64,000 bases of DNA, from NCBI GenBank assembly GCA_018806915.1, contig JAGKQI010000066.1, positions 248,001-312,000 on the forward strand, in the 5' to 3' direction. This document shows, one piece after another, positions 1 through 64,000 of the stretch; positions within the stretch are counted from its first letter, which is position 1; every line of letters starts with the position of its first letter. A program made the translations under genes and the position numbers. A model generated the notes under the pieces. It saw only the letters and a list, made by a program, of their open reading frames with translations. It had not been told where the DNA came from and did no database searches. This DNA is from Phytophthora colocasiae (taxonomy: Eukaryota; Oomycota; Peronosporomycetes; Peronosporales; Peronosporaceae).

Positions 1-3000
1 GACGTGAAGCGTGTCACAAGTGGCCATTGAGGCACCTCAAGACGCCGAGGAAGTGCACAGGGCAGGACTGTTGTTTGTGCACCAGGACGACCTGTGGGGA
101 GACTGTGGCACTGCTGTGATTTAGATGCAATGACCACCCTGGAGATCTGGACCTGGAGGGGATCCGCTGGCCATAACTCGCACAAGCCAGTGGAGATGGG
201 AGACAAATGCAAGCATTGCAATTGAGGGCGAGGACAGTCGGTGGATTGATATGAGTCTGATGCACACACGTGGTAAGTTATTTTCTCTAAAAATTGTTTT
301 TTATTAATTGATTCTGTAATGTATAGGAATGTGAGTCGAGGACATACAACAAGTGGAAGTCTGGAAAGAAAGAGGAAGAGAAGGTGGAGCACATAATGGA
401 CCACTGAACATCGAAGTTCCTACTACATTTTTTACGCTCAGCTTGTCACCTGGACTCAAGGTCTCCTTCCACGTAAGTAAAATTTCTTGGAAGTGACAGC
501 TTTCGTTAAGAAATGTATTGACAAAATTTTTGTTGACCTTGTAGATGGATGCTGATGTTCAAGAACGGAGCCAATGACTTCTTATCAGGGTCTGGAGATG
601 CCCCACTCCCAGTTGTGTATCTTACCCACAAGTTTTGCGTTTCTTCCTGTGTGCAGCTGCAATGTGGTGGGGAGATGTCTTGTAGTGCATCTGGACTTCT
701 GTTCAGCGAGTGCACTGGCTCATGGCTGTGCTGAAGTGACCTCGTCGCAAAGACGGTGGCTCTCTTTGCAGAAGCGATGCGCGTGTACTACATGAAGTGC
801 AGAACGGCGACACCCTCACGGCGTGGACTGCAGTAACGTACACGTCTCATGAGTTTGGAAGGGAATTCTAGGCTACTTCTCTGTTCTGCTGCTTATCGGC
901 ACAGGTTTGGTCTCTTCTAAAGCCTCTATCTGTCACCACAGGACAAGTCCAGTGCTGTCACTGGTGCTGGTGCTGCCGCAAGTTATAGCAGCAACAGCAG
1001 CTCAGATTTTACAGTCGGAAACGTCGGTGGGAACTCGCGCTTGGGGTGAGCTGGAGGGGACGTCCTATTGCTCACAGACGTGGCCTGTTATTGCTGCTGT
1101 GTTGTTCCCATTGTGTGGTCAATTCGCGAAGAAGCTTCGCGAAAGTCGCTGCTGCAACGGACGGGAAAGCGTTTATTAACCTCCAGAAACTGGCACGCAG
1201 TTCCGGTCCTTCTGCTTGCTGGTGATCTGCTACATTTACGATGACTCGCCTGGTACTTGCAAAGCTTCTGCAAAGCCAAACGCCGCCCTATGATGCCACG
1301 TGGATCGCTGCTTAGCAGTTGGTGAGATGGGCTGCGCTGGTGTTTTCTCTCGGTCACAGGCTACCCGCTTCCGTCCGTTACCACGCTGAACCCGTACCTG
1401 GAAGTCCCGATGCACGAAGACGGTTCCTGGAGGAGTTCGGCGCTAGATGATGGACGAAGAAGAATTGGACTTCCGAAACGATCCAGCGCAGTGAAATTCA
1501 GAATCTGCCATATGGCGCGCCAGTGAGGTCCAGCGACAGCTACGTGTGCTTCAAGAGCAAGAGTTCGGAACGCGCGCTAAGTTACGCTAGAAGCGAAGCG
1601 GGTGCCAACAAGAAGACCCGTAGAAAGTTCATGTTAGAGTGTACTGAACCAATAGATCAGAATTTTGATAGAAACGCCAGCGCTTGAGCTCTTCATGGTC
1701 TGTCAACGCGGAAAGAAGTTAAACAAGAAATGGACGAACCGCGACTTTGAGATGACGTTAATCTGCAAAATAAAAAGAGTGAGTATGCTCGGTTACTTTG
1801 CTTGATTCAAGAAAACTTATATATCCGAAGCGCTGATCCATAACGTGTTGCCCCAAAAAGTCGTCCGATATCGGAGCTACGAGATCTGCAGGTTACGCAA
1901 CGTGGACCAGTGACGCCGCCACGCGCAGGCAAAACCTTAACAACGATCCTGCTGGGCGTGGTGGAATTTTTATATCATTAGAGCACCGAGAGTTGAGAAG
2001 CGTGTCGGATGAGTTCCTGGCCCATTACGAGCGTCCGAACGTAATTTTTACTGTTGGAAACGCCCCAACTCCTGGAAGTGCATTGGGTAGCACCGTAGCA
2101 GTCGAAGCGGTGGGAGTTCCAGTTGCACTCATTGTATTTTTGTAAGCCACGGTTACCTACTTGTCCTTCGCTCAAAGGTTCCTCGTGTACGCGGAACCAG
2201 TAGCTTTATTAGAATGATCTTCATCTTGAAAGAACCTTCTCGGGACACGTGTTAAATACCACACGCGTCTCCAAGGCAGCCAAGCCGTCGTCCAACAGGA
2301 AAAGGTGGTGGTCACATCTGGTTGCATGTTGAATAATGAAGAAAACCTGTAATAGATAAGAACGCAACAAGCTTTTCGTGAAGTTTCGAAATCTTTAATG
2401 ACGTTTGCAACTTTGATGACGTTGGTACATGCTTTCGTACTACTGAGTTCTCCCCGGTCACAAAATGTTCCCTAAGTCTCCTCCACCTCCTCTCCACCGC
2501 TGCTGTGCTGTGGCGGTTCTCGCCCGCTACCCTCCTTCTGGCGCGTTTCTCAAGACCCGTTCGACCACTGCGTGTCCGTTCTAATGGCTATCCTCACTTT
2601 CTGTAATTGCTACGGCGTAAATGCAGGCGCTGTTGAAGGCAATTAAAGTCTTCGCTCGTGTGAGGCTCTGGCGAGTGTTCGCCGTGATATATCACCTTTC
2701 GAAAGAGGGCGATGCGCTCAGTGGAACTGCAGGATCATCAAGTTCTATATGCTGAAAACCGTGAGGGCAATCGCCAGTCCCTCATGCGTTTGAAGCAGCA
2801 GTAGTAGCTTCAGGGACGTAGGATCCTGCATGTCACGTTTTCACCTGCGATTGTAAGCCGAATACACATCCCCATGGTGCATCACTCAAAACCGTTGCAG
2901 GGCCTGCAGCTAATACTCGAAAGCCCACGAATTCTTGTCGAGGTAATCCTGAATTGCAGCTTGTAAGACGGGCTTGGTCGTAGCATATCTAGTGTCAAAC

Positions 3001-5173
3001 TTTTGCGTATTAGCAACAATCCCGTCATTGTGACGCAAATGCTCCTCTCCAAGTAGCGTCGCTCGTACCTGGCGAACCAGCAAAAAAGCCACCAATTTGG
3101 CTGAATTAGCGCGCAAGACGAGTGAATTCCTGAAAAATAAAAAATAGTCGGACGTACGCCGAGACGCCATCGGGGTCGTCACTGGGTCCAACATGACTTC
3201 GGTACCGATAGGACATAATGAAAGGTCGGGTACTTCACTCGGGTACATGTCCGTTCCTCGTAGCACGCAAGTCATAAAGCTCCACGTAGCGCCATCAGAG
3301 CGTCCGCCTTGTCCGTTCCTAAAAGTGCGAGTGGCAGTTTGTCTGTTTGTTCGTGCAGAATCTCGGCCGTCTGTCTGTCCCGGAAGAGCTTCTCCAGCTT
3401 GATCTTCACTTTGTCGTGTCTAGCGATTACCTTCGCCTCTGATTACAAAGCAGCCATTGCCGCTTCTTGAGCGCGTTTGTTTCTCCGTCACAATGTCGTC
3501 CTGGAAAGCTTTGGACTTTCTGGTCCTTTCTGCGCTTTATTGAGTGCCATCGGCAGTGCATCCGCGCAGCCGAATCGAAGGCCAGTGATGGCGCTGACTT
3601 ACAGCCCATAACCGCTTTAAAACAGAGCGCCGGAACTTGAGCGCCAGTTCCGTAGTCTTCGCGGCAAATTCTCTCCCATTTCTCCAGCTTCAGCACAGCG
3701 CGCCTTGAGTAACACGTGGAGCGGCCGGGGTGCGAGCACCATCGCCCAGGTGGCATGTCAAATGGCGGCGAGGAATCAGCCCTTCTGGAAGAACATGGTT
3801 GCCCTGCAGCTTGAGCTGCTGTTTTGGCGCACAGAAGCTATATAAAAGATACCCACTGGAGTCTGAGTCAGGAAGAAACCTCTTTGACTTGATACTATAG
3901 TGATGCATCAAACTTATCGGAATAAAGAGTATCACGATCAATGTTGATCTCCGCCAGCCCACAGCGCGCCCAATACTGCGAAATAAGCGGCGAAACTTGG
4001 CATACAATTAGAATGCATCTTCGTGAACATACCTGCACTGCGTTCCTAGCGGAGAAGCGGTTGTAGCAGGCCCGCGATATAAGCGCAAAATAACCGGTCC
4101 TATCTATGAAGGTTTCCATTAGCCAATCAGCGCCAAGCGGAATCCTACGCATCTGATTGGTTGAAAATCACTGTGATTACGAATCTGCTTAATTTAAGCT
4201 TTGGGTATATTACCCTTTTATTTGGGTAGGTACCTAAATGTTGACGTATCGTACCCCGTCATCTGGTCGTTGATTAGTTGAAAATGATAATACCGGTACA
4301 TTTTCGGTTTTGTGTCCCGTCTCATAAGGCAACGCGAAGTAACGCTAGGTGACCAAAAAATGGTCCCTTAGCGTTACTCTCGTGGAACCCCCCTAATGCA
4401 TTGGAATCTGCCGTTACTTTGCTCTTACATACACGCATGCCTCCGCAACGAAAGCAACATGGTGTGTTCGCTAACACGCCTCCCAGGTTATCGCCGCCGG
4501 ACCCAAAGCGGTGCTGCCGAGTAACTTTGATCTGATCCTGTATAAGTCGGGACCGCAGGGAACGGTGCTAGATAATCCAATTGAGCACGTTGGCTGGATG
4601 GCAAAGTGGTAAGACTCGAACTCTAGCAGTAAAGAAAGCTAGACAAGACTTTCCATAGCAAAAGCACAGAGGCGAAGGAGGAGCTGGTGAGTCAAGTCGT
4701 TGGCGAAGGCTGTCAATTCGTTTTTCTTCGCTGCTGTAAAGTATTGTTGAGCGTGTGCTACTGAGGTGAGTCGAGGTGAGACTGTGGTAGTGCGTGGTGT
4801 TCTTCTGCTGGCACAGCTGGTTGAGTCTGTAATGGCTCAGCAGCAGAAGAAGAACTTGAAGAAGGTCTGCAACGATGTACATTGAAGGAGACGTTGCGAG
4901 AAATCTAGTTTGGGTAGATGTATCCATGTCAAAGTCGGCATGGCGCCATGACGCATAGAGAAACTAGCTAGCATCCAAGCGTTGCTGCGGGAACATTGAG
5001 ACCTACTGCCGGACGACAACCACTGCAACTGGTACAACTGCAACACAACGCGCCGCTTTGAACGAGGCAATGATGTTGAGTGACGAAGTGGAGCAAGTCC
5101 CGTGAAGTAGAGGAAAGTCAAAGAAAATCTACTTCTGTTCGTTCTCTGCGCAGGTCTTCTTTTGTTCTCTTCA
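1..5173. other. Region without a confident gene
   Basis: Only short, mutually overlapping ORFs occur here, none with a family motif I recognise. The best is a 121-codon minus-strand ORF (3275 to 2910) with ordinary composition; I could not relate it to a family and give it low weight. A 17-base imperfect hairpin lies at 4338-4378 (separate entry). The rest looks like decayed repeat or intergenic DNA. Confidence 0.5.
4338..4378. repeat. Hairpin of a short dispersed repeat
   Basis: Bases 4338-4354 are nearly the reverse complement of 4362-4378, with a 7-base loop. The right arm (GGTCCCTTAGCGTTACT) recurs exactly at 43327-43343, about 39 kb away. This suggests a small dispersed inverted-repeat element or the end of a larger one. 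No target duplication was identified. Confidence 0.45.
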
Positions 5174-6003
5174 TCCAAGTGATGGCGTTATTCAGATAAG
5201 AGGTCACTGACTGGATCTTCCTTCCCTTTCTGACATGTCTTCGCTGCAGCAGCACTAGTTGATGCAGCTCATATCATCAGCAGCACTATCCCTCGCCGTC
5301 GGAGCCTGGGGACACGAAGCTTCGACATGCCACGGCGCCACCTCATTTGGAGCTCCGAGTCAGAAAACGCTTCGAGCGCGTCAGCGCCTCCTCATGGATA
5401 AATCTGCTGTCGCCATCGTAGGTCAACCCACTCGGCACGCTCCTGGACCGTTTTGAGCCGCATCCTGACACTCCCCCGCAACAACTCCCCTGTTGGGCAC
5501 ATGTCATCCCGAGCTGGTATGCGCCGATTTCGAACCTGCTTGACCTTCCCGAGTCAAGTGTGCACTGACGGTCGGCATACTTCGAGCGCAAGTGACGCGG
5601 CCGTTTCTGTGGCGGTAACTGCTTTCGGAGGCTTAGTCTGGCGTAACGTAAATTATATGTATCTTTTGGGGAGCTCGACGCTTGGATTGGCTGGCGAAAC
5701 GGTGCACAACTTCCAACGTCGGCTCTTTATGGCTTGCTGTATGGCAACGCGATTGGTTCTGTGAGGAGACGCAGTTTTAGCAGTTCGCCGCGCTGAAAAG
5801 TTGCAGGCGCGGACGAACTCCTGCAACGCGCTGTGAAGCGGAGGCTAGCATGAAGCAGGCTAGCGACGGTTGCCGATCGCTTGTTCGTTCGGTGGAGGTG
5901 GGGCGGCGTGGTACTGCGTCCTAAGACTGAGGAGCACGCCATCGCATGTCGCTTGGAAGCTGACTCTGGGGACGATAGACGTTATTTGAAGCTAGCTGAG
6001 ACC
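5174..6003 (+). repeat. Long inverted repeat, left copy
   Basis: This block recurs in reverse orientation at 8413-9083. Well-matched stretches include 5380-5406 with 8968-8994, the segment around 5640-5700 with 8660-8760, and 5920-5970 with 8445-8490. There are many substitutions and several indels, so it is an old pair. The pair could be terminal inverted repeats of one element of about 3.9 kb, or two unrelated insertions of a dispersed repeat. No target duplication was found and the encoded ORFs are not recognisable. Confidence 0.6.
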
Positions 6004-8412
6004 AGGCGTTTGTTGCTTGATCTCGCGGCGGAGGGCACCATGCCAATGTTAAACCAATGTCCCGGTATTCCAGTGCTCGACGTGTTACTCCAGCGACGCG
6101 AGATACGAGTTTTCGCACGTGGCTGGCAGTTCAGTACGTCTTCCTACGTCGGCGTACAGGTGCCAGACGAGATGGTTCTGCGTGCTTTCGACGAACCCAG
6201 GGGCGGTAGGTATTATGTAGGGCCTCCGTATAAGCCCCCGTTATTCCGCATGATCTCTTGCATGCATTACGGCCGTGGGTCCTTTCCTAGTTGGGATGCC
6301 AGCAAACTCGCCTCGGAAGGCTAGGTGGCTTGTGGCAAAAGAAACATTACCAAACGCCAACCATAGGAAAGCCAGGCAGACACACACTGATCCTTATTCT
6401 GCTGCTGCTCCCTTTAAAGACGATTAAGAGCAGCGCCAGGCCTCAGCTGCATTGGGTGCAGAGTCAAGACGTCTCTCACCCTGTCCTTTATGCAGTCGTG
6501 TTCCGCCTGGCGGTCGTAACTAGCGCTTTGTCGCCAGCAGCTCCGGGCTCTGGAGCTGGAATCGCCCTTCGTATACGTGGGGGTCTGGTGGTGACTTGAA
6601 TGTTGCTGACATTTCGGTGTGTATCGGCTCCAAAGCCCCGGTGTCCTGACTCCGCCTGCCATCCTCCTCCAAGTAGCTCACTGTTTCTTGTTTGCGAGTA
6701 CAATCGAACGAGATTCTACAGAAACGCCAGCTTTGGCCGTTATGCAAGAGATCGACTTAGAAGGATAACCGCCGGGCATGGAAGGTGTGCGTGGCGCCGA
6801 GCGTAGCTGCACCTCTATGGATTTCCTGCGCTCCACGACGGTCACTTTTCCATTCAACTGTCTCTGGTCCCAACTCGGCACTCCAGCAGACGATGTCGCA
6901 CGCCATGCCCTCCGACTGGAGATCCAGCGACTCCGAGTACACGTTCATGCTCTTCCACTCCGACGCACAGACAGCGCCGTACCAAAACAACAGACTCAGG
7001 TTCAGTACTCTACCGCAAACATGCCACCCTGCACTCCGTGCAATTCGCTCCAACCCGGCCCTCAGCGACGAGGAAATGCTGGGACGAGATCTTCCAGGAC
7101 ATCTTGACCCCCCGACTCTACAGGACCAGGAGGCTCCGATCCCCCACCACTCTGTTCAACCCTGTCATTTGCCGCCACCAACGACGTCAGCCCCCCTCGA
7201 CGCCACAGCGCTTACTAGTACGATGCGCCGTCCACTCCCGGTTGGTCTCCATCTCGCCCAACATGGCGGCTTGCTCTCCACGCGTGCCAGCATTCTCAAT
7301 GGGGAGCAGCCCGGCAACACAGCCTTCTTCCCATGCTGCCAATGACCCTAAGGTTCGCGTCAACACAGGGATCGCTGGCTTCATGGCGTCCACCACACTT
7401 TCCCGATGCTCTTCACGTCACCGCAACGGCAGCTTCTCGCCGGTGGATACCGACGGTACTCAACCGGGTCTCTAGCTTGCGCATGCAGAGAGAAGAAACC
7501 AGCGTCTCGCATCTGCCGCATGCCTGGCTAGTACCAAGGGCATTCGCTGGCGCGTGGTCTATGCAAGGCTCATGGCGGTGGTCAAGTCGTTGTACAACAC
7601 CCGGATGTGAGATTAGCTTGACCAGGCGCGGGAGGCCACTGCATCGCTCACGGCGGCGGTCGTCGCTGTTCGGTCATCTGGCTGCCAGAAATCGGCTCCA
7701 GTCTAAGGGGTTATAAGGCAAGCTGCACGGCGGCGGCTCGGTTGCGCCGCCTGCCGGACTGCAACAAGAACGGGCAGGGATCAAGGAGCCTTTGTCGACT
7801 GCACTATAGTCTCACAATGGCGGCATGAAAACCTCTGCGGCCGCAAAAAGCCGCTGCTGCAGCTGTACCAGCTGATGCCTGTTGCTGTCAAGCTCGAGTG
7901 TCCGGATGGCAATTGCAGCCCGTGTGGCTTTTGAGCTCCGAGTCTAAGCATGTGCCTCCAATGTAGTTAGTAGAAATTCCACCACATACACCACTGAACA
8001 TAGCTGTAAATAACCAGCAACTCAACCAAATACCCCATAGATTGAAAAGTAGTATCCTTATACTTAACCTGTAACTTGAGATGCATGACGAATTCCTGCT
8101 GGAAATGCTGGGCTGACGTTAGAACAGCGACGAAGCGAGATGAAGAAGTCATCTGAACAGATGTCGGGAGACGTATCAATGAGGACTCTTGCCACCATAC
8201 GCCAAGAGCTAAGCAAACGAGTTGCAACAACTTTCTGAGCCCATGTACCGTAAGTTGCAGTGGAGACAATTACATCGGTGGTGTAGTTTTCTTCGTGTGA
8301 CGGTGCAACTTCCCAGCGCGCTAACAAATGCAGCGCTAACCTACCGCAAACACACGAAGCATTATGTGCATGGTATCTACTACGAGGCTACAGCGCTGGT
8401 ATCATAACTCCA
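6004..8412. other. Interior between inverted repeats, no recognisable gene
   Basis: Several overlapping plus-strand ORFs (for example 6785-7345 and 7038-7475) are present, but all are arginine/proline/serine-rich shadow-like translations with no family motif. If the flanking repeats are terminal inverted repeats, this would be the cargo of a non-autonomous element. I see no transposase signature. Confidence 0.4.
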
Positions 8413-9083
8413 TCAAGTCTCAGCTAAAACCCGCATCTTGATTCCAGAGGAGCGACATGCGATGGCGTGCTCCTCAGTCTTAGGACGCAGTACACGCCAC
8501 CGAACGAACAAGCGATCGCACTTGGCCAAGTCAGCTAGCCTCCGCTTCACAGCGCGTTGCAGGATCTCGTCCGCCCCTGCCAACTGCCGGGCGTCTCCTC
8601 CAGGAGCCAATCGCGTTAAGCCATACAACAAGCCATAAAAGAGCCGACGTTGAAGCGTTGTACAACCGTTTCGCCAGCCAATCCGCGTCGAGCTCCCAAA
8701 GATAAGCATATAATTTACGTTACACCAGACTAAGCCTCGAAAGCAGTTACCGCCACGAAAACGGCCGCGTAACACTTGCGCTTCCAGTATGCCACCGTCA
8801 AATGTCACTTTGACTTGCGGGAAGGTCAAGCAGTTCGAAATCCGGCACCGCATACTCAGCTCAAGGATGACATGGGCAACGGGGGAGGTTGTTGCGTGGG
8901 GAGTGTGCCAGGATGCGGCTCAAAACGGTCCAGAGCGTGCCGAGTGGGTGATACGATGGCGACAGTGCAGATTTATCCATGAGGAGGCGCTGACGGCGTC
9001 AGTGACGCAGTGGCATGCGGCATGCATGTCGAAGCCTCGTGTGACACGAATCAGTCCCAGAACAGAGTGCATAACGCCATCGC
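8413..9083 (-). repeat. Long inverted repeat, right copy
   Basis: Reverse-oriented partner of 5174-6003. Its minus-strand translation (8853 to 8413) shares blocks with the plus-strand translation of 5453-5764 and 5881-5980. Both copies are diverged, and neither shows an intact coding frame that I recognise. Confidence 0.6.
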
Positions 9084-9459
9084 TTGAATGGCAAATCTAC
9101 GTTGACTAACGTTAAACATACAGCGTAGGGTATCGTTTTGCGGGTGAGCATTTCTTCTTCTTGCTAGAAGTTCCTTTTACTACACCACCGTCGGTGCTTC
9201 ATCACCAGTGCCGCTTGTCGATGCTCGTTTAAGCGGCGCGTCGTTTTGCATTGTGCTGCGTGAGACTCCATCGTCCAAGATAATTTCCAGACGAACGGAT
9301 CGCGGTTCTCTATGTGTGGTGATTGACTCCGACTGATCGCCTCGAACACTTTCTGTATTGTGAACTTGACAGCAAAGTACCAACGCGTTCAATAGCTTCC
9401 TCCACTCACTCGCCGTGCTTATTATTGCCTTCAATCTCTGCTGCACTTACTCGCCGTCT

Positions 9460-12400
9460 TCACCTTTCGGACGCCTCCTCATCGTTTGCATCACTCTCAC
9501 TGTCCTCACTCTCGTCACTGTCACTTTCTTCCTCCTCTTCCTCCCTCTTCGTCACTCTCATCCAGCATCATCGGCCTGCAGCGCCTGTTTGATCTTGGCC
9601 TCGAACTCGCCCTCCTTTTCGTGCACTCCGGGTTCACGGCTGCCGTCTTGCTCCGGCGAGCAGATGTCTCGGCGCCGCGCAGGCGCAGCGGGCGGTTTGT
9701 CGTCGCTATCCTCGTCGCTCTCGCTCTCGCTTTCTGATTCCGAGGTGTCTGACGAGATGAAGCGGTCGTTTTTGTTGGCTTTCTCGCTTCTGCTTCTTGG
9801 AGCAAACTTCTCGTGATTCGCCACACTTTCGCTTCAGCAGCACCTCGTGTAGAACCTCCTCCCGCTCCTTCACTAGGTCATGGGCCCACGTCTGATCTTG
9901 CTCCAAAGCCGCTGCCTGCTGGTCATCGCTCTGCTCCGTACATTGCCTGAGAGCTCGCTGACGTGCGTTTCAGCACCGCTTCAGCACTGCGAAGTAGAGC
10001 CTTCTGAGAGCTGAAGCAGGACGAAGTGGTTTCCTGCAGCAGGTATTTGAACAACGCAGCAGAGCGTTGCTCGTCGAACGTCACTTCCACCCACGAAATC
10101 ATCTTAAGGAGTGCCTTCTGTCGGAGAATGACGACGTCGTGGTGGATGGACTCCATAGCGGACACCTTCTCCAGCGCCAACATCTCCAAACAAATTGTGA
10201 TCCATGCGGTTGTGGTGTGCGCATCGCCGTCGCTCTGGTTTCTTCGCTCGCTTCTTCCTCGAGTTAACTGCCTGTACTGCCGCCTCTTCCTCTTGCTTGT
10301 TGTGGCTCAGCAAGTGCATCACATACTTAGAGCAGGCCCCCAGGTCGAGCATGGAGCTGCTCTCCATGTCCAGTTTTTCCATCGACTTCTGGATTAAATG
10401 TGTAGCAGCTTCCTCCAGCAGCATGCAGTTGGCTGATGTTGCCATAACAAACGCCGGGAAAAAGATGCTTAGCAGCTGGAGAGACCGCGACTGGAATCCG
10501 TGTTCACTGGAGCGTCTGCACCTTTGAAGCTTGGGACTGAAATATGTTTCGAGCAGGATAGCCAGAACGGTGACGTTATCAATCCGGTTCATCATAAAAG
10601 CCGGCAGAAGCCCTCCACGATCGTGCTTTGGAGGTCCAAGTCGTCGACAGTGATCAATTGGCCCAGACCTATGAAGATGGTGTCCAAGTCCAGCTTTTCA
10701 GGGACTGCTACTGACTCTGCTTCTTTGTCTTTATCCATGTTTTCGTCTCCATCTTGATCACTATTTCCGCCCTTCTCTCCATCGTTATCATTGCTCTTGT
10801 CTCCCTCCACAGCAGCACCTTTGCCTGTTTCTTCAGCTTCACCATCGTCTTCAGATTGCTTGGAGCCGAAAATGGGGTTGAAGGTTCGCAAAGCTGAAAG
10901 CCATATCCAAAATTGACTGAACACACGTATGCTTCACCTCGCTCTCTTCCTCGGGGTTGTTCAATGCACGCCAAAATACGATCAAATACCGCTCTGCGAG
11001 GCGTTTGTCAAGTAGGCAGAACAGACCGAGATTCTCCAGTCCAGCTTCACGCAATGCCGGCACATCGCTGTCGATAGCAGGAAGGATGTAACGACTCATG
11101 CCATCTACGATAGGGTCGCTCAAATTGTGCGACGTCAGCTTCAAGAGCTGCGCTACGATCTCAAGGCATCGCAGCCAGCTCAGTACTTTTGGGTCCTGCA
11201 AAAGCGCCTCCACTGCTACCATCTCCGCTTGGACCTGGTTATACTCGTCCGAATCAAACTCAAGCGTGTCAAGGCGCTTTTCGAGCTCTTCAAACTTGGC
11301 TTCAGCCGCTTCCCGGTCTTCCTCACTCAATGTGTGGAAGTGAGGACCAAAGCTAAGAGCTGGTTGATCATCATCAGGCTGCGACGGAGCGATCTCGACG
11401 TCCTCTTGTTGAGATGTCGATACTTCTTGGCTGCCAGCTTCAACTGGATCGTACATATCCGAAACAATCTCAGCGACGACCTGAATGAACTCTTGCTCCG
11501 AGCTCCCGGAGTATACGAAAGCCATCAACTCCATGATACACTTAATCAACTGGCTGTCAGTTCCCAGCTCGCGCAGAAGATTCTGCAACGCATCGAGCAG
11601 GTTGCGCCGTCCAAATTCATCCTGGAAATCCAGCAAATGTCCAAATTTCAGCAGCTGCTGTGCAATAAAGAGCACATCGCTCTCGGCCCTGCAGGTCGCC
11701 ACCAACATCTTGCTGAAATCAGACACATTGGGAAGAATAGCCGCTGCCTTGTCCAGGTCGTGGTCGACTTTCTGATAGTAGTAGCACTGCTCTCCAAAAG
11801 AAGACGCTCGCGGCGTTGAAGGCTTCACTGTTCTCCGACATCATGTCCAATGCATTGAACTCGACAACTCCTTCTTTTTCTAGCAGTGCTCGAGGTTGCT
11901 CCGAGAAATGCTTTAACAAAAGACGTGAGACCTTCGAGCCGATCTCGGGGTATTGCTCGATATCCAAAGCTTGCAATAGCAACACGGGGGACGAGTCACA
12001 CTCAGGAAACCACTTCTTCAGCACCATTTGCTCACACGCCTTACGCACACGCACTGCACGGTCTTGAAGACCTTGGTCCAGAAGATGTGCACGGTCGTTG
12101 ATTGGGATATCCTCCATAGGTATTTCGTTGCCGATCGTCCGGAAGGCAGCGTGGCGAACGTCTTCGCTCACATCACGGATGCGGATCAGCAGGTCCTGGT
12201 ACGTCTTCCTCGACATTGTTAAGTTAAGCAGCGCCGCCTTACGAACGTCCCTATCAGTAACACAACGTTAAAACAGTTTACACCAGTATAAACTCATTCT
12301 TGCAACTCACTTGGACGGGTCTGACACCATCAGCTTCCTCAGTTCCCGCGTCACTTCGTCCTCGTCCTTCTCATCTTCCACAGGATCCTCCTGTAGGTTC

Positions 12401-13036
12401 TTAAGCCCGTATATACTCTGGATCCTCACAGAAGTTAACTTGTCATTGAGTCTAAGTAGCATTGTCTTCCTCAACTGCGTCTCCAACTCCTCCCTACAAC
12501 AGTACGAAGGTCAGCATACTATTTAATAGTAACAGTACTCAGTACAAGTTTCCCCCCTCTTACTCAATAAACCCGAGTCTGTTCACCACAATCTGAAGCA
12601 AGTGGCACGTCCTCAATCTCACAGTTCTGTCTTCAGCCTGTGTGGCTTCCATGAGCTTCTTCAGCAGCTCTACACGAAGCTCCTCTTTGCCCTTCACCTC
12701 CTTGCTCTTGCTGCTTTTCCGATGGAGGAATTCGCCCGTAAGGGAAGACACAGCCAATAGCACCACGTCACTAATCTTAGGAGCTACCAATACTCTCGCT
12801 ACAGCCAGCCACAACTCGTCCAAGAACTGCAAAAAGACCTCTTCCACCACACCTCGTTTCCCGTCCAGCACCTCGTCACTAAACAGCGCATTGAGACGTC
12901 GTACAGCTGGTACAAGTGTCCGCTGATGTGCTACACCTGACGGGTTGCGCATGTACCCACTGGCCTCCACAGCCTGCACCTGAACGTCATGGAAGACCTG
13001 CCGCAGCGCCAACGTCCATTCCGCGCGCTCGGTCAT
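9460..13036 (-). CDS. Condensin subunit G (CAP-G/Ycg1-like HEAT-repeat protein)
   Basis: Large minus-strand gene starting at 13036. Exon 1 (13036-12564), exon 2 (12493-12311) and exon 3 (12250 to a stop at 9460-9462) join in phase across two short GT-AG introns (12563-12494 and 12310-12251). The product, about 1,150 residues, is alpha-helical HEAT-like throughout and ends in an acidic Ser/Asp/Glu tail rich in ESESESD-type runs, as in condensin G subunits. In known systems this subunit binds kleisin CAP-H and DNA in mitotic chromosome compaction. Exon 3 needs about five small frame corrections (near 11800, 10885, 10605, 10150 and 9900). Such a gene should be essential, so sequence error is the likely cause. 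The start lies 96 bases from the divergent RabGAP start. Assignment rests on overall resemblance (order of HEAT segments, length, acidic tail), not a single diagnostic motif. Confidence 0.72.
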
Positions 13037-13132
13037 TTTTTGTCAAAGAGTGATTGTCACTGATTCCATCAGATATGTCGTTCTGAGTCTAATCCTGATA
13101 AAAACAATCATTCTTCATCTCTCTTGGAAGAC
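13037..13132. promoter_or_regulatory. Bidirectional promoter gap with oomycete-type initiator
   Basis: Only 96 bases separate the two divergent starts. TCATTCTTCA at 13108-13117 matches the pyrimidine-rich TCATT initiator known from oomycete promoters and lies 16 bases upstream of the plus-strand ATG at 13133. No clear counterpart was seen for the minus-strand gene. Confidence 0.5.
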
Positions 13133-16100
13133 ATGGGCGGCTTCGGCTTCGGACTGTTGACGGACGTGCAGATGCTGGGCTTCTACCAGGCCCAGCACGC
13201 ACACGACCGCCAGCCATTCTTAGCATATGTACTGCAGGTGGGCACGACCAGCTCGGACTTCCTCGTGTACCGTCGGTACTCTCAGATCGCAGCGTTAGCG
13301 GCTAAATTGCATTTCCATCCGCCAGTGGGGCTTCCGCCTAAGTACGCACTGCAGGTCTTCCCGTTGACGAGTGAACAGCTGCAGCAGCGCTTCGACGGTC
13401 TTCAGAGCTTCCTACGGGAGGTTGTAGGTCATTTGTCGGTGCAACACGCGGCTGGAATGCATCACGACACGAGCTCAAGTGCTGGCTTGGATATGCAGAT
13501 CTTTTGTGACTTTGTATCGCATCATCGCAATCGACCACCGAAACCGGTGAAAGGAGAGTTGCCGGACTGGGCGAAACCTCCCGCGGTGACGACGACGTGG
13601 GCAGAGGCAGAAAGTGTAACAGATAGTGAAGATGTCGGCCTGTTGGAGAGCGATGGAGACTCCGATCAAGAGCTATTGGGTCCGGAAGACGTTGAACCAA
13701 CGGGAGATGTGTCTGCGCAGTTCAGGAACGAGGTGTTGCAGGCTGAGGGTAATCTCAGTGCATTGTGGCACTGTGTGAGAGCGTATATGCAGGCCACGAC
13801 GGCCTGGTGGGGAGCAACTGCGGCGGTGCTGGACGAATACAAGCGAGTGGCGGATATGCCGCTCTTTGCTGATGCTCAATTGGATATAGAAGACGAGGAA
13901 CAGAGTAAGAGGGAAGAAGACAGTAAAACACATGCAGCGAGACTCGTGAAGGCATTAACGCAAGTGCTGGAGTCTCTCCAACCTGAGTTCGAGAAGAAGT
14001 GTGAGGACGCGGTGCTGAGTCCATTGGAAACGCTGAGTCACGACATCTTGCCGGAGATCAAGCACACGTACTGGACTCGACACAACAGTGCGAGCAACGG
14101 CGATGCCAATGCGCGGAGACTGCAGCAGGAACGGGAGAGTTTACACGGAAAGTTACGTGAAGACGTGCAGAGCAGTATGGCAGCATTGGTGGCACTCCAG
14201 AGCGAGATGTTGGCCGCTATGCATGATCGCCTGCATGGGTTCAAGCGCGTACGGAGAATGCCGAGGCAACGCAGTCAGTCCCAGCCGACGCTCAACCTAA
14301 AAAGCAGTCGTCGTGGACGCAAAAACTCTCGGGGTGTCAGTATATCATTGACGGGCACTGCTAAACCGTCTTCAACACAAGTAGCTGACCACGATAATGA
14401 AATGCAGTCGTCGAATGACCCTACAACAACACCGGTCGTTGAACAAAACTATGAAGAAAACAACGAAAGTGTAGAGGAGATGGACGGCAACGAAAGTGAC
14501 GACGAAGGAGAAGGCAGCGCTGAAGATGAAGCACAAGTGGTGAAAGAGCTCTTGGATGAAGAAGACGTGCCGACTCAGCCCATTGAAGAGCCAAGTTACA
14601 GTATGTGGGTGTGGGGTCGTCCGCCTAGTCTGGAGGGGGGAACCCCACTAGTACTTCGTCCCAAACAGGTTTCATTGCTTAACGGGCAGCCCATTGTTCA
14701 AGTGGCATGTGGTGGTGAGCACCTATTGTATCTGACGTCTACCGGAGACGTTTACAGCTACGGTGATAACGAAGACAAGAAGACCGCAGCCGTCACCGTT
14801 GCAACTAACAACTCTAGCTCGGTCGATGATTCGACGCGAACGAGCTCAAACTCATCGTTTCTGACCCCGCATCTAGTCGAAGAACTCGCGCTGGAGAAAG
14901 CGCTTCACCGCACAGCCATCGCTATGATCGCTTGTGGAGCACAGCATTCATTGGCCATTACCGATACCGGGGAGCTTTATACGTGGGGAAGTGGCGAAGA
15001 TGGCCGTCTTGGTCATGGAGATATGCGTGATCGTGCTGTTCCACGTAAGGTCATGGGTTTACTGCGTGAGAGTGTAGTCAGTGCAAGCTGCGGTGGAGCT
15101 CATACGGCAGTGCTGAGCGCTAAAGGACGGTGTTCCACGTTCGGTCGTGGCCGCAACGGGCGTTTGGGTCTGGGGATAACAAGTGGCGCGATACACCACA
15201 TCAAGTTGTATCTTTCCCGCAGGGGACACGAATCTCGCAGATCGTGTGTGGCTGGAACTTCACGGCTGCACTGGATCGACAGGGTAGTATTTTCACGTGG
15301 GGGAAAACAGGAGAAGGTCAATGTGGCTTGGGATATGTGGATAAAGACCAAGTGGTGCCTCGTTGCGTCGAGAAGCTTCGGGGCGTAGCAACTGGGTCTC
15401 CAGTAGTGGAGGTTGCGTGTGGATATACCCATACTGTTGTGCTAACAGCGAGTGGGGAGCTGTATTCATGGGGACTAGGAGAGTACGGCCAACTTGGTAC
15501 GGGGGATGTCTATCAACCACTCCCTCGCACGCGTCCAATTTCCTCCAGACGCTATGTGCGCTCCTGACCAGATCGTGCGTGTGTATTGTGGTGCTTTTCA
15601 CTCCATCGCTACAACAGAGAAGCACATCATGTTCGCATGGGGATTGAACTCTTACGGTGCTTGTGGGCTTGGTCATACTGCGAACAAGGACAAACCCGAG
15701 CGTATCGACTGTTTTTCATCGCAAACAGAGCTGGTCGTTGCTTGTGGACACAAGTATACCATCGCTCTTGAAGTGCATCCATCACTATATAGACAGCCCT
15801 CATCCCAGACAATGATGGAGACTGGAGCGGCAGTGAATGGACTGGAGATGCCTCGGACTAGCAGACAGCTTTCAGAGGGCAGTGAAGGGAGCGAAGATGG
15901 TCCGTATATCGGCCAAGGCTCCCCTGGACGACCAAGAACCCCGCCAACCGCTACTCGTCGCCATCGACGAGGTTCCCCTCCAACGTTGGCTATGGATGTA
16001 AGCGAATTGCCTCGTGAAGCCATTCACGAGAAGGAGGAGGAACTGCGGCGTGCAAAGAAGCTCTGGCGAACACGGATCCTGCGTGACTGGGAAGAGAATA

Positions 16101-17140
16101 AGGACACTCCATTGGCACATTCACTATGGAGACAAGGCATTCCGCCATCGATTCGAGCTCGTGTGTGGCCCATGGCTATCGGGAATAAATTGAAGATAAC
16201 CCCTGAAATGTTCAAGATCTATCGTCGACGAGCTGCTGCCTATAAGAAGGATCGAGCGAAAGAGAAAGACGGTGGGGTTGACGGCGGACGTGAGCACACT
16301 CTAGCTCTAATTGACACGGACCTGCCGCGTACATTCCCGTCGCTGAAGCTGTTCGATTCAAGTGGTCCGTACTACGCATTCTTACTGGAAGTGCTCGAGA
16401 CGTATGCGTGCTATCGTCCAGATCTGGGATACATCCAGGGGATGTCGTACTTAGCCGCCATGTTGTGTCTTCACATGCCTCAAGACCGCTACTTGGCTTT
16501 CCAGTGTCTATCCAACCTCATGGTGAACGAGCACCTCTTCACATTCTACTTGCTGGATGCTGACCTGGCCAACGTGTACTACACGCTCTTCGACACGTTC
16601 CTGAACTCGAGATTGCCGCACCTGCACGCTCATTTACGGGAGATTGGAGTGTTTTCGTGCTCCATGTACCTTATGAACTGGCTGCAGACGCTGTTCCTGC
16701 AGGTTCTACCTCTCGAATCTGCGGCGCGCGTGTTCGACAATTTTTTGCTGGACGGAACGGTGTTTCTCTTCCGCACGGCAATGGCCATTCACGAGCTATT
16801 GGCGCCACAGTTGATGGAGGCGGAGATGGACGTGGCACTCCCGCTGCTGCAGCGCAATGTCATTCATCAGGATGTATGGAACGCATTCGTATCGGAGCAG
16901 GCTCTGTTCGACACCGTGTCGACTATCGCCGTTCCTAGCCACATTTACTCGGCACTGGACCGCGTGGTGAACGACGTTTTCTTCTACGAGAAGCGTGGCG
17001 ATCCGGACAGTATTGGTGGGAAGAATATGATGGCGTTTGCCAGTGGTGGTCAGAGTGTTGGCATCGGCCACGTCAAACATGAGCGGAGACGCATGTACGC
17101 TATTAGCGACGCGTTAAATGGGGTTCTAGGTGGATTTTAA
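13133..17140 (+). CDS. PX-RCC1-TBC multidomain Rab GTPase-activating protein
   Basis: About 1,335 residues. The first ATG in the long frame is at 13133. Residues about 10-130 form a PX domain (phosphoinositide-binding; VYRRYSQ and PPK motifs). Residues about 200-370 are helical and BAR-like, followed by a basic/acidic linker. Residues about 490-885 carry RCC1-type blades (CGAQHSLAITDTGELYTWG style). Residues about 1000-1220 form a TBC domain with both catalytic fingers visible: arginine in DTDLPRTFPS and glutamine in YIQGMSYL. Known TBC proteins speed GTP hydrolysis on Rabs; PX suggests endosomal membrane recruitment. Two frame breaks (about 15175, consistent with one missing G in GGGG; and about 15540) fall inside RCC1 repeats that continue in the next frame, so the gene is probably intact in the organism. 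Confidence 0.85.
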
Positions 17141-17913
17141 TGAAACATGAGCGAATTTGGATGGCGCTTCAAGGCAAGTGCCAGGGCATTGCAAAACAAG
17201 CGGACTCCGCTTGCGGAGGGGGCGATGTAACAGCACCAGCATCGTGGTCCACAATTCGTGGGGTATTGTGGAAAATTGGCTTTTCACTATGGACGATTGA
17301 GACACGGAGGCAGGTTTGAGCCCCTGTGTTTCCAACAGAAGCGTTAAAAGTGGAGTGCGCGTAGCCAAGTCAAGTCGTGAAGACTGTCAAGACAAGTCAG
17401 CATTCAGGTTGAGGACAAAAGACGCAGTAACCGGACTGGCCGTGCGGAATCGTTTTCGTGCATGTCGGAAGTTGTTTTACGCGGTCTACGGACGTCCGTC
17501 ATTTTGAGACTTGCAGTCATTTCGCCAAAGACGTCTGCGATTGAGCACAGCCGCACGTGCCGTGTTGAAACCTTTTAGTCTGAAAAGTCTGGTCGTTTTC
17601 AACAACTGAGACGGCTGGATCCAGACAAACATTACAATGAATTACCTTAAACCAGTAAGAAAAAGCTGGGATGTGCACAGTAGATTGATATACCGTTTTA
17701 CTTGTAGCAGTACTTTTCTACTGGATTAAGGTAATTTCTTCCTTGAAAGTTTTTTTGTTCTCCATCTCCTCAGTTACAACTTCAGCATACAAACTCCCAG
17801 TATAAAAAGTCAAGTGTTGCACCCAAACCCCTTGGCAAGAATGGCCATGGCAGAGGAAATTTTCACCACCACGCCACCACCTGCATTCGCTCATTTGCAT
17901 CAGGTTCACCACA
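17141..17913. other. Intergenic region with MITE-like hairpin
   Basis: No gene-like ORF. It contains the short terminal-inverted-repeat element at 17640-17736 and, at its right end, an oomycete-type initiator GCTCATTTGCA (17889-17899), 14 bases before the next ATG. Confidence 0.5.
17640..17736. repeat. MITE-like element with about 23-bp inverted ends
   Basis: Bases 17641-17663 (ATTACCTTAAACCAGTAAGA...) are nearly the reverse complement of 17714-17736, with about two differences and a spacer of about 50 bases. The compact 97-bp size and AT-rich interior fit a miniature inverted-repeat element. A target duplication could not be assigned. Confidence 0.45.
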
Positions 17914-20283
17914 ATGCACAGTAGCGTCCACAGCAGCAATGCACCACCACCCTCGTCCCGCCGTAGTGACGCGCCACTGACGGCCGAACGCGCCATGATG
18001 GACCAGATCCGCTCCAAGCTCGAACGCGCTCAGCGTCGGCTCGCCCGTAATGCGCCGAGCAGTTCCAGTTCGTCCTATATTCCTTCGTCCGAGTACAATA
18101 GCGCCATGCACAAAGCTCCAGTTAAGAGTGTGTTAATGGAGGATATGCCAGCTACAGCCTCGAGACATTACGCTCCTCCTCCTGCATCAACTATGAGGCA
18201 ACCACCGTCCACGAGGCACCATGGGATGCCACCGCCGCCTCCTTCAACTGCATCGGTACGGTGTGCCGCCTTCTAGTCGTCGACCACCTTCGTCTAAGTA
18301 CGATACGAGTTCGAGACATCATTCGAGCAGATATGCCCAACAGCAATACAAAAGCAGGTCCAAGTACTCCCAAGGAGACACAGACCCACTAAATGGGGGG
18401 CCACCACCAATGTCGACGCCCTATTTGGTCTATTCGAGCTCGAAACCCCTATGACTGGCTCACAACATAGTAAGAGCAAAGTTGAGAGGACAAGCACAGA
18501 CACAGAGCTCCGTCCAGCTCGTACTTGAATACAGCGCTGAATGGCCCACCGTCCGCCATGAGGTCGGGGATTGCACGTCCGCCGACGTCCCGTGTCCGCT
18601 TTGAAGGGCACGAGGATGAACTTCGAGAGTCAATTAAGAAGATGGAGCTGGAGAAGGATGAGAGGGAAGCGTCGGAAGGAGCGAGAGGCGCGTCACCAAC
18701 GCCACCGAGAGCAAGAGATGAAGAACGTCAATGCTCGAGCAAAGGAAAAGGACCGACGTCACCAATCGCTGCTACACGTGGAAGACGCTCCGGTTCGATT
18801 GAGAATCCACCCAAGTCGGCTATTAAACTCTCTGCTTACGAGGATATCGCCCAGGCGATCCCGACGTCACCAGTGGGGCGTACCCGACGGAGCTCGATTA
18901 ACAACCCACCGCCCAAGTCGGACATTAAGATATCTGCCTTTGAGGATATGGTACTCGACGACGGAGCTCGGGGAAAAGAAAACCCCACCGAAGCAGGAAG
19001 AACCAGAGACGCCTGAAGTACAACCAGTGAAGTCTGAAGAACCAGAGAAATCTGAAGAGCCTGTCGTTGATACGCCGGAGATTGAGGATACCCTAGAGCA
19101 AGAGGTTGCCAAGCTGAAGGTTGCTGTTGTTGAGACTGAAATTGATGTTGACCAGACACAGGGAGGCAACCAAGAGACGGAGGCACCTGAAGTCGTAGAA
19201 TCGCCACCGCCATCGGTGGTACCGGAGCCTGAAGAGTCGAGCAGGTCGGAGGAAGAAGATGCTGGAGATACATCGACATACGACACGGACGATAGCTACG
19301 AATTCGACAGTGATTCCGAGTACCTCTCGTCATCCGGGTACTCGATGTTTGAAGCTCACGTGCTAGAAGTGGACGTGGAAATGGATGCGTATTCCGACGA
19401 AAGCGACGAGGACTCACCATCAGAGGATGCTAAACGCAGTAACCAAGAACCTGAAGCTGATCAGGAAGATGAAGGCGTTCCTGACCCCTCCAGCTACTGA
19501 ATTATCAACGGTCAAGGAAGAGGACGAAGAGGAGCAGGCTCCAGTGTCGAGACTTTCAGCGAAAGACCTGGCGTTCTATGCATTGGGTCGTACCAGTATC
19601 TCCTCCATTTCAGACGCCGGTTCTCCCATTTCCTCGGTAAACGGCAAACAGTCTCCGAAGCACGCACCACCGCCAATGTCTTACACGCCAGCATCGTCTG
19701 CTTTCCCGCGATCACGTGCACTTGGTCGCCCACCAGTTCCAGCCACTAAGCAGGTCGTGCCTTGAGTAGCACCCGACGCAATCGCGCACCACCTCCATCA
19801 TCTACGACATCCGTTGCCAGCTACGTCCGTCGCTCACGAGCTTCGGGCTCCGATGGACTTGAAAAACCAGCTGCCACCGTCTATCGGTGTGTTATCCGGT
19901 TTATCAAGTGGTTCGTCGACGTTTGTGCTGGATAACGAAGTAACTTCTACGAAGTGACGTGGAAGTCAGGCGAGTTTGCGTTCTCCGTTCAGCGCGTGTA
20001 CACGGATGAGAACGAGTTCGAGTTCGACGATCGGAATCAAGAACCGCAGCTTTTCTTGCGTATGCTGCTCAACACGGAGCGTAGCACGTGCAGGAGCTTC
20101 GACAACGTGCGGGTGGGGGACGTACTGATTCGTGTTGGCGACGCCTACGTCTCGGACCTCGGATTGGAAGGATCAGGTACGGTGCTGACGAAATTCTTCG
20201 CCAAGATGATGGCGCAGACTCCGATCAAGCTCACGTTCCAGCGAATGGCCCCGAGTGACTGGGAAGGAGGCGTGGAGCTGTAG
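17914..20283 (+). CDS. Low-complexity protein with C-terminal PDZ domain
   Basis: ATG at 17914 follows an initiator-like GCTCATTTGCA. The N-terminal two-thirds is Ser/Pro/Arg- and Glu-rich and probably disordered, with two similar NPPKS-type motifs (RRSGSIENPPKSAIKLSAYED and RRSSINNPPPKSDIKISAFED share a pattern). The last about 110 residues (19954-20283) resemble a PDZ domain: a beta-strand start (GEFAFSVQRV), then VRVGDVLIRVGDAYVSDLG, a typical carboxylate-pocket/alpha-helix region, and LTFQRM. PDZ domains usually bind C-terminal peptides. At least five frame switches are needed (about 18260, 18450, 18990, 19495 and 19760-19950), more than for other genes, so a decayed gene or missed introns are also possible. 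Its 3' end is about 40 bases from the convergent CFAP97-like gene. Confidence 0.55.
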
Positions 20284-20323
20284 AAGCCTTTGTTTTTTTT
20301 TACAGGGATTAAACATTTTAATG

Positions 20324-21265
20324 TCATGGGCCTTGACTTTCCATCGTCATGTTCCGTATCCTTGAGACCAGCGACTCACTGCTTCTTCGTGCCGTGTGTG
20401 GTTTAACAGCTTGAGAAGCTGAACGAGATCGAGATTTAAGATGACTCACGGAATCCGTACGAATACCAGAATCGCTGCTGTCTCGATGCAAAGTCACTTG
20501 ACTACGTGACGTTCGTAGTGATCTCTCGTGACTTTGTTGCGGTAGTTTAGACGTTGAATTGTGTCTGGACATGATCGTTCGCAACTTACTGTGTCTTTCC
20601 CCGTGTCTTTCTAGTTCCGAGCGATCAACTGTTGTCCGAGCGCTGAGGATCCGCCGTAGGATCTTCTTGTTCTCGTCCAGAATTTTAGATTGAGCTCGTG
20701 ACCGGACTCGAGCTGCAGCTGAAGTGAAATTGGAGGAATGGAACATCGTCGGAGCGTTATACTCGACGAAATTGTTCTTCATGGTGGCTGAGCTTCGAGT
20801 GTACAGCGCGTGGCTGGATGGTGGAGGGACGTCTGCTAATGTACGTCGACATTCGTGATCGGAATGAGCTGGTTTCGGTACTATAATGGCATTTCTGTCA
20901 CTACTGTGAGCTGTAGACGTGGCTGAACATCTCTGTTTTCGCTTTGTCTTTGGCTTTTTCACTTTGGCATTGTCAATTGCGATGATTTTCTTGATTAAGA
21001 CGAGATTGTCGTGCTCGATCTGTTTCTGACGCGATTTCACCGCGGGTGACTTGGATCTGGCGATGAGTTTGACAGGACTGGAAGAGTTCCAACTGCTTCT
21101 ACTGGTGTGGAGTCGACGAGGGTGAGAAGACGCTGCAAGTGCCGAGGAACAGGCCTGCGCAGACACGGAATTGGCCGATTGGATGAACGACAAGCGGTTG
21201 CGATGTGCCTGCCATTCAGTTTGCCATCGATCGTCCAGCGAGTTCCACGCTGCTGCTCGTGTCAT
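20324..21265 (-). CDS. CFAP97/hemingway-like flagellar protein
   Basis: Single open minus-strand frame of about 313 residues from an ATG at 21265 (the frame stays open to 21400; an upstream exon is possible). It is basic and Ser-rich. An N-terminal segment DDRWQTEWQAHRNRL is followed by a helical IEHDNLVLIKKIIAIDNAKV and a later KILDENKKILRRIL. Both resemble the E-N-x-x-L-L-x-x-I helix of the CFAP97 (KIAA1430/hemingway) family, which acts in motile cilia and flagella. That would fit an oomycete with flagellated zoospores. The assignment is by pattern only. The gene is convergent with the PDZ gene and divergent from the PH-VPS9 gene. Confidence 0.45.
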   Translation of the reverse strand: MTRAAAWNSLDDRWQTEWQAHRNRLSFIQSANSVSAQACSSALAASSHPRRLHTSRSSWNSSSPVKLIARSKSPAVKSRQKQIEHDNLVLIKKIIAIDNAKVKKPKTKRKQRCSATSTAHSSDRNAIIVPKPAHSDHECRRTLADVPPPSSHALYTRSSATMKNNFVEYNAPTMFHSSNFTSAAARVRSRAQSKILDENKKILRRILSARTTVDRSELERHGERHSKLRTIMSRHNSTSKLPQQSHERSLRTSRSQVTLHRDSSDSGIRTDSVSHLKSRSRSASQAVKPHTARRSSESLVSRIRNMTMESQGP

Positions 21266-21475
21266 TTGTACTGCAGCTAATGTGGCTGCAATGCAGTGAC
21301 AACTATTTTTAATACATGCACTTATTATTATCGTAGGGTACTTCCATACAGGAAACATCACTCTGTAGTTGTCACGAGAAAGATGAGTCTTCTTCGTCAC
21401 TACCTCTCTCCATACTCTTCATCATCATCCTCCTCTCCGACCTCGTCAATCTGGACTTGATCACCACCATTTTCC

Positions 21476-21506
21476 TGGGGGGAAGGGGGGGGGGAATGGG
21501 GGGGGT
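21476..21506 (+). promoter_or_regulatory. Poly-G tract (possible G-quadruplex)
   Basis: Three long G runs, separated by AA and AAT, span this stretch in the gap between the CFAP97-like and PH-VPS9 starts. Enough guanines are present for a G-quadruplex on the plus strand. Homopolymer length is uncertain given the indel problems elsewhere in the window. Confidence 0.4.
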
Positions 21507-21708
21507 CTACATATAACCACTGTAGACGAACACCCTGTCACATTTGGAGCGCTCCAAAAAGGGGATGTCGTTCTGAAGTGTAGATGCATGGCTTGCGCGC
21601 CGTACAGACACGCTGTCGTCCTGAGAATATGGCATGAGCTGCATCAAATGGTCTTACATGGTCGTATTAAGTTTTTCGGCCCCGAAAGCGCATTGTGGTG
21701 AGAGCTGC

Positions 21709-21766
21709 CTATACGTGATATATCTGTCTAACCTGTTAATTAACCCCCTATACGTGATATATCTGT
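21709..21766 (+). promoter_or_regulatory. Two direct copies of a 19-bp motif upstream of PH-VPS9
   Basis: CTATACGTGATATATCTGT occurs at 21709-21727 and again at 21748-21766, 39 bases apart, ending 41 bases before the gene start. The copies could be a repeated regulatory site. No known factor is suggested. Confidence 0.4.
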
Positions 21767-21807
21767 TTGACCCGGCTATGAAAACCACCTAGACAATACA
21801 ATATAGA

Positions 21808-24692
21808 ATGACCTACACTCTAGATAGCTGTTCCCAGGACAAAATGGCGGAGAAGCCGCCGCCGCTGCCTCGCATGGACTCAATGCCGCCCGTGAGCGCT
21901 CGTGACGCGTCCTATTGGCTGGCTGTAGCCTCAGCCCCGTCCTCCTCTCGCTCAGGGGCCGCTACGATCGTATCGACGTCCTCTTCCACGCGCAGTTTGG
22001 ACGCCAATAGCTTCCTCTTGAGCATCCGCAGCAACAGCAGCAGTAGCAGCTTCCTGGACGTCGCTAGTGGCCGTCAGAACAGCAATAAAAGCCTGTTGGA
22101 GCTCAGGAACCTCTCGATTCTACATAATCCACAGCAGAATGAAGCAGAGAAACCCTCGCAGCCTTTGGAATCAGATATCGTCCCTCCTCCTCCTCCTCCT
22201 TCGTCACTCTACGACAGCAACTTGTTCGCCCCCAAGACCAACAGAAGACGCACCAGGAAGAAGAATAAAGAAGGATCAAGCTCTAGAGCTCATACAGAGA
22301 GTAAGAGACCTGTCATTGTTGCGGAGGAAGTGTTCGAGCATCAACGGTATCAGATGGTACTGGGCTGGGGCTCTAAAGGCCATTTACTGCCTCTGGATCC
22401 TGATAAATACATGCGAATGGTGCGGCACAGCACACAGAGAAGACAGAGACATTCGCACAGCAGAGGGCAGCAGGAAGAGCAAGAGGAAGAAGACGTACTG
22501 CTCGAGTGGTTCCCGTCCTCGACGTTCCCGGACATTTCGCTACCAGAGCCGCCGTCCGTCGATAGAGGAGGCCCCACTACACTCAAACAACGCAGCAGGT
22601 CAGCTACCAGTGCTTCAAGGCCAGTAGCAAATGCCAGACACCACGCAACTCCAACTGCTGTGACTTCTGTGTCTGGGAAGGCGCTAGTGGGGCCACGTTG
22701 GGAATGGGTGAGTCCGTGGCACCTGGAAGTCCCGAGAGACAGCCCAAGTGACGCAGTCGATGGATGGCAGTACGCGTCCAGCTTTTCCCACTTTAATCCA
22801 CGGCCAATGCTCCGAACACGAGGGAGATCAATCGATTCCTTGAGCCAGTCATTGTCACAGTCGGGAGGAGAATTGCCGTCTTCTTTACCAGCCAGCTCTT
22901 CCGGTAAACGCCTGCGTGTCCGGAGGCGGAAATGGGTGCGTTATCGACGATTACGTTCAGGCAGGAGCAGTATCTCGGGTGGAACATCTTCCAGCGCCTT
23001 TGATGACGCTTTCTTGGACTCTATGAGTGGCTGGTTAAGGAAACGAGGTCACGTGCGGAAGAACTGGAAAGCTCGGTATTTCGTATTGGAGAGGTCAGTG
23101 TTGCGGTACTACACAGATTCCTCCTGTACGAAGCTCAAAGGCGAAGTGTTACTTTTCCATCCGCAGACTCGAGTTCATTACGTGGACGTACATGTGGCTG
23201 GTGGTCGGGACGCAAGCTTTGCTATTCAAGTGGGGCCAGAGTATACACTGTTGCTGCAGGCAGCTCAATTACGAGACCGGGAGAATTGGATGTACTGTAT
23301 CGAGGACGCATTGCTCTGTCGGGACTCATATCACCCTCAAGGAATGACCATCGGACCAGGACCGTATTGCGATCTACGAGAGAGCGTGGCACAGCGGAGA
23401 TTGCTGAGTGCAGAGGCGATGGCGCTGGATGGCAGCTCATTTCGGGATAATTTGGGTGGGATCAGCCACGCACACGGCGGAGCAGTCACCGATGACTTGA
23501 GTGACGAGGAGGACTACGACGGCCAGAGTGAATCCTCGTCGTCTCATGGCCAGAGAAGAAGCGGCAGCAATGGAGGCGATGTCCTACGACTTTGGGCCTC
23601 GCTACATGCGAAACCGGGCGGTGTATTGAGTGCCGTAAGTTCCGCGTCTCCTACCTTGCGCTCGCTGTTGCGTGCTTGCGACCAGTTTCTCGCGAGTTTC
23701 ACGATGCGACAGCACATCGCCAGCTTTCTGGTCATGTTCAGGCAAAAGTATGAACAACAGTCTGGGTCGTCCGTGACCGCAATGGGCGCTTCAGCGTGGA
23801 CACGGCTGTCGGAGCCGTGGGCTCCCGCTGGAGTCAGTGGAAATGAATCGGACAGCGACCAGGAAATACGCGAAGGTTCTCTAGGCGCGACACCGCAAGA
23901 GCTTCATAACGTTACGACGCTGCAAGATGCCCGCAGTCTCTGGCATTAAAGAACTACCGGTTCTTCTTGGAGCGATCACTGGAGATGATCATGGAGCATT
24001 TGGCCGATATGGCAAACCCTAGTACACCTCGCCAGCTCGGAGATTCAGCACTCAATGGAAAGCGAGCACCGACTGATGACGAGTGGGGGCTAGCACGTCG
24101 TGCAGCACTGTACAAGCTGGAGCGTCGGACGTTTATTCCATTGCAGGAAGTTATTTACCAGTTATTAGGTACTGGGGTCGGCTTAAGACAGGAAGAAGAG
24201 GAGCGATTCGAGCGACTACGGGCGCTTGTAGCTGCTCAGCCGCAGAGTTTCCTGGAGATTCAAATGTCACAACAGTCACCGTCCGAATGGAAGTCAGCGA
24301 TCGCTCTACTGAACTCCATGGACAATTACTCGTTGCCATCAGAGAAGGCAGCGGTTCTTGTGGAGGTCGCACGATGCATTTACGAGACCCACGCACGGGA
24401 ACACGGTTTCAACTCTGAGGGCTCAAGGCAACCGACTCCAATGGCAGCTGACGACTTCCTCCCTATTTTCATCTTCGTACTGGCGCGTTGTCGTCTGCGG
24501 AGCGTCATTGTGGCTCGTCATTTGATCAGCGAGACGATGATCACAGCACTGATGATTGGCGAGACTGGGTACTACGCCACGATGCTGGAAGCAGCGATCG
24601 GATACATTGCAGCCTTTGATGGAGTTGCCAAAACAGACGAAATGACCCACCGAAACAGCGGCAGTGGAAGCACAGCATTCAGCAGCTTCTAA
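21808..24692 (+). CDS. PH and VPS9 domain protein (Rab5-type GEF)
   Basis: About 960 residues; ATG at 21808, with a second in-frame ATG at 21844 beginning MAEKPPPLPR. The N-terminus is Ser/Pro-rich. Residues about 405-508 are a PH domain (SGWLRKRGHVRKNWKARYF through DRENWMYCIEDAL, with the conserved C-terminal Trp). The C-terminal part has a VPS9 core: DDFLPIFIFVLARC, then GETGYYATMLEAAIGYI, matching the conserved P-D-x-L-P and G-E-x-x-Y-x-x-T-x-x-x-A-A positions. VPS9 domains catalyse nucleotide exchange on Rab5-family GTPases; PH suggests membrane phosphoinositide targeting. The frame breaks once near 23945, consistent with one lost T before TAAAG; both sides are conserved. The last about 219 bases of coding sequence are duplicated in inverted orientation near 41.75-41.95 kb. 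Confidence 0.8.
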
Positions 24693-25446
24693 GGATGGTA
24701 GGCAGTAACTTATTTCCTTTGTCTGTACATGTAGCAATGAATCCCCAAGGAAATCAACTGCAACCTGGCTGCGCTTTTGTGCTGCACCATGCCTCATCTA
24801 CATGTACTGCATTTGCATACGCTTCAACCAAGCAAGTGCAACCTGCAGTGAAACCATTTCTATGGGGTGGTATGCATGATACCCCTGTGTAGGTCACCGG
24901 CACTTGAACGAGATGTTCGTCAGCGCTACACCTTCCCCAATCCGTGGTTGTGTATGTAAAGCCTAGTGACCCAACGCTCGCGAATCACCTTCCGACACAA
25001 GGACTAAAAGCTCGACGCGCCAGGCCACATCGTTGTTCTAAGGGGTAGTGCATAGCTGTATCCAGATACTGTACCCGCAGCTCTAATCTAGTGCGAAAGT
25101 ATCTCGCATGCCTTCCGTCTTCGCCTCGCTTGCTAATACCTTGCCAAACACGGCGAATCTGTTGGTGTCCGCAAAATAAACACGCATCGGCGATACGTTT
25201 CGCTCCGTCTCTGATCACCTTTGCGAATTGACAACTGACCGTCACATGGCTACATGCCAGCAGAACACTCCCAAGCGGAAGGATCACGCTGGCCTGCTTG
25301 TCAAGCAAGCAGTGCTTGAGCAGTGGTTGTTGACGGCAAGTAGCAATCGTCTGTAGACCAGTTGGGTTGTCTAATTCAAGTCGAGATGCAGATGTCTTGG
25401 GCAGCGTGAACCGCCCCCTTCACCTACAGGCTGTAGGCTACAGCTA

Positions 25447-26095
25447 ACGGAAATTCCCGATTAATACCCCGGGCACTATTTAATAGTACCCTCCCAAAAT
25501 CCAAAAGGTTACTCTGTATTGCCGAAAGGTTACTCTGTATTGCCGAAAGGTTACTCGTCGATCAGGGCAGTATTATCAAGAGCGTCGTGCAGCTCGTCCA
25601 GATTAAAGTCTCCTACGTTCTCAGGGTCCTCGTGATCTTCGTCAGCGGCTTCCCAGCTTGCACGGAATCGCTCACCGTAGAGGCGTGCTTCGCAATATGC
25701 AAGTCCAGCTAGCTGTCTGTAAAGCCAGCAGCAGCGACGGAGTTGATGACAGTAGTATCTTGCCATGCCTTTCTTACCCACTCACAAACTACAGCTACCG
25801 ACGGCATACTCGGGTTGCCGAAGCGACTGTGCTCGACCTTGTCGCTCTCCTTCCACGCAATGATCTCCATGTAGAGTAGGTTCTTGAACGTCTTGTAGAT
25901 GCCAATGTCATGGGAATTCTTGATGGCATTTTGCTGAATGAGCGTTGCTGGTATAGGACAGACGCACACCTGTAGACAGTGCTAGTGAATGGCTGGCGCT
26001 GCAACAAAATAGCTGGTCACTTGTGTTGAAGGTTACGATCGGGTTACCCTCGGAGGGCACTATTCGGGTAGAGGGTATTAATCGGGAATTTCCGT
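25447..26095 (-). mobile_element. Pogo/Tc1-mariner-like element with TA target duplication
   Basis: The first 23 bases (25447-25469, beginning ACGGAAATTCCCGATTAATA) are the exact reverse complement of the last 23 (26073-26095), and similarity continues imperfectly inward to about 45 bases. Both ends are flanked by TA (25445-25446 and 26096-26097). The inverted duplicate at 40.97 kb lacks the element and has one TA, giving the empty site. Minus-strand ORFs inside (25969 to 25709; 25781 to 25551) resemble the tail of a pogo/Tigger-type DDE transposase (VCEWVRKAWQDTTVINSVAAAGF, followed by an acidic segment). The frame is broken and only the C-terminal part is present, so it is a non-autonomous internal-deletion derivative. 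Confidence 0.8.
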
Positions 26096-27080
26096 TACAT
26101 AGATTCCATGCGGCTGTCCACCGTAATTCCACGGTCGGGTAAACCCGCTCACACATTCTGAAACAAGACGCACGTCGCAGTGACATTCTTCACCACGACG
26201 CAGAACCAGAGAAGGACCATCAGCGACAGACAGGCGCTTTTTTGTCCCTGTAATCGACGATCAACACATTCTGAAACAAGACGTCGTCGGAGCACAACTT
26301 TCACACGACACGACGCGTAACGATCTCTCCACCAGCCCAGCAACAGCAACGTGTGCCAGATACACGCGCCTGCCTCGCCTTAAGCAATATACCGCGCTTA
26401 CAGTGGTCATAACCGACGAACGGTTAGCGTGGTTGTCCTTGTTCTGCCGCAAACGGAGAGCAGGACCAGTCTCTGGCGCTGCAGCAGCGAGAACCTAGCC
26501 TTGATCGCTGCGGGGCTGATTATGAAGCTCGCCGAGTATGTAGTGCTAGAGTATTCCGCCTGCCCGTCCCAGCTGCGCCGTCGTGGTCTGTTGTTGAAAC
26601 TTTGGAAACAGCCCAAGGCAAGACCGGTCATCCGATATCCTAGATAGAATCTAGCCCGCTAGACAGTGCCTAGTAGACACATCAAGTGCTCGCTGGCAAC
26701 GCTCCGGACGCAGCGTAGATTCATCGCCGTTGCCAGGAATAGGTGGGCTTGAATGATACTGGCTGGCATGGAGCTCCGTGGCGTTCGTCGAAGCGGAGCC
26801 GGGTGATGCTCGGTGCCGTCAAGTCTTTCTTTGCTCGAACTCGGAGCGCCACGGCGTAGAGCCAATGCAAACGGCCGCAAGTCTTTCTTTGCTCGAACTC
26901 GGAGCGCCACGGCGTAGAGCCAATGCAAACGGCCGCGTGCCAACCCAACCCAGACACAAGAACGACTAACGACCCGTGTACGCTTGGCTTGGACTGCAGC
27001 TGGAAGGTAATGCAGCTCAATAGCCTATTGTTACGAACGGAGGGACAGCTACACGTAGGACACAGACCAACTCGTCGCTC

Positions 27081-27102
27081 TCTCTCTCTCTCTCTCTGCA
27101 TT
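27081..27102 (+). repeat. CT microsatellite
   Basis: A run of CT dinucleotides in the left duplication arm. The matching GA run in the right arm is at about 40039-40060 and differs slightly in length, as expected for slippage after duplication. Confidence 0.7.
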
Positions 27103-27562
27103 GTGTAAGTTACCAAAAGGTAAGTCAAGGGTGCCGTCAAGACGTTTGACCCATTCTGGTGAGCTATTCTGCCGTCTGTCCGTCATACTACAATCTGGTA
27201 CGGCTGAATAAAATATGATCGATGTTAGCGTCACCGAGAAGCTCGTACTTAAGTGAGAGTTAGGGGTACACGAGTCCTGTACCTTCAGTACATACATAGA
27301 AGCCTGGAGGAACCATCGCGTCACTCACAAAGGTGCCCTAGGCACACGGCACATAAATGAGGGGTAATTTAAAGAGGCCCGCAAGAATTGATTTCATAAA
27401 TTTCAGCGTTTGTAGAGATTTATAGGGCGAGAAATGACTGGCTTCTGTTTACTCCTGAGTAAGGTCGTGCGAAGGTGACTTAATATCGGTGTCACTTGAA
27501 TGTATATCGAGCGTGTTTCTCGAATGTACAAAACACATTGTGCTCATAGCTACGCTGCCTAA

Positions 27563-27911
27563 GGACAATATGGCCAACAGGGCAACCAGTCTCAGGGCGG
27601 GTACCAGCAACAGCAGCAGCAGCAACAGCCTATCGGTGGTCAGCAGTCTCACCACGGTAACTATAGCCACCACCAGCAGGCCCAGCAACGCGATTTCATG
27701 CGGCCTGATGACATTGAAGCTATGAACCGCCGCTACGCTTCCCAACGTGCGTACCAGGTACAAGCAGTGCTTTTACTGTTGGCCGCTGCATTTCCCCTTG
27801 TTACTATGACTCATTTATTGTTCATTTGATGTTTCTTCCTAGCATATTCCTCCGGCTTCTAATGCGTCGTATTCTCCTGTGGGAGCGGATGTTGCGTATG
27901 TGAGCCGGTAG
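27563..27911 (+). pseudogene. Captured host gene 3' fragment with intact intron (inside MULE)
   Basis: Opposite in strand to the transposase gene, a Gln/Gly/His-rich exon (27563-27757) is joined in frame to a short last exon (27843-27911, ending TAG) across a clean GT-AG intron (27758-27842). The exon is preceded by an acceptor-like CCTAAG. The product reads GQQGNQSQGGYQQQQ... then RPDDIEAMNRRYASQRAYQ and HIPPASNASYSPVGADVAYV. This layout (acceptor, exon, intron, terminal exon and stop) between a MULE terminal repeat and the transposase gene fits transduplication, as in Pack-MULEs. Parent gene not identified. It could instead be an accessory gene native to the element. Confidence 0.5.
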
Positions 27912-28064
27912 CATACTCTACGAGAAACACGTAAATCACGTACAGGTCGCTCCAGGGTTCTAGCTCGTAGGGTTGATACAGTCATTTACAAAGAGAACGT
28001 TAGGTATGTTCAAAAAGGAACTGCAAGATGTGTTCATTCGGGAAAACTATGCTCTTAAATCGAC

Positions 28065-31000
28065 TTACGAAATGCACTTGAGTAGGTACCGCAGTCTCAT
28101 GAACCGCATAAAGGATTGCGATGGTGTTGTAGGTAGGACAACACCGCGAAGGATGCACTCGAAAAACATGAGTACAGCGACACTACAGCTTGAAGCGTCA
28201 GGTTGACGGCACTTGGTCTCCAACTTTGACATGTAGAATCTCATACAGCTCTCCATAAATGTCTTTCAGTGTCGTTTTACATGCTGCGTAGTACTTGTCC
28301 TTCTTGTCTTGTAATGGATCGAAAATAGTGATCCCTCTGCTATCCGAACGCAAGTCAATTACAGCGCCGCACCAGTGGCTATCTTCCAAGTGTAGTGGTA
28401 CTAAAATCAGGTGATGCCCTTCTTGGAACGGATTGCCGACATTAACAGCGGTTACGCGAGCAGCACGGTCGCTTAGACGATGAAATAAGGGGTTCACAAT
28501 GCCAACGCCGTCATGCTCCCGCTGAAATAGAGTTATCCCATGGCTCATGGCACCGTCGTTCACCCATTTGTTTTCGCAAAACGAAAGCAGTTCACGATAG
28601 GGAAGAACTCCGAAAGGTGTTGATCGAGATCGACGGAGAGGAATATGCTTGATCATCGCTTCCCGATCGGCTGGAATGTCGCTGACACCGTCTTGAAGTT
28701 CCATTGGGATTCCAATCCGCTTGATGTTTGTATTTTGTACCCAATCGATAGCCTGTTTTGTATCGGCCACGTACTCCATAGCGGTGTGCCACCTATCCAT
28801 GGCATGGATGTCTTTGTCTGAATAAATCCCAAATCGAGAAAATTCAACGCCGACTACATCTCCAGAAACTTCATCACCGAGAGACTTTATGAAGACCCTA
28901 ATTGCAGACAGCGCCTTCTTCGCAAAAACTTTGGGGAAAACGTAACGGATGTCTGCTTCACAGTCGCCTTCGTTGAATTTTCCAGCAATTGCCTTTTTGG
29001 TTTTGGGCAATGATCGCTCGGTGATGACAGCCAGCACGCCTTTCGCTTCTTCGTAGATGTCCATCTCGCCAAATTTGTCCATAACACTCCCCAAACTTTG
29101 AACAGGCGCCAACTTGCCTTGAACAAGCTTATTTGCTGTCTTTCGTCCTTCGCCGATACGCTGTTTCTTTGTAGTTTGTCACTTTCGGCCGACCTCGAGA
29201 CGATACACTCTTTGTTATTCGAAATGGCTCCGACGTCTCTGATGAACCACTATTTTCATGCCGGCGTTTTGCTGGTTTATCTGACTTTTCATCAAGGTCC
29301 TTCGCATCAGGACATGGTTGAAGTACTGCAGACACAACACTCGGTACTTGAGGTACATCACTTGCGCCTCCAGGTACAACACTCGGTATTCCATGTACGC
29401 CACTTGTACTTGGAGGTACATCACTTGTGACCGGAAGTACATCACTGGTAGCTGGAGGTACACTACTACTGCCTTGAGATTCCTCGAAGCTCGCAGGTGA
29501 TGAATACTGGGAACCGGAACCTTTTTGCGTCGGCAATAGCTCTTCTTCAGCGCTATCCGTTCCCTCTCTTACATCATCATTCGTTTCAGCTGTTTGATCG
29601 GTCATAAAGTCAAGCGAAGGCACTTGAGACAACGGGTCAATCCAGTGACCCTCACGACCGACGAATGGGGCAATTCCATCTTTGACGATATCCTCAAATT
29701 TGTCCAAGGCTTCTATCATCTGTCGAAAAACGAACGTGCTGTTCCTGCTCATGATGTCAGCTATGGTTTTCCCACGCTGTAGCGCATACTTGTACTTCGT
29801 CGAGCCATTCAAAACTTGATGTTGTCTCGAGGTCATTGCAGATTCACGTACTTGAAACTTTCTACACGCAACACTGTTCTCAGGAACGTCTTCTTCTTCA
29901 ACAGGCTGGTTTAAGCTGTATGACAACTTCCATCTTGGAGCAATGTGGTGAACTGGGATATCGGTTTTGTTATTCGTAAGACGCCAATACATCACGTGTC
30001 GACAGGGCAGCAACATCGTCCTCATAAAAACGCAGGAACAGCGATATTTCTAGTTCACACGACATAAGTTAGAGTAGTATAGATTCGATAGAATAATGAA
30101 CGTACCGAAGTATTGACAAGGTACGCTTCCAAAGCGTCTTTCCCAATCGTAAGTTCATACATTTTAGGATGAAGCTCCCGCACGTCGTAGCGGGTCTTGC
30201 GATCCATTGCAATCCAATACTGCTTTTCGACGAGCCGGTAAGCATGTGGACTCACTTCGCATGCAAGTTTTTGCAGCTCGTTATCAGCTTCCGTGTAACG
30301 CATCTGACCAACTTCCGTAATCTTCTTCGCGTACTCCATTTCAGCGACGGCTTGCAAGAACATTAGCGTGTCTACACACTCATCAAGCGCCATATCCGGC
30401 TTCAAAATATCCTTAATATGCCCCCATGATGTCTCAAGCCTATTACACAGTCACAGTAAATCCATCAGGTTACAACGGAAAATGGAGTACTTCCTATCGT
30501 CTTACCTGTTGTTCGTGTGATTTCCAAGGTGAGGGACGTCTGAACGTGCGTATAACGCCCACCGTTCTTTGATTGTGTGCCAGTTTCGCATAAAATACTT
30601 CAGAAATGGCTGCTTGGCTTCAGGTATTTTGTCACTCTCCGAGAGCTGAACGCCGTCCAGCAGGAAATACATGTACTTTAAGTACTTCGTGTATTCTTTG
30701 ATTGATGTAGCCTGTCTCATTAGATCGACAGCATCCTCGACTTGATCCTTGTCGAAGCTCGATTGGCCACCGTATTCGCTCTTTGCCATCTCTGTTCGGA
30801 TATATTTCTTGAGGTGAAAATGACAAAGTATCACTTTGACGTCACCAAACTCCTTCTCCAGAATACTGAGTTCGCCCATATCTTTGTCAATCACGATCAC
30901 TCGAACATCTTTTGCCCACGACGGGTTGTTAGACTTGAACGCCTGAAGAGCATCAGTGAGGCACTCTTCGCTTTCATTTTCCATCAGACTGTGATGAACG

Positions 31001-32149
31001 TACTGACCCTAAGGAGAATTAGCGATACAAGAATCAGTTTTTTGTACATTCCTGTACCTCCAGCGCCACGTTTGTAGCTAGAGGTACAATCCGAGTACGA
31101 TAGTACTGATGTGTAACTAGAGTATTCAAAATGTAACATTAGGTACTTGAACGTACATGACCGTAAACATCGTTCACCATGAATGAGAAGAGCTTGTACC
31201 GGGATTCATTCGTGTTGTGAGTGGTGTCGATGAGAAGACCTTTGGGAAAGGCCTTGAACCAACGACGCATTTGTCGTGTCTGCAGCGTAATAGTCTGCGC
31301 TGTAGTGGCATCGTCGATGAAAACAGCAGCGCGATTGCCACGCGTCTTGCAAAAGTTCCGCATCACTGTTTCGAGACGCTTCTCCACACTAACGCCTCCG
31401 CGTCGGCGCTCACGCATCCTAGCCACCATATTGTGCACGTCACGAAGAACAACCTTTTTACCTAAGCATTTCCAAGGCAAAATGTTAGTTAATACGCTAA
31501 AATATAGATAAATGCAAGCACTGTACCGGTCTGTTTTCGTAGGTATTGCATGATAAGCTTCGGTTTAGACCCTGCAGCCTGAAGATCGTCAACAAATGCG
31601 AGAACCGACGGATCGTCGACGCGACGGTTGGAAGCATGGTTGTCAAACCTTGGCTTTGAGACTTGGTGATTATGTGTGACGCAAGAGTCTGTTATACGCA
31701 CCATGAACTTCTTCTCTGCATCATTCCAGGAGACACCAGCCTTAATATTAGCTTTACAGCCCGTATCTTGGTCAAAATAAGACTTTCGTATCCCCTTGCT
31801 GCGGCTTTTGCGGGACCACCCGTGCGTACACACCAACTTGATCCAAAAGTTGACGAAATGTTCGGGAATCAGCTGCTCGGCTTGTGCCTCATCACTGTTC
31901 GCCACTAAACGCTGCACGGGCCGTGATCTCACGGTTACGCTTGGCAACCGACGTTGAAGTCCGTTGCCGGAAAATCTGGTGGGTTCGCTTGTAATACTCC
32001 TCCATGTGCGCAGAAAATGCCTCCCAGCTTTCATGCCATTCGACATCGACTGGTAAAGACTCCCAGTTCCCTTCAGGTACCTGGCTTTCTGGCTCGCTGC
32101 CGCTCATACGGATTTGGTTCTGGCTCGCGGAGATCGACTTGAGCTGCAC
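28065..32149 (-). CDS. MULE transposase with SWIM finger and C-terminal C48 (Ulp1-like) protease
   Basis: Order along the minus strand: a FAR1/FLYWCH-like DNA-binding segment (32046-31489; CTHGWSRKSR, ITDSCVTHNHQVS); the MULE DDE core, with the first Asp in LLIDTTHNTN (31480-31139) and a second in VIVIDKDMGELS followed by ILCHFHLKKY (30984-30502); a helical part (30405-30055); a SWIM zinc finger C-x-C-x(n)-C-x-H (CSCVFMRTMLLPCRHVM, about 30040-29995); a disordered Ser/Pro-rich linker with VPS/VP repeats; then a C48 cysteine protease (29112-28065). The protease shows His in DSHWCGAVID, Asp in TIFDPLQD and Cys in QPDASSCSVAVL, the last read after a frame break near 28215. Gaps between segments include short introns (for example around 31485 and 30450). 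Similar transposase-Ulp1 fusions are known in plant KAONASHI-type MULEs. Exact exon borders are not resolved. Confidence 0.75.
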
Positions 32150-32852
32150 TGTGGGAAATTTTCAAATGAGCGGCTCTGAGGCTCTTCGGGACGGGTGAAA
32201 GGGGGGAGAGGGGGTGTCAGATTTCCAAAATCTTAAGTTTCTAAAATTCGAGCTGATGGTATTTTATCGACGTAATTTACCTAGAGCGTACTGTTCAAAC
32301 TCGTTTAGTTACGATGTTGCTCGGTGACGCTAACCAGTATCATAAAATATTGTCGAAATTTGAGACTCGCTACAGTTTACGGCCACCATGGGAGCGATCC
32401 TGCTGGCAGTAACCTGCCCATATCCAATCTGTACCTTGCGATAATTTTGGAGCGTTTACTTGCAGGCGGGAAGTAAAACTTATACGAAGGCATATGCAAC
32501 GAGGTGTTTTTGTCGAGCAGCACCTCGTGCCTTGACTGCGGTTACCGTCGAGTGTTGAGACTGATTCGTGTTGAGGCCGCTGGACTTGCCAGAAGATCAC
32601 AACTTCGGTGGATTCCTGGATCCTGTTGAGAGCGTTTTGTCGTTGCGTTGCTCGAAGGAGAGTTGAACGGATACAGCCGCGACATTCTCAGAATTATTTC
32701 TAGCAACTGAAGCACGGCTCTAATGAATCAGTGGCGGTCGCTTTACAAGTAAGCTTAGTGTTAATAGCGTCAATGAACATGCCATCGAGTCACTTTGCTG
32801 CTTGGATTCGGCAACTCAAATCAAAGTCAATAAACGCGCGCCGTAGTCGCAC

Positions 32853-33533
32853 TCACAGTGCCTCGTTCGTGTCGAAAAGGTGCTGGTTCTGCTGCTGGTA
32901 GATTGGCTGCTGCTGCTGGTAGATTGGCTGCTGCTGGAGGTGCTGGTTCTGCTGCTGCTGGTTCTGCTCCTGGAGGTTCTGCTGCTGGAGGTTCTGCTGC
33001 TGGTTCTGCTCCTGGAGGTTCTGCTGCTGGAGGTTCTGCTGCTGCTGGTTCTGCTCCTGGAGGTTCTGCTGCTGGAGGTTCTGCTGCTGCTGGTTCTGCT
33101 CCTGGAGGTTCAGCTCCTGGAGGTTCAGCTCCTGGAGGTTCAGCTGCTGGAGGTGCTGCTCAACTTCCTGTGCAGCTTGATCTTGACGAGTATTTCCTTC
33201 GTTAGCTGCTGCTGCAAGTGCAGCCCTACGCGCTAACTCATGGTCGTTAGGTACAGCCCTTAAGGACATGACGTACCTCAAAATAGAGTTTGGGTGGGCT
33301 TTCTTGACGTGATCCACGAAGTCGTGATAGTATCGCCCTTGCCTAGGGAACGATACATCGCACTTCAGGCACCATGCCCTCGTTGCACGTCCAGCCCCGT
33401 CACCGGGGTTTGGCACTTCAACCCGGCCGAACGTCCAGAATTCCTGGCGTCTTGAACGCGAGATCTCTAGCCTGTTCAAAGGCGGGTGCACCTCTTCCTT
33501 CCAGTAGGGTGGTGGTTGTCGTGGTGCTGCCAT
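32853..33533 (-). CDS. BED-type zinc-finger protein with long glutamine-rich repeat tail
   Basis: Open frame of 226 residues starting ATG at 33533. Residues about 25-85 look like a BED finger: aromatic FWTFGRVEV, then WCLKCDVSF (C-x2-C) and DFVDHVKKAH (H-x4-H). The tail (about residues 125-220) is a tandem array of Leu/Gln/Asn/Glu decapeptide-like units (LQEQNQQQQN) encoded by a GC-rich minisatellite at 32876-33165, probably a Q-rich coiled coil. BED fingers are typical of hAT-type transposases and derived DNA-binding proteins. No transposase core follows. It begins only about 300 bases beyond the point where the GH30 gene loses homology, so it may be part of a repeat that truncated that gene. 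Confidence 0.5.
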   Translation of the reverse strand: MAAPRQPPPYWKEEVHPPLNRLEISRSRRQEFWTFGRVEVPNPGDGAGRATRAWCLKCDVSFPRQGRYYHDFVDHVKKAHPNSILRYVMSLRAVPNDHELARRAALAAAANEGNTRQDQAAQEVEQHLQQLNLQELNLQELNLQEQNQQQQNLQQQNLQEQNQQQQNLQQQNLQEQNQQQNLQQQNLQEQNQQQQNQHLQQQPIYQQQQPIYQQQNQHLFDTNEAL

Positions 33534-33829
33534 CGCAAAATGAAGAATGAGGCAACAACGAGTCGGGGAAGTCTGGGGAAATCTGGGGCATCTTGTGTGT
33601 ATCCACTATGGCGATATGCAGTCTTTCCGTATCTGCCTGCACCCACGAGCAGTACCAGATATTCTCTGGCAGAGAATATGGCAACGAAGCTGGTCCTGAT
33701 GCATCGTTCCTCTGGCCACATCGAACTTCGAGGCTGCAGAGGCCTTGTACCCTCCGACCTCCGACCTTCGGACCCCGTCAAGACATCCCATGAAACGATC
33801 GAAGAGAAAGGAGGTTTCTTGGGCTCGTT

Positions 33830-34539
33830 CTGCACTGTCATGGCCCAGAAATTGATCCCTTCTTCCTTGTACGCGTCGAAAAACTTGGAGTAGTACAGCG
33901 CCAACGCACTCCAGTACTTGTCGCCAGGCTTTCCCTTCATGACGCAGTTAATGACTGAATCGCCCTGCGTCATCCACAACGGAGGAGCCCAAGAGGACGC
34001 GAACAACTTCATGTCGGGTGCCATCTTAAGCGAACGTTGGATCATCTCGATCTTGTTGGAGATCGGGTCCTTATCGCTGGCAATGGTGAAGTTGGTCATC
34101 TTAAAGTCGTCCACCTTGTCGTTGTACGTGTACGAGTACGTGGAGAAGTCCGTGGAGCCGATGGGCACACGGCCCATGTTGTATTCTAAGCCAGTTTCCC
34201 CGAAGTACTGGTCCAGCGTGAAGCCTCCACCAAAGCCAAGCATGGTCTGGTACTGCGTGTCGACTACGTCGGGTCGTCCGCTGGGGATTCATCGACACTG
34301 GCCACCGTGTAAACCAACCGTTTGCCGTCTTTGGACGAGGTGTAGACACCCACTTGTCCTGCTTTGAGTGTTGTGTAGCCGTTGCTGATGGAGTCGCATT
34401 CCTTCTCGTTACAGACACAGACACCTTCCAGGTCGCGCTGGAACCGCGAGGAGTAGCTGGAGCACGCAGCAGAACTCTCAACCGCGAAAGAGGAGAGCAG
34501 GAAGCTGGCGATGAGCGTCATGGGGGTTAGTACTTTCAT
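33830..34539 (-). pseudogene. Truncated secreted GH30 family glycosidase
   Basis: ATG at 34539 opens a signal peptide (MKVLTPMTLIASFLLSSFAV, cleavage near AACS), then a Cys-containing beta domain and the GH30 catalytic start (LGFGGGFTLDQYF, GRVPIGSTDFS, APPLWM). The acid/base Glu is present in TVQNEP. One frame break near 34262 is consistent with a lost base in CCCG. After NEPKKPPF (about 33830) the frame stays open but GH30 similarity ends, and the half carrying the nucleophile Glu is missing. Family members are about 450-500 residues and act on beta-glycosides or glucosylceramides. The downstream sequence leads into the BED/Q-rich ORF, so this copy is probably inactive. Its start is 134 bases from the divergent C2H2 gene start. 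Confidence 0.7.
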
Positions 34540-34672
34540 GGTGGCGCAAATCTGGGACTGCTGGTCGATTACCGCTGCACGAAAGTCTACACTGAACCAG
34601 AATCGACTGCATTCTCTGGGCTTCAGTATCGGCCGTATACTTTAGTCATACGGTGCGAGGATAATACACTGG

Positions 34673-35739
34673 ATGGGACCTCCCCATGTGGTGCGTTGGA
34701 AGGACATCTTTGCTCCAAGTCCCGTTCGCGCTCGCGCTCAGGCTCGGCATCTCCGTTCTCCGTCACCCAAGAAGTAAGATTTCATTTTTATTTTTCACTG
34801 TGGAGGTTGAGAGGTAGTTTATCTGATGATCCTTTGTTTGTTTCTTTAGGGAGGAAGCTAGTGCTGATCGCAGTCCGTCCGCTGAGTGAGTACCACGTGA
34901 TTGTCAAGAGTTTTTCCCCCTGTTGCTTACAATTACTGCTTTTACTTTGTGTAGCGCCGACAAGGACGACGAGACGATGTCTGAGGTAAATTCTGCGTGA
35001 GTTTCATAGTGTTGGTTAGACCATGATCTAAACCCGTTTGCTGTTTTCTTAACTGTAGTGAGCTGAACGCAACTATTGCTGCAATTGACGCTCTACTGCA
35101 AAGTGATGACATGGGCCCAGAACCAATTACCACCGCAAGTTCACAGGAAAAGAAGGGGGCGAACAGCGGTGCTAGCAGACATGGTGTGGTACGGATATTG
35201 CTCAACGTTGGCAGGAGTGAAGGCGTTTCGACAGGCGCTTCAGCACGTCCGGCAACTTGGCGCGTCACAAGCGTCTGCACTCACTGCACAAGATGGAGTG
35301 CCCCGTGGCGGGCTGCACGCGCATCTTCACCAGTAAGGACATGCTGGCCAAGCACCAGAAGGTTCACAACGGCAACTCCATCCACACGTGCGTTGTCGAA
35401 GGCTGTGGCAAGACCTTCAGCACTGCAGGGAACCTTACGCGGCATATGAAGACGCAACACCGCTCGGTGCCGCTTCCAGCCAACTCACGCAGCTCCAGAC
35501 AGCAGCGATACCGACAGCAGCTCCAGCAACAGGCAGCGAAGGTTGTGTCTCCTGTTATGACGATGCAGTCGCCGTGCGATGAGTTCCCTGTCTTGGACGC
35601 TCTGGACTTTGATATGATGGCGTTCTTGCCCCCTGTGGAAGATCAGCTGCAGCAGTTCTCGTTCCTGAACCCGCCGACGACAAACCCGGAAGCGATTTCA
35701 GAGGAAGACCTGAAGGACCTGCTCGAGTGTTTGTTCTAA
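34673..35739 (+). CDS. C2H2 zinc-finger transcription factor
   Basis: ATG at 34673 (MGPPHVVRWKDIF). Exons 34673-34773, 34850-34885, 34955-34996 and 35059-35739 join in phase across three short GT-AG introns. The second half carries at least two clear fingers: CPVAGCTRIFTSKDMLAKHQKVH and CVVEGCGKTFSTAGNLTRHMKTQH (each C-x4-C-x12-H-x3/4-H). A preceding finger is disrupted by frame breaks around 35200-35255, with FSTSGNLARHKRLH recoverable. The C-terminus is glutamine-rich, then acidic and hydrophobic (EEDLKDLLECLF), as in an activation domain. It likely acts as a nuclear sequence-specific regulator; target unknown. Confidence 0.75.
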
Positions 35740-36203
35740 GTGGATCATGTAGGAGTATGTAGAGTCGACAATAGCCGTACAGTATTTAAAGGCGGAAATG
35801 CAATGCATGTGTACCAAAACGCAATGGTTTTTCCTCAGCGGAGTCTGTGTTTCCAGCGACGCTACCATGCAGTTCTACCCTGCTTCGCTCTGAAGTTTTA
35901 TCAAGCCATCGTCGGTGTCGCACTCGCTGCTTTGTGTGTGCGACGCTTGCTCGCAGCGTGAGAGTCTCATTTAACTCAACAGTGGTACATGTAGTTTCAA
36001 GCGGGACTGAAGGTTGAGTGGATGGCCAGCAGGAGTTGACCTCGAGCCTCTATTCTGTCCGATACGACTACTGAAATGGAATTGGAGCTTGGTTTGGTCA
36101 CAGGGCAATAATGAGTGAAGTATTTCCATCAATTTGAATGAACCGCTCACTAGAGTATTTCCTCTGTCAGTATTTCTTCTGTCACCTGCCGCTTTGAAGA
36201 AAG
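35740..36203. other. Intergenic, no feature seen
   Basis: No gene-like ORF or repeat recognised. The stretch holds the 3' flank of the C2H2 gene and the 5' flank of the CRN-like gene. Confidence 0.4.
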
Positions 36204-37080
36204 ATGGTTCTATTGAACTGCGCGATCATCGAAGAAGGGAGAGCGAGCGTGGTCTTTATTGAGATTGACGAGTCGAAGACTGGTACTCAACTGAAGGAAT
36301 CGACCAAGAAGACGAAGGTCATTAAGGATTCTGCAGGCGACCTCCAGCTCTACCTGGCTGCGCAAGATGACGAATGTAATGTTTGGTTATTGGAGAAAAG
36401 CTCAGACGATATGAAAAAACTGGAGAATGGCGAGAAGACTGCCCTCATTGAAGAGCTAATGTCGGAAAACAACAAGTTAAATGCAGGCAATACGCTGAGA
36501 TACTACCTGGATGATGTAGATCCTCCGTGGACTGATGATGAGATCCACTTTCTGGTGGTGGTTGTGGGCGTTTCGAGCTGCTTAACCCTCACGTATACGA
36601 CTCGAGCTTAAACTGAAAAGAAATATCTGGTTGATTTCGGACTACCGGTATTACACGCAAGTGAAGCTGTACTGCCGACCTGCGTTCCACTTGCAGTTTG
36701 ACTTTCTGGCCAAAAATGTACTGGACAAAGGCCATCTTGGCTACATTCTCGGTCCTAGAACAGTGGTTGTGACGTGGATCCATGTTACAGACTATGAAGG
36801 CTGTTACTGTGTGCGTTTGGTTGGTAATAAGCGGCAATGTGTATTGATCTCAGTTGAAGGCTTGGACAAGGTGTTACTGCTAGAGAAAGATACACAACAC
36901 CACTTGCTGGACGGAGGAGTGTTCCATACTCACCACCAAGTGTATGAGGTGGCTTTTGTATCCAGACACTACAATGAAGAGACGACTCTCGTTCATGTGT
37001 TCTGTGGCTTCCCGTTACAAAAATTACGAGCAAGAGGATCTAAGGAGCACTGGAATTTCAAGTGGAGTCTTGGACTTTAG
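36204..37080 (+). pseudogene. Crinkler (CRN)-like effector gene, probably broken
   Basis: The first frame (36204-36611) matches the CRN N-terminal ubiquitin-like module: LNCAIIEEG at the start, a variant LYLAA motif where LFLAK is usual (about residues 48-53), then WL-type spacing and HFLVVVV where HVLVVVP is usual. No secretion signal is evident, as in many CRNs. After the HFLVVV segment the frame ends. A second open frame (36631-37080) continues in another phase with an unrecognised C-terminal domain; a frame break near 36570-36600 is likely. CRNs are translocated oomycete proteins that act in host nuclei, some causing cell death. Whether this copy is functional cannot be told. Confidence 0.6.
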
Positions 37081-37586
37081 AAGAGTTTTAGTGCGACAGA
37101 AGATACGGTCGACGCAGCAGGGAATACGCTGGACAAGTGGCCTAAAGCCAGTAGAATTGCTGTCTAAGATGGAGTCCTAACGCTGTCAGAAGTCTGGATT
37201 AAACTGAAAAAGTGAATCCAAGATGGATATGATGCAATTATGGTCTGTAAACGGACTGGACACGTGCGAATGGTACAAGTTACGTGCACCTTTCGCATTG
37301 ATTTATTCTACTTGTGGTTGGAGCAATTTGCAGGCTCAAAGGAAGCATTTAAGGTTCAGAAGCTAGAAATGTCTTTCTGGTGGATTGACGGACTTTAAGG
37401 TAACGGAAGTGTATGGAGAAGGGATGTTGACGAAGTTTGGCTGGCTGAACGGCAAGGAGAAGACGAAAATTACGTGTGCTGCGATGAAAAGACTATTTTA
37501 ACCTTAAAGTGCAGCATTTTGGCACCCTGTTGCCACATTTCCAAGACCACGCTCTTTGATAACGCATGCAGACATTCTATTGGAGT
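37081..37586. other. Intergenic or decayed CRN 3' part
   Basis: No sustained ORF. The composition resembles the preceding CRN C-terminal region, so it may be its decayed continuation. It precedes the convergent gene end at 37587. Confidence 0.3.
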
Positions 37587-39819
37587 TTAGTCTAACTTGG
37601 ACGACGCGCGTCCACCGATATCGGAACCCGATGAGAGTGAAGCCAATAGGGACTTGATACTCTGCCGCAACTTGTTCCGTAACGCTGTAAACTGCAGCGC
37701 CTCCGCTTGACCACGGTCTTCCTCCTTCTTCTCCTTCTTCTCTTCGTCTGAATCCTTTGTCTGTACTTGCTGTTCGAATTGCTGTTCTTGACGAGCAGCT
37801 TCTGCAGCTTCAAAACTTGGATACTCAAAAGACTGAGCAAAACTGGGGTAGATTTTCTGCAGACTGCGCTGTAGTTCCTTCTGCATCGTAGTCCTCAAAA
37901 TTGAGACCACCTTCTCCAAGCAATCGAGTACAAACACTGCGTCTTGAAGCTGTAGAATAGCATAGACGTTAGGAATAATATACCCAGCAAAAAGTATCCA
38001 AGCTCTCGCCTTTACCTTCTTCATTGCTTCAAGATACGATTCGCAGCGGTGTGGGAACACTGAGTCCGATACAAACGATTCCCAAATGTCGATACTTCCC
38101 TGACTTCCACTCACTGGAGCATTAACCTGCACTTGATGCTGGTGGAACGCGAGTGCGAGCAGAAGCTCCTCCGCCACCATTTGCTCTCTCAACGTCGGAA
38201 GCAATGCAACAACCTTGGGGACACGAACGATGTATCCGGCAAACCCTGAATGCCACAGAGCACATTCACCCAGGAGGCGAAGAAGAGCTGGGAACCAGCG
38301 CTTTTCCAGACACTCAGCTTGTTGCACCTTCTGAGCGTCGTTAACTGGTGTTGGAGGCAGAAGCATCAGCAACGTTCGCAACATTCCACTCTCGTGGAGC
38401 TTCTCGACAATCGTACGAGCGTTGGGTGAGGCGAAGAGCATGAAGTGCAGCAACTGCAGGAAAACCACGGTCAACTCAGCATCTCCATCGTCTTCGTCTC
38501 ATTTGCTGGAGCGTCTTTACGACTGACGACGCTCGAAACTGGTACAAGCTGGTGGATTTCCTTTGAAATGAGAGGCAGCAGTTCCTGGATGGCTAACGCT
38601 AAGCCTTGCTGTGCCCGCTGTGCCGCTCCTTGATGAAATTCTCGAGAGATCGCCAGCTCTGCTAATACTCGATAGACTAAATGCTGCGGCTGAACACGGT
38701 GTTGTACTGTAATAGGAACAGCTTGAAGGAACTCGATCAGTTCCTTTAAGCGCCATAACGCATTGCGACTGGAGTTCGGGAAACGGAGAACGCGGTCTCG
38801 CAGCACGTACAGATACCTGCTCCATTCACCACGTGGTCCATACAGTGCCGAATTGCGCTTGTCTTCTGGTGTTTTAGAGTCTTCAAGTGCCTGATTAACT
38901 AACAGCCGCATGATAACAACAAGTTCATCATCCAGACGCCACATCTCCCATTTTTCCATGGATACAGGCTCGAAAGACGATGAGAATGTCTGAGAGGCCA
39001 GAAACCGCAGCTTTTCGCTTCTCGACACTCTTTTAGTTGATTTCTGGTGGCTCCACATGGGAATGCGGTGGTCACGAGGCTCTGGCAAGTGACCTTCGTA
39101 CACCTCACTCAAGTCATCAGGGTCCTCTTGAGCTGCAAACTTCTCCACAAAATCGTCGTCATCCTCCTTCTTCTCAACAGGAAGCTTGTCAGTCTTCTTT
39201 TGCTCTAGTTCTTGCTGTTTAATCTCCAGTGAGGACAGCAGCGTCTCCACTTGAGAGTCGTCTGGCGTCTCCAAACACCAGTGAAAATCAGCAGAAATAT
39301 AGCAGCAGCCAATAGTCCACTGCCCTCCGAGCTACGAGATGATCTCTGTGCTCCAGTAGATTTAGCTGACGTATCCTGACCGTTTAAGTACGCCACACCG
39401 TCTAGTAACGTGGCTGTAAGGGGAATCTCAGCTACTACGTGTCGAGTCGATTTCTCAGTCGAAACGCGTCTGTAGAGCTCCGCCAGAGCCTCAATCGACG
39501 TCTCTTGTACTTGGGGGAAATCAAATTGCAGTTGCATATACGCATCCTTCGCCATACGCTCGCTATCGTTGCTAGAGATTGATAAGACCCCGGACTGGAA
39601 GAGTCCAGTGAACTCTTGAGGCGATCTCTCGCCTTCTGTGGCACTATCAGAGCTAGAACTACCCTCAGCAGCATCAGAAGACGATGGAAAAGGAGAAGGG
39701 AGTAAGGAGGCACCACCAGAAAGCGTCGTATTCTCCTGGAGCGCCGCCACGAGCTGCTGGATGAAGAGCTCCCGTTCAGCGTCCATGCTGGTCAAAATAT
39801 GATGTACAATGGGATTCAT
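37587..39819 (-). CDS. Conserved-looking protein of unknown function, membrane segment plus helical repeats
   Basis: Three consecutive minus-strand frames (39819-39205, 39274-38471, 38474-37587) form one product of about 740 residues after two frame breaks (about 39290 and 38480). Each break leaves overlapping open frames, as expected from single indels. The N-terminus contains a Ser-rich segment and a hydrophobic stretch GLLAAAIFLLIFTG (about residues 170-184), then a Lys/Glu/Asp-rich linker. The rest is Leu-rich alpha-helical, armadillo/HEAT-like in feel (RTLLMLLPPTPV, WFPALLRLLGECALW), ending in an acidic coiled coil (DSDEEKKEKKEEDRGQ). I do not recognise the family. The start lies 41 bases from the right arm of the inverted duplication. 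Confidence 0.55.
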
Positions 39820-39860
39820 GACAGTATATAGGTTTTCAAAAATGTAGCCATCAGGGTAAA

Positions 39861-41951
39861 CAGGCTACTGCCACCAGGATCGCTCCCATGGTGGCCGTAA
39901 ACTGTAGCGAGTCTCAACAATATTTTTTCAGCCGTACCAGATTGTAGTATGACGGACAGACGGCAGAATAGCTCACCAGAATGGTTCAAACGTCTTGACG
40001 GCACCCTTGACTTACCTTTTGGTAACTTACACAATGCAGAGAGAGAGAGAGAGAGAGAGATAGCGACGAGTTGGTCTGTGTCCTGCGTGTAGCTGTCCCT
40101 CCGTTCGTAACAATAGGCTATTGAGCTGCATTACCTTCCAGCTGCAGTCCAAGCCAAGCGTACACGGGTCGTTAGTCGTTCTTGTGTCTGGGTTGGGTTG
40201 GCACGCGGCCGTTTGCATTGGCTCTACGCCGTGGCGCTCCGAGCTCGAGCAAAGAAAGACTTGACGGCACCGAGCATCACCCGGCTCCGCTTCGACGAAC
40301 GCCATGCCAGCCAGTATCATTCAAGCCCACCTATTCCTGGCAACGGCGATGAATCTACGCTGCGTCCGGAGCGTTGCCAGCGAGCACTTGATGTGTCTAC
40401 TAGGCACTGTCTAGCGGGCTAGATTCTATCTAGGATATCGGATGACCGGTCTTGCCTTGGGCTGTTTCCAAAGTTTCAACAACAGACCACGACGGCGCAG
40501 CTGGGACGGGCAGGCGGAATACTCTAGCACCACTCGGCGAGCTTCATAATCAGCCCCGCAGCGATCAAGGCTAGGTTCTCGCTGCTGCAGCACCAGAGAC
40601 TGGTCCTGCTCTCCGTTTGCGGCAGAACAAGGACAACCACGCTAACCGTTCGTCGGTTATGACCACTGTAAGCGCGGTATATTGCTTAAGGCGAGGCAGG
40701 CGCGTGTATCTGGCACACGTTGCTGTTGCTGGGCTGGTGGAGAGATCGTTACGCGTCGTGTCGTGTGAAAGTTGTGCTCCGACGACGTCTTGTTTCAGAA
40801 TGTGTTGATCGTCGATTACAGGGACAAAAAAGCGCCTGTCTGTCGCTGATGGTCCTTCTCTGGTTCTGCGTCGTGGTGAAGAACATGTCACTGCGACGTG
40901 CGTCTTGTTTCAGAATGTGTGAGCGGGTTTACCCGACCGTGGAATTACGGTGGACAGCCGCATGGAATCTATGTAGCTGTAGCCTACAGCGGGCGGTTCA
41001 CGCTGCCCAAGACATCTGCATCTCGACTTGAATTAGACAACCCAACTGGTCTACAGACGATTGCTACTTGCCGTCAACAACCACTGCTCAAGCACTGCTT
41101 GCTTGACAAGCAGGCCAGCGTGATCCTTCCGCTTGGGAGTGTTCTGCTGGCATGTAGCCATGTGACGGTCGGTTGTCAATTCGCAAAAGGTGATCAGAGA
41201 CGGAGCGAAACGTCAGAAGATCGCCGATGCGTGTTTATTTTGCAATTGCGGACACCAACAGATTCGCCGTGTTTGGCAAGGTATTAGCAAGCGAGGCGAA
41301 GACGGAAGGCATGCGAGATACTTTCGCACTAGATTAGAGCTGCGGGTACAGTATCTGGATACAGCTATGCACTACCCCTTAGAACAACGATGTGGCCTGG
41401 CGCGTCGAGCTTTTAGTCCTTGTGTCGGAAGGTGATTCGCGAGCGTTGGGTCACTAGGCTTTACATACACAACCACGGATTGGGGAAGGTGTAGCGCTGA
41501 CGAACATCTCGTTCAAGTGCCGGTGACCTACACAGGGGTATCATGCATACCACCCCACTGCAAGTTGATTTGGCGTGGTTGCACTTGCTTGGTTGAAGTG
41601 TATGCAAATGCAGTACATGTAGATGAGGCATGGTGCAGCACAAAAGCGCAGCCAGGTTGCAGTTGATTTCCTTGGGGATTCATTGCTACATGTACAGACA
41701 AAGGAAATAAGTTACTGCCTACCATCCTTAGAAGCTGCTGAATGCTGTGCTTCCACTGCCGCTGTTTCGGTGGGTCATTTCGTCTGTTTTGGCAACTCCA
41801 TCAAAGGCTGCAATGTATCCGATCGCTGCTTCCAGCATCGTGGCGTAGTACAGTACCCACTATCGCCAATCATCAGTGCTGTGATCATCGTCTCGCTGAT
41901 CAAATGACGAGCCACAATGACGCTCCGCAGACGACAACACGCCAGTACGAA
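39861..41951 (-). repeat. Inverted segmental duplication, right arm (pre-insertion state)
   Basis: This is the reverse complement of the left arm 24474-27208 plus 32343-32418. It includes a copy of the last about 219 coding bases of the PH-VPS9 gene (41951 to about 41733) without the rest of that gene. It lacks both the pogo-like element (empty site near 40972) and the MULE (empty site 39907-39938). The copied VPS9 end has small differences, including changed residues after GDSGY, and is a pseudogene fragment. Confidence 0.85.
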
Positions 41952-42268
41952 TGAAGAGGAAATGCTGCAGAGTGGGAAAGAGAAGATGTGCATTTGTTTT
42001 TCTTTGCTGAATGATTAACAGAGCCCAGAGCAATTAAAGTAGGCCGGCACGAGTTGTAACGATGAAATTAATTGCTGACCAAAACAAACCATTCGTGCGT
42101 TAACTGGTTGGGTCTGCCTTTCGACCCCATCAATCGTAGTTAGATGCAGCTCCATCCTCCGTTGCAGTTCTTCTCCAGGGTCCTTCACACCTTTGTTGTC
42201 GAATACGATCTACCACAGTGACTTAGCTATGCGCTCGTCTTCAAGCTACAGTCTCCACTCGGTGGCAC
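41952..42268. other. Intergenic, no feature seen
   Basis: Unique-looking sequence between the duplication end and the GIY-YIG-like ORF. No ORF of note. Confidence 0.4.
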
Positions 42269-43216
42269 TCACGGAGCTATACGCCATCCTGGACCTGTTA
42301 ACTCGACCCTCTCGGGAAGACCAGGCACACTTGGTCTTATCCTCTGTGGCTGAAACTGCGGATCCCTGCCGATCGTGTTCTCAACGGCGTGTATGTGGTC
42401 GGGGGTCATTCTTGTTTCTGGGGGCTCAAACGCGATCCTCAAAGCGCAGACGATGTCGTGGATCATTGTAAGGTTGTCCTCGTGAAAGGCGAACGTCTCT
42501 GTAGTCAACCCTTCACCGTTTTGAATAGGACGAGCTAGTCCTAGTTCCGTTAGCTTTTTCAGAAGTTCAAACTCTGCTTTGACACGGTCATTTTCCATGC
42601 ACTCCAGCCCGAACAGAAAATTAACTGAGCCTTTGTTGTACGAAGAACTGTTGGATCTGTGCTCGGTTAGTCTTCTCGGGATGTCCTGGGACTGCCCCAC
42701 TTTCAAAAGAAAGGACCCCTCCGGTTCCTTTCTCTGGGTCAGCGTAGATAACCGATCAACAATGAGACCCACACCTCCGAAATGTCTGGCGAACTGGTCC
42801 AGACCCCTAGACTTCCCCAGCTTCGACTGTAGAGCCTTCCACGACACATAAGGTATGGCTTCGTGGTAGTATAAGTTTGAACCGATAAAGGGCATCTCGA
42901 GAATCCGGAGCAGGTGTGCCGCGATCTTGACTCTGACGCGCGGGGGGTCCCGGTGCTGGCGTGTTGCCACTGCACGAAATAACTCCAAACGCGCTTGCTT
43001 CTCTGTGGACGTGGGCATCTCTTGGCAGAGTGAGGTCAGGCTGGGAGTGCCGGGCTGGCACTGCAGGGCTGGCCAGCATGGGACTCCCGGAAGCCTTCCG
43101 ATCAAGGGTGACAAGCAGCGATCCACTTCGAAGTGGGAATCCACCATAATACGGTAGAACGCTACAACCCTTGAAGATCGATTGCCGTCCCTGCTATTTT
43201 GAATGAGCATAATCAT
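42269..43216 (-). CDS. GIY-YIG/T5orf172-like nuclease-domain protein
   Basis: Uninterrupted 315-residue frame from ATG at 43216, notable because most other genes here have frame breaks. The middle part reads GSFLLKVGQSQDIPRRLTEH, then FLFGLECMENDRVKAEFELLKKL. This fits the small GIY-YIG-type fold of T5orf172/DUF1766 domains (beta strand ending K-V-G, x-D-x-x-R-R-L helix with the catalytic-type Arg, then a helix with the metal-type Glu). The N-terminal half, rich in Pro and Arg, is not recognised. In other organisms such domains occur in phage, large DNA viruses and mobile elements as well as host proteins. Function here is unknown; a structured DNA-cleaving or DNA-binding role is only inferred. 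Confidence 0.45.
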   Translation of the reverse strand: MIMLIQNSRDGNRSSRVVAFYRIMVDSHFEVDRCLSPLIGRLPGVPCWPALQCQPGTPSLTSLCQEMPTSTEKQARLELFRAVATRQHRDPPRVRVKIAAHLLRILEMPFIGSNLYYHEAIPYVSWKALQSKLGKSRGLDQFARHFGGVGLIVDRLSTLTQRKEPEGSFLLKVGQSQDIPRRLTEHRSNSSSYNKGSVNFLFGLECMENDRVKAEFELLKKLTELGLARPIQNGEGLTTETFAFHEDNLTMIHDIVCALRIAFEPPETRMTPDHIHAVENTIGRDPQFQPQRIRPSVPGLPERVELTGPGWRIAP

Positions 43217-43769
43217 ATTTAGTTTGACGCCAGTGATGATTGGAGAGGTACCATGCCCCCCACAAAGGAATATCAGACGGGCGCATCGGTAGCGATTGGC
43301 GGAAATGACTTATATTCTTATTTAGAGGTCCCTTAGCGTTACTCTCTTGGAAATCCAACTACATGTAAGTAACGCCACCGCCGTCGAATGCGCACTTGCA
43401 GGCGCGCAGGATGATTTCGGGATTTTCACACCCTGATTTACGGTAGTACCCACACCCTGATTTACGGTTAAACGGGATTGTTGTAGTGCCCCTTTTTTGG
43501 CACATTTTCAGATTGTGATCGATACGGTACGGTCTTTCACATGATTGGTGTAAAAACAAGTCACCTTGTGCTACGCCTTGCGCGTCTGCAAGTGCGATTT
43601 CGGCAGTGAAACTTGCTAGATGTATACAAGATATGCTAATGAATACATCGTGTTGCTTTCTTAGCGGGGGAGCGCGTGTAGCGATCGCACCGCCACGATA
43701 AGATAGCAAAAGGAAACGCAGGTCGGGACGGACGGAGAGGGTCGCCGCTTTCGCCGTGATTACGCAAGC
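43217..43769. other. Intergenic region with short repeats
   Basis: Contains GGTCCCTTAGCGTTACT at 43327-43343 (shared with 4362-4378) and two direct copies of CACACCCTGATTTACGGT at 43427-43444 and 43451-43468. No gene-like ORF. Confidence 0.5.
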
Positions 43770-43867
43770 TTGTGGGAGGACTAAATAAAACTTGGAAGGT
43801 TTCGGCAGCTATTTAGTCCCACAAATTAACTTTGGAAGGTTTTGGCAACTATTTAGTCCTCCCACAA
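43770..43867. repeat. 98-bp element with perfect 18-bp inverted ends upstream of NUP58-like gene
   Basis: TTGTGGGAGGACTAAATA (43770-43787) is the exact reverse complement of 43850-43867. Internally there are two imperfect tandem units of about 40 bases (ACTTGGAAGGTTTCGGCAG and ACTTTGGAAGGTTTTGGCAA). It ends 43 bases before the ATG at 43911, so it lies in the promoter or 5' leader. Confidence 0.6.
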
Positions 43868-43910
43868 ATTTTGTGGCGAGGCCCAAACCTCCACCCAACC
43901 AAAGTCCCTC

Positions 43911-45669
43911 ATGGCCTTCTCCTTCGGCGCCACTGCAGCCGCGCCTGCTGCCTCCTCCGGTACGTTACAGTCTTCATCTTCTTCTCCAGTTAAATCCTCA
44001 TCACTTTATCTCTTTCCCCTTGTTAGGCTTTGGCTTCAATGCTGCTCCTGCTGCTTCCAGTGGCTTCAGTTTCGGAGCGACTTCTACAGCTCCAACTGCC
44101 TCCAGTGGCTTCAGCTTTGGTGGAACCTCCGCAGCTCCCGCAGCTTCAAGTGGCTTCAGCTTTGGCGCTACACCGGCTGCTCCTGCAGCGTCTGGAGGCT
44201 TTAACTTTGGTGGAGCAGCGGCGACCCCTGCTGCCTCTTCAGGTTTCAGTTTTGGTGGGAACACGGCGGCACCTGCAGCCTCCAGCAGCTTCAGCTTTGG
44301 TGCGAAACCTGCTACTCCCTCTACAGGCTTCAGTTTTGGGGCATCTACAGCTCCTGCAGCTCCTACGACCAGTGTCTTTGGTGCTGCAACTCCTGCAGCT
44401 TCAGGATTCGGATTCGGAGCTACTGCTACGCAGCCTACAACGGGTTTTGGAAGCTTTGGCTTAGGTTCTAATGTTACTCAGCCAGCAGCCGCTCAGCCAG
44501 CGTACGTGTGTGGAATTCTCTACTACTTATTGGTAGAATAGTTACACTGACATATCTTTTTATTATGCATTAGTGGTCCTCCGATCACCTTGGAGACAGC
44601 ATTCGAAGCTCTGCCAGAAGATGTGAAGAAGAATATGACGCAGTTCCATGCCTTCCTGAAGGAACAGGATCAGTCGGACGCCTTCCTCAAGACTGTGTCA
44701 CCTCGTCAAATGGAAATGCTGCGTGAGAACATGGCCAAGCTGGAGCAGGAGGTGCTGGCTCGGCGCAACCGACAGGACCGTCAAACTGCTGCTGTGCAGC
44801 ATGTGCGCCAGGACGTTCGGCAGCTGCTTCATCAGGTAGACGCTGCCACGCTTACTCGTCGCAGTCTGGACAACAGCAATGGAAGCACCCCCAACATGTA
44901 CCACGTCATGCGACGCGTGGAAATGCCTTCACCCTACTACTGGGAGCTGCTAGGCCATTACGAGCAGAAGATGGCAGCGATCAAGTCACAGATTGAAGAT
45001 GTAGAGGCTCAGTTTAAGCCACTCTATGAAGGACGAACTGGATCTGCGACTGGAGCGCCGGCACCGGCACAACTGCAACAGATTTTGGTGGCGCAGAATG
45101 CTGCGCTCATGCAGGCTGCTGCTCGTGTGGCTGAAGTTCACGAGAAGGCGGAGGAAATGCGGCAACTTTTCCTGGTGAAGATGCAGGAGGACCTCGTTCG
45201 ACACGGTGAGAACCCCGCAACCTTCCAGAATCCATTCGACAAGCGCAAGAAGAGCAGCGAGGCGGACAAACGCCAGGCTATCGACAAGATTCGCTTCCGC
45301 ACAAGTGTCGCGCCTACAATTGTGACTCCCCAGCCAGCACCCGCAGCTCCTGCCGCTACCTCTGCCTTTGGATTCGGTACAGCAGCGGCTCCTACTAGCG
45401 GCTTCAGCTTTGGTTCAACTGCAGCGTCTGCCCCAGCCAAGACAGTATCATTCAACCTCACAAGTAGCACAGCCACGTCCGTGGCACCCCCTGCTACGAC
45501 TACGAGTATCACGGCTACCCCACTGACGACGGGAGGAACGACAGGAGGTTTCACAGCGCCCACAGTAGCCACAACCGGCTTCGCTTCATCATTTTTTCCT
45601 CCTGCTGCTGACAAACCAGCCGTAGGCTCCAAGCGGAACAGTGGCCGCGCGCAGAAAATGCGGAAGTAG
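43911..45669 (+). CDS. FG nucleoporin, Nup58/p45-like
   Basis: Exons 43911-43959, 44027-44501 and 44574-45669 join in phase across two GT-AG introns to give 539 residues. The N-terminal part is built from GFSFG/GFNFG repeats in Ala/Ser/Pro/Thr-rich sequence. The middle (about residues 180-390) is a coiled-coil domain with TAFEALPEDVKKNMTQFHAFLKEQ and VEMPSPYYWELLGHYEQKM, resembling Nup58/45. More FG-type motifs and a basic C-terminus (KRNSGRAQKMRK) follow. In known pores Nup58 joins Nup62 and Nup54 in the central transport channel. The frame is intact. Nup58 is favoured over Nup62 because the coiled coil is flanked by FG segments on both sides. Confidence 0.75.
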
Positions 45670-45885
45670 AGCGAGGAATGAGCCCATTGAGATACGTGCA
45701 GTAACTGGTAGACAGCTTTCCAGTAATTAAACAACCATGCAGATGGAGAAAAGTGGAGTGTGTACTAATATCTTACCGTTTTCCCTCGTCTCCAAAAAGG
45801 CTAGAAAAGAGAAGAACAACTGCAAATGAATTGGTAATGAAAGCGCCAAAAGCTGCTTGGCTATGCGTATCCCTCCCTCATCGAC

Positions 45886-47599
45886 TTATGTAGAGCACGG
45901 GATGAACTTCACGCTGGTCATGGTCTTGTTCATAGAGGCGAGCACCTCCAGAACATCCATGTTTGCAACACGCCACGTATCGTCGACCAGACCCTGTTCC
46001 GTCGAGTTGGAATCATCGGGGGCCGGGTACGGCCATAGCGAGTCGGGGTTCAACGTCCACCAGAAGCCGCCAGCAAGCGAACGGCTCTGTTGAGCCAGCC
46101 ATCTGAGCAATAACGTCCTTGACAATACGTGTACTCGTCAGCTTGGGCGTCCCATCGAGGTCGCCAACAAGACCACCGAAAGATGACAAAACCACAGCAC
46201 TTCCAGTGTCAAAAGCCGCTCCGAACGAGTAGTTCATGTTGAGCTTCACGTTGGCCAGAAGGTCTTCGTCACCGTACTCGACGTAATCTTCCAGTAAGTC
46301 TCCGCTCGTTGTGCCGTCCTCGAAGAAGAAAAAGACGTGGCAGGTATGAACTTGAAAAGTACTTCGGCGCGTACACCACCTTGTTGTCCGTGTCCAGAGT
46401 AATGGGAGCTGAGCTGACACTCAGAAAGGTCCGAGCCGGGAAGGAACGTGTTCTTAATTGAACGGTCTCCGTACGTGTCCTTGTGGCTCTCACCCTGCAC
46501 ACCCTGCACGAACGCCAGCCACTTCGGGCACTTCTTAACCATGTGGTTTCCGAGCTCCGTAGCTGCGACTGACCAGTCCGTGTCCGATCCATCTCCCCAC
46601 GTCGCATCCGGTGCTTAGACCATCCCTTGAGATCAATACCGATGATGTTGAAGTGGGTCGAGTCGCACATGGCCTCGGCCAGGTTCGTGATCGCCGTCTT
46701 GATGTCAGCCAGCTTGATGGACGAGCCGTACCACAGACCGGAGCTATCATCATCTGACGAGGACAGGACGTGGAAGTCCAGCACTACACCGATGTTGAAC
46801 TGGCTCCAGACCTTTGTACCAGCAGACCTAGCAGCGTGTTGTAACGTGAAGCCGTGGCTAGAGCTCGGTTCGAGTTGGTGTTGATAAGGTTCGTGTCAAT
46901 GTCCGTGTTACGCATCACAGCGTCAATAGACAGCGGGAACCGAACCACGTTGAACTTGTTGTAGTGCAGGAAGTAGGCGTAACGGTACAGCGAATCGCCA
47001 TCCACCGTGTTGTCCCACAGACCCTTGGGTACGCCCTTGCTGTCCTCCATCCCCTTCCAGTTGATGCCCTTAATGTCGATCTGTGTGGAAGTTCCGTCCG
47101 CCAGCTGAGCATAGATGCGGCCGTTCTTACTAATGTAGTTGGGCTGCTCACAGCCCTTGTCCGTGTATTCTTTGGGGTTAGTGACGGTAATGTCCGCCGA
47201 GTCAGTGGGGCTGCCATCGTCAATCTGTGTGCCGTCCGTGTACTTGGCTTCAGCAGCAGCTTCACTATTGGCTTCGGTCTCGTTCACGTCGTCGTGCACT
47301 TTAATACCGTAGTACGTGAGACCAGCCACAGACACGACAGCCAACAGCAACAGAGCAAGAGCTCCTGGCCATGTCTGTATAAAATAATCAAATAAGAGTG
47401 AATGTCAGTGATCAACACTCTGATTCAATATACCGAATCCAATGCGGTTACGTACCGACCGACGGCCGCGGTACCGCGCCTTCTTGCCTGCGAAGGTGGT
47501 GTCGACATCTGCGGCGGCGATGATGCGCTCAACCTCAGAGCTGCGGCCGGCCGAGAAGGAGCCTCGGCCTACGCGACTGGGGCGTCCAGACGTGCTCAT
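45886..47599 (-). CDS. Membrane-anchored GH5 glycosidase (cellulase/exoglucanase-like), frame-broken
   Basis: Exon 1 (47599-47456, 48 codons) and exon 2 (from 47374) join in phase across an 81-base intron. The protein begins with a basic cytoplasmic segment, then a transmembrane anchor WPGALALLLLAVVSVAGLTY (type II topology), a disordered acidic stretch and a GH5-type core: IDIKGINWKG, KFNVVRFPLS, VVLDFHVLSS, FNIIGIDLKG, then GGFWWTLNPDS near the end. About five frame breaks (about 46815, 46612, 46420, 46335 and 46075) occur, each with the conserved sequence resuming at once in another frame. I favour sequence error, but decay is possible. Such enzymes act on beta-glucans of the host or own cell wall. 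The gene is convergent with the nucleoporin gene. Confidence 0.65.
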
Positions 47600-48616
47600 T
47601 CTTCTGTTCTGTGTCTACCGTACGCTGCGAACTACTCGAGTCGTTACGTGAAGTGAAGGCGATGAAGACCCTGGGAGCTTCGTCCTTGTTGGGGCCGGTT
47701 CGCTTTTGCACTGAAGGTTGGGCGATGCGCCGTCTCTGGCGAAGAAACGGAAGAGTGAGATTCACTTGGGTAGAGTATCAAGCATACAAATATCAAGAGA
47801 GAGTAGGGGTTTGCCTATAGAAAACGGATGACATTTTAACCAATCCGACTGTATAAGTGTGCTTTAAGTTCGAGGTGAGTGCAGTTGATGCGATCTAAGG
47901 CATCGACGCAGTCGACATCGACGTCTACCTGGTGCGGCCATACATATAGCTTTGCGATGGGTTGGCATGGCTAATGTATCAGGTCACGGATAGCTGGCCG
48001 ATGCTGACACTGGATACTAAGGGATATCAGCCTCTCGCCTAAGTACGACAACGATTTTCGGACGTTCTCAAAAATTGCATCGCACTTAGACGAAACGGCT
48101 ACCAGCAGAATCAAGGCAAGTTGTCGAGCACATGCACGTGCATGAATGCCCAAGTTGGGGCTGTGTGCATACCGACTTGTGAAATCATTCATCGCCAATC
48201 CAGTCCTTAATCGTAGGGACAGATTGCGATGAAGCGGTGGGTCACAGTTTTCAAAGCTTTTGACGTGCGAATAAGGTTCCCTAGCTTAAGCAGCACATGG
48301 TGAGCTGCCCAGCCCTGATCTTCGGTGGTTGATTCTGTTCGCTGTTCACTACCATTGACACAGAGTGGTGGGCGAAGGTTTATCTTTAATTGAGCGATGC
48401 TTCGTCAAGAGTACGTGTAAGTGATGGTCTTACGGAATTCAGGGACAGTATACATCCTCGATGTGAAATACGTACGCTTATAGCGCGAAGTTTGCAGCAA
48501 GACCATATTGCTAGTCGTCATTCGCTTTACGAAGCACTTTTTATTAAAACACCAAGCCAATCAAAATCCGCTTTTTATTGGCCACGACCACCGCACGTCC
48601 TGAATCCGCTGTAGAC
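47600..48616. other. Intergenic, no feature seen
   Basis: About 1 kb between divergently oriented genes. Short ORFs only; no repeat recognised. Confidence 0.4.
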
Positions 48617-49343
48617 ATGGTAGCAGATCACGCGACAACCGAAGCGAAGGAGACGGCCACAACGCTCAACACCTCTGCCAATGAAGAAGTCAACAAAGAC
48701 TGCGAGTGGCACAAGCTGAGCGTGACGTTCCAAGCTTCTCCTGACTCAATGCTGGTACTATACACGACCTACTGCTCCTGTTAGCTGGAAGCAAATGACT
48801 AACTCCGAGCTTTTTCGCTTGGCTTTTTTAAATCAGCTTGGACACGCAGATATGAGCGCGGCGTGGCGACTATTTCTATTTGGCAATGGCTCACCCACGC
48901 ACCATTTAGGACTGCTCACAGGCTCCCCCACTGAGGTGGATGTGCTCGGAATGCTACCGGTTGGGGACAGTTTAGACAATGCTCCGTCCGAGATTGAAGC
49001 CATTGCAGCACCTCGTTGCAGACGGCAAGTTTTCCTACGCAACGCTCGTGGTGAACGTCTGGGCTACGCAGCGTCGTGGATTAGCGAGGGGGATGTGGGG
49101 GCTGTGTTCAAGGACACCAAGATTCCTATCGGCAAGAACATCCTTCAGCACAAGACGGAGCTGTATCGTGACATGAAGAGCGTCTTCTGTGGACACTCGA
49201 GGGAGTTAGAGGAGGCGTTCGGAGCTCCTGGGCCGTTTTGGGGTCGCTCCTACCTCTTCTGGAACGGCGGGCGACCTGTAACATTCATTTACGAGGTTTT
49301 TTCGCCCAAGCTGGAGAAGTACATGGGCAAGGTACTGCAATAG
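48617..49343 (+). CDS. Chorismate pyruvate-lyase (UbiC)-fold protein
   Basis: ATG at 48617; a frame break near 48760 links a short N-terminal part to a 182-residue main frame (48795-49343). About 240 residues in total. The main part shows the chorismate-lyase pattern: AAWRLFLFGNGSPTHHLGLLTG, RRQVFLRNARGERLGYAASWI, IPIGKNILQHKTELYR, then WGRSYLF and FIYEVFSPKL. In UbiC the Arg of the RRQV-type strand and the late Glu bind substrate; both have counterparts here. UbiC makes 4-hydroxybenzoate for ubiquinone in bacteria. Eukaryotic members of the fold exist but their roles are unclear. No obvious mitochondrial targeting signal was seen. Confidence 0.55.
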
Positions 49344-49575
49344 ACGCCAACTGCAAGCTTGCACTGTGAAAGACTGACGAAATAGAGATAACCTTCTTCG
49401 TGTACCTGCCAGCTAATGTTCACTTGGTAAGTCTATTGCTGCCTTTTGTTTAAGAATCCGCGAGCCTGGAGCCGCATGAGTCCTAAAGAAAAGGGTCGCT
49501 CACACATCATCCTCCAGTTGCACGCTTGCCTTCTCTTTTTGCCTCACGTATCGTTATCCATCATCATGGCGAGAC

Positions 49576-50152
49576 TTACAGCGACATACGCCATCGGCCC
49601 TTGTTGAAGCGGCGCTTGAGCACCTTACGACCCGAAATGGACACGCGGCGAGTACGGAAGCCGTGCTTGCGCTTGCGACGCAGTACACTGGGCTGGTAGG
49701 TGCGCTTAATAGCCTGCAGAGGCTCTGCAATGGATAACAACCAAGTGAGTTTCTTATTGACAAGAGCACTGGTAATAAAGTAGCAACGGACTCACCGTTG
49801 AGGTTCTCAGTGGGGCACTCGAGCTCTCCGATCTGGTCGAGCTGCTGAAGGAAATCGTCGATCTGCACGCGGTTGACGCCCGTCTCGAAGACCAGCGGAT
49901 TCTTCATCAGTGCGTCTGCAGAGATTAAAAAAGAAGAAGCATTGTTAGACATACAAACACAAGCAAAGAGGACGCGAATGACGCACTCATGTGGTTGGCG
50001 GGTGTAGCCATCATCAGGATAGAAGGGTTCGGCAGCGCATTGGAGGCCGAAAAGCTGCCAGTGGAGATGCTGGACAGAGCGCGAACGCTTGAAGCCCCTG
50101 GTCGTGCGCGTAGACTCAGCTGCAGCGCGTTCTTCACGAGCATCGCCGCCAT
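49576..50152 (-). CDS. Mitochondrial ribosomal protein bL34m
   Basis: Exons 50152-49987, 49915-49796 and 49724-49576 join in phase (two GT-AG introns). The N-terminus ([20 protein letters not shown]) is a basic amphipathic mitochondrial presequence. The last about 48 residues are the signature L34 domain: [36 protein letters not shown]. The middle exon holds [21 protein letters not shown], an oomycete-type extension. It acts in the large subunit of the mitochondrial ribosome. No frame errors. Confidence 0.88.
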
Positions 50153-50592
50153 TTTGTCTCGATCGCTGCTGGCCGCTTGTTTGTTGGTACTGAAAGGCTG
50201 GCAATCCGCTGTATGGTTTTCAACCAATCAACGCTATTATTGGTGCAATTGTAGATCCTATTGGTGAAAATCATGTCGCCATGCTGTAGTATGTCTGAGT
50301 CAGGTCACCTGGACGATATGGTGCACATGCGGCATTGATGCATCATGCCTCGATGGCTTTCGATGCTTCTGTATGTAGGCTGGAACGTTTGGACTATCAG
50401 ATATACTTGACAGTTCTCTTTGTAGGATTCACGCATACATTAGCTTATTATTGGGGCTTGCTTCATTGACTTGCGGGTTCGAGACGGGGGATACCGTATT
50501 GTACATCTTGTGGCTTGGTGGCGTCTCTCAACCTCGCACTTTCGCTCTTAAATTCCTGATCTCTGGCTTTCAATGGCTGTCATTCAAGTCGT

Positions 50593-51075
50593 TCAACGCG
50601 AGTTGTCGGGTTTCGGCTGGAAAATGATCAGCAGGATGAGCGCCATGGCCATGATCACAATAAGACCCACTAGGAACTGGATGCACTGTTTAAAACTGTC
50701 TGCTTCGTCCTCCGCCTCACTTGCATTTGCCGGTCTCCTCGCAAGGTAGCCCAACTCCATGTCCGATTCCGAGCCAGCGTCCGAACCTGACGAGTTGTAG
50801 CAACATATCAGAGCTGCCGGACAGCCAGATACTCTCTTGTTGGACTCTCCTTGTCGACGACGGCCTGAGTTCTTCGCTGGTGGTGGTCGCTTGGTCCATT
50901 CGGGACTGCGGAACCACGGCAAAGGGTAAACTTCCTCCTCTGGCTTGGACAGTAGCGGCGAGCGCTCACTCCTCATCGTCGCCACCTTGGACTCGCTCAC
51001 CCGCACCACCTTGACGTCCGCAGAGCCACTGCCAGGCGCTGGTGGCTCCACGTCGTGCGCATCGGCTGCCACCAT
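50593..51075 (-). CDS. Small tail-anchored membrane protein
   Basis: 160-residue open frame with ATG at 51075. The first about 125 residues are polar and Pro/Ser-rich, with a short Cys patch (CPAALICC). Near the C-terminus is a single hydrophobic helix (CIQFLVGLIVIMAMALILLI) followed by nine residues, the layout of a tail-anchored protein with a cytosolic N-terminus. It contains RSPLLSKPEEE, resembling an acidic dileucine/LL sorting region. Family not recognised. Confidence 0.55.
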   Translation of the reverse strand: MVAADAHDVEPPAPGSGSADVKVVRVSESKVATMRSERSPLLSKPEEEVYPLPWFRSPEWTKRPPPAKNSGRRRQGESNKRVSGCPAALICCYNSSGSDAGSESDMELGYLARRPANASEAEDEADSFKQCIQFLVGLIVIMAMALILLIIFQPKPDNSR

Positions 51076-51259
51076 GGCAGGGTCTGCTGCAGAGTCGGTG
51101 GGAATAATAGAATGGTGGAACGGACCTGAGTTTCAATTGGTTAAAAACGATGCGAAAACATGGAATTGTGGCTCTAGCCACATTTTGTAACGACAAATGT
51201 ACAAGAAACTTCAGCAGCGCGTCACACATGGCTTCATGTTGTTGTTACCACTCGCTCTT

Positions 51260-53265
51260 TTAACCTCTACGATCTACGCCTTCTCCTTGGCGAGGTAATG
51301 AGTCGTGCAGCTTCTTCTGCTTGTCTTGCTCCTTCTTGAGTTTCTTACGCTGGTTCTTCGTCAGCTCTTTACCAGCAGCATTGTGGGTCGGGAGACCTTC
51401 AGCGTCGAACTGCGAGTAGAGCTCTGGCTGCTTCTTGAACATTTCGACCGGCGACAGCTTCATCTTCTCCATCTTGAGCGCCAGCTGCTGCATCTGCGCA
51501 TCCTTGCGACTCGCGTTTGCGCCTGAAGTTGCAGCGCCACTGGCTGTTTCACCCCCACTCTCACGCAGAGCCACGATCTGGTTCAGAACCTTCTTGTCCT
51601 TGGTCGAGTCCTGGTCCGGCACGAAGTAGCCGATGCGCTCGAACTGCACGATCTCATTCAAGTTGTTCGCGTACGACTCGGGGTCCACGCGGGCTGTGGC
51701 GTACACGCGCTCCGAATTCTTCGAGTCCACGAATGACTCCCAGTCCTTGACGTCGCTCGGCAGCTCCGGTACCGTGAATAGGTGAGAGTACACACGCACT
51801 TCCACCTTGGGACTGTTAGCTGGCACCCACGAAAGAACACCCTTGGGTTTGGCTGCGTTGGTCCAATCCATCTGGCCCACCACCTTCGTCACGCGGCCAC
51901 TAGCGTCCGTCTCCAGCTTTGTGCATGTGAACGGGAAAGCGTATTTCAGACGCACCTGCTTGTTAGGTGCCACACCGTAGAAGTCCTTGAGTCTTCAGCA
52001 CGTACGTCACTGCGATCGAGGAAGATTTTCTGTGAGCTGAACCTGGTGGTAGACGTCGCGATCCGCGTCCTGCGGGTAGTCCGGTACCTTCAACGAAAGA
52101 GCGTCCTTGTCAGGTACATTGCTGAAGTTCTCGATGACGAGTTCCACGGGGTCAAGCACGGCCATAACACGCTTCGAGGACTCGCCCAGAACGCTACGAG
52201 CCACAGAGTGTAGCCGTTCGATTTGGATCGTCGACTGCACGCGGGTAACGCCGATCTCCTTGCAGAACTGCTTGATGATCTCCGGGTGAAACCACGCCGA
52301 CGAAGACCGTTGAGCGTGCCCATACGAGGGTCGTCCCAGCCACGCACCGTCTTGGACGTCACGAGCTTGAGCAGTTTGCGTTTGCTGAGCACCGTGTAGG
52401 TCATGAACAGACGAGCGAACTCGTACACATTGGGCTTGAACAGATCCAGTTCATTGAGCAGCCAGTAGTAGGACTCGCGACGCGTCTCGAACTCGAGCGT
52501 GCAGATGGAGTAGTCAATGTGCTCCAACGCATCCACGATGCAGTGCGTGTAGTCGTATGTCGGATAGATGCACCACTTGTCTCCAATGTGCGGGTGCGGC
52601 ACGAACTTGATGCGGTAGGCCACGTGGTCCCACATATTCGGGTTGGGACTGCCGAGATCCATTTTCATGCGGAGACAGGCCTCTCCTTCACCATACAGAC
52701 CAAGACGCATCTTCTCAAACTCTGCCAAGTTCTCAGCAACTGAACGGGAGCGGAAGGGAGACTTGCCAGCTTCTGAAACGTCCTTCTCGTCCTTGGTTCC
52801 AGGTGTAGCGTGGAACTGCTGCAGAACAACACGAGAAGCTTCGATCTCGGCCTTACTCTGGTGGCACACATAAGCTTTGCCCTTGCGGATGAGCTTCAGA
52901 GCCAATTCATACAGTTCCTGGAAGTATTGACTGCTGTACGTGACTTTAGTAGGGGTGTAACCCAACCAGTGCACGTTATTGGCGATGGCGTCGATGTACT
53001 CGTTACTCTCAGCCTCCGGATTCGTGTCGTCATAGCGGAAATACGTCTCGCGCTTGTCCATGGGGACGTTCAGCTTCTCGAAGGCCTCGAAGAAGTTCAT
53101 GTTCATGGATTTAGCGTGACCCACGTGCAGATATCCATTAGGTTCGGGTGGGAAACGCGTGCGCACTTTGCCCTGCGTGACGCGCTGGTGCTCAGCAAGT
53201 TGCTCCTGCGTGTTCTTGGCCAGCGCCATGTCGCGCGCCTCCAGGCCGGTGGTGGGTGTCGCCAT
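51260..53265 (-). CDS. Glutaminyl-tRNA synthetase
   Basis: ATG at 53265 (MATPTTGLEARDMALAKNTQ). The frame is open further upstream to 53538, so an extended form cannot be excluded. Class I signatures are present: PPEPNGYLHVGHAKS (HIGH) and VLSKRKLLKLV (KMSKS-type), plus TFRYDDTNPE-like YFRYDDTNPEAE, IYPTYDYTHCIVDALE and GWDDPRMGT, all typical of eukaryotic GlnRS. The anticodon-binding beta barrels follow (RVMAVLDPVELVI; QFERIGYFVPDQ). It ends with a Lys-rich tail. About 660 residues. Three frame breaks occur (about 52300, consistent with one lost C; about 52030; about 51995). The enzyme is essential, so these breaks are the best evidence for base-level errors in this window. It charges tRNA-Gln in the cytosol. 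Confidence 0.9.
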
Positions 53266-53591
53266 GGAGAGGAAGGGAGAGCGGTGGGAAGTTGCTGGAG
53301 CTTTGACGGCGAATGATTTAATGGCTCGGATATTGCGAGGCTCTGACACAACCAACCATACAAAAAACAAGTCAAAGGATGCTGACCGTAGGAAAATGCT
53401 CGGACGAAGAAACGAGCAACTGACGCCTCCGACGTCGACAGCAAGGATAGAGTGGACTATTAACTGGTTCTTGAGCTTAACGACAGGAGGACGGAGCTCC
53501 TGACTCAAATGGACGTCTACAGTAGACGACAGTCTCATCGACTACTTGTTTGTGCTGATTCTTCTCGTCCATTCCCTTTCCTGAGCTAAAG

Positions 53592-54359
53592 CTACTTCTT
53601 GGCAAACGAGACCTTGAGGGTGTCGGTGGGCGTGAGCTTGAAGCCGAAGAGTCCTTGAAGAGCGATGGCGGCCTGAGCTTCGTCACCGAACTCCACGAAC
53701 GCCAGACCCTTCTTACCTGGCACCATACGGACTTCCTGCAACACAAAGAGCATCAATTAATACTCAGATCTGCCCACTGTCAACTAGAACACCATCCATT
53801 GTCGTACCTTGAAGCCCTGGTACTGCTTGAACAGTACGCTCAACATCTCCTGGTTACACGACTCGGGCAGCTCCTGAAGGAACAAAATCTTGTTGGGCAC
53901 GTTTTGTGCTGGCGGAGCTGGCGCCCTCGACGCTGATGGCGTTGCCTTGCCATTCTCTCCTGCCTGCTTCTTGGCGGTAGTCTGTAATGGAGCGGGCTTG
54001 GGCTCACGCTTCCGCTTCTCGCGCGGGACGAAGGTGCCTTCGCGTCTTGCGATGACGTCGGCCTTCTCCTTGGCAAAGTGGATGACCACAGGCTTGTCGA
54101 ATAGCGTCGACCCGTTTACCGTGCGTAACGCATTGGATGCGCTCGGGATGTCATTAAATGTGACCCAAGCCTGGCCTCGCAGTCGTCGAGCACGACCCAT
54201 GACAATCTCCAGGATCTTGCCGTGCTGCGAAAGAGTCGCGTACAGCGTGGCCTTCATGCGGTCAGCCTTGATCTTGTCATTCAGATTGTTTAAATAGATC
54301 GTGTGGTTGGGCGGCACGTCCGCCGTCTCCACGGGCGTAGCAACTGCGGCTTCGGTCAT
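53592..54359 (-). CDS. U1A/U2B''-type snRNP protein (two RRMs)
   Basis: Exon 1 (54359-53808) and exon 2 (53735-53592) join in phase 0 to give 231 residues. RRM1 has RNP2 IYLNNL and RNP1 RGQAWVTF, with the NNLNDKIK loop characteristic of U1A/U2B''. A Lys/Pro/Ala-rich linker follows; RRM2 starts ILFLQELPES and has RNP1 KGLAFVEF. These proteins bind stem-loops of U1 or U2 snRNA in the spliceosome. A single gene may serve both roles, as in flies. The frame is intact. Confidence 0.88.
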
Positions 54360-54804
54360 AGCTCCTTGGTTATGGTTTTGGCGCTACCCAAAAGTCATAA
54401 AAACGAGGTTGTTACAATAGTGACAAACAGAACGTTGATTTGACAAAACTTGGTATAGTGTCAAGTGTCCGCTTTTGTCAAGTGTCACCCCCTATATTGA
54501 CCAATGACAGCTGTGTATTGGGGTTAGACAAGTAGGATTTGCACTGTTTTGTTAAGTGTCATCCCCGAATTCCTTGAAGCCATGGCAGCATATGTGGTGG
54601 AGCGGATCTGCCAAAATCTCGTTAGGGCAGGTCCCGATCACCACTTGCACCCAGACACCGACTAACGGAGGGGGTCCCCCGATGATCCGTGATCTAGCTG
54701 TGTGTAGTATCCACCTTGTGTACCCGTCGGTAGGCGGGTTACGCTCTTCCAGGTGACTTCTGAAGGTGTCTTGTAGGTCGGAAGAAGGTCTTGGGTGACG
54801 CAGG
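54360..54804. other. Intergenic between U1A/U2B'' and the Gypsy element
   Basis: No gene-like ORF. AAGTGTCA-type words recur (around 54470-54560). The right part (54560-54804) may itself be old repeat, since it continues beyond the Gypsy element at 62771. Confidence 0.4.
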
Positions 54805-54809
54805 GGTTT

Positions 54810-55270
54810 TGTAATGGGTCTACCTAGACCTATTAGGTGGCGTACACGTGCGCTTACGTGTATGAGGAAGCGTGCAATTAGAATAGACTTAATTTAAGTA
54901 TACTTATTTAAATACGTATAATTAAATCAAATATAACTAAATTAAACTGCAAAAATACCGTAAAATGAGAACTGTTATTGAATTTGGCATAAGCCAATTA
55001 TGGACCTCCTAAAACTGTTTGTTATCTATTTCTAAAGGGTCTGCCAACGTGTGGTTGGCAGAAACTCTGCTCAGTGATTGGTAGAAATCCGTTACTTTCT
55101 ACCAATAATATGCACAAATGCACACGAACCATCCAATAATGTGGTTCGCCCATGTATCCTTTGGTGTGTACAGCACACCAAGGTCTGAGGCCCATTTCCA
55201 ACCTCTAACAGTTATCCTAACTGTTAGAGTTACAAGTGGTACAACCACTTGTACGTGTAACCCCGTTACA
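54810..55270 (-). repeat. 3' LTR (left)
   Basis: 461 bp, matching 62306-62765 with one visible difference (a run of five A near 54955 versus four in the other copy). It contains stems at 55040-55062, 55077-55106, 55125-55148, 55161-55181, 55203-55229, 55231-55253 and 55256-55270. Confidence 0.93.
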
Positions 55271-55284
55271 CCATCACCCCGTTA
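55271..55284 (-). other. Polypurine tract candidate
   Basis: Directly inside the 3' LTR, the minus strand reads a G-rich ACGGGGTGATGG, in the position where plus-strand synthesis is primed in LTR elements. The purine run is interrupted, so the assignment is positional. Confidence 0.45.
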
Positions 55285-55455
55285 AGATTCGACGTATCGG
55301 TCTCGATACGTCAATCAACAGAACTTGACAAGACCGTCAAGTTCCCGAGAGAAATCCGAGTTCATTTCGCAATGGACTGATCTCGACGACCTCGTGATGA
55401 GGCCTCGGACGCTTCAAGCTCGAAGCGTCCGCGCAGTGATGATGAAGCGTCCCCC

Positions 55456-56577
55456 ATGTCGAGGGCGCTCACTGCACCGCGCACTGATCCGCCAGTGCGC
55501 ACGCCATGGATGCCTACTGAGGCGGAGATCCATGACCGGTTCGGTGCTAGCTCACCACCGAACCCGATACTGTTGTACTCATGCAACAGTATCAACGACG
55601 ACGACGTCGCCGCTAAGGTTGTCTTTGAGTCCGAGACTCAAAGACGCGACTACTATATCGGGCTCTTCCACGAGCTCCGATACTATGCAGCGAAGACTTC
55701 GCGCATGAGCAAAGTGCCAGAGTGGCAGGCACTTTGTCAGTCGTGGAACGCCTTTGTTGATATCTTCAACAAAGACCCGAAGGCATATCGCGAGCGCGTT
55801 GCTGCGGCTCGCGATCGCTACTACACTTACACTACACGTGGTAAGTGTGAACGCCTCCATGATCAGTCCATGGAAGCGGGGATCCCATGTGCCGTTCCCT
55901 TTGGCACACCCTGTCCGTGTTGCCCACCCTTGGCAACACGCCTTACCGAACGTGATCTCCTGGGGTACACGGTCGTCCGTGTACCCGATCACATCAAGGA
56001 ACTCCGTGGTCGTATTGTGCCACGCGAAGCTCCGAGTGCTGTGGCTGACCGCATGCGGCACTCCTCGTGCAGAGTTTAACCCTGCAAGTTATGATGGGCT
56101 TCATGCGCCCTCACACCATGTCCGGAACGTCCTCCATCCGGACGTTCCGCGGCTCCCATGTATCTCGATGAGGAGGAAATCCTCTCCAACGAATACGAAA
56201 ACGAACCCCTTGAGAGTTCGTTCTCTTATGAGCCACAATCCGCTCAACAATCCAGCGGATCGCTCCACGCGCGTCGCGGCAACGGCGGCGGAGGGGTGGA
56301 ACACTCCCTCCGCATGGTCAACGCTATGACGCCATGACGATCGTGCCCTGCACGATCGAGTTGCTGCGCTGGAGCAGACACAGAGCGCTGAGATAGCTGC
56401 TCTGAAGCAGGAGGTTCGTGTCCTCCGTGCTGAGGTCTGCGAGGCAGCTCAGACTGCCTCGAACCTCTCGTCCGGTCTTGGGACGAGAGTGAACCAGTTG
56501 ATCGACCGTGTCGACGGTCTTCGAGAAGGCCTTCCAGGCCTCTCGCACTCCCTCAGTCGGACTACCAACCCTAGGTA
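55456..56577 (+). CDS. Antisense accessory ORF of the Gypsy element, coiled-coil C-terminus
   Basis: On the strand opposite to gag-pol, an ATG at 55456 opens a 207-residue frame (to 56079) with protein-like composition: WMPTEAEIHDRF, YYIGLFHELRYYA, a Cys cluster FGTPCPCCPP. Protein-like sequence continues in shifted frames (56075-56155; 56158-56335, MYLDEEEILSNEYENEP) and ends in a clear heptad coiled coil (56336-56577: VAALEQTQSAEIAALKQEV, LIDRVDGLREGL) with stop TAG. If the shifts are sequence errors, the product is about 370 residues. It overlaps the integrase tail by about 250 bases. Antisense ORFs between pol and the 3' LTR are known in some plant Gypsy elements. I do not recognise the family. 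Confidence 0.5.
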
Positions 56578-57933
56578 GTCCGTGCTGCACGTACGGCTTC
56601 AACCGCCCGACGTAGAAGGTCGGGTGGAGTCTCATGCTGGACGGTATGTCCAGCCGGTACGCGTTGCCGTGCCGTTCAAGTACTTTGAACGGCCCAATGA
56701 ATCTTGGAGCAAGCTTGCTTGCTCCAAAGTCAGACACTGCATGTCTAGGTAGGTTTTGTGTAGCTAACAAAACTAATGAACCCTTTTCGAATTCATTTGT
56801 GTTGCCTCTACCAACAGTATCAGCGTTCAGCTTCTGTCGATCGACAGAAGCTGCGATAGCATCCTGGACAAACCGTATGACGGCTTGTCTTCGCTGGACA
56901 AAGTCTAGCGCACCCGAGCTGAATCCTTTCAGCTTGTCGCCCTTGTCAGCAGCAGGCCCTGCCTGCTCGCTATCATTTCTCATGTCTGTGCCCGGCACAG
57001 ACATCGCGCGCTCGTTCCTGCTCGAACGAGACGTCGCACGCGTCACCGCAGCTGATAGTGTGCTGCTATCAGTTGCATTCTGCGGTTGTTCGGACGCAAC
57101 CGTAGATCCTCCCCCACTTAAGGAGGAAGCTACCCCGCCGAGCATGCTCGGCAATCGTGGATGCCTCATGGCGTTCACGAAGAACGGTGTATGCCCTGTG
57201 GAGGCATGCACCGAGTTGTTGATGGCAAACTCTGCCATCGGCAAGCACTCGCTCCAATGCGGGAACGAGTGAGCGTAGCTCTTCAACGTGTCACCCAATA
57301 CACGGTTGACACGTTCGGTCTGTCCGTCCGTCTGCGGATGATCCGCAGTCGACATTGATAACTGTGAACCAAGAAGTGTAAACACTTCTTGCCAGAACCG
57401 CGCTGTGAAGCGTGGATCACGGTCCGACACAATGTCGAGCGGCATGCCATGGTGTTTGAACACCATGTCAACAAACAGTCGCGCAGTCTGCGCGGCTGTA
57501 ACAGTAGCCGGGACGGCAGCAAGATGAACCATCTTGCTGAATCGGTCCACAAAAACAACGATGCCCGTCCTCCGCTTGCTGTCAGGCGGAAGACCGAAGA
57601 CGAAGTCCATGGACATGGACTGCCAACACTCCGACGGAGTCGGTAGTGATTGAAGAGGAGCCTGCGAGAACTGCGCAGGCTTCACGCGTTGACAAACCTC
57701 GCAAGCACGTACGTACTTGCGCACCCACTTGTACTGGTGGTGCCAGTAGAAGTCACGCGTGAGAAGAGTGTATGTCTTCTCACGACCCGGATGCCCTGCC
57801 GTGGGGCATCGTGATACTCGAACATGATCCTCAACCGGAGGTCATGATCATTCGGAACGACAATGCGATCCGCATTGTCGTCTACTACACTAATACAACA
57901 GTAGGCCTTCGTGTACACGATAGCGGTGTACAC
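56324..57933 (-). CDS. Integrase domain of Gypsy pol
   Basis: The main open frame 57724-56324 begins KYVRACEVCQRVKPAQ (second half of the HHCC zinc site; the His pair lies upstream in the frame 57933-57682). The catalytic D,D-35-E triad follows: Asp in SMDFVFGLPPDS, Asp in IVSDRDPRF, Glu in QTDGQTERVNR. The C-terminal part includes FIGPFKVLERHGNAYRLDIP and FYVGRLKPYV, the usual GPY/F-type end. No chromodomain was seen. A long linker rich in Ser/Thr (residues about 200-280) is unusual. It overlaps the antisense ORF at its 3' end. Confidence 0.88.
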
Positions 57934-58706
57934 GAGCTCGAAGATGAGGGGTTAGCTTCCGACGTGCCACGTCGGAAGGTGCTGCGAGGAACTCCAGCAG
58001 CCCCTTCGCGTCTGCATCCCTTGCATACGCGTTCTTCACGTCGTCAATCAACGTTGACGACGGCACACTTGTCCTCACGACGCCAACAGCGTTGGCGTCG
58101 ACCGTCTCCGCATAGTCAGGTCGACGCGATAACGCGTTGGCCACTACATGATCTTCCGGGTTTGTACTCCACCCGGAAGTTGTACTCCGCGAAGAAGGAC
58201 AACCATCTCGCCATACGTTGCGAGATGTGCGGCGACTTAATCGCCGTACGCAATGATGCGTGGTCTGTATAGACCACGAACGGTCTACTCCCAAGTAGAT
58301 ACACTCGGAACTTTGCGAGTGCATACTTCATGGCAAGGAGCTCCTTGTCATGTACGGGATAGTTACGCTCAGCTGGCTTCAGCTGACGCGATTGATAGTA
58401 GACTACACGATCACGCCCTTCGTGATCGTGTTGCATCAATGCACATCCGATTGCAAAGTCGGATGCATCGCACACTACGTGGAATGGACGATCTTGGTCC
58501 GCCACGGCCAAGATCGGCGCTTCAGTCAAGCCCTGCTTGACTGCACCGAATGCATCCTCGCACTCGGTCGTCCAAATCCACTCAGCTTCTTTCTTAGAAG
58601 CTGTGACAACAGGCGAATCTTGCCCGCATAGTTGTCCACGTACTTGCACAAGTACGTGGCAAATGAGAACTGCCTCAGTTCCTTCACATTGGATGGCGTG
58701 GGCCAT
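57890..58706 (-). CDS. RNase H domain of Gypsy pol
   Basis: The frame 58706-58116 has the Ty3-type RNase H: FHVVCDASDFAIGCALMQ (catalytic Asp), YPVHDKELLAMKYALAKFR (Glu) and VVYTDHASLR (Asp). After KPGR the reading shifts to 58324-57890, which continues ANALSRRPDYAE (the ADALSR-type motif that ends RNase H). It is part of the same polyprotein as RT and integrase. Confidence 0.85.
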
Positions 58707-59941
58707 TCATTGATCACTCTGACCTTCTCTGGGTCAGGGCGCACGCCGTCTTTCCCACGAGACACCCCAGCACGGGTATCTCGCTCGCCCCGAAGATACA
58801 CTTCTTCAGGTTCGCATAGAGCTTATGTTTCCTCATAAGCTCTGGCAGCTTCCGGAGATGCACCTTGTGCATCTCAATGTCCATCTTCCGTTCACAGCCC
58901 GGCTGTGGACGAACACGTCGTCGCAGTAGCTCGGTGCGAAGTCGCGCACAGAGAGCAATAGATGTGTCACGCATCTATTGAACGTCGCAGGGGCGTTTTT
59001 AAGCCCCTGTGGCATGACGAGCCACTCCCAAAGCATACCGCTTGGAGTGCTTACCGCAGTAAGAGGGGTGTCCCTCTCACGCATGAGGATCTGATAGAAT
59101 CCATCACGCAGATCTAGAGCACTGAAGATAGTGCTCAAGGCCATCGAATCGATGATAACATCTTGTCGCGGTATTGGCGTCTGCGCCGGTATCGTCGCAT
59201 CGTTCAGCTTGTTATACGCATGAACGATGCGCCAGCCGCCCTGTGATTTCTTAACACAGAACGTTGGAGCACTGTGCGGGTACTTTGACTCCCGCACTTG
59301 ACCTGCAAGACGACGACTTTCAAAGAAGTCGTCGATCGCTTGCACTTGTTCACGCGGCAGTGGCCACTGCCGTGTAACACAGTACTTCGTGCCCGGCACG
59401 AGATCAATCTCGTGCTGTACGCCCTTGTCCTTCGGAAGCTCCGAAGGAATCTCGTCAGGAGTACATCCTTGTACTCCCGCAGAATCTCGTAATAGGGACT
59501 CGACTTCAACGAGTCCCAACTCTGCTCCTCGAAGCGTTGCTTCTTGGTCTTCGCACTGAGGGTGTCATCGCCCTCAGTGATGCCATCGACGACGAGCTGC
59601 TTCAGCTCCTCGGCTTCGCGATCCACTCTCTCGATATCCGAGAGAATGCAAATTTGTTCGATGCGTCCATCGTACAAGTCCCGCGCGAAGCGCTTCCAAC
59701 TCATCGTTGGAAGTGCGGTCAACGCCGACGCACACGTCGGCGGATTCTCCAACCGCATCCTCTGGTACTGTAACCCAGTACCAGTACGTGTCAAGACGTT
59801 CAACGTCTCGACACTCGGTGTCTGCACTGCAGATACACCCGTCTCAGTCCCGGACTGAGACTCGCGCAGCTCCCTGAGCTTGCGCCGCGAAGGTCTACCA
59901 TGGAGCCCGGCTCCAGGTGCTCCACGTCCAAGGCATCGCAC
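58526..59941 (-). CDS. Reverse transcriptase domain of Gypsy pol
   Basis: The N-terminal lead (59941-59519: DGRIEQICILSDIERVDREA, SPYYEILREYKDV) runs into the RT frame 59519-58833. Landmarks are PLPREQVQAIDDF, KKSQGGWRIVHAYNKLND, SALDLRDGFYQILM (first catalytic Asp), MPQGLKNAPATFNRC and SYCDDVFVHS (YxDD box with Cys as x). The thumb and connection parts follow in other frames (58974-58714, 58801-58526: PDPEKVRVINEWPTPSNVKE). Frame breaks occur near 59500, 58915, 58790 and 58690. Confidence 0.88.
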
Positions 59942-60016
59942 CTTGGACGGGACGTTATCGCAATCGTCAGCGGATTCCTTCCGCTGACTCGCACTATCAA
60001 GCCCGGCGAGTGCCGC

Positions 60017-61200
60017 TCATCGCGTGCAGCGCTGCTGCGCACGTGAGCACGCAGGTTGTTCGGGTGCTGGGCGTTTGCAACCGCCAGCACCTCCTGCCGC
60101 GCAGTCGGTTCCCTGAACCGCTGCGCCTCCATCCGCTCCCGGAGCGGAAGAAGCAACCGCATCGTCGACTCCCGGAGTCGACGTGCTCTCGCTAGCTTCC
60201 TGCGCTAGCGAGTGTTCGCTTGTACACATATCATCCGTTCCCAGAGCGGATGTACGATCGCTAGTTCCCGGAACTAGCAGCGACTGTTCGCCTTTACACG
60301 TCTCATCAGCTCCCGGAGCTGATGACCGATCGCTAGTTCCCAGAACTAGCAGCGAAGCGCCAGTGGCGTCAGCTCCCAGAGCTGACGCACGTCTTTCGGT
60401 TCCCCGAATTTTATTTTCTTCGTCAACTCCCAGAGTTGACGCGACGTCGTCGGCGCGACCCTTGGGGGCTTGAAGTACCTCCAAGGATACCGGTAATACC
60501 GGTATTTTACCTTCTCTCAGGTGAATCGCATTCACCTGACCATCACTCATGTGACAAACATCATTCAGATGTTTACGCGTCAGGTGATTCACATTCACCT
60601 GACCATCACTCATGTGACCGCGACCCTTCGGCTCAGATTTCTGAGTCGACACACATTTTCTCACAACGACTCCCGGAGTCGTTGATGGTCGCCGGCGGCG
60701 ATCGGAGGCAGCGGCGGCCGCTGCTGCCTCAACTGGGATCCATGCACCGGCCGGTGCATGTGCAGCACTGACAGGGCCATCGCTCTCTGTCGCGCATGTG
60801 TTGTTGAAGCGTACGAGCGTACGCTTCTCCCAGTTGATCACCGGGTCATGCCGTGCAAGCCACGGCATGCCTAATACCAAGTCGAACTTATCGTCTAGAT
60901 CCAAGACGATAAGATCTTCTACAAACATCCTTCGTTTGTAAGAGAAGCGCACACGGACTACGCGCTTCTCAGTCCTCACGGTGGCACCTGTTGCCAACCG
61001 CACCTCCAACACGCCGCGAGGCGTGTCAGCCTCTTCGAAGTCAAGCCTTCGAAGACTTCCCTGTCGAACAAAGTTGTTCGACGCGCCCGAAATCCACTAG
61101 GGAACGAAGAGAGGTCGCTCTCTTCGACATCACGTTCAGGATGACAAGGTTTGGCTTGTCATCTTGCAGCTTACAGCGAGAAACCTTCTCGCTGGGGGCA
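60017..61200 (-). CDS. Aspartic protease and acidic spacer of the Gypsy element
   Basis: The frame 61012-60017 has the retropepsin flap-to-end part: RTEKRVVRVRFSYKRRM, FVEDLIVLDLDDKFDLVLGM, PWLARHDPVINW. The active-site strand lies just upstream in another frame (about 61100), where the expected D-S/T-G reads VDFG, with Phe in the middle position, followed by AS after frame correction. Downstream (60600-60180) is a spacer of imperfect repeats rich in Ser/Ala/Pro/Asp (SAPGADDRSLVPRTSS) before RT. Confidence 0.7.
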
Positions 61201-61267
61201 GCAGTCCTCATCGTCGCGTGTCCAAGCTCGACACGCGAGACTGCATCACCAGTAGGACGCCCCGCGC

Positions 61268-62256
61268 CTACTGGTCGCCAGCGTTTTTTGAACGCCCGCC
61301 CGCTGTGCACTCGCGTGCATAGTGACCGATGTTACTACACTTGTAACATCGAACCTTGCCATATCTACGTTGCTGTTGACCAGCAGTCGTAGCACTCGAG
61401 AGGTCCATAGGTTCCGGACCTCCCGTCTTCACAACAGGACGCGCCGGCTTCGGCGCGCGTTTCGCATGGAGTTTAAGCTTGACGCCGGCTAAACTCCTCT
61501 TGCATTGCAAGGCTGATCGCCTCCTCGAGAGTATTCGGATACTCTCGGAAGAGATATGTTTGACGGGACCATCTCTTGGTCCTTCATGAACGTGACGACC
61601 TTGGTCGCCTCGTCGATCGGGTTGGCCACTATGTTCGATACCAAGTATCGAGCACGCTGGGCAAAGGTGTGAACATCATCCTTGCCCTGTTGCAGATCGA
61701 GAAACTCCGCTCTCGATCTGAACTCGTTCTTCGGAGGCTCAAACGCAAGCTTGAGTTCCTCCTTGAACTCCTCGTACGTGATGAAGCACGTAGGATCCGA
61801 GGGTCGGCGCCCATAGGCCTAACTCCTCGCACGTCCGCCAAGACATGACATGGCGAACGCGACCTTCGACATCGGATCGACGATACGTCGAGCCGCAACG
61901 GCTGTGTCGAGTTCGACAAGCCACCGAAGGAGGGTCTCGTCCTCCTTCCTCGTGTAGGTACTCACGTGGAGTTTCAGCGACTCCACGCGTGGCTTAGGGG
62001 AAGCCACCGAGGCAGCAACATCTCGTTGCTCCTTCACAATGTACCCCAGAGCAACACCGTGTTGCTCTGTCGGCGATAGCGTACGAAGCATCGTAGCTAC
62101 CTCTGCCTCTCCAATGACTTGTGAAAGTCTTTGGAGAGCTTCCCACTCTGGATCTGACAGGTGGGCACAGTCCGTGCGCGTCACGGACATGTGAGGGGTC
62201 CCAGCGGATCCCTCATCCATTGGGGAGTTCTCTACCCCGCGTTCGTATGACTCCAT
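61268..62256 (-). CDS. Gag with CCHC zinc knuckle
   Basis: ATG at 62256 (MESYERGVENSPMDEG). The capsid-like part, helical, spans 62256-61819 and then, after frame changes near 61815, 61600 and 61510, 61629-61510; it includes LLRWLVELDTAVAARRI. The nucleocapsid (61510-61268) has VRCYKCSNIGHYARECTAG, a C-x2-C-x4-H-x4-C knuckle, in a basic context. It packages element RNA into particles. Confidence 0.8.
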
Positions 62257-62287
62257 ACGAACGAACAGCAGTCGGTCGTGGGACGGA

Positions 62288-62303
62288 CTACAAAGTGCTA
62301 CCA
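62288..62303 (-). other. Primer-binding site
   Basis: Two bases inside the 5' LTR the minus strand reads TGGTAGCACTTTGTAG, which begins with TGG as required to pair with a tRNA 3' CCA end. The matching tRNA was not identified. Confidence 0.6.
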
Positions 62304-62305
62304 GG

Positions 62306-62765
62306 TGTAATGGGTCTACCTAGACCTATTAGGTGGCGTACACGTGCGCTTACGTGTATGAGGAAGCGTGCAATTAGAATAGACTTAATTTAAGTATACT
62401 TATTTAAATACGTATAATTAAATCAAATATAACTAAATTAAACTGCAAAATACCGTAAAATGAGAACTGTTATTGAATTTGGCATAAGCCAATTATGGAC
62501 CTCCTAAAACTGTTTGTTATCTATTTCTAAAGGGTCTGCCAACGTGTGGTTGGCAGAAACTCTGCTCAGTGATTGGTAGAAATCCGTTACTTTCTACCAA
62601 TAATATGCACAAATGCACACGAACCATCCAATAATGTGGTTCGCCCATGTATCCTTTGGTGTGTACAGCACACCAAGGTCTGAGGCCCATTTCCAACCTC
62701 TAACAGTTATCCTAACTGTTAGAGTTACAAGTGGTACAACCACTTGTACGTGTAACCCCGTTACA
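62306..62765 (-). repeat. 5' LTR (right)
   Basis: 460 bp, starting TGTAATGGG and ending CCCCGTTACA on the plus strand; near-identical to 54810-55270. It should hold the element promoter, reading leftward. It carries the same chain of stem-loops as the other LTR. Confidence 0.93.
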
Positions 62766-62770
62766 GGTTT

Positions 62771-64000
62771 GAGGCGGCGTGGAAGTTCTTCACTCCACCT
62801 CGGGGTACTTGATCCCGGTCGTAGGCGAGTTCTCGAGCCTTGATCCGGGTGCCTGGTTCTTGATCCAGGTCTTCCAATAGTCCAATGTTCGGGATTCAGT
62901 CCCTTCCTTTCTGTTGTTTTCTGCTTCCGATAGCGGGGGTCTTGAGGGGGCGAGATTCGACGGGATCCTTAGGCTAAACAACCAATTCCTTCCGATCCGA
63001 TATATGCACTTAAAGGATAGTTCACTAGATAGGGCAAAGCTGGCCAATATATTATCCAGACTTAACCGCTATACTAGGTCACGTATCCTTACCTCCCTGA
63101 CGCTTGTAGGGCCAATGTAGTTCCCGGTTCCAGGCGTAGCGAAGACACTTGAGTGGTTCAGGGCAAATTCGAGTCTCTTTATGGTTATTCCTATGCCTAC
63201 TAATCCCATCCTGATTTACTATCCTACGATCACATGACACTGGCTACATAGCTGATCCCCAGCTTGGTTCCCCTAACCCTGATCGTGAGCCGATTCCGCA
63301 CTTAACCGAAGCTTGATCTCGCACTTAACCGAAGCTTGATCTCGTACTTAACCGAAGCTTGATCTCGTACTTAACCGAAGCTTGATCTCGCACTTAACCG
63401 GGACTTGATCTCGTACTTAATCGGGACTTGATCGCCGCCTGATCGCCGCCTGATCCCGCTTGATAATCCTTCGGAGAGTCCGGATCAGTCCACCAGAAGA
63501 GTCTGCGTCGCGCCTGGGGCTGAGCTTGATCCAGAGTTGATCTCGTACTTAAACGGGAGAAGATCACTGCGTGATCCTGCGTGATCCCGCTTCGTCGCCG
63601 CCCGGGGAAGTAGGATCATGCTGTTAGAGCTTCCAGGGCGCCAGGGTAAGCCGATCGTGCTCGCCCAGGACCCCGTCATCGCTGATCGCGCGAGAACATC
63701 CTTGATTTCCCCATTCTTCCTCCGGCAGGGTTCGGATCACCCACGAACACCGCTCCACTTGCTCCTCCGCCGGTGTCTCCGTTGCCTGTTCCCCGGCGGG
63801 ACCCATCGTACCTTCGTCTGATTCGACCCAGATCTGGGGATCACAGGTCCCCCCTGTCGCTCGTTCCGACTCTATTCGGGTTCGTGGCTGATATCGCCTC
63901 TCCGGGAAAAATTCTCGTCCGCTTCACCACATCCGCCCCCAGCACGTAAGTTGAGCTGCCGCAGCTCACTTCGGGTTTATTTCCACATTCACCACCTGGA
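62771..64000. other. Repeat-rich flank without a recognised gene
   Basis: No convincing coding region. Variants of CTTGATCC/CTTGATCT recur throughout, and a regular minisatellite lies at 63297-63432. It may be part of another, older element into which the Gypsy copy inserted. Confidence 0.4.
63297..63432 (+). repeat. 23-bp minisatellite
   Basis: About six tandem copies of a 23-base unit (CACTTAACCGAAGCTTGATC core). The first four are nearly identical and the last two have GGGACT in place of GAAGCT. Further degenerate TGATC words follow to about 63480. Confidence 0.75.

Follow-up and report, generated by a model that had tools for sequence, protein, structure and literature searches.

Short hairpins tile a Ty3/Gypsy retrotransposon of Phytophthora colocasiae: genome-scale ordered structure with a possible role against RNA silencing

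The closest described counterpart of the locus analyzed here is GORS, the genome-scale ordered structure of positive-strand RNA virus genomes, in which consecutive energetically favoured stem-loops run along the whole genome, the duplexes are short and shielding from recognition has been proposed as the function. The portions of PMC7642675 consulted quote MFED values of 7-9% for HCV, 15% for SARS-CoV-2 and 23.4% as the top value given among vertebrate RNA viruses; single virus stretches surpass 50%. Among LTR retrotransposons, the LTRs of maize Sireviruses carry palindromes that fold as RNA and are related to small RNAs (Bousios 2016, via excerpts of PMC10760457); according to the same excerpts, the palindromic motifs form clusters in the LTR cis-region and one motif is the commonest. 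Perfect short RNA stems that arise in evolution by template switching are described in PMC8794818.

The window, by which we mean the whole analyzed stretch of 64,000 nucleotides, contains an element whose LTRs start with TG, finish with CA and differ by a single 1-base indel. Its target-site duplication and its domain order of protease (RVP_2), reverse transcriptase (RVT_1), RNase H (RT_RNaseH) and integrase (rve), all on the minus strand, identify it together with the LTR ends as Ty3/Gypsy. The CCHC motif of the gag-like region was recognised by eye. The antisense open reading frame matched no Pfam family and is free of stops over 199 residues in six of the seven other copies examined. The features are the following.

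54805..54809 and 62766..62770, no strand: target-site duplication GGTTT at both element borders
54810..62765, minus strand: Ty3/Gypsy LTR retrotransposon, tiled with hairpins end to end
54810..55270, minus strand: 3' LTR (sense orientation), hairpin half 55041-55270
55203..55229: example hairpin in the LTR, arms 12, loop 3
55456..56079, plus strand: antisense open reading frame of 207 aa, downstream of the integrase
56324..57724, minus strand: integrase, rve and SH3_Tf2-1
58116..58706, minus strand: RNase H, RT_RNaseH and RT_RNaseH_2
58636..58659: example hairpin in the RNase H region, arms 11, loop 2
58833..59519, minus strand: reverse transcriptase, RVT_1
60017..61012, minus strand: aspartyl protease region, RVP_2
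60847..60869: hairpin, arms 9, loop 5; 8 of 9 pairs retained in the relative L069, one pair altered on both sides
61248..61275: hairpin, arms 9, loop 10; 9 of 9 pairs retained at the homologous place in L069
61268..62256, minus strand: gag-like region, frame-broken in the window copy
61268-61510: open reading frame of the gag-like region with the CCHC zinc knuckle, seen by eye
61819-62256: open reading frame of the gag-like region, its start inside hairpin 62240-62263
62306..62765, minus strand: 5' LTR (sense orientation), hairpins in 62536-62765, AT-rich and weakly structured in 62306-62535

An earlier note on this DNA had listed 19 arm pairs and claimed that such stems exceed chance within the element; all 19 are perfect reverse complements, and a scan of the whole window for perfect stems with loops of 2-12 showed the excess to be stronger than first stated. 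The element holds 133, 99, 77 and 32 stems with arms of at least 7, 8, 9 and 10 bases, against 35, 11, 2 and 0 in the other 56 kb. Sixty dinucleotide shuffles of the element gave 4.7, 1.25, 0.43 and 0.1 at the same thresholds, and the rest of the window, where no equal density was found, lies near its own expectation (33.6, 8.0, 2.2 and 0.5 in 10 shuffles). The density also far exceeds shuffles that preserve codons: the 3591-base open frame of locus L031 has 64, 54, 39 and 16 stems, and the means of 200 codon-preserving permutations are 4.1, 1.5, 0.55 and 0.15. Chance and composition are ruled out by the dinucleotide, codon-permutation and dinucleotide-constrained codon-swap shuffles.

The pattern ends at the target duplications, as had been suggested; the 1-kb flanks contain zero hairpins of score at least 7, and their fold z values (sense/antisense) are 1.1/-1.0 and -0.9/-2.5, one of the four being slightly low. 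The arms do vary between units, which rules out tandem repetition of a single unit. The proposed spacing of 25-35 bases had to be widened to a mean of 42-50 bases per non-overlapping hairpin, with 159 hairpins at score at least 7 (47% of the element covered, median gap 18) and 191 at score at least 6 (55%). Coverage of the LTRs held for one half of each, the AT-rich half being weakly structured (z -2.1 to -2.7). A long dsRNA precursor or foldback siRNA locus, with arms over about 20 bp, was rejected on a longest perfect arm of 13 in the element (loops 0-40), and a known structured RNA family on a sole Rfam match at E 0.96, far under the gathering score.

All 38 fetched loci of the window family show the hairpins, which rules out a single aberrant copy; L001 and L009 are both the window element, and some pairs of loci are two ends of one copy. 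Three related families of the same genome, at about 50-70% amino-acid identity, are structured to differing degrees, two of them with shorter arms. Arm length is specific to the family: the window family (A) has arms of about 9 bp, its loops falling mostly at 1-8, whereas the arms of family D measure 4-5 bp and its loops are for the most part 3, 4 and 6. Among the loci sampled the structure is restricted to this Gypsy clade. A distant Gypsy group, the LINE-like loci and a Copia fragment lack the pattern; 30 other reverse transcriptase loci, a narrow sample whose 24 Gypsy-like members come largely from one related group, together have 4 stems of at least 8 bp and one of at least 9, and the Copia fragment has 10 of at least 6 bp against 6.7 expected and none of at least 8, no clear excess. 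These loci and the Copia fragment rule out a general property of the mobile elements here. One scan each of viral contigs and genome contigs found no relatives outside the genome, so all relatives compared at the DNA level are from the genome itself.

Folding energies lie above those of shuffles on both strands. MFED is 33.3% sense and 43% antisense, and all 22 sense windows reach at least 20.9%. Local-fold z against 30 codon shuffles (sense/antisense) is -23/-28 for the window family, -4.8/-3.5 for the L069 family, -26/-31 for the L075 family and -10.8/-9.8 for the L071 family; it is +3.0/+2.2 and +2.2/+2.4 for other Gypsy and +0.6/+1.5 for LINE-like controls. The antisense strand is thus about as structured as the sense strand in every family tested, and somewhat more so in families A and C. 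Places where the protein permits a 9-bp stem, counted in the least tunable phase, number 44 against 9.2 +- 3.7 in shuffled protein, and the same test on an unstructured Gypsy gave no excess (9 against 8.8). The protein sequence itself is biased to hairpin-compatible codon runs, and the hairpins shape the element's codon choice and even its amino acids. The stems of L022 are spread nearly evenly over codon phases (22/19/19), a distribution that alone does not separate models.

Variation among copies was followed in a set of 30 reverse transcriptase loci. The shared/singleton and codon-position tests used 21 of them, the window element L009 included; L010, L011, L014, L016, L017, L018, L023, L034 and L038 were left out, having been judged shorter or poorer matches. 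A variant was called shared when present in at least three of the other 20 copies, or in two or more copies in small sets. With L026 as reference, shared variants occupy 11 of 1440 arm sites and 63 of 2124 sites elsewhere (Fisher 2e-6), about 4-fold rarer in arms across the 21 copies, and 0 of 1000 circular shifts was as low, whereas singletons show no arm depletion (150/1440 vs 251/2124, p 0.21). The outcome is the same with L031 or L022 as reference. At third codon positions shared variants reach 1.1% in arms, 5.8% outside and 6.4% in loops, each copy being read in the single frame with fewest stops, so that some positions are wrong in frameshifted copies. The depletion of shared variants but not of singletons points to constraint while the element replicated, and selection appears to have kept the hairpins intact.

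The trend for shared variants is repeated in 8 copies of the integrase/LTR side, and again in 4 copies each of families C and D. Singletons are also fewer in the arms of these small sets (5.7% vs 8.3% on the integrase side, 1.2% vs 1.9% in C, 7.0% vs about 11% in D), so it is the 21-copy set that carries the contrast between older and younger variants. Among the 24 control Gypsy loci, the 10 that aligned with L048 along 2500 bases or more were kept (14 were dropped), and their arm/outside ratio of 0.68 for shared variants (6.2% vs 9.2%, about 147 arm sites) implies that ascertainment may account for part of the depletion, most of it in family D with its ratio of 0.49.

The earlier note had offered two kinds of cause, selection for structure and a mutational process. 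Under the second, the element's reverse transcriptase would switch templates, perfecting and maintaining inverted repeats without selection; template switching can generate hairpins and keep them in place, as PMC8794818 describes, and such a process would account for both the Watson-Crick perfection and the strand symmetry. We expected it to leave about half of the lost variants as shared double changes, but the 14 shared types (5 A.C, 5 G.T, 4 other; in 3 the reference copy itself is the exception) include no compensatory doublet. The five double changes that keep a pair each occur in single copies. Of 19734 cells across all 30 loci, only 4 differ on both sides in Watson-Crick form and 1 in another form (0-5 and 2-17 in slid controls); the integrase side gives 0 and 1 of 6370. 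The Watson-Crick share of these cells, 4/5 in true register against 14/64 slid, is a counter-hint that could be obtained from compensation or template switching.

Comparison with L069, limited to 29 stems lying fully in aligned codons at a local identity of at least 0.5, places differences in both arms (mean difference 1.64 vs binomial 1.83); 2 of 28 stems have one arm without any change, where 3.2 would be expected. Amino-acid identity to L069 is 0.747 in arms, no lower than the 0.713 found outside. Arm-to-arm copying is therefore not supported, there being no shared doublet and no more both-changed pairs than in slid controls, and we regard a mutational origin as improbable. Selection for a structured nucleic acid is the part of the proposal that stood, on the arm depletion of shared variants, the protein bias and the minimum loop length described below.

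The kind of nucleic acid was approached through mismatches. In known functional RNA helices, G.U pairs occur freely. One-mismatch stems of the window element comprise 9 G.T and 15 A.C, those of L075 (family C) 18 and 12; families B and C lean to G.U, A and D to A.C. In this comparison of single loci (L022, L031, L069, L075, L077, L072, L074 and two controls) no consistent preference for G.U over A.C was found, with counts too small to exclude a modest one, and a sense-strand RNA using G.U wobble was rejected on that basis. A structured sense genomic RNA, the narrower form of the idea, is the poorer fit, G.U not being consistently preferred and the antisense strand being as structured.

The same evidence bears on packaging, in which the hairpins would be dispersed Gag/nucleocapsid sites compacting the sense genomic RNA of a virus-like particle, with arm length set by a co-evolved Gag. 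Hairpins do span nearly all of the genomic-RNA content, including the LTR half at the start of the sense LTR (the other half is weak), the arms are constrained and differ in length by family, and G.U exceeds A.C relative to expectation in families B and C; but the sense strand shows no leaning to G.U in the window family or in D, and the antisense is about as structured, which makes packaging unlikely. If the hairpins instead protected or organised the minus-strand DNA of reverse transcription, DNA rules would apply and G.T would do no better than A.C. Strand symmetry, the A.C surplus of the window family and the higher antisense values in A and C fit such a minus-polarity DNA, but the mismatches of family C lean the opposite way and we know of no oomycete factor acting on retroelement cDNA; we give this proposal a low probability, barely above that of the mutational origin.

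Loop geometry fits physical hairpins. The 5-bp stems of family D have their top excess at loops 3, 4 and 6 (26, 21 and 11 vs 3.0, 3.7 and 3.0) and no surplus at loop 0 (4 vs 4.0), so that loop lengths keep to the physical lower limit of about 3. Sites for protein binding or cruciform formation in the double-stranded integrated copy would share the strand-symmetric pattern; the peak at loops 3 and 4 without a loop-0 surplus, arms that differ from unit to unit and so offer no common site, and singletons undepleted in the arms of the 21-copy set make them very improbable. Moreover, arms as short as 4-9 bp are not known to extrude into cruciforms.

We place the element in a Gypsy clade with genome-scale ordered structure, for which the leading, still tentative, reading is that the structure guards single-stranded nucleic acid, sense and antisense alike, against RNA silencing. 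The stem density over codon-preserving shuffles, the confinement to the clade among the loci sampled, the arm constraint, the hairpin geometry and the strand symmetry are results of the analysis, whereas the function is inferred. Selection appears to retain short near-perfect hairpins every few tens of bases, in coding and non-coding parts alike, with a family-typical arm length. Acting in single-stranded nucleic acid of both polarities, they may keep sense and putative antisense transcripts folded and prevent their annealing into long dsRNA. So folded, the transcripts would serve poorly as substrates or targets of RNA-dependent RNA polymerase, Dicer and small RNAs loaded on Argonaute. With 13 perfect pairs at most, the stems themselves fall below the length that a Dicer substrate needs. 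The conserved openness of the antisense frame also favours a both-polarity role, as do the small RNAs found on both strands along two Gypsy-type elements of P. infestans (PMC3522703). On the other side, structured RNA can also invite silencing, as Sirevirus palindromes do in the excerpts of PMC10760457, and the sparing use of G.U, the control Gypsy ratio, the small-set singletons, the mixed mismatch lean of the families and uneven pair retention count against shielding: at least 80% of pairs are kept in L069 by 4 of 49 comparable window-family stems (7 at 73%), yet in the window element by 6 of 13 L069 stems. Pairs altered in both arms between the window element and L069 are Watson-Crick in 17/47 cases, no more often than in the best slid control (18/48). 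A bolder and rather doubtful version holds that the hairpin rhythm is a second, sequence-independent code on both strands, bending codons and amino acids into armour against dsRNA formation and silencing; the gauge would vary between families since each would have adapted to its own recognition limit within the host machinery.

To our knowledge this is the first known case of genome-scale ordered structure in an LTR retrotransposon, and no prior report was among the matches listed, judged by titles and abstract openings in a search reaching few subscription journals. Like GORS, the element has fold energy clearly above shuffles throughout and paired sites that vary less. Stem positions, which partly turn over between relatives in GORS, may do so here as well, the share of stems that keep at least 80% of pairs being 4 of 49 from the window family to L069 and 6 of 13 the other way round. 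Unlike GORS, its carrier is a chromosomal LTR retrotransposon, so it works like GORS without being filed in the viral set, and its stems are nearly pure Watson-Crick, strand-symmetric and of family-dependent arm length. No other locus compared, and no virus genome mean quoted in the consulted portions of PMC7642675, reaches its element-wide mean fold excess. It differs from the Sirevirus LTRs, as excerpted, in that its arms are unlike one another and the whole element is covered, coding parts too, and from the template-switch hairpins of PMC8794818 in lacking a clear conversion signature. The element bears on why some RNA genomes fold end to end: structured and unstructured Gypsy families, many copies each, occur in one genome, so that the link between folding, small RNAs and element success is directly testable by natural comparison.

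The hairpin-tiled element lies in a source assembly of 92.5 Mb in 105 contigs, and the features of the window that enter our analysis are the following.

13124-17140, + strand: RCC1 repeats and a PX domain, then RCC1 and a RabGAP-TBC domain; host-like genes
28198-29112, - strand: Ulp1-type peptidase C48 domain
52090-53538, - strand: class I aminoacyl-tRNA synthetase (Glu/Gln kind), near the element
54810-62765, - strand: hairpin-tiled LTR retrotransposon with LTRs and target duplication
54810-55270 and 62306-62765, - strand: the LTRs, a pair separated by a single 1-base indel
both element ends: target duplication GGTTT
element domain order, - strand, sense 5' to 3': gag-like stretch, RVP_2 protease, RVT_1, RNase H, integrase with SH3_Tf2-1 domain
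gag-like stretch, - strand: frame-broken, with a zinc knuckle (motif read by eye)
55456-56079, + strand: 207-aa antisense ORF, lying between integrase and the 3' LTR

The peptidase C48 domain is possibly part of a DNA transposon. The integrase side of the element matches at least 40 further genomic places, completely or partially, with 96-98% identity (a lower bound; 40 candidates were scored), and its top protein relatives among the matches listed are from Phytophthora species, which makes an oomycete host likely. Because about 350 bases separate the matching parts at about 55378/55379 (query positions 79/80) in many other copies, a deletion at this point in the window copy is probable. The antisense ORF is stop-free across 199 residues in six of the seven other copies examined and a Pfam search with it gave no match; such an open frame hints at antisense transcription of the element. 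Near the protease, at 60163-60684, several hairpins have CTCCCGGAG or CTCCCAGAG as a common central sequence, which may reflect a repeat within the polyprotein.

The earlier note had described the element as tiled by short hairpins and had listed 19 stems; we confirm the observation, and all 19 stems are perfect. Perfect stems with loops of 2-12 bases number 133, 99, 77 and 32 in the element at arms of at least 7, 8, 9 and 10 bp, while dinucleotide shuffles of the element give 4.7, 1.25, 0.43 and 0.1. The other 56 kb of the window contain 35, 11, 2 and 0, close to their own dinucleotide-shuffle expectation. Non-overlapping hairpins with a score of at least 7 cover 47% of the element versus 3% of window positions 1-54809, and the 1-kb flanks of the element have none. 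When folding was compared with 30 dinucleotide shuffles, each tested part of the element proved structured, sense and antisense alike (z -7 to -21), apart from the AT-rich LTR halves (z -2.1 to -2.7); the flanks gave z of 1.1/-1.0 and -0.9/-2.5.

Among the elements sampled in the same genome the pattern is confined to one clade, comprised of the window family (A), B (loci L069 and L070), C (L075-L078) and D (L071-L074). All 38 fetched loci of family A, which include the window element twice and some pairs that are the two ends of one copy, have 8.6-16.2 stems of at least 8 bp per kb. Local alignments of the open frames give about 50-60% identity between families A-D (about 70% for C versus D) and about 32-35%, with one short match of 38%, between these families and the Gypsy group of L045, L056 and L067. 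Thirty other reverse transcriptase loci, 24 Gypsy-like and 6 LINE-like by labels that we assigned from match length, have 4 stems of at least 8 bp in total, one of them of at least 9, and a single Copia fragment of 2.5 kb has 10 stems of at least 6 bp versus 6.7 from base-pairing odds and none of at least 8. As a separate observation, for the majority of the unstructured Gypsy-like and LINE-like loci the count of stems of at least 7 bp falls below base-pairing odds, and codon shuffles fold more stably than either of the two unstructured Gypsy loci tested (z +3.0 and +2.2); it is possible that such loci avoid structure.

The codon-preserving shuffle that the earlier note had asked for leaves the stems of the element family far above the shuffle mean (L031, 39 versus 0.55 at arms of at least 9 bp). 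At this arm length the open frames of four family A loci (L012, L022, L030 and L031) reach 70-81 times the mean of 200 codon permutations (L022, 38 versus 0.54) and 35-46 times the mean of 60 runs of a dinucleotide-constrained codon swap, and L069 of family B has 8 versus 0.28 and 0.42, respectively. Most of the signal is therefore carried by synonymous choice, and the amino acid sequence contributes too. With 12 shuffles per protein, the L022 protein permits a 9-bp stem at 44 places when third positions pair with third positions (9.2 ± 3.7 shuffled) and at 146 in the second-position pairing phase (64 ± 13), versus 9 (8.8) and 63 (59) in the unstructured Gypsy L056. The surplus is smaller than that of A in C and D at their own arm lengths of 7 bp (78 places versus 54 ± 12) and 6 bp (180 versus 109 ± 17). 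For 120 listed of 1372 protein relatives, many of them from Phytophthora species and all mutually related, the third-position phase gives 3.9 times the shuffled value in the 31 closest listed and about 2.3 times in the other 89, which is only suggestive of a shared protein-level lean to hairpins.

Arm length differs by family when exact lengths are compared with codon permutation. Family A peaks at 9 bp (L022, 23 versus 0.4; 11 versus 0 at 10 bp), B has an excess at 8-10 bp, C has its greatest surplus at 6 bp (40 versus 9.7) with a tail reaching 10, and D has its surplus at 5 bp (L072, 102 versus 35) and is sparse beyond 6 bp (2, 2 and 2 at 7, 8 and 9 bp versus 3.0, 0.5 and 0.2). The 5-bp stems of D are most in excess at loops of 3, 4 and 6 bases (26, 21 and 11 versus 3.0, 3.7 and 3.0) and less so at loops of 1 and 2 (13 and 8 versus 4.2 and 3.2), whose opening can yield loops of 3 and 4. 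Loop 0 gives no excess of 5-bp stems (4 versus 4.0), and 6-bp stems there number 4 versus 0.8. This loop-length profile is the geometry of single-strand hairpins.

A structure needed in the sense RNA alone would tolerate G.U and not A.C. Stems with one mismatch have G.T/A.C counts of 9/15 in the window element, 10/19 and 7/17 in L022 and L031 (A), 5/4 in L069 (B), 18/12 and 11/7 in L075 and L077 (C) and 19/24 in L072 (D), where G.T equals expectation. Against codon permutation, the tilt is to A.C in A and D and to G.U in B and C. Single-mismatch stems have no consistent lean across the four families, which is what one expects if structure is needed in DNA or on both strands.

Variation among copies shows that the arms were under constraint while the element replicated. 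In the 21 copies of the RT side, variants shared by at least three of the other 20 occupy 11 of 1440 arm sites versus 63 of 2124 elsewhere when L026 is the reference (odds 0.25, Fisher 2e-6; none of 1000 circular shifts reached so low a value), 9/1488 versus 52/2061 with L031 and 7/1427 versus 54/2114 with L022. At third codon positions their frequency is 1.1% in arms compared with 5.8% outside and 6.4% in loops. Singletons in this set have no arm depletion (p 0.21, 0.42 and 0.52 for L026, L031 and L022). Shared variants went through the replicating population, and most singletons date from after insertion; hence the constraint is assigned to the replicating element. In smaller sets, where shared means two or more copies, shared variants in arms, outside and in loops amount to 0.35%, 1.1% and 2.0% on the integrase/LTR side (8 copies including the window element), 0.2%, 0.6% and 1.3% in C (4 copies) and 0.9%, 1.9% and 1.8% in D (4 copies). 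Singletons are also lower in arms than outside throughout (5.7%/8.3%, 1.2%/1.9% and 7.0%/11%), and the clean contrast is therefore not repeated there. Since the chance stems of a control Gypsy (about 147 arm sites) are depleted as well (6.2% versus 9.2% elsewhere), ascertainment may account for part of the arm depletion, particularly in D.

Of the two causes that had been proposed from the sequence alone, selection for structure is upheld by the arm constraint, while the perfecting of palindromes by template switching is not supported as the origin of the stems. The latter should leave shared double changes, and the 14 shared types in stems (5 A.C, 5 G.T and 4 others; the reference copy is the exception in 3) include no Watson-Crick doublet, although single copies have five. 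Among 19734 cells in 30 copies, 4 Watson-Crick and 1 other are changed on both sides, a frequency that does not exceed that of slid controls (0-5 and 2-17); their Watson-Crick share (4/5 versus 14/64) is a weak sign of compensation that selection and mutational models alike allow. Differences from L069 are distributed across both arms (28 stems). Over longer divergence (A versus B, 65% nucleotide identity in the RT-integrase stretch), the 49 comparable window-family stems include 4 that retain 0.8 or more of their pairs in L069 and 7 that retain 0.73 or more, one stem (60847-60869) having a clean compensated pair; conversely, 6 of 13 stems from L069 retain 0.8 or more in the window family. Pairs changed on both sides are Watson-Crick in 17 of 47, no higher a share than the 18 of 48 in the nearest slid control. 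Most window-family stems thus lack an L069 counterpart, while L069 has fewer stems and about half of them have one; stems were gained in A, lost in B, or both.

The hairpins are real, constrained and strand-symmetric, with a single-strand-like geometry. We favour shielding as their role: they would keep RNA of either sense from forming dsRNA and from being silenced, which explains the strand symmetry, the coverage of the whole element, the short arms and the positions that differ between families. In P. infestans, PMC3522703 describes Dicer-dependent 21-nt small RNAs and two abundant Gypsy-type elements with small RNAs on both strands. Packaging in the particle and folding of the single-stranded cDNA are possible alternatives to shielding, and the function is directly testable.

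The mean folding-energy excess over shuffles (MFED; 350-base windows, 12 dinucleotide shuffles each) is 33.3% sense and 43.2% antisense in the window element (22 windows; sense range 20.9-47.2), 34.6/45.9 in L031, 29.5/31.8 in C, 11.6/12.3 in D and 6.2/4.8 in B (a 7-kb stretch, untrimmed to the element), versus -6.4/-1.8 and -4.3/-4.8 in two unstructured Gypsy loci and -0.7/1.3 in a 6-kb stretch of the window. Mean values given in PMC7642675 are 15% for SARS-CoV-2 and 7-9% for HCV, the highest stated there for a vertebrate RNA virus being 23.4%, and locally one SARS-CoV-2 gene peaks above 50%; the comparison is approximate, as shuffling methods differ. The hairpins of the element resemble the genome-scale ordered structure (GORS) of viral RNA genomes, whose transcripts evade sensing in transfected fibroblasts according to PMC3950689, but their carrier lies outside the viral set in which GORS was defined.
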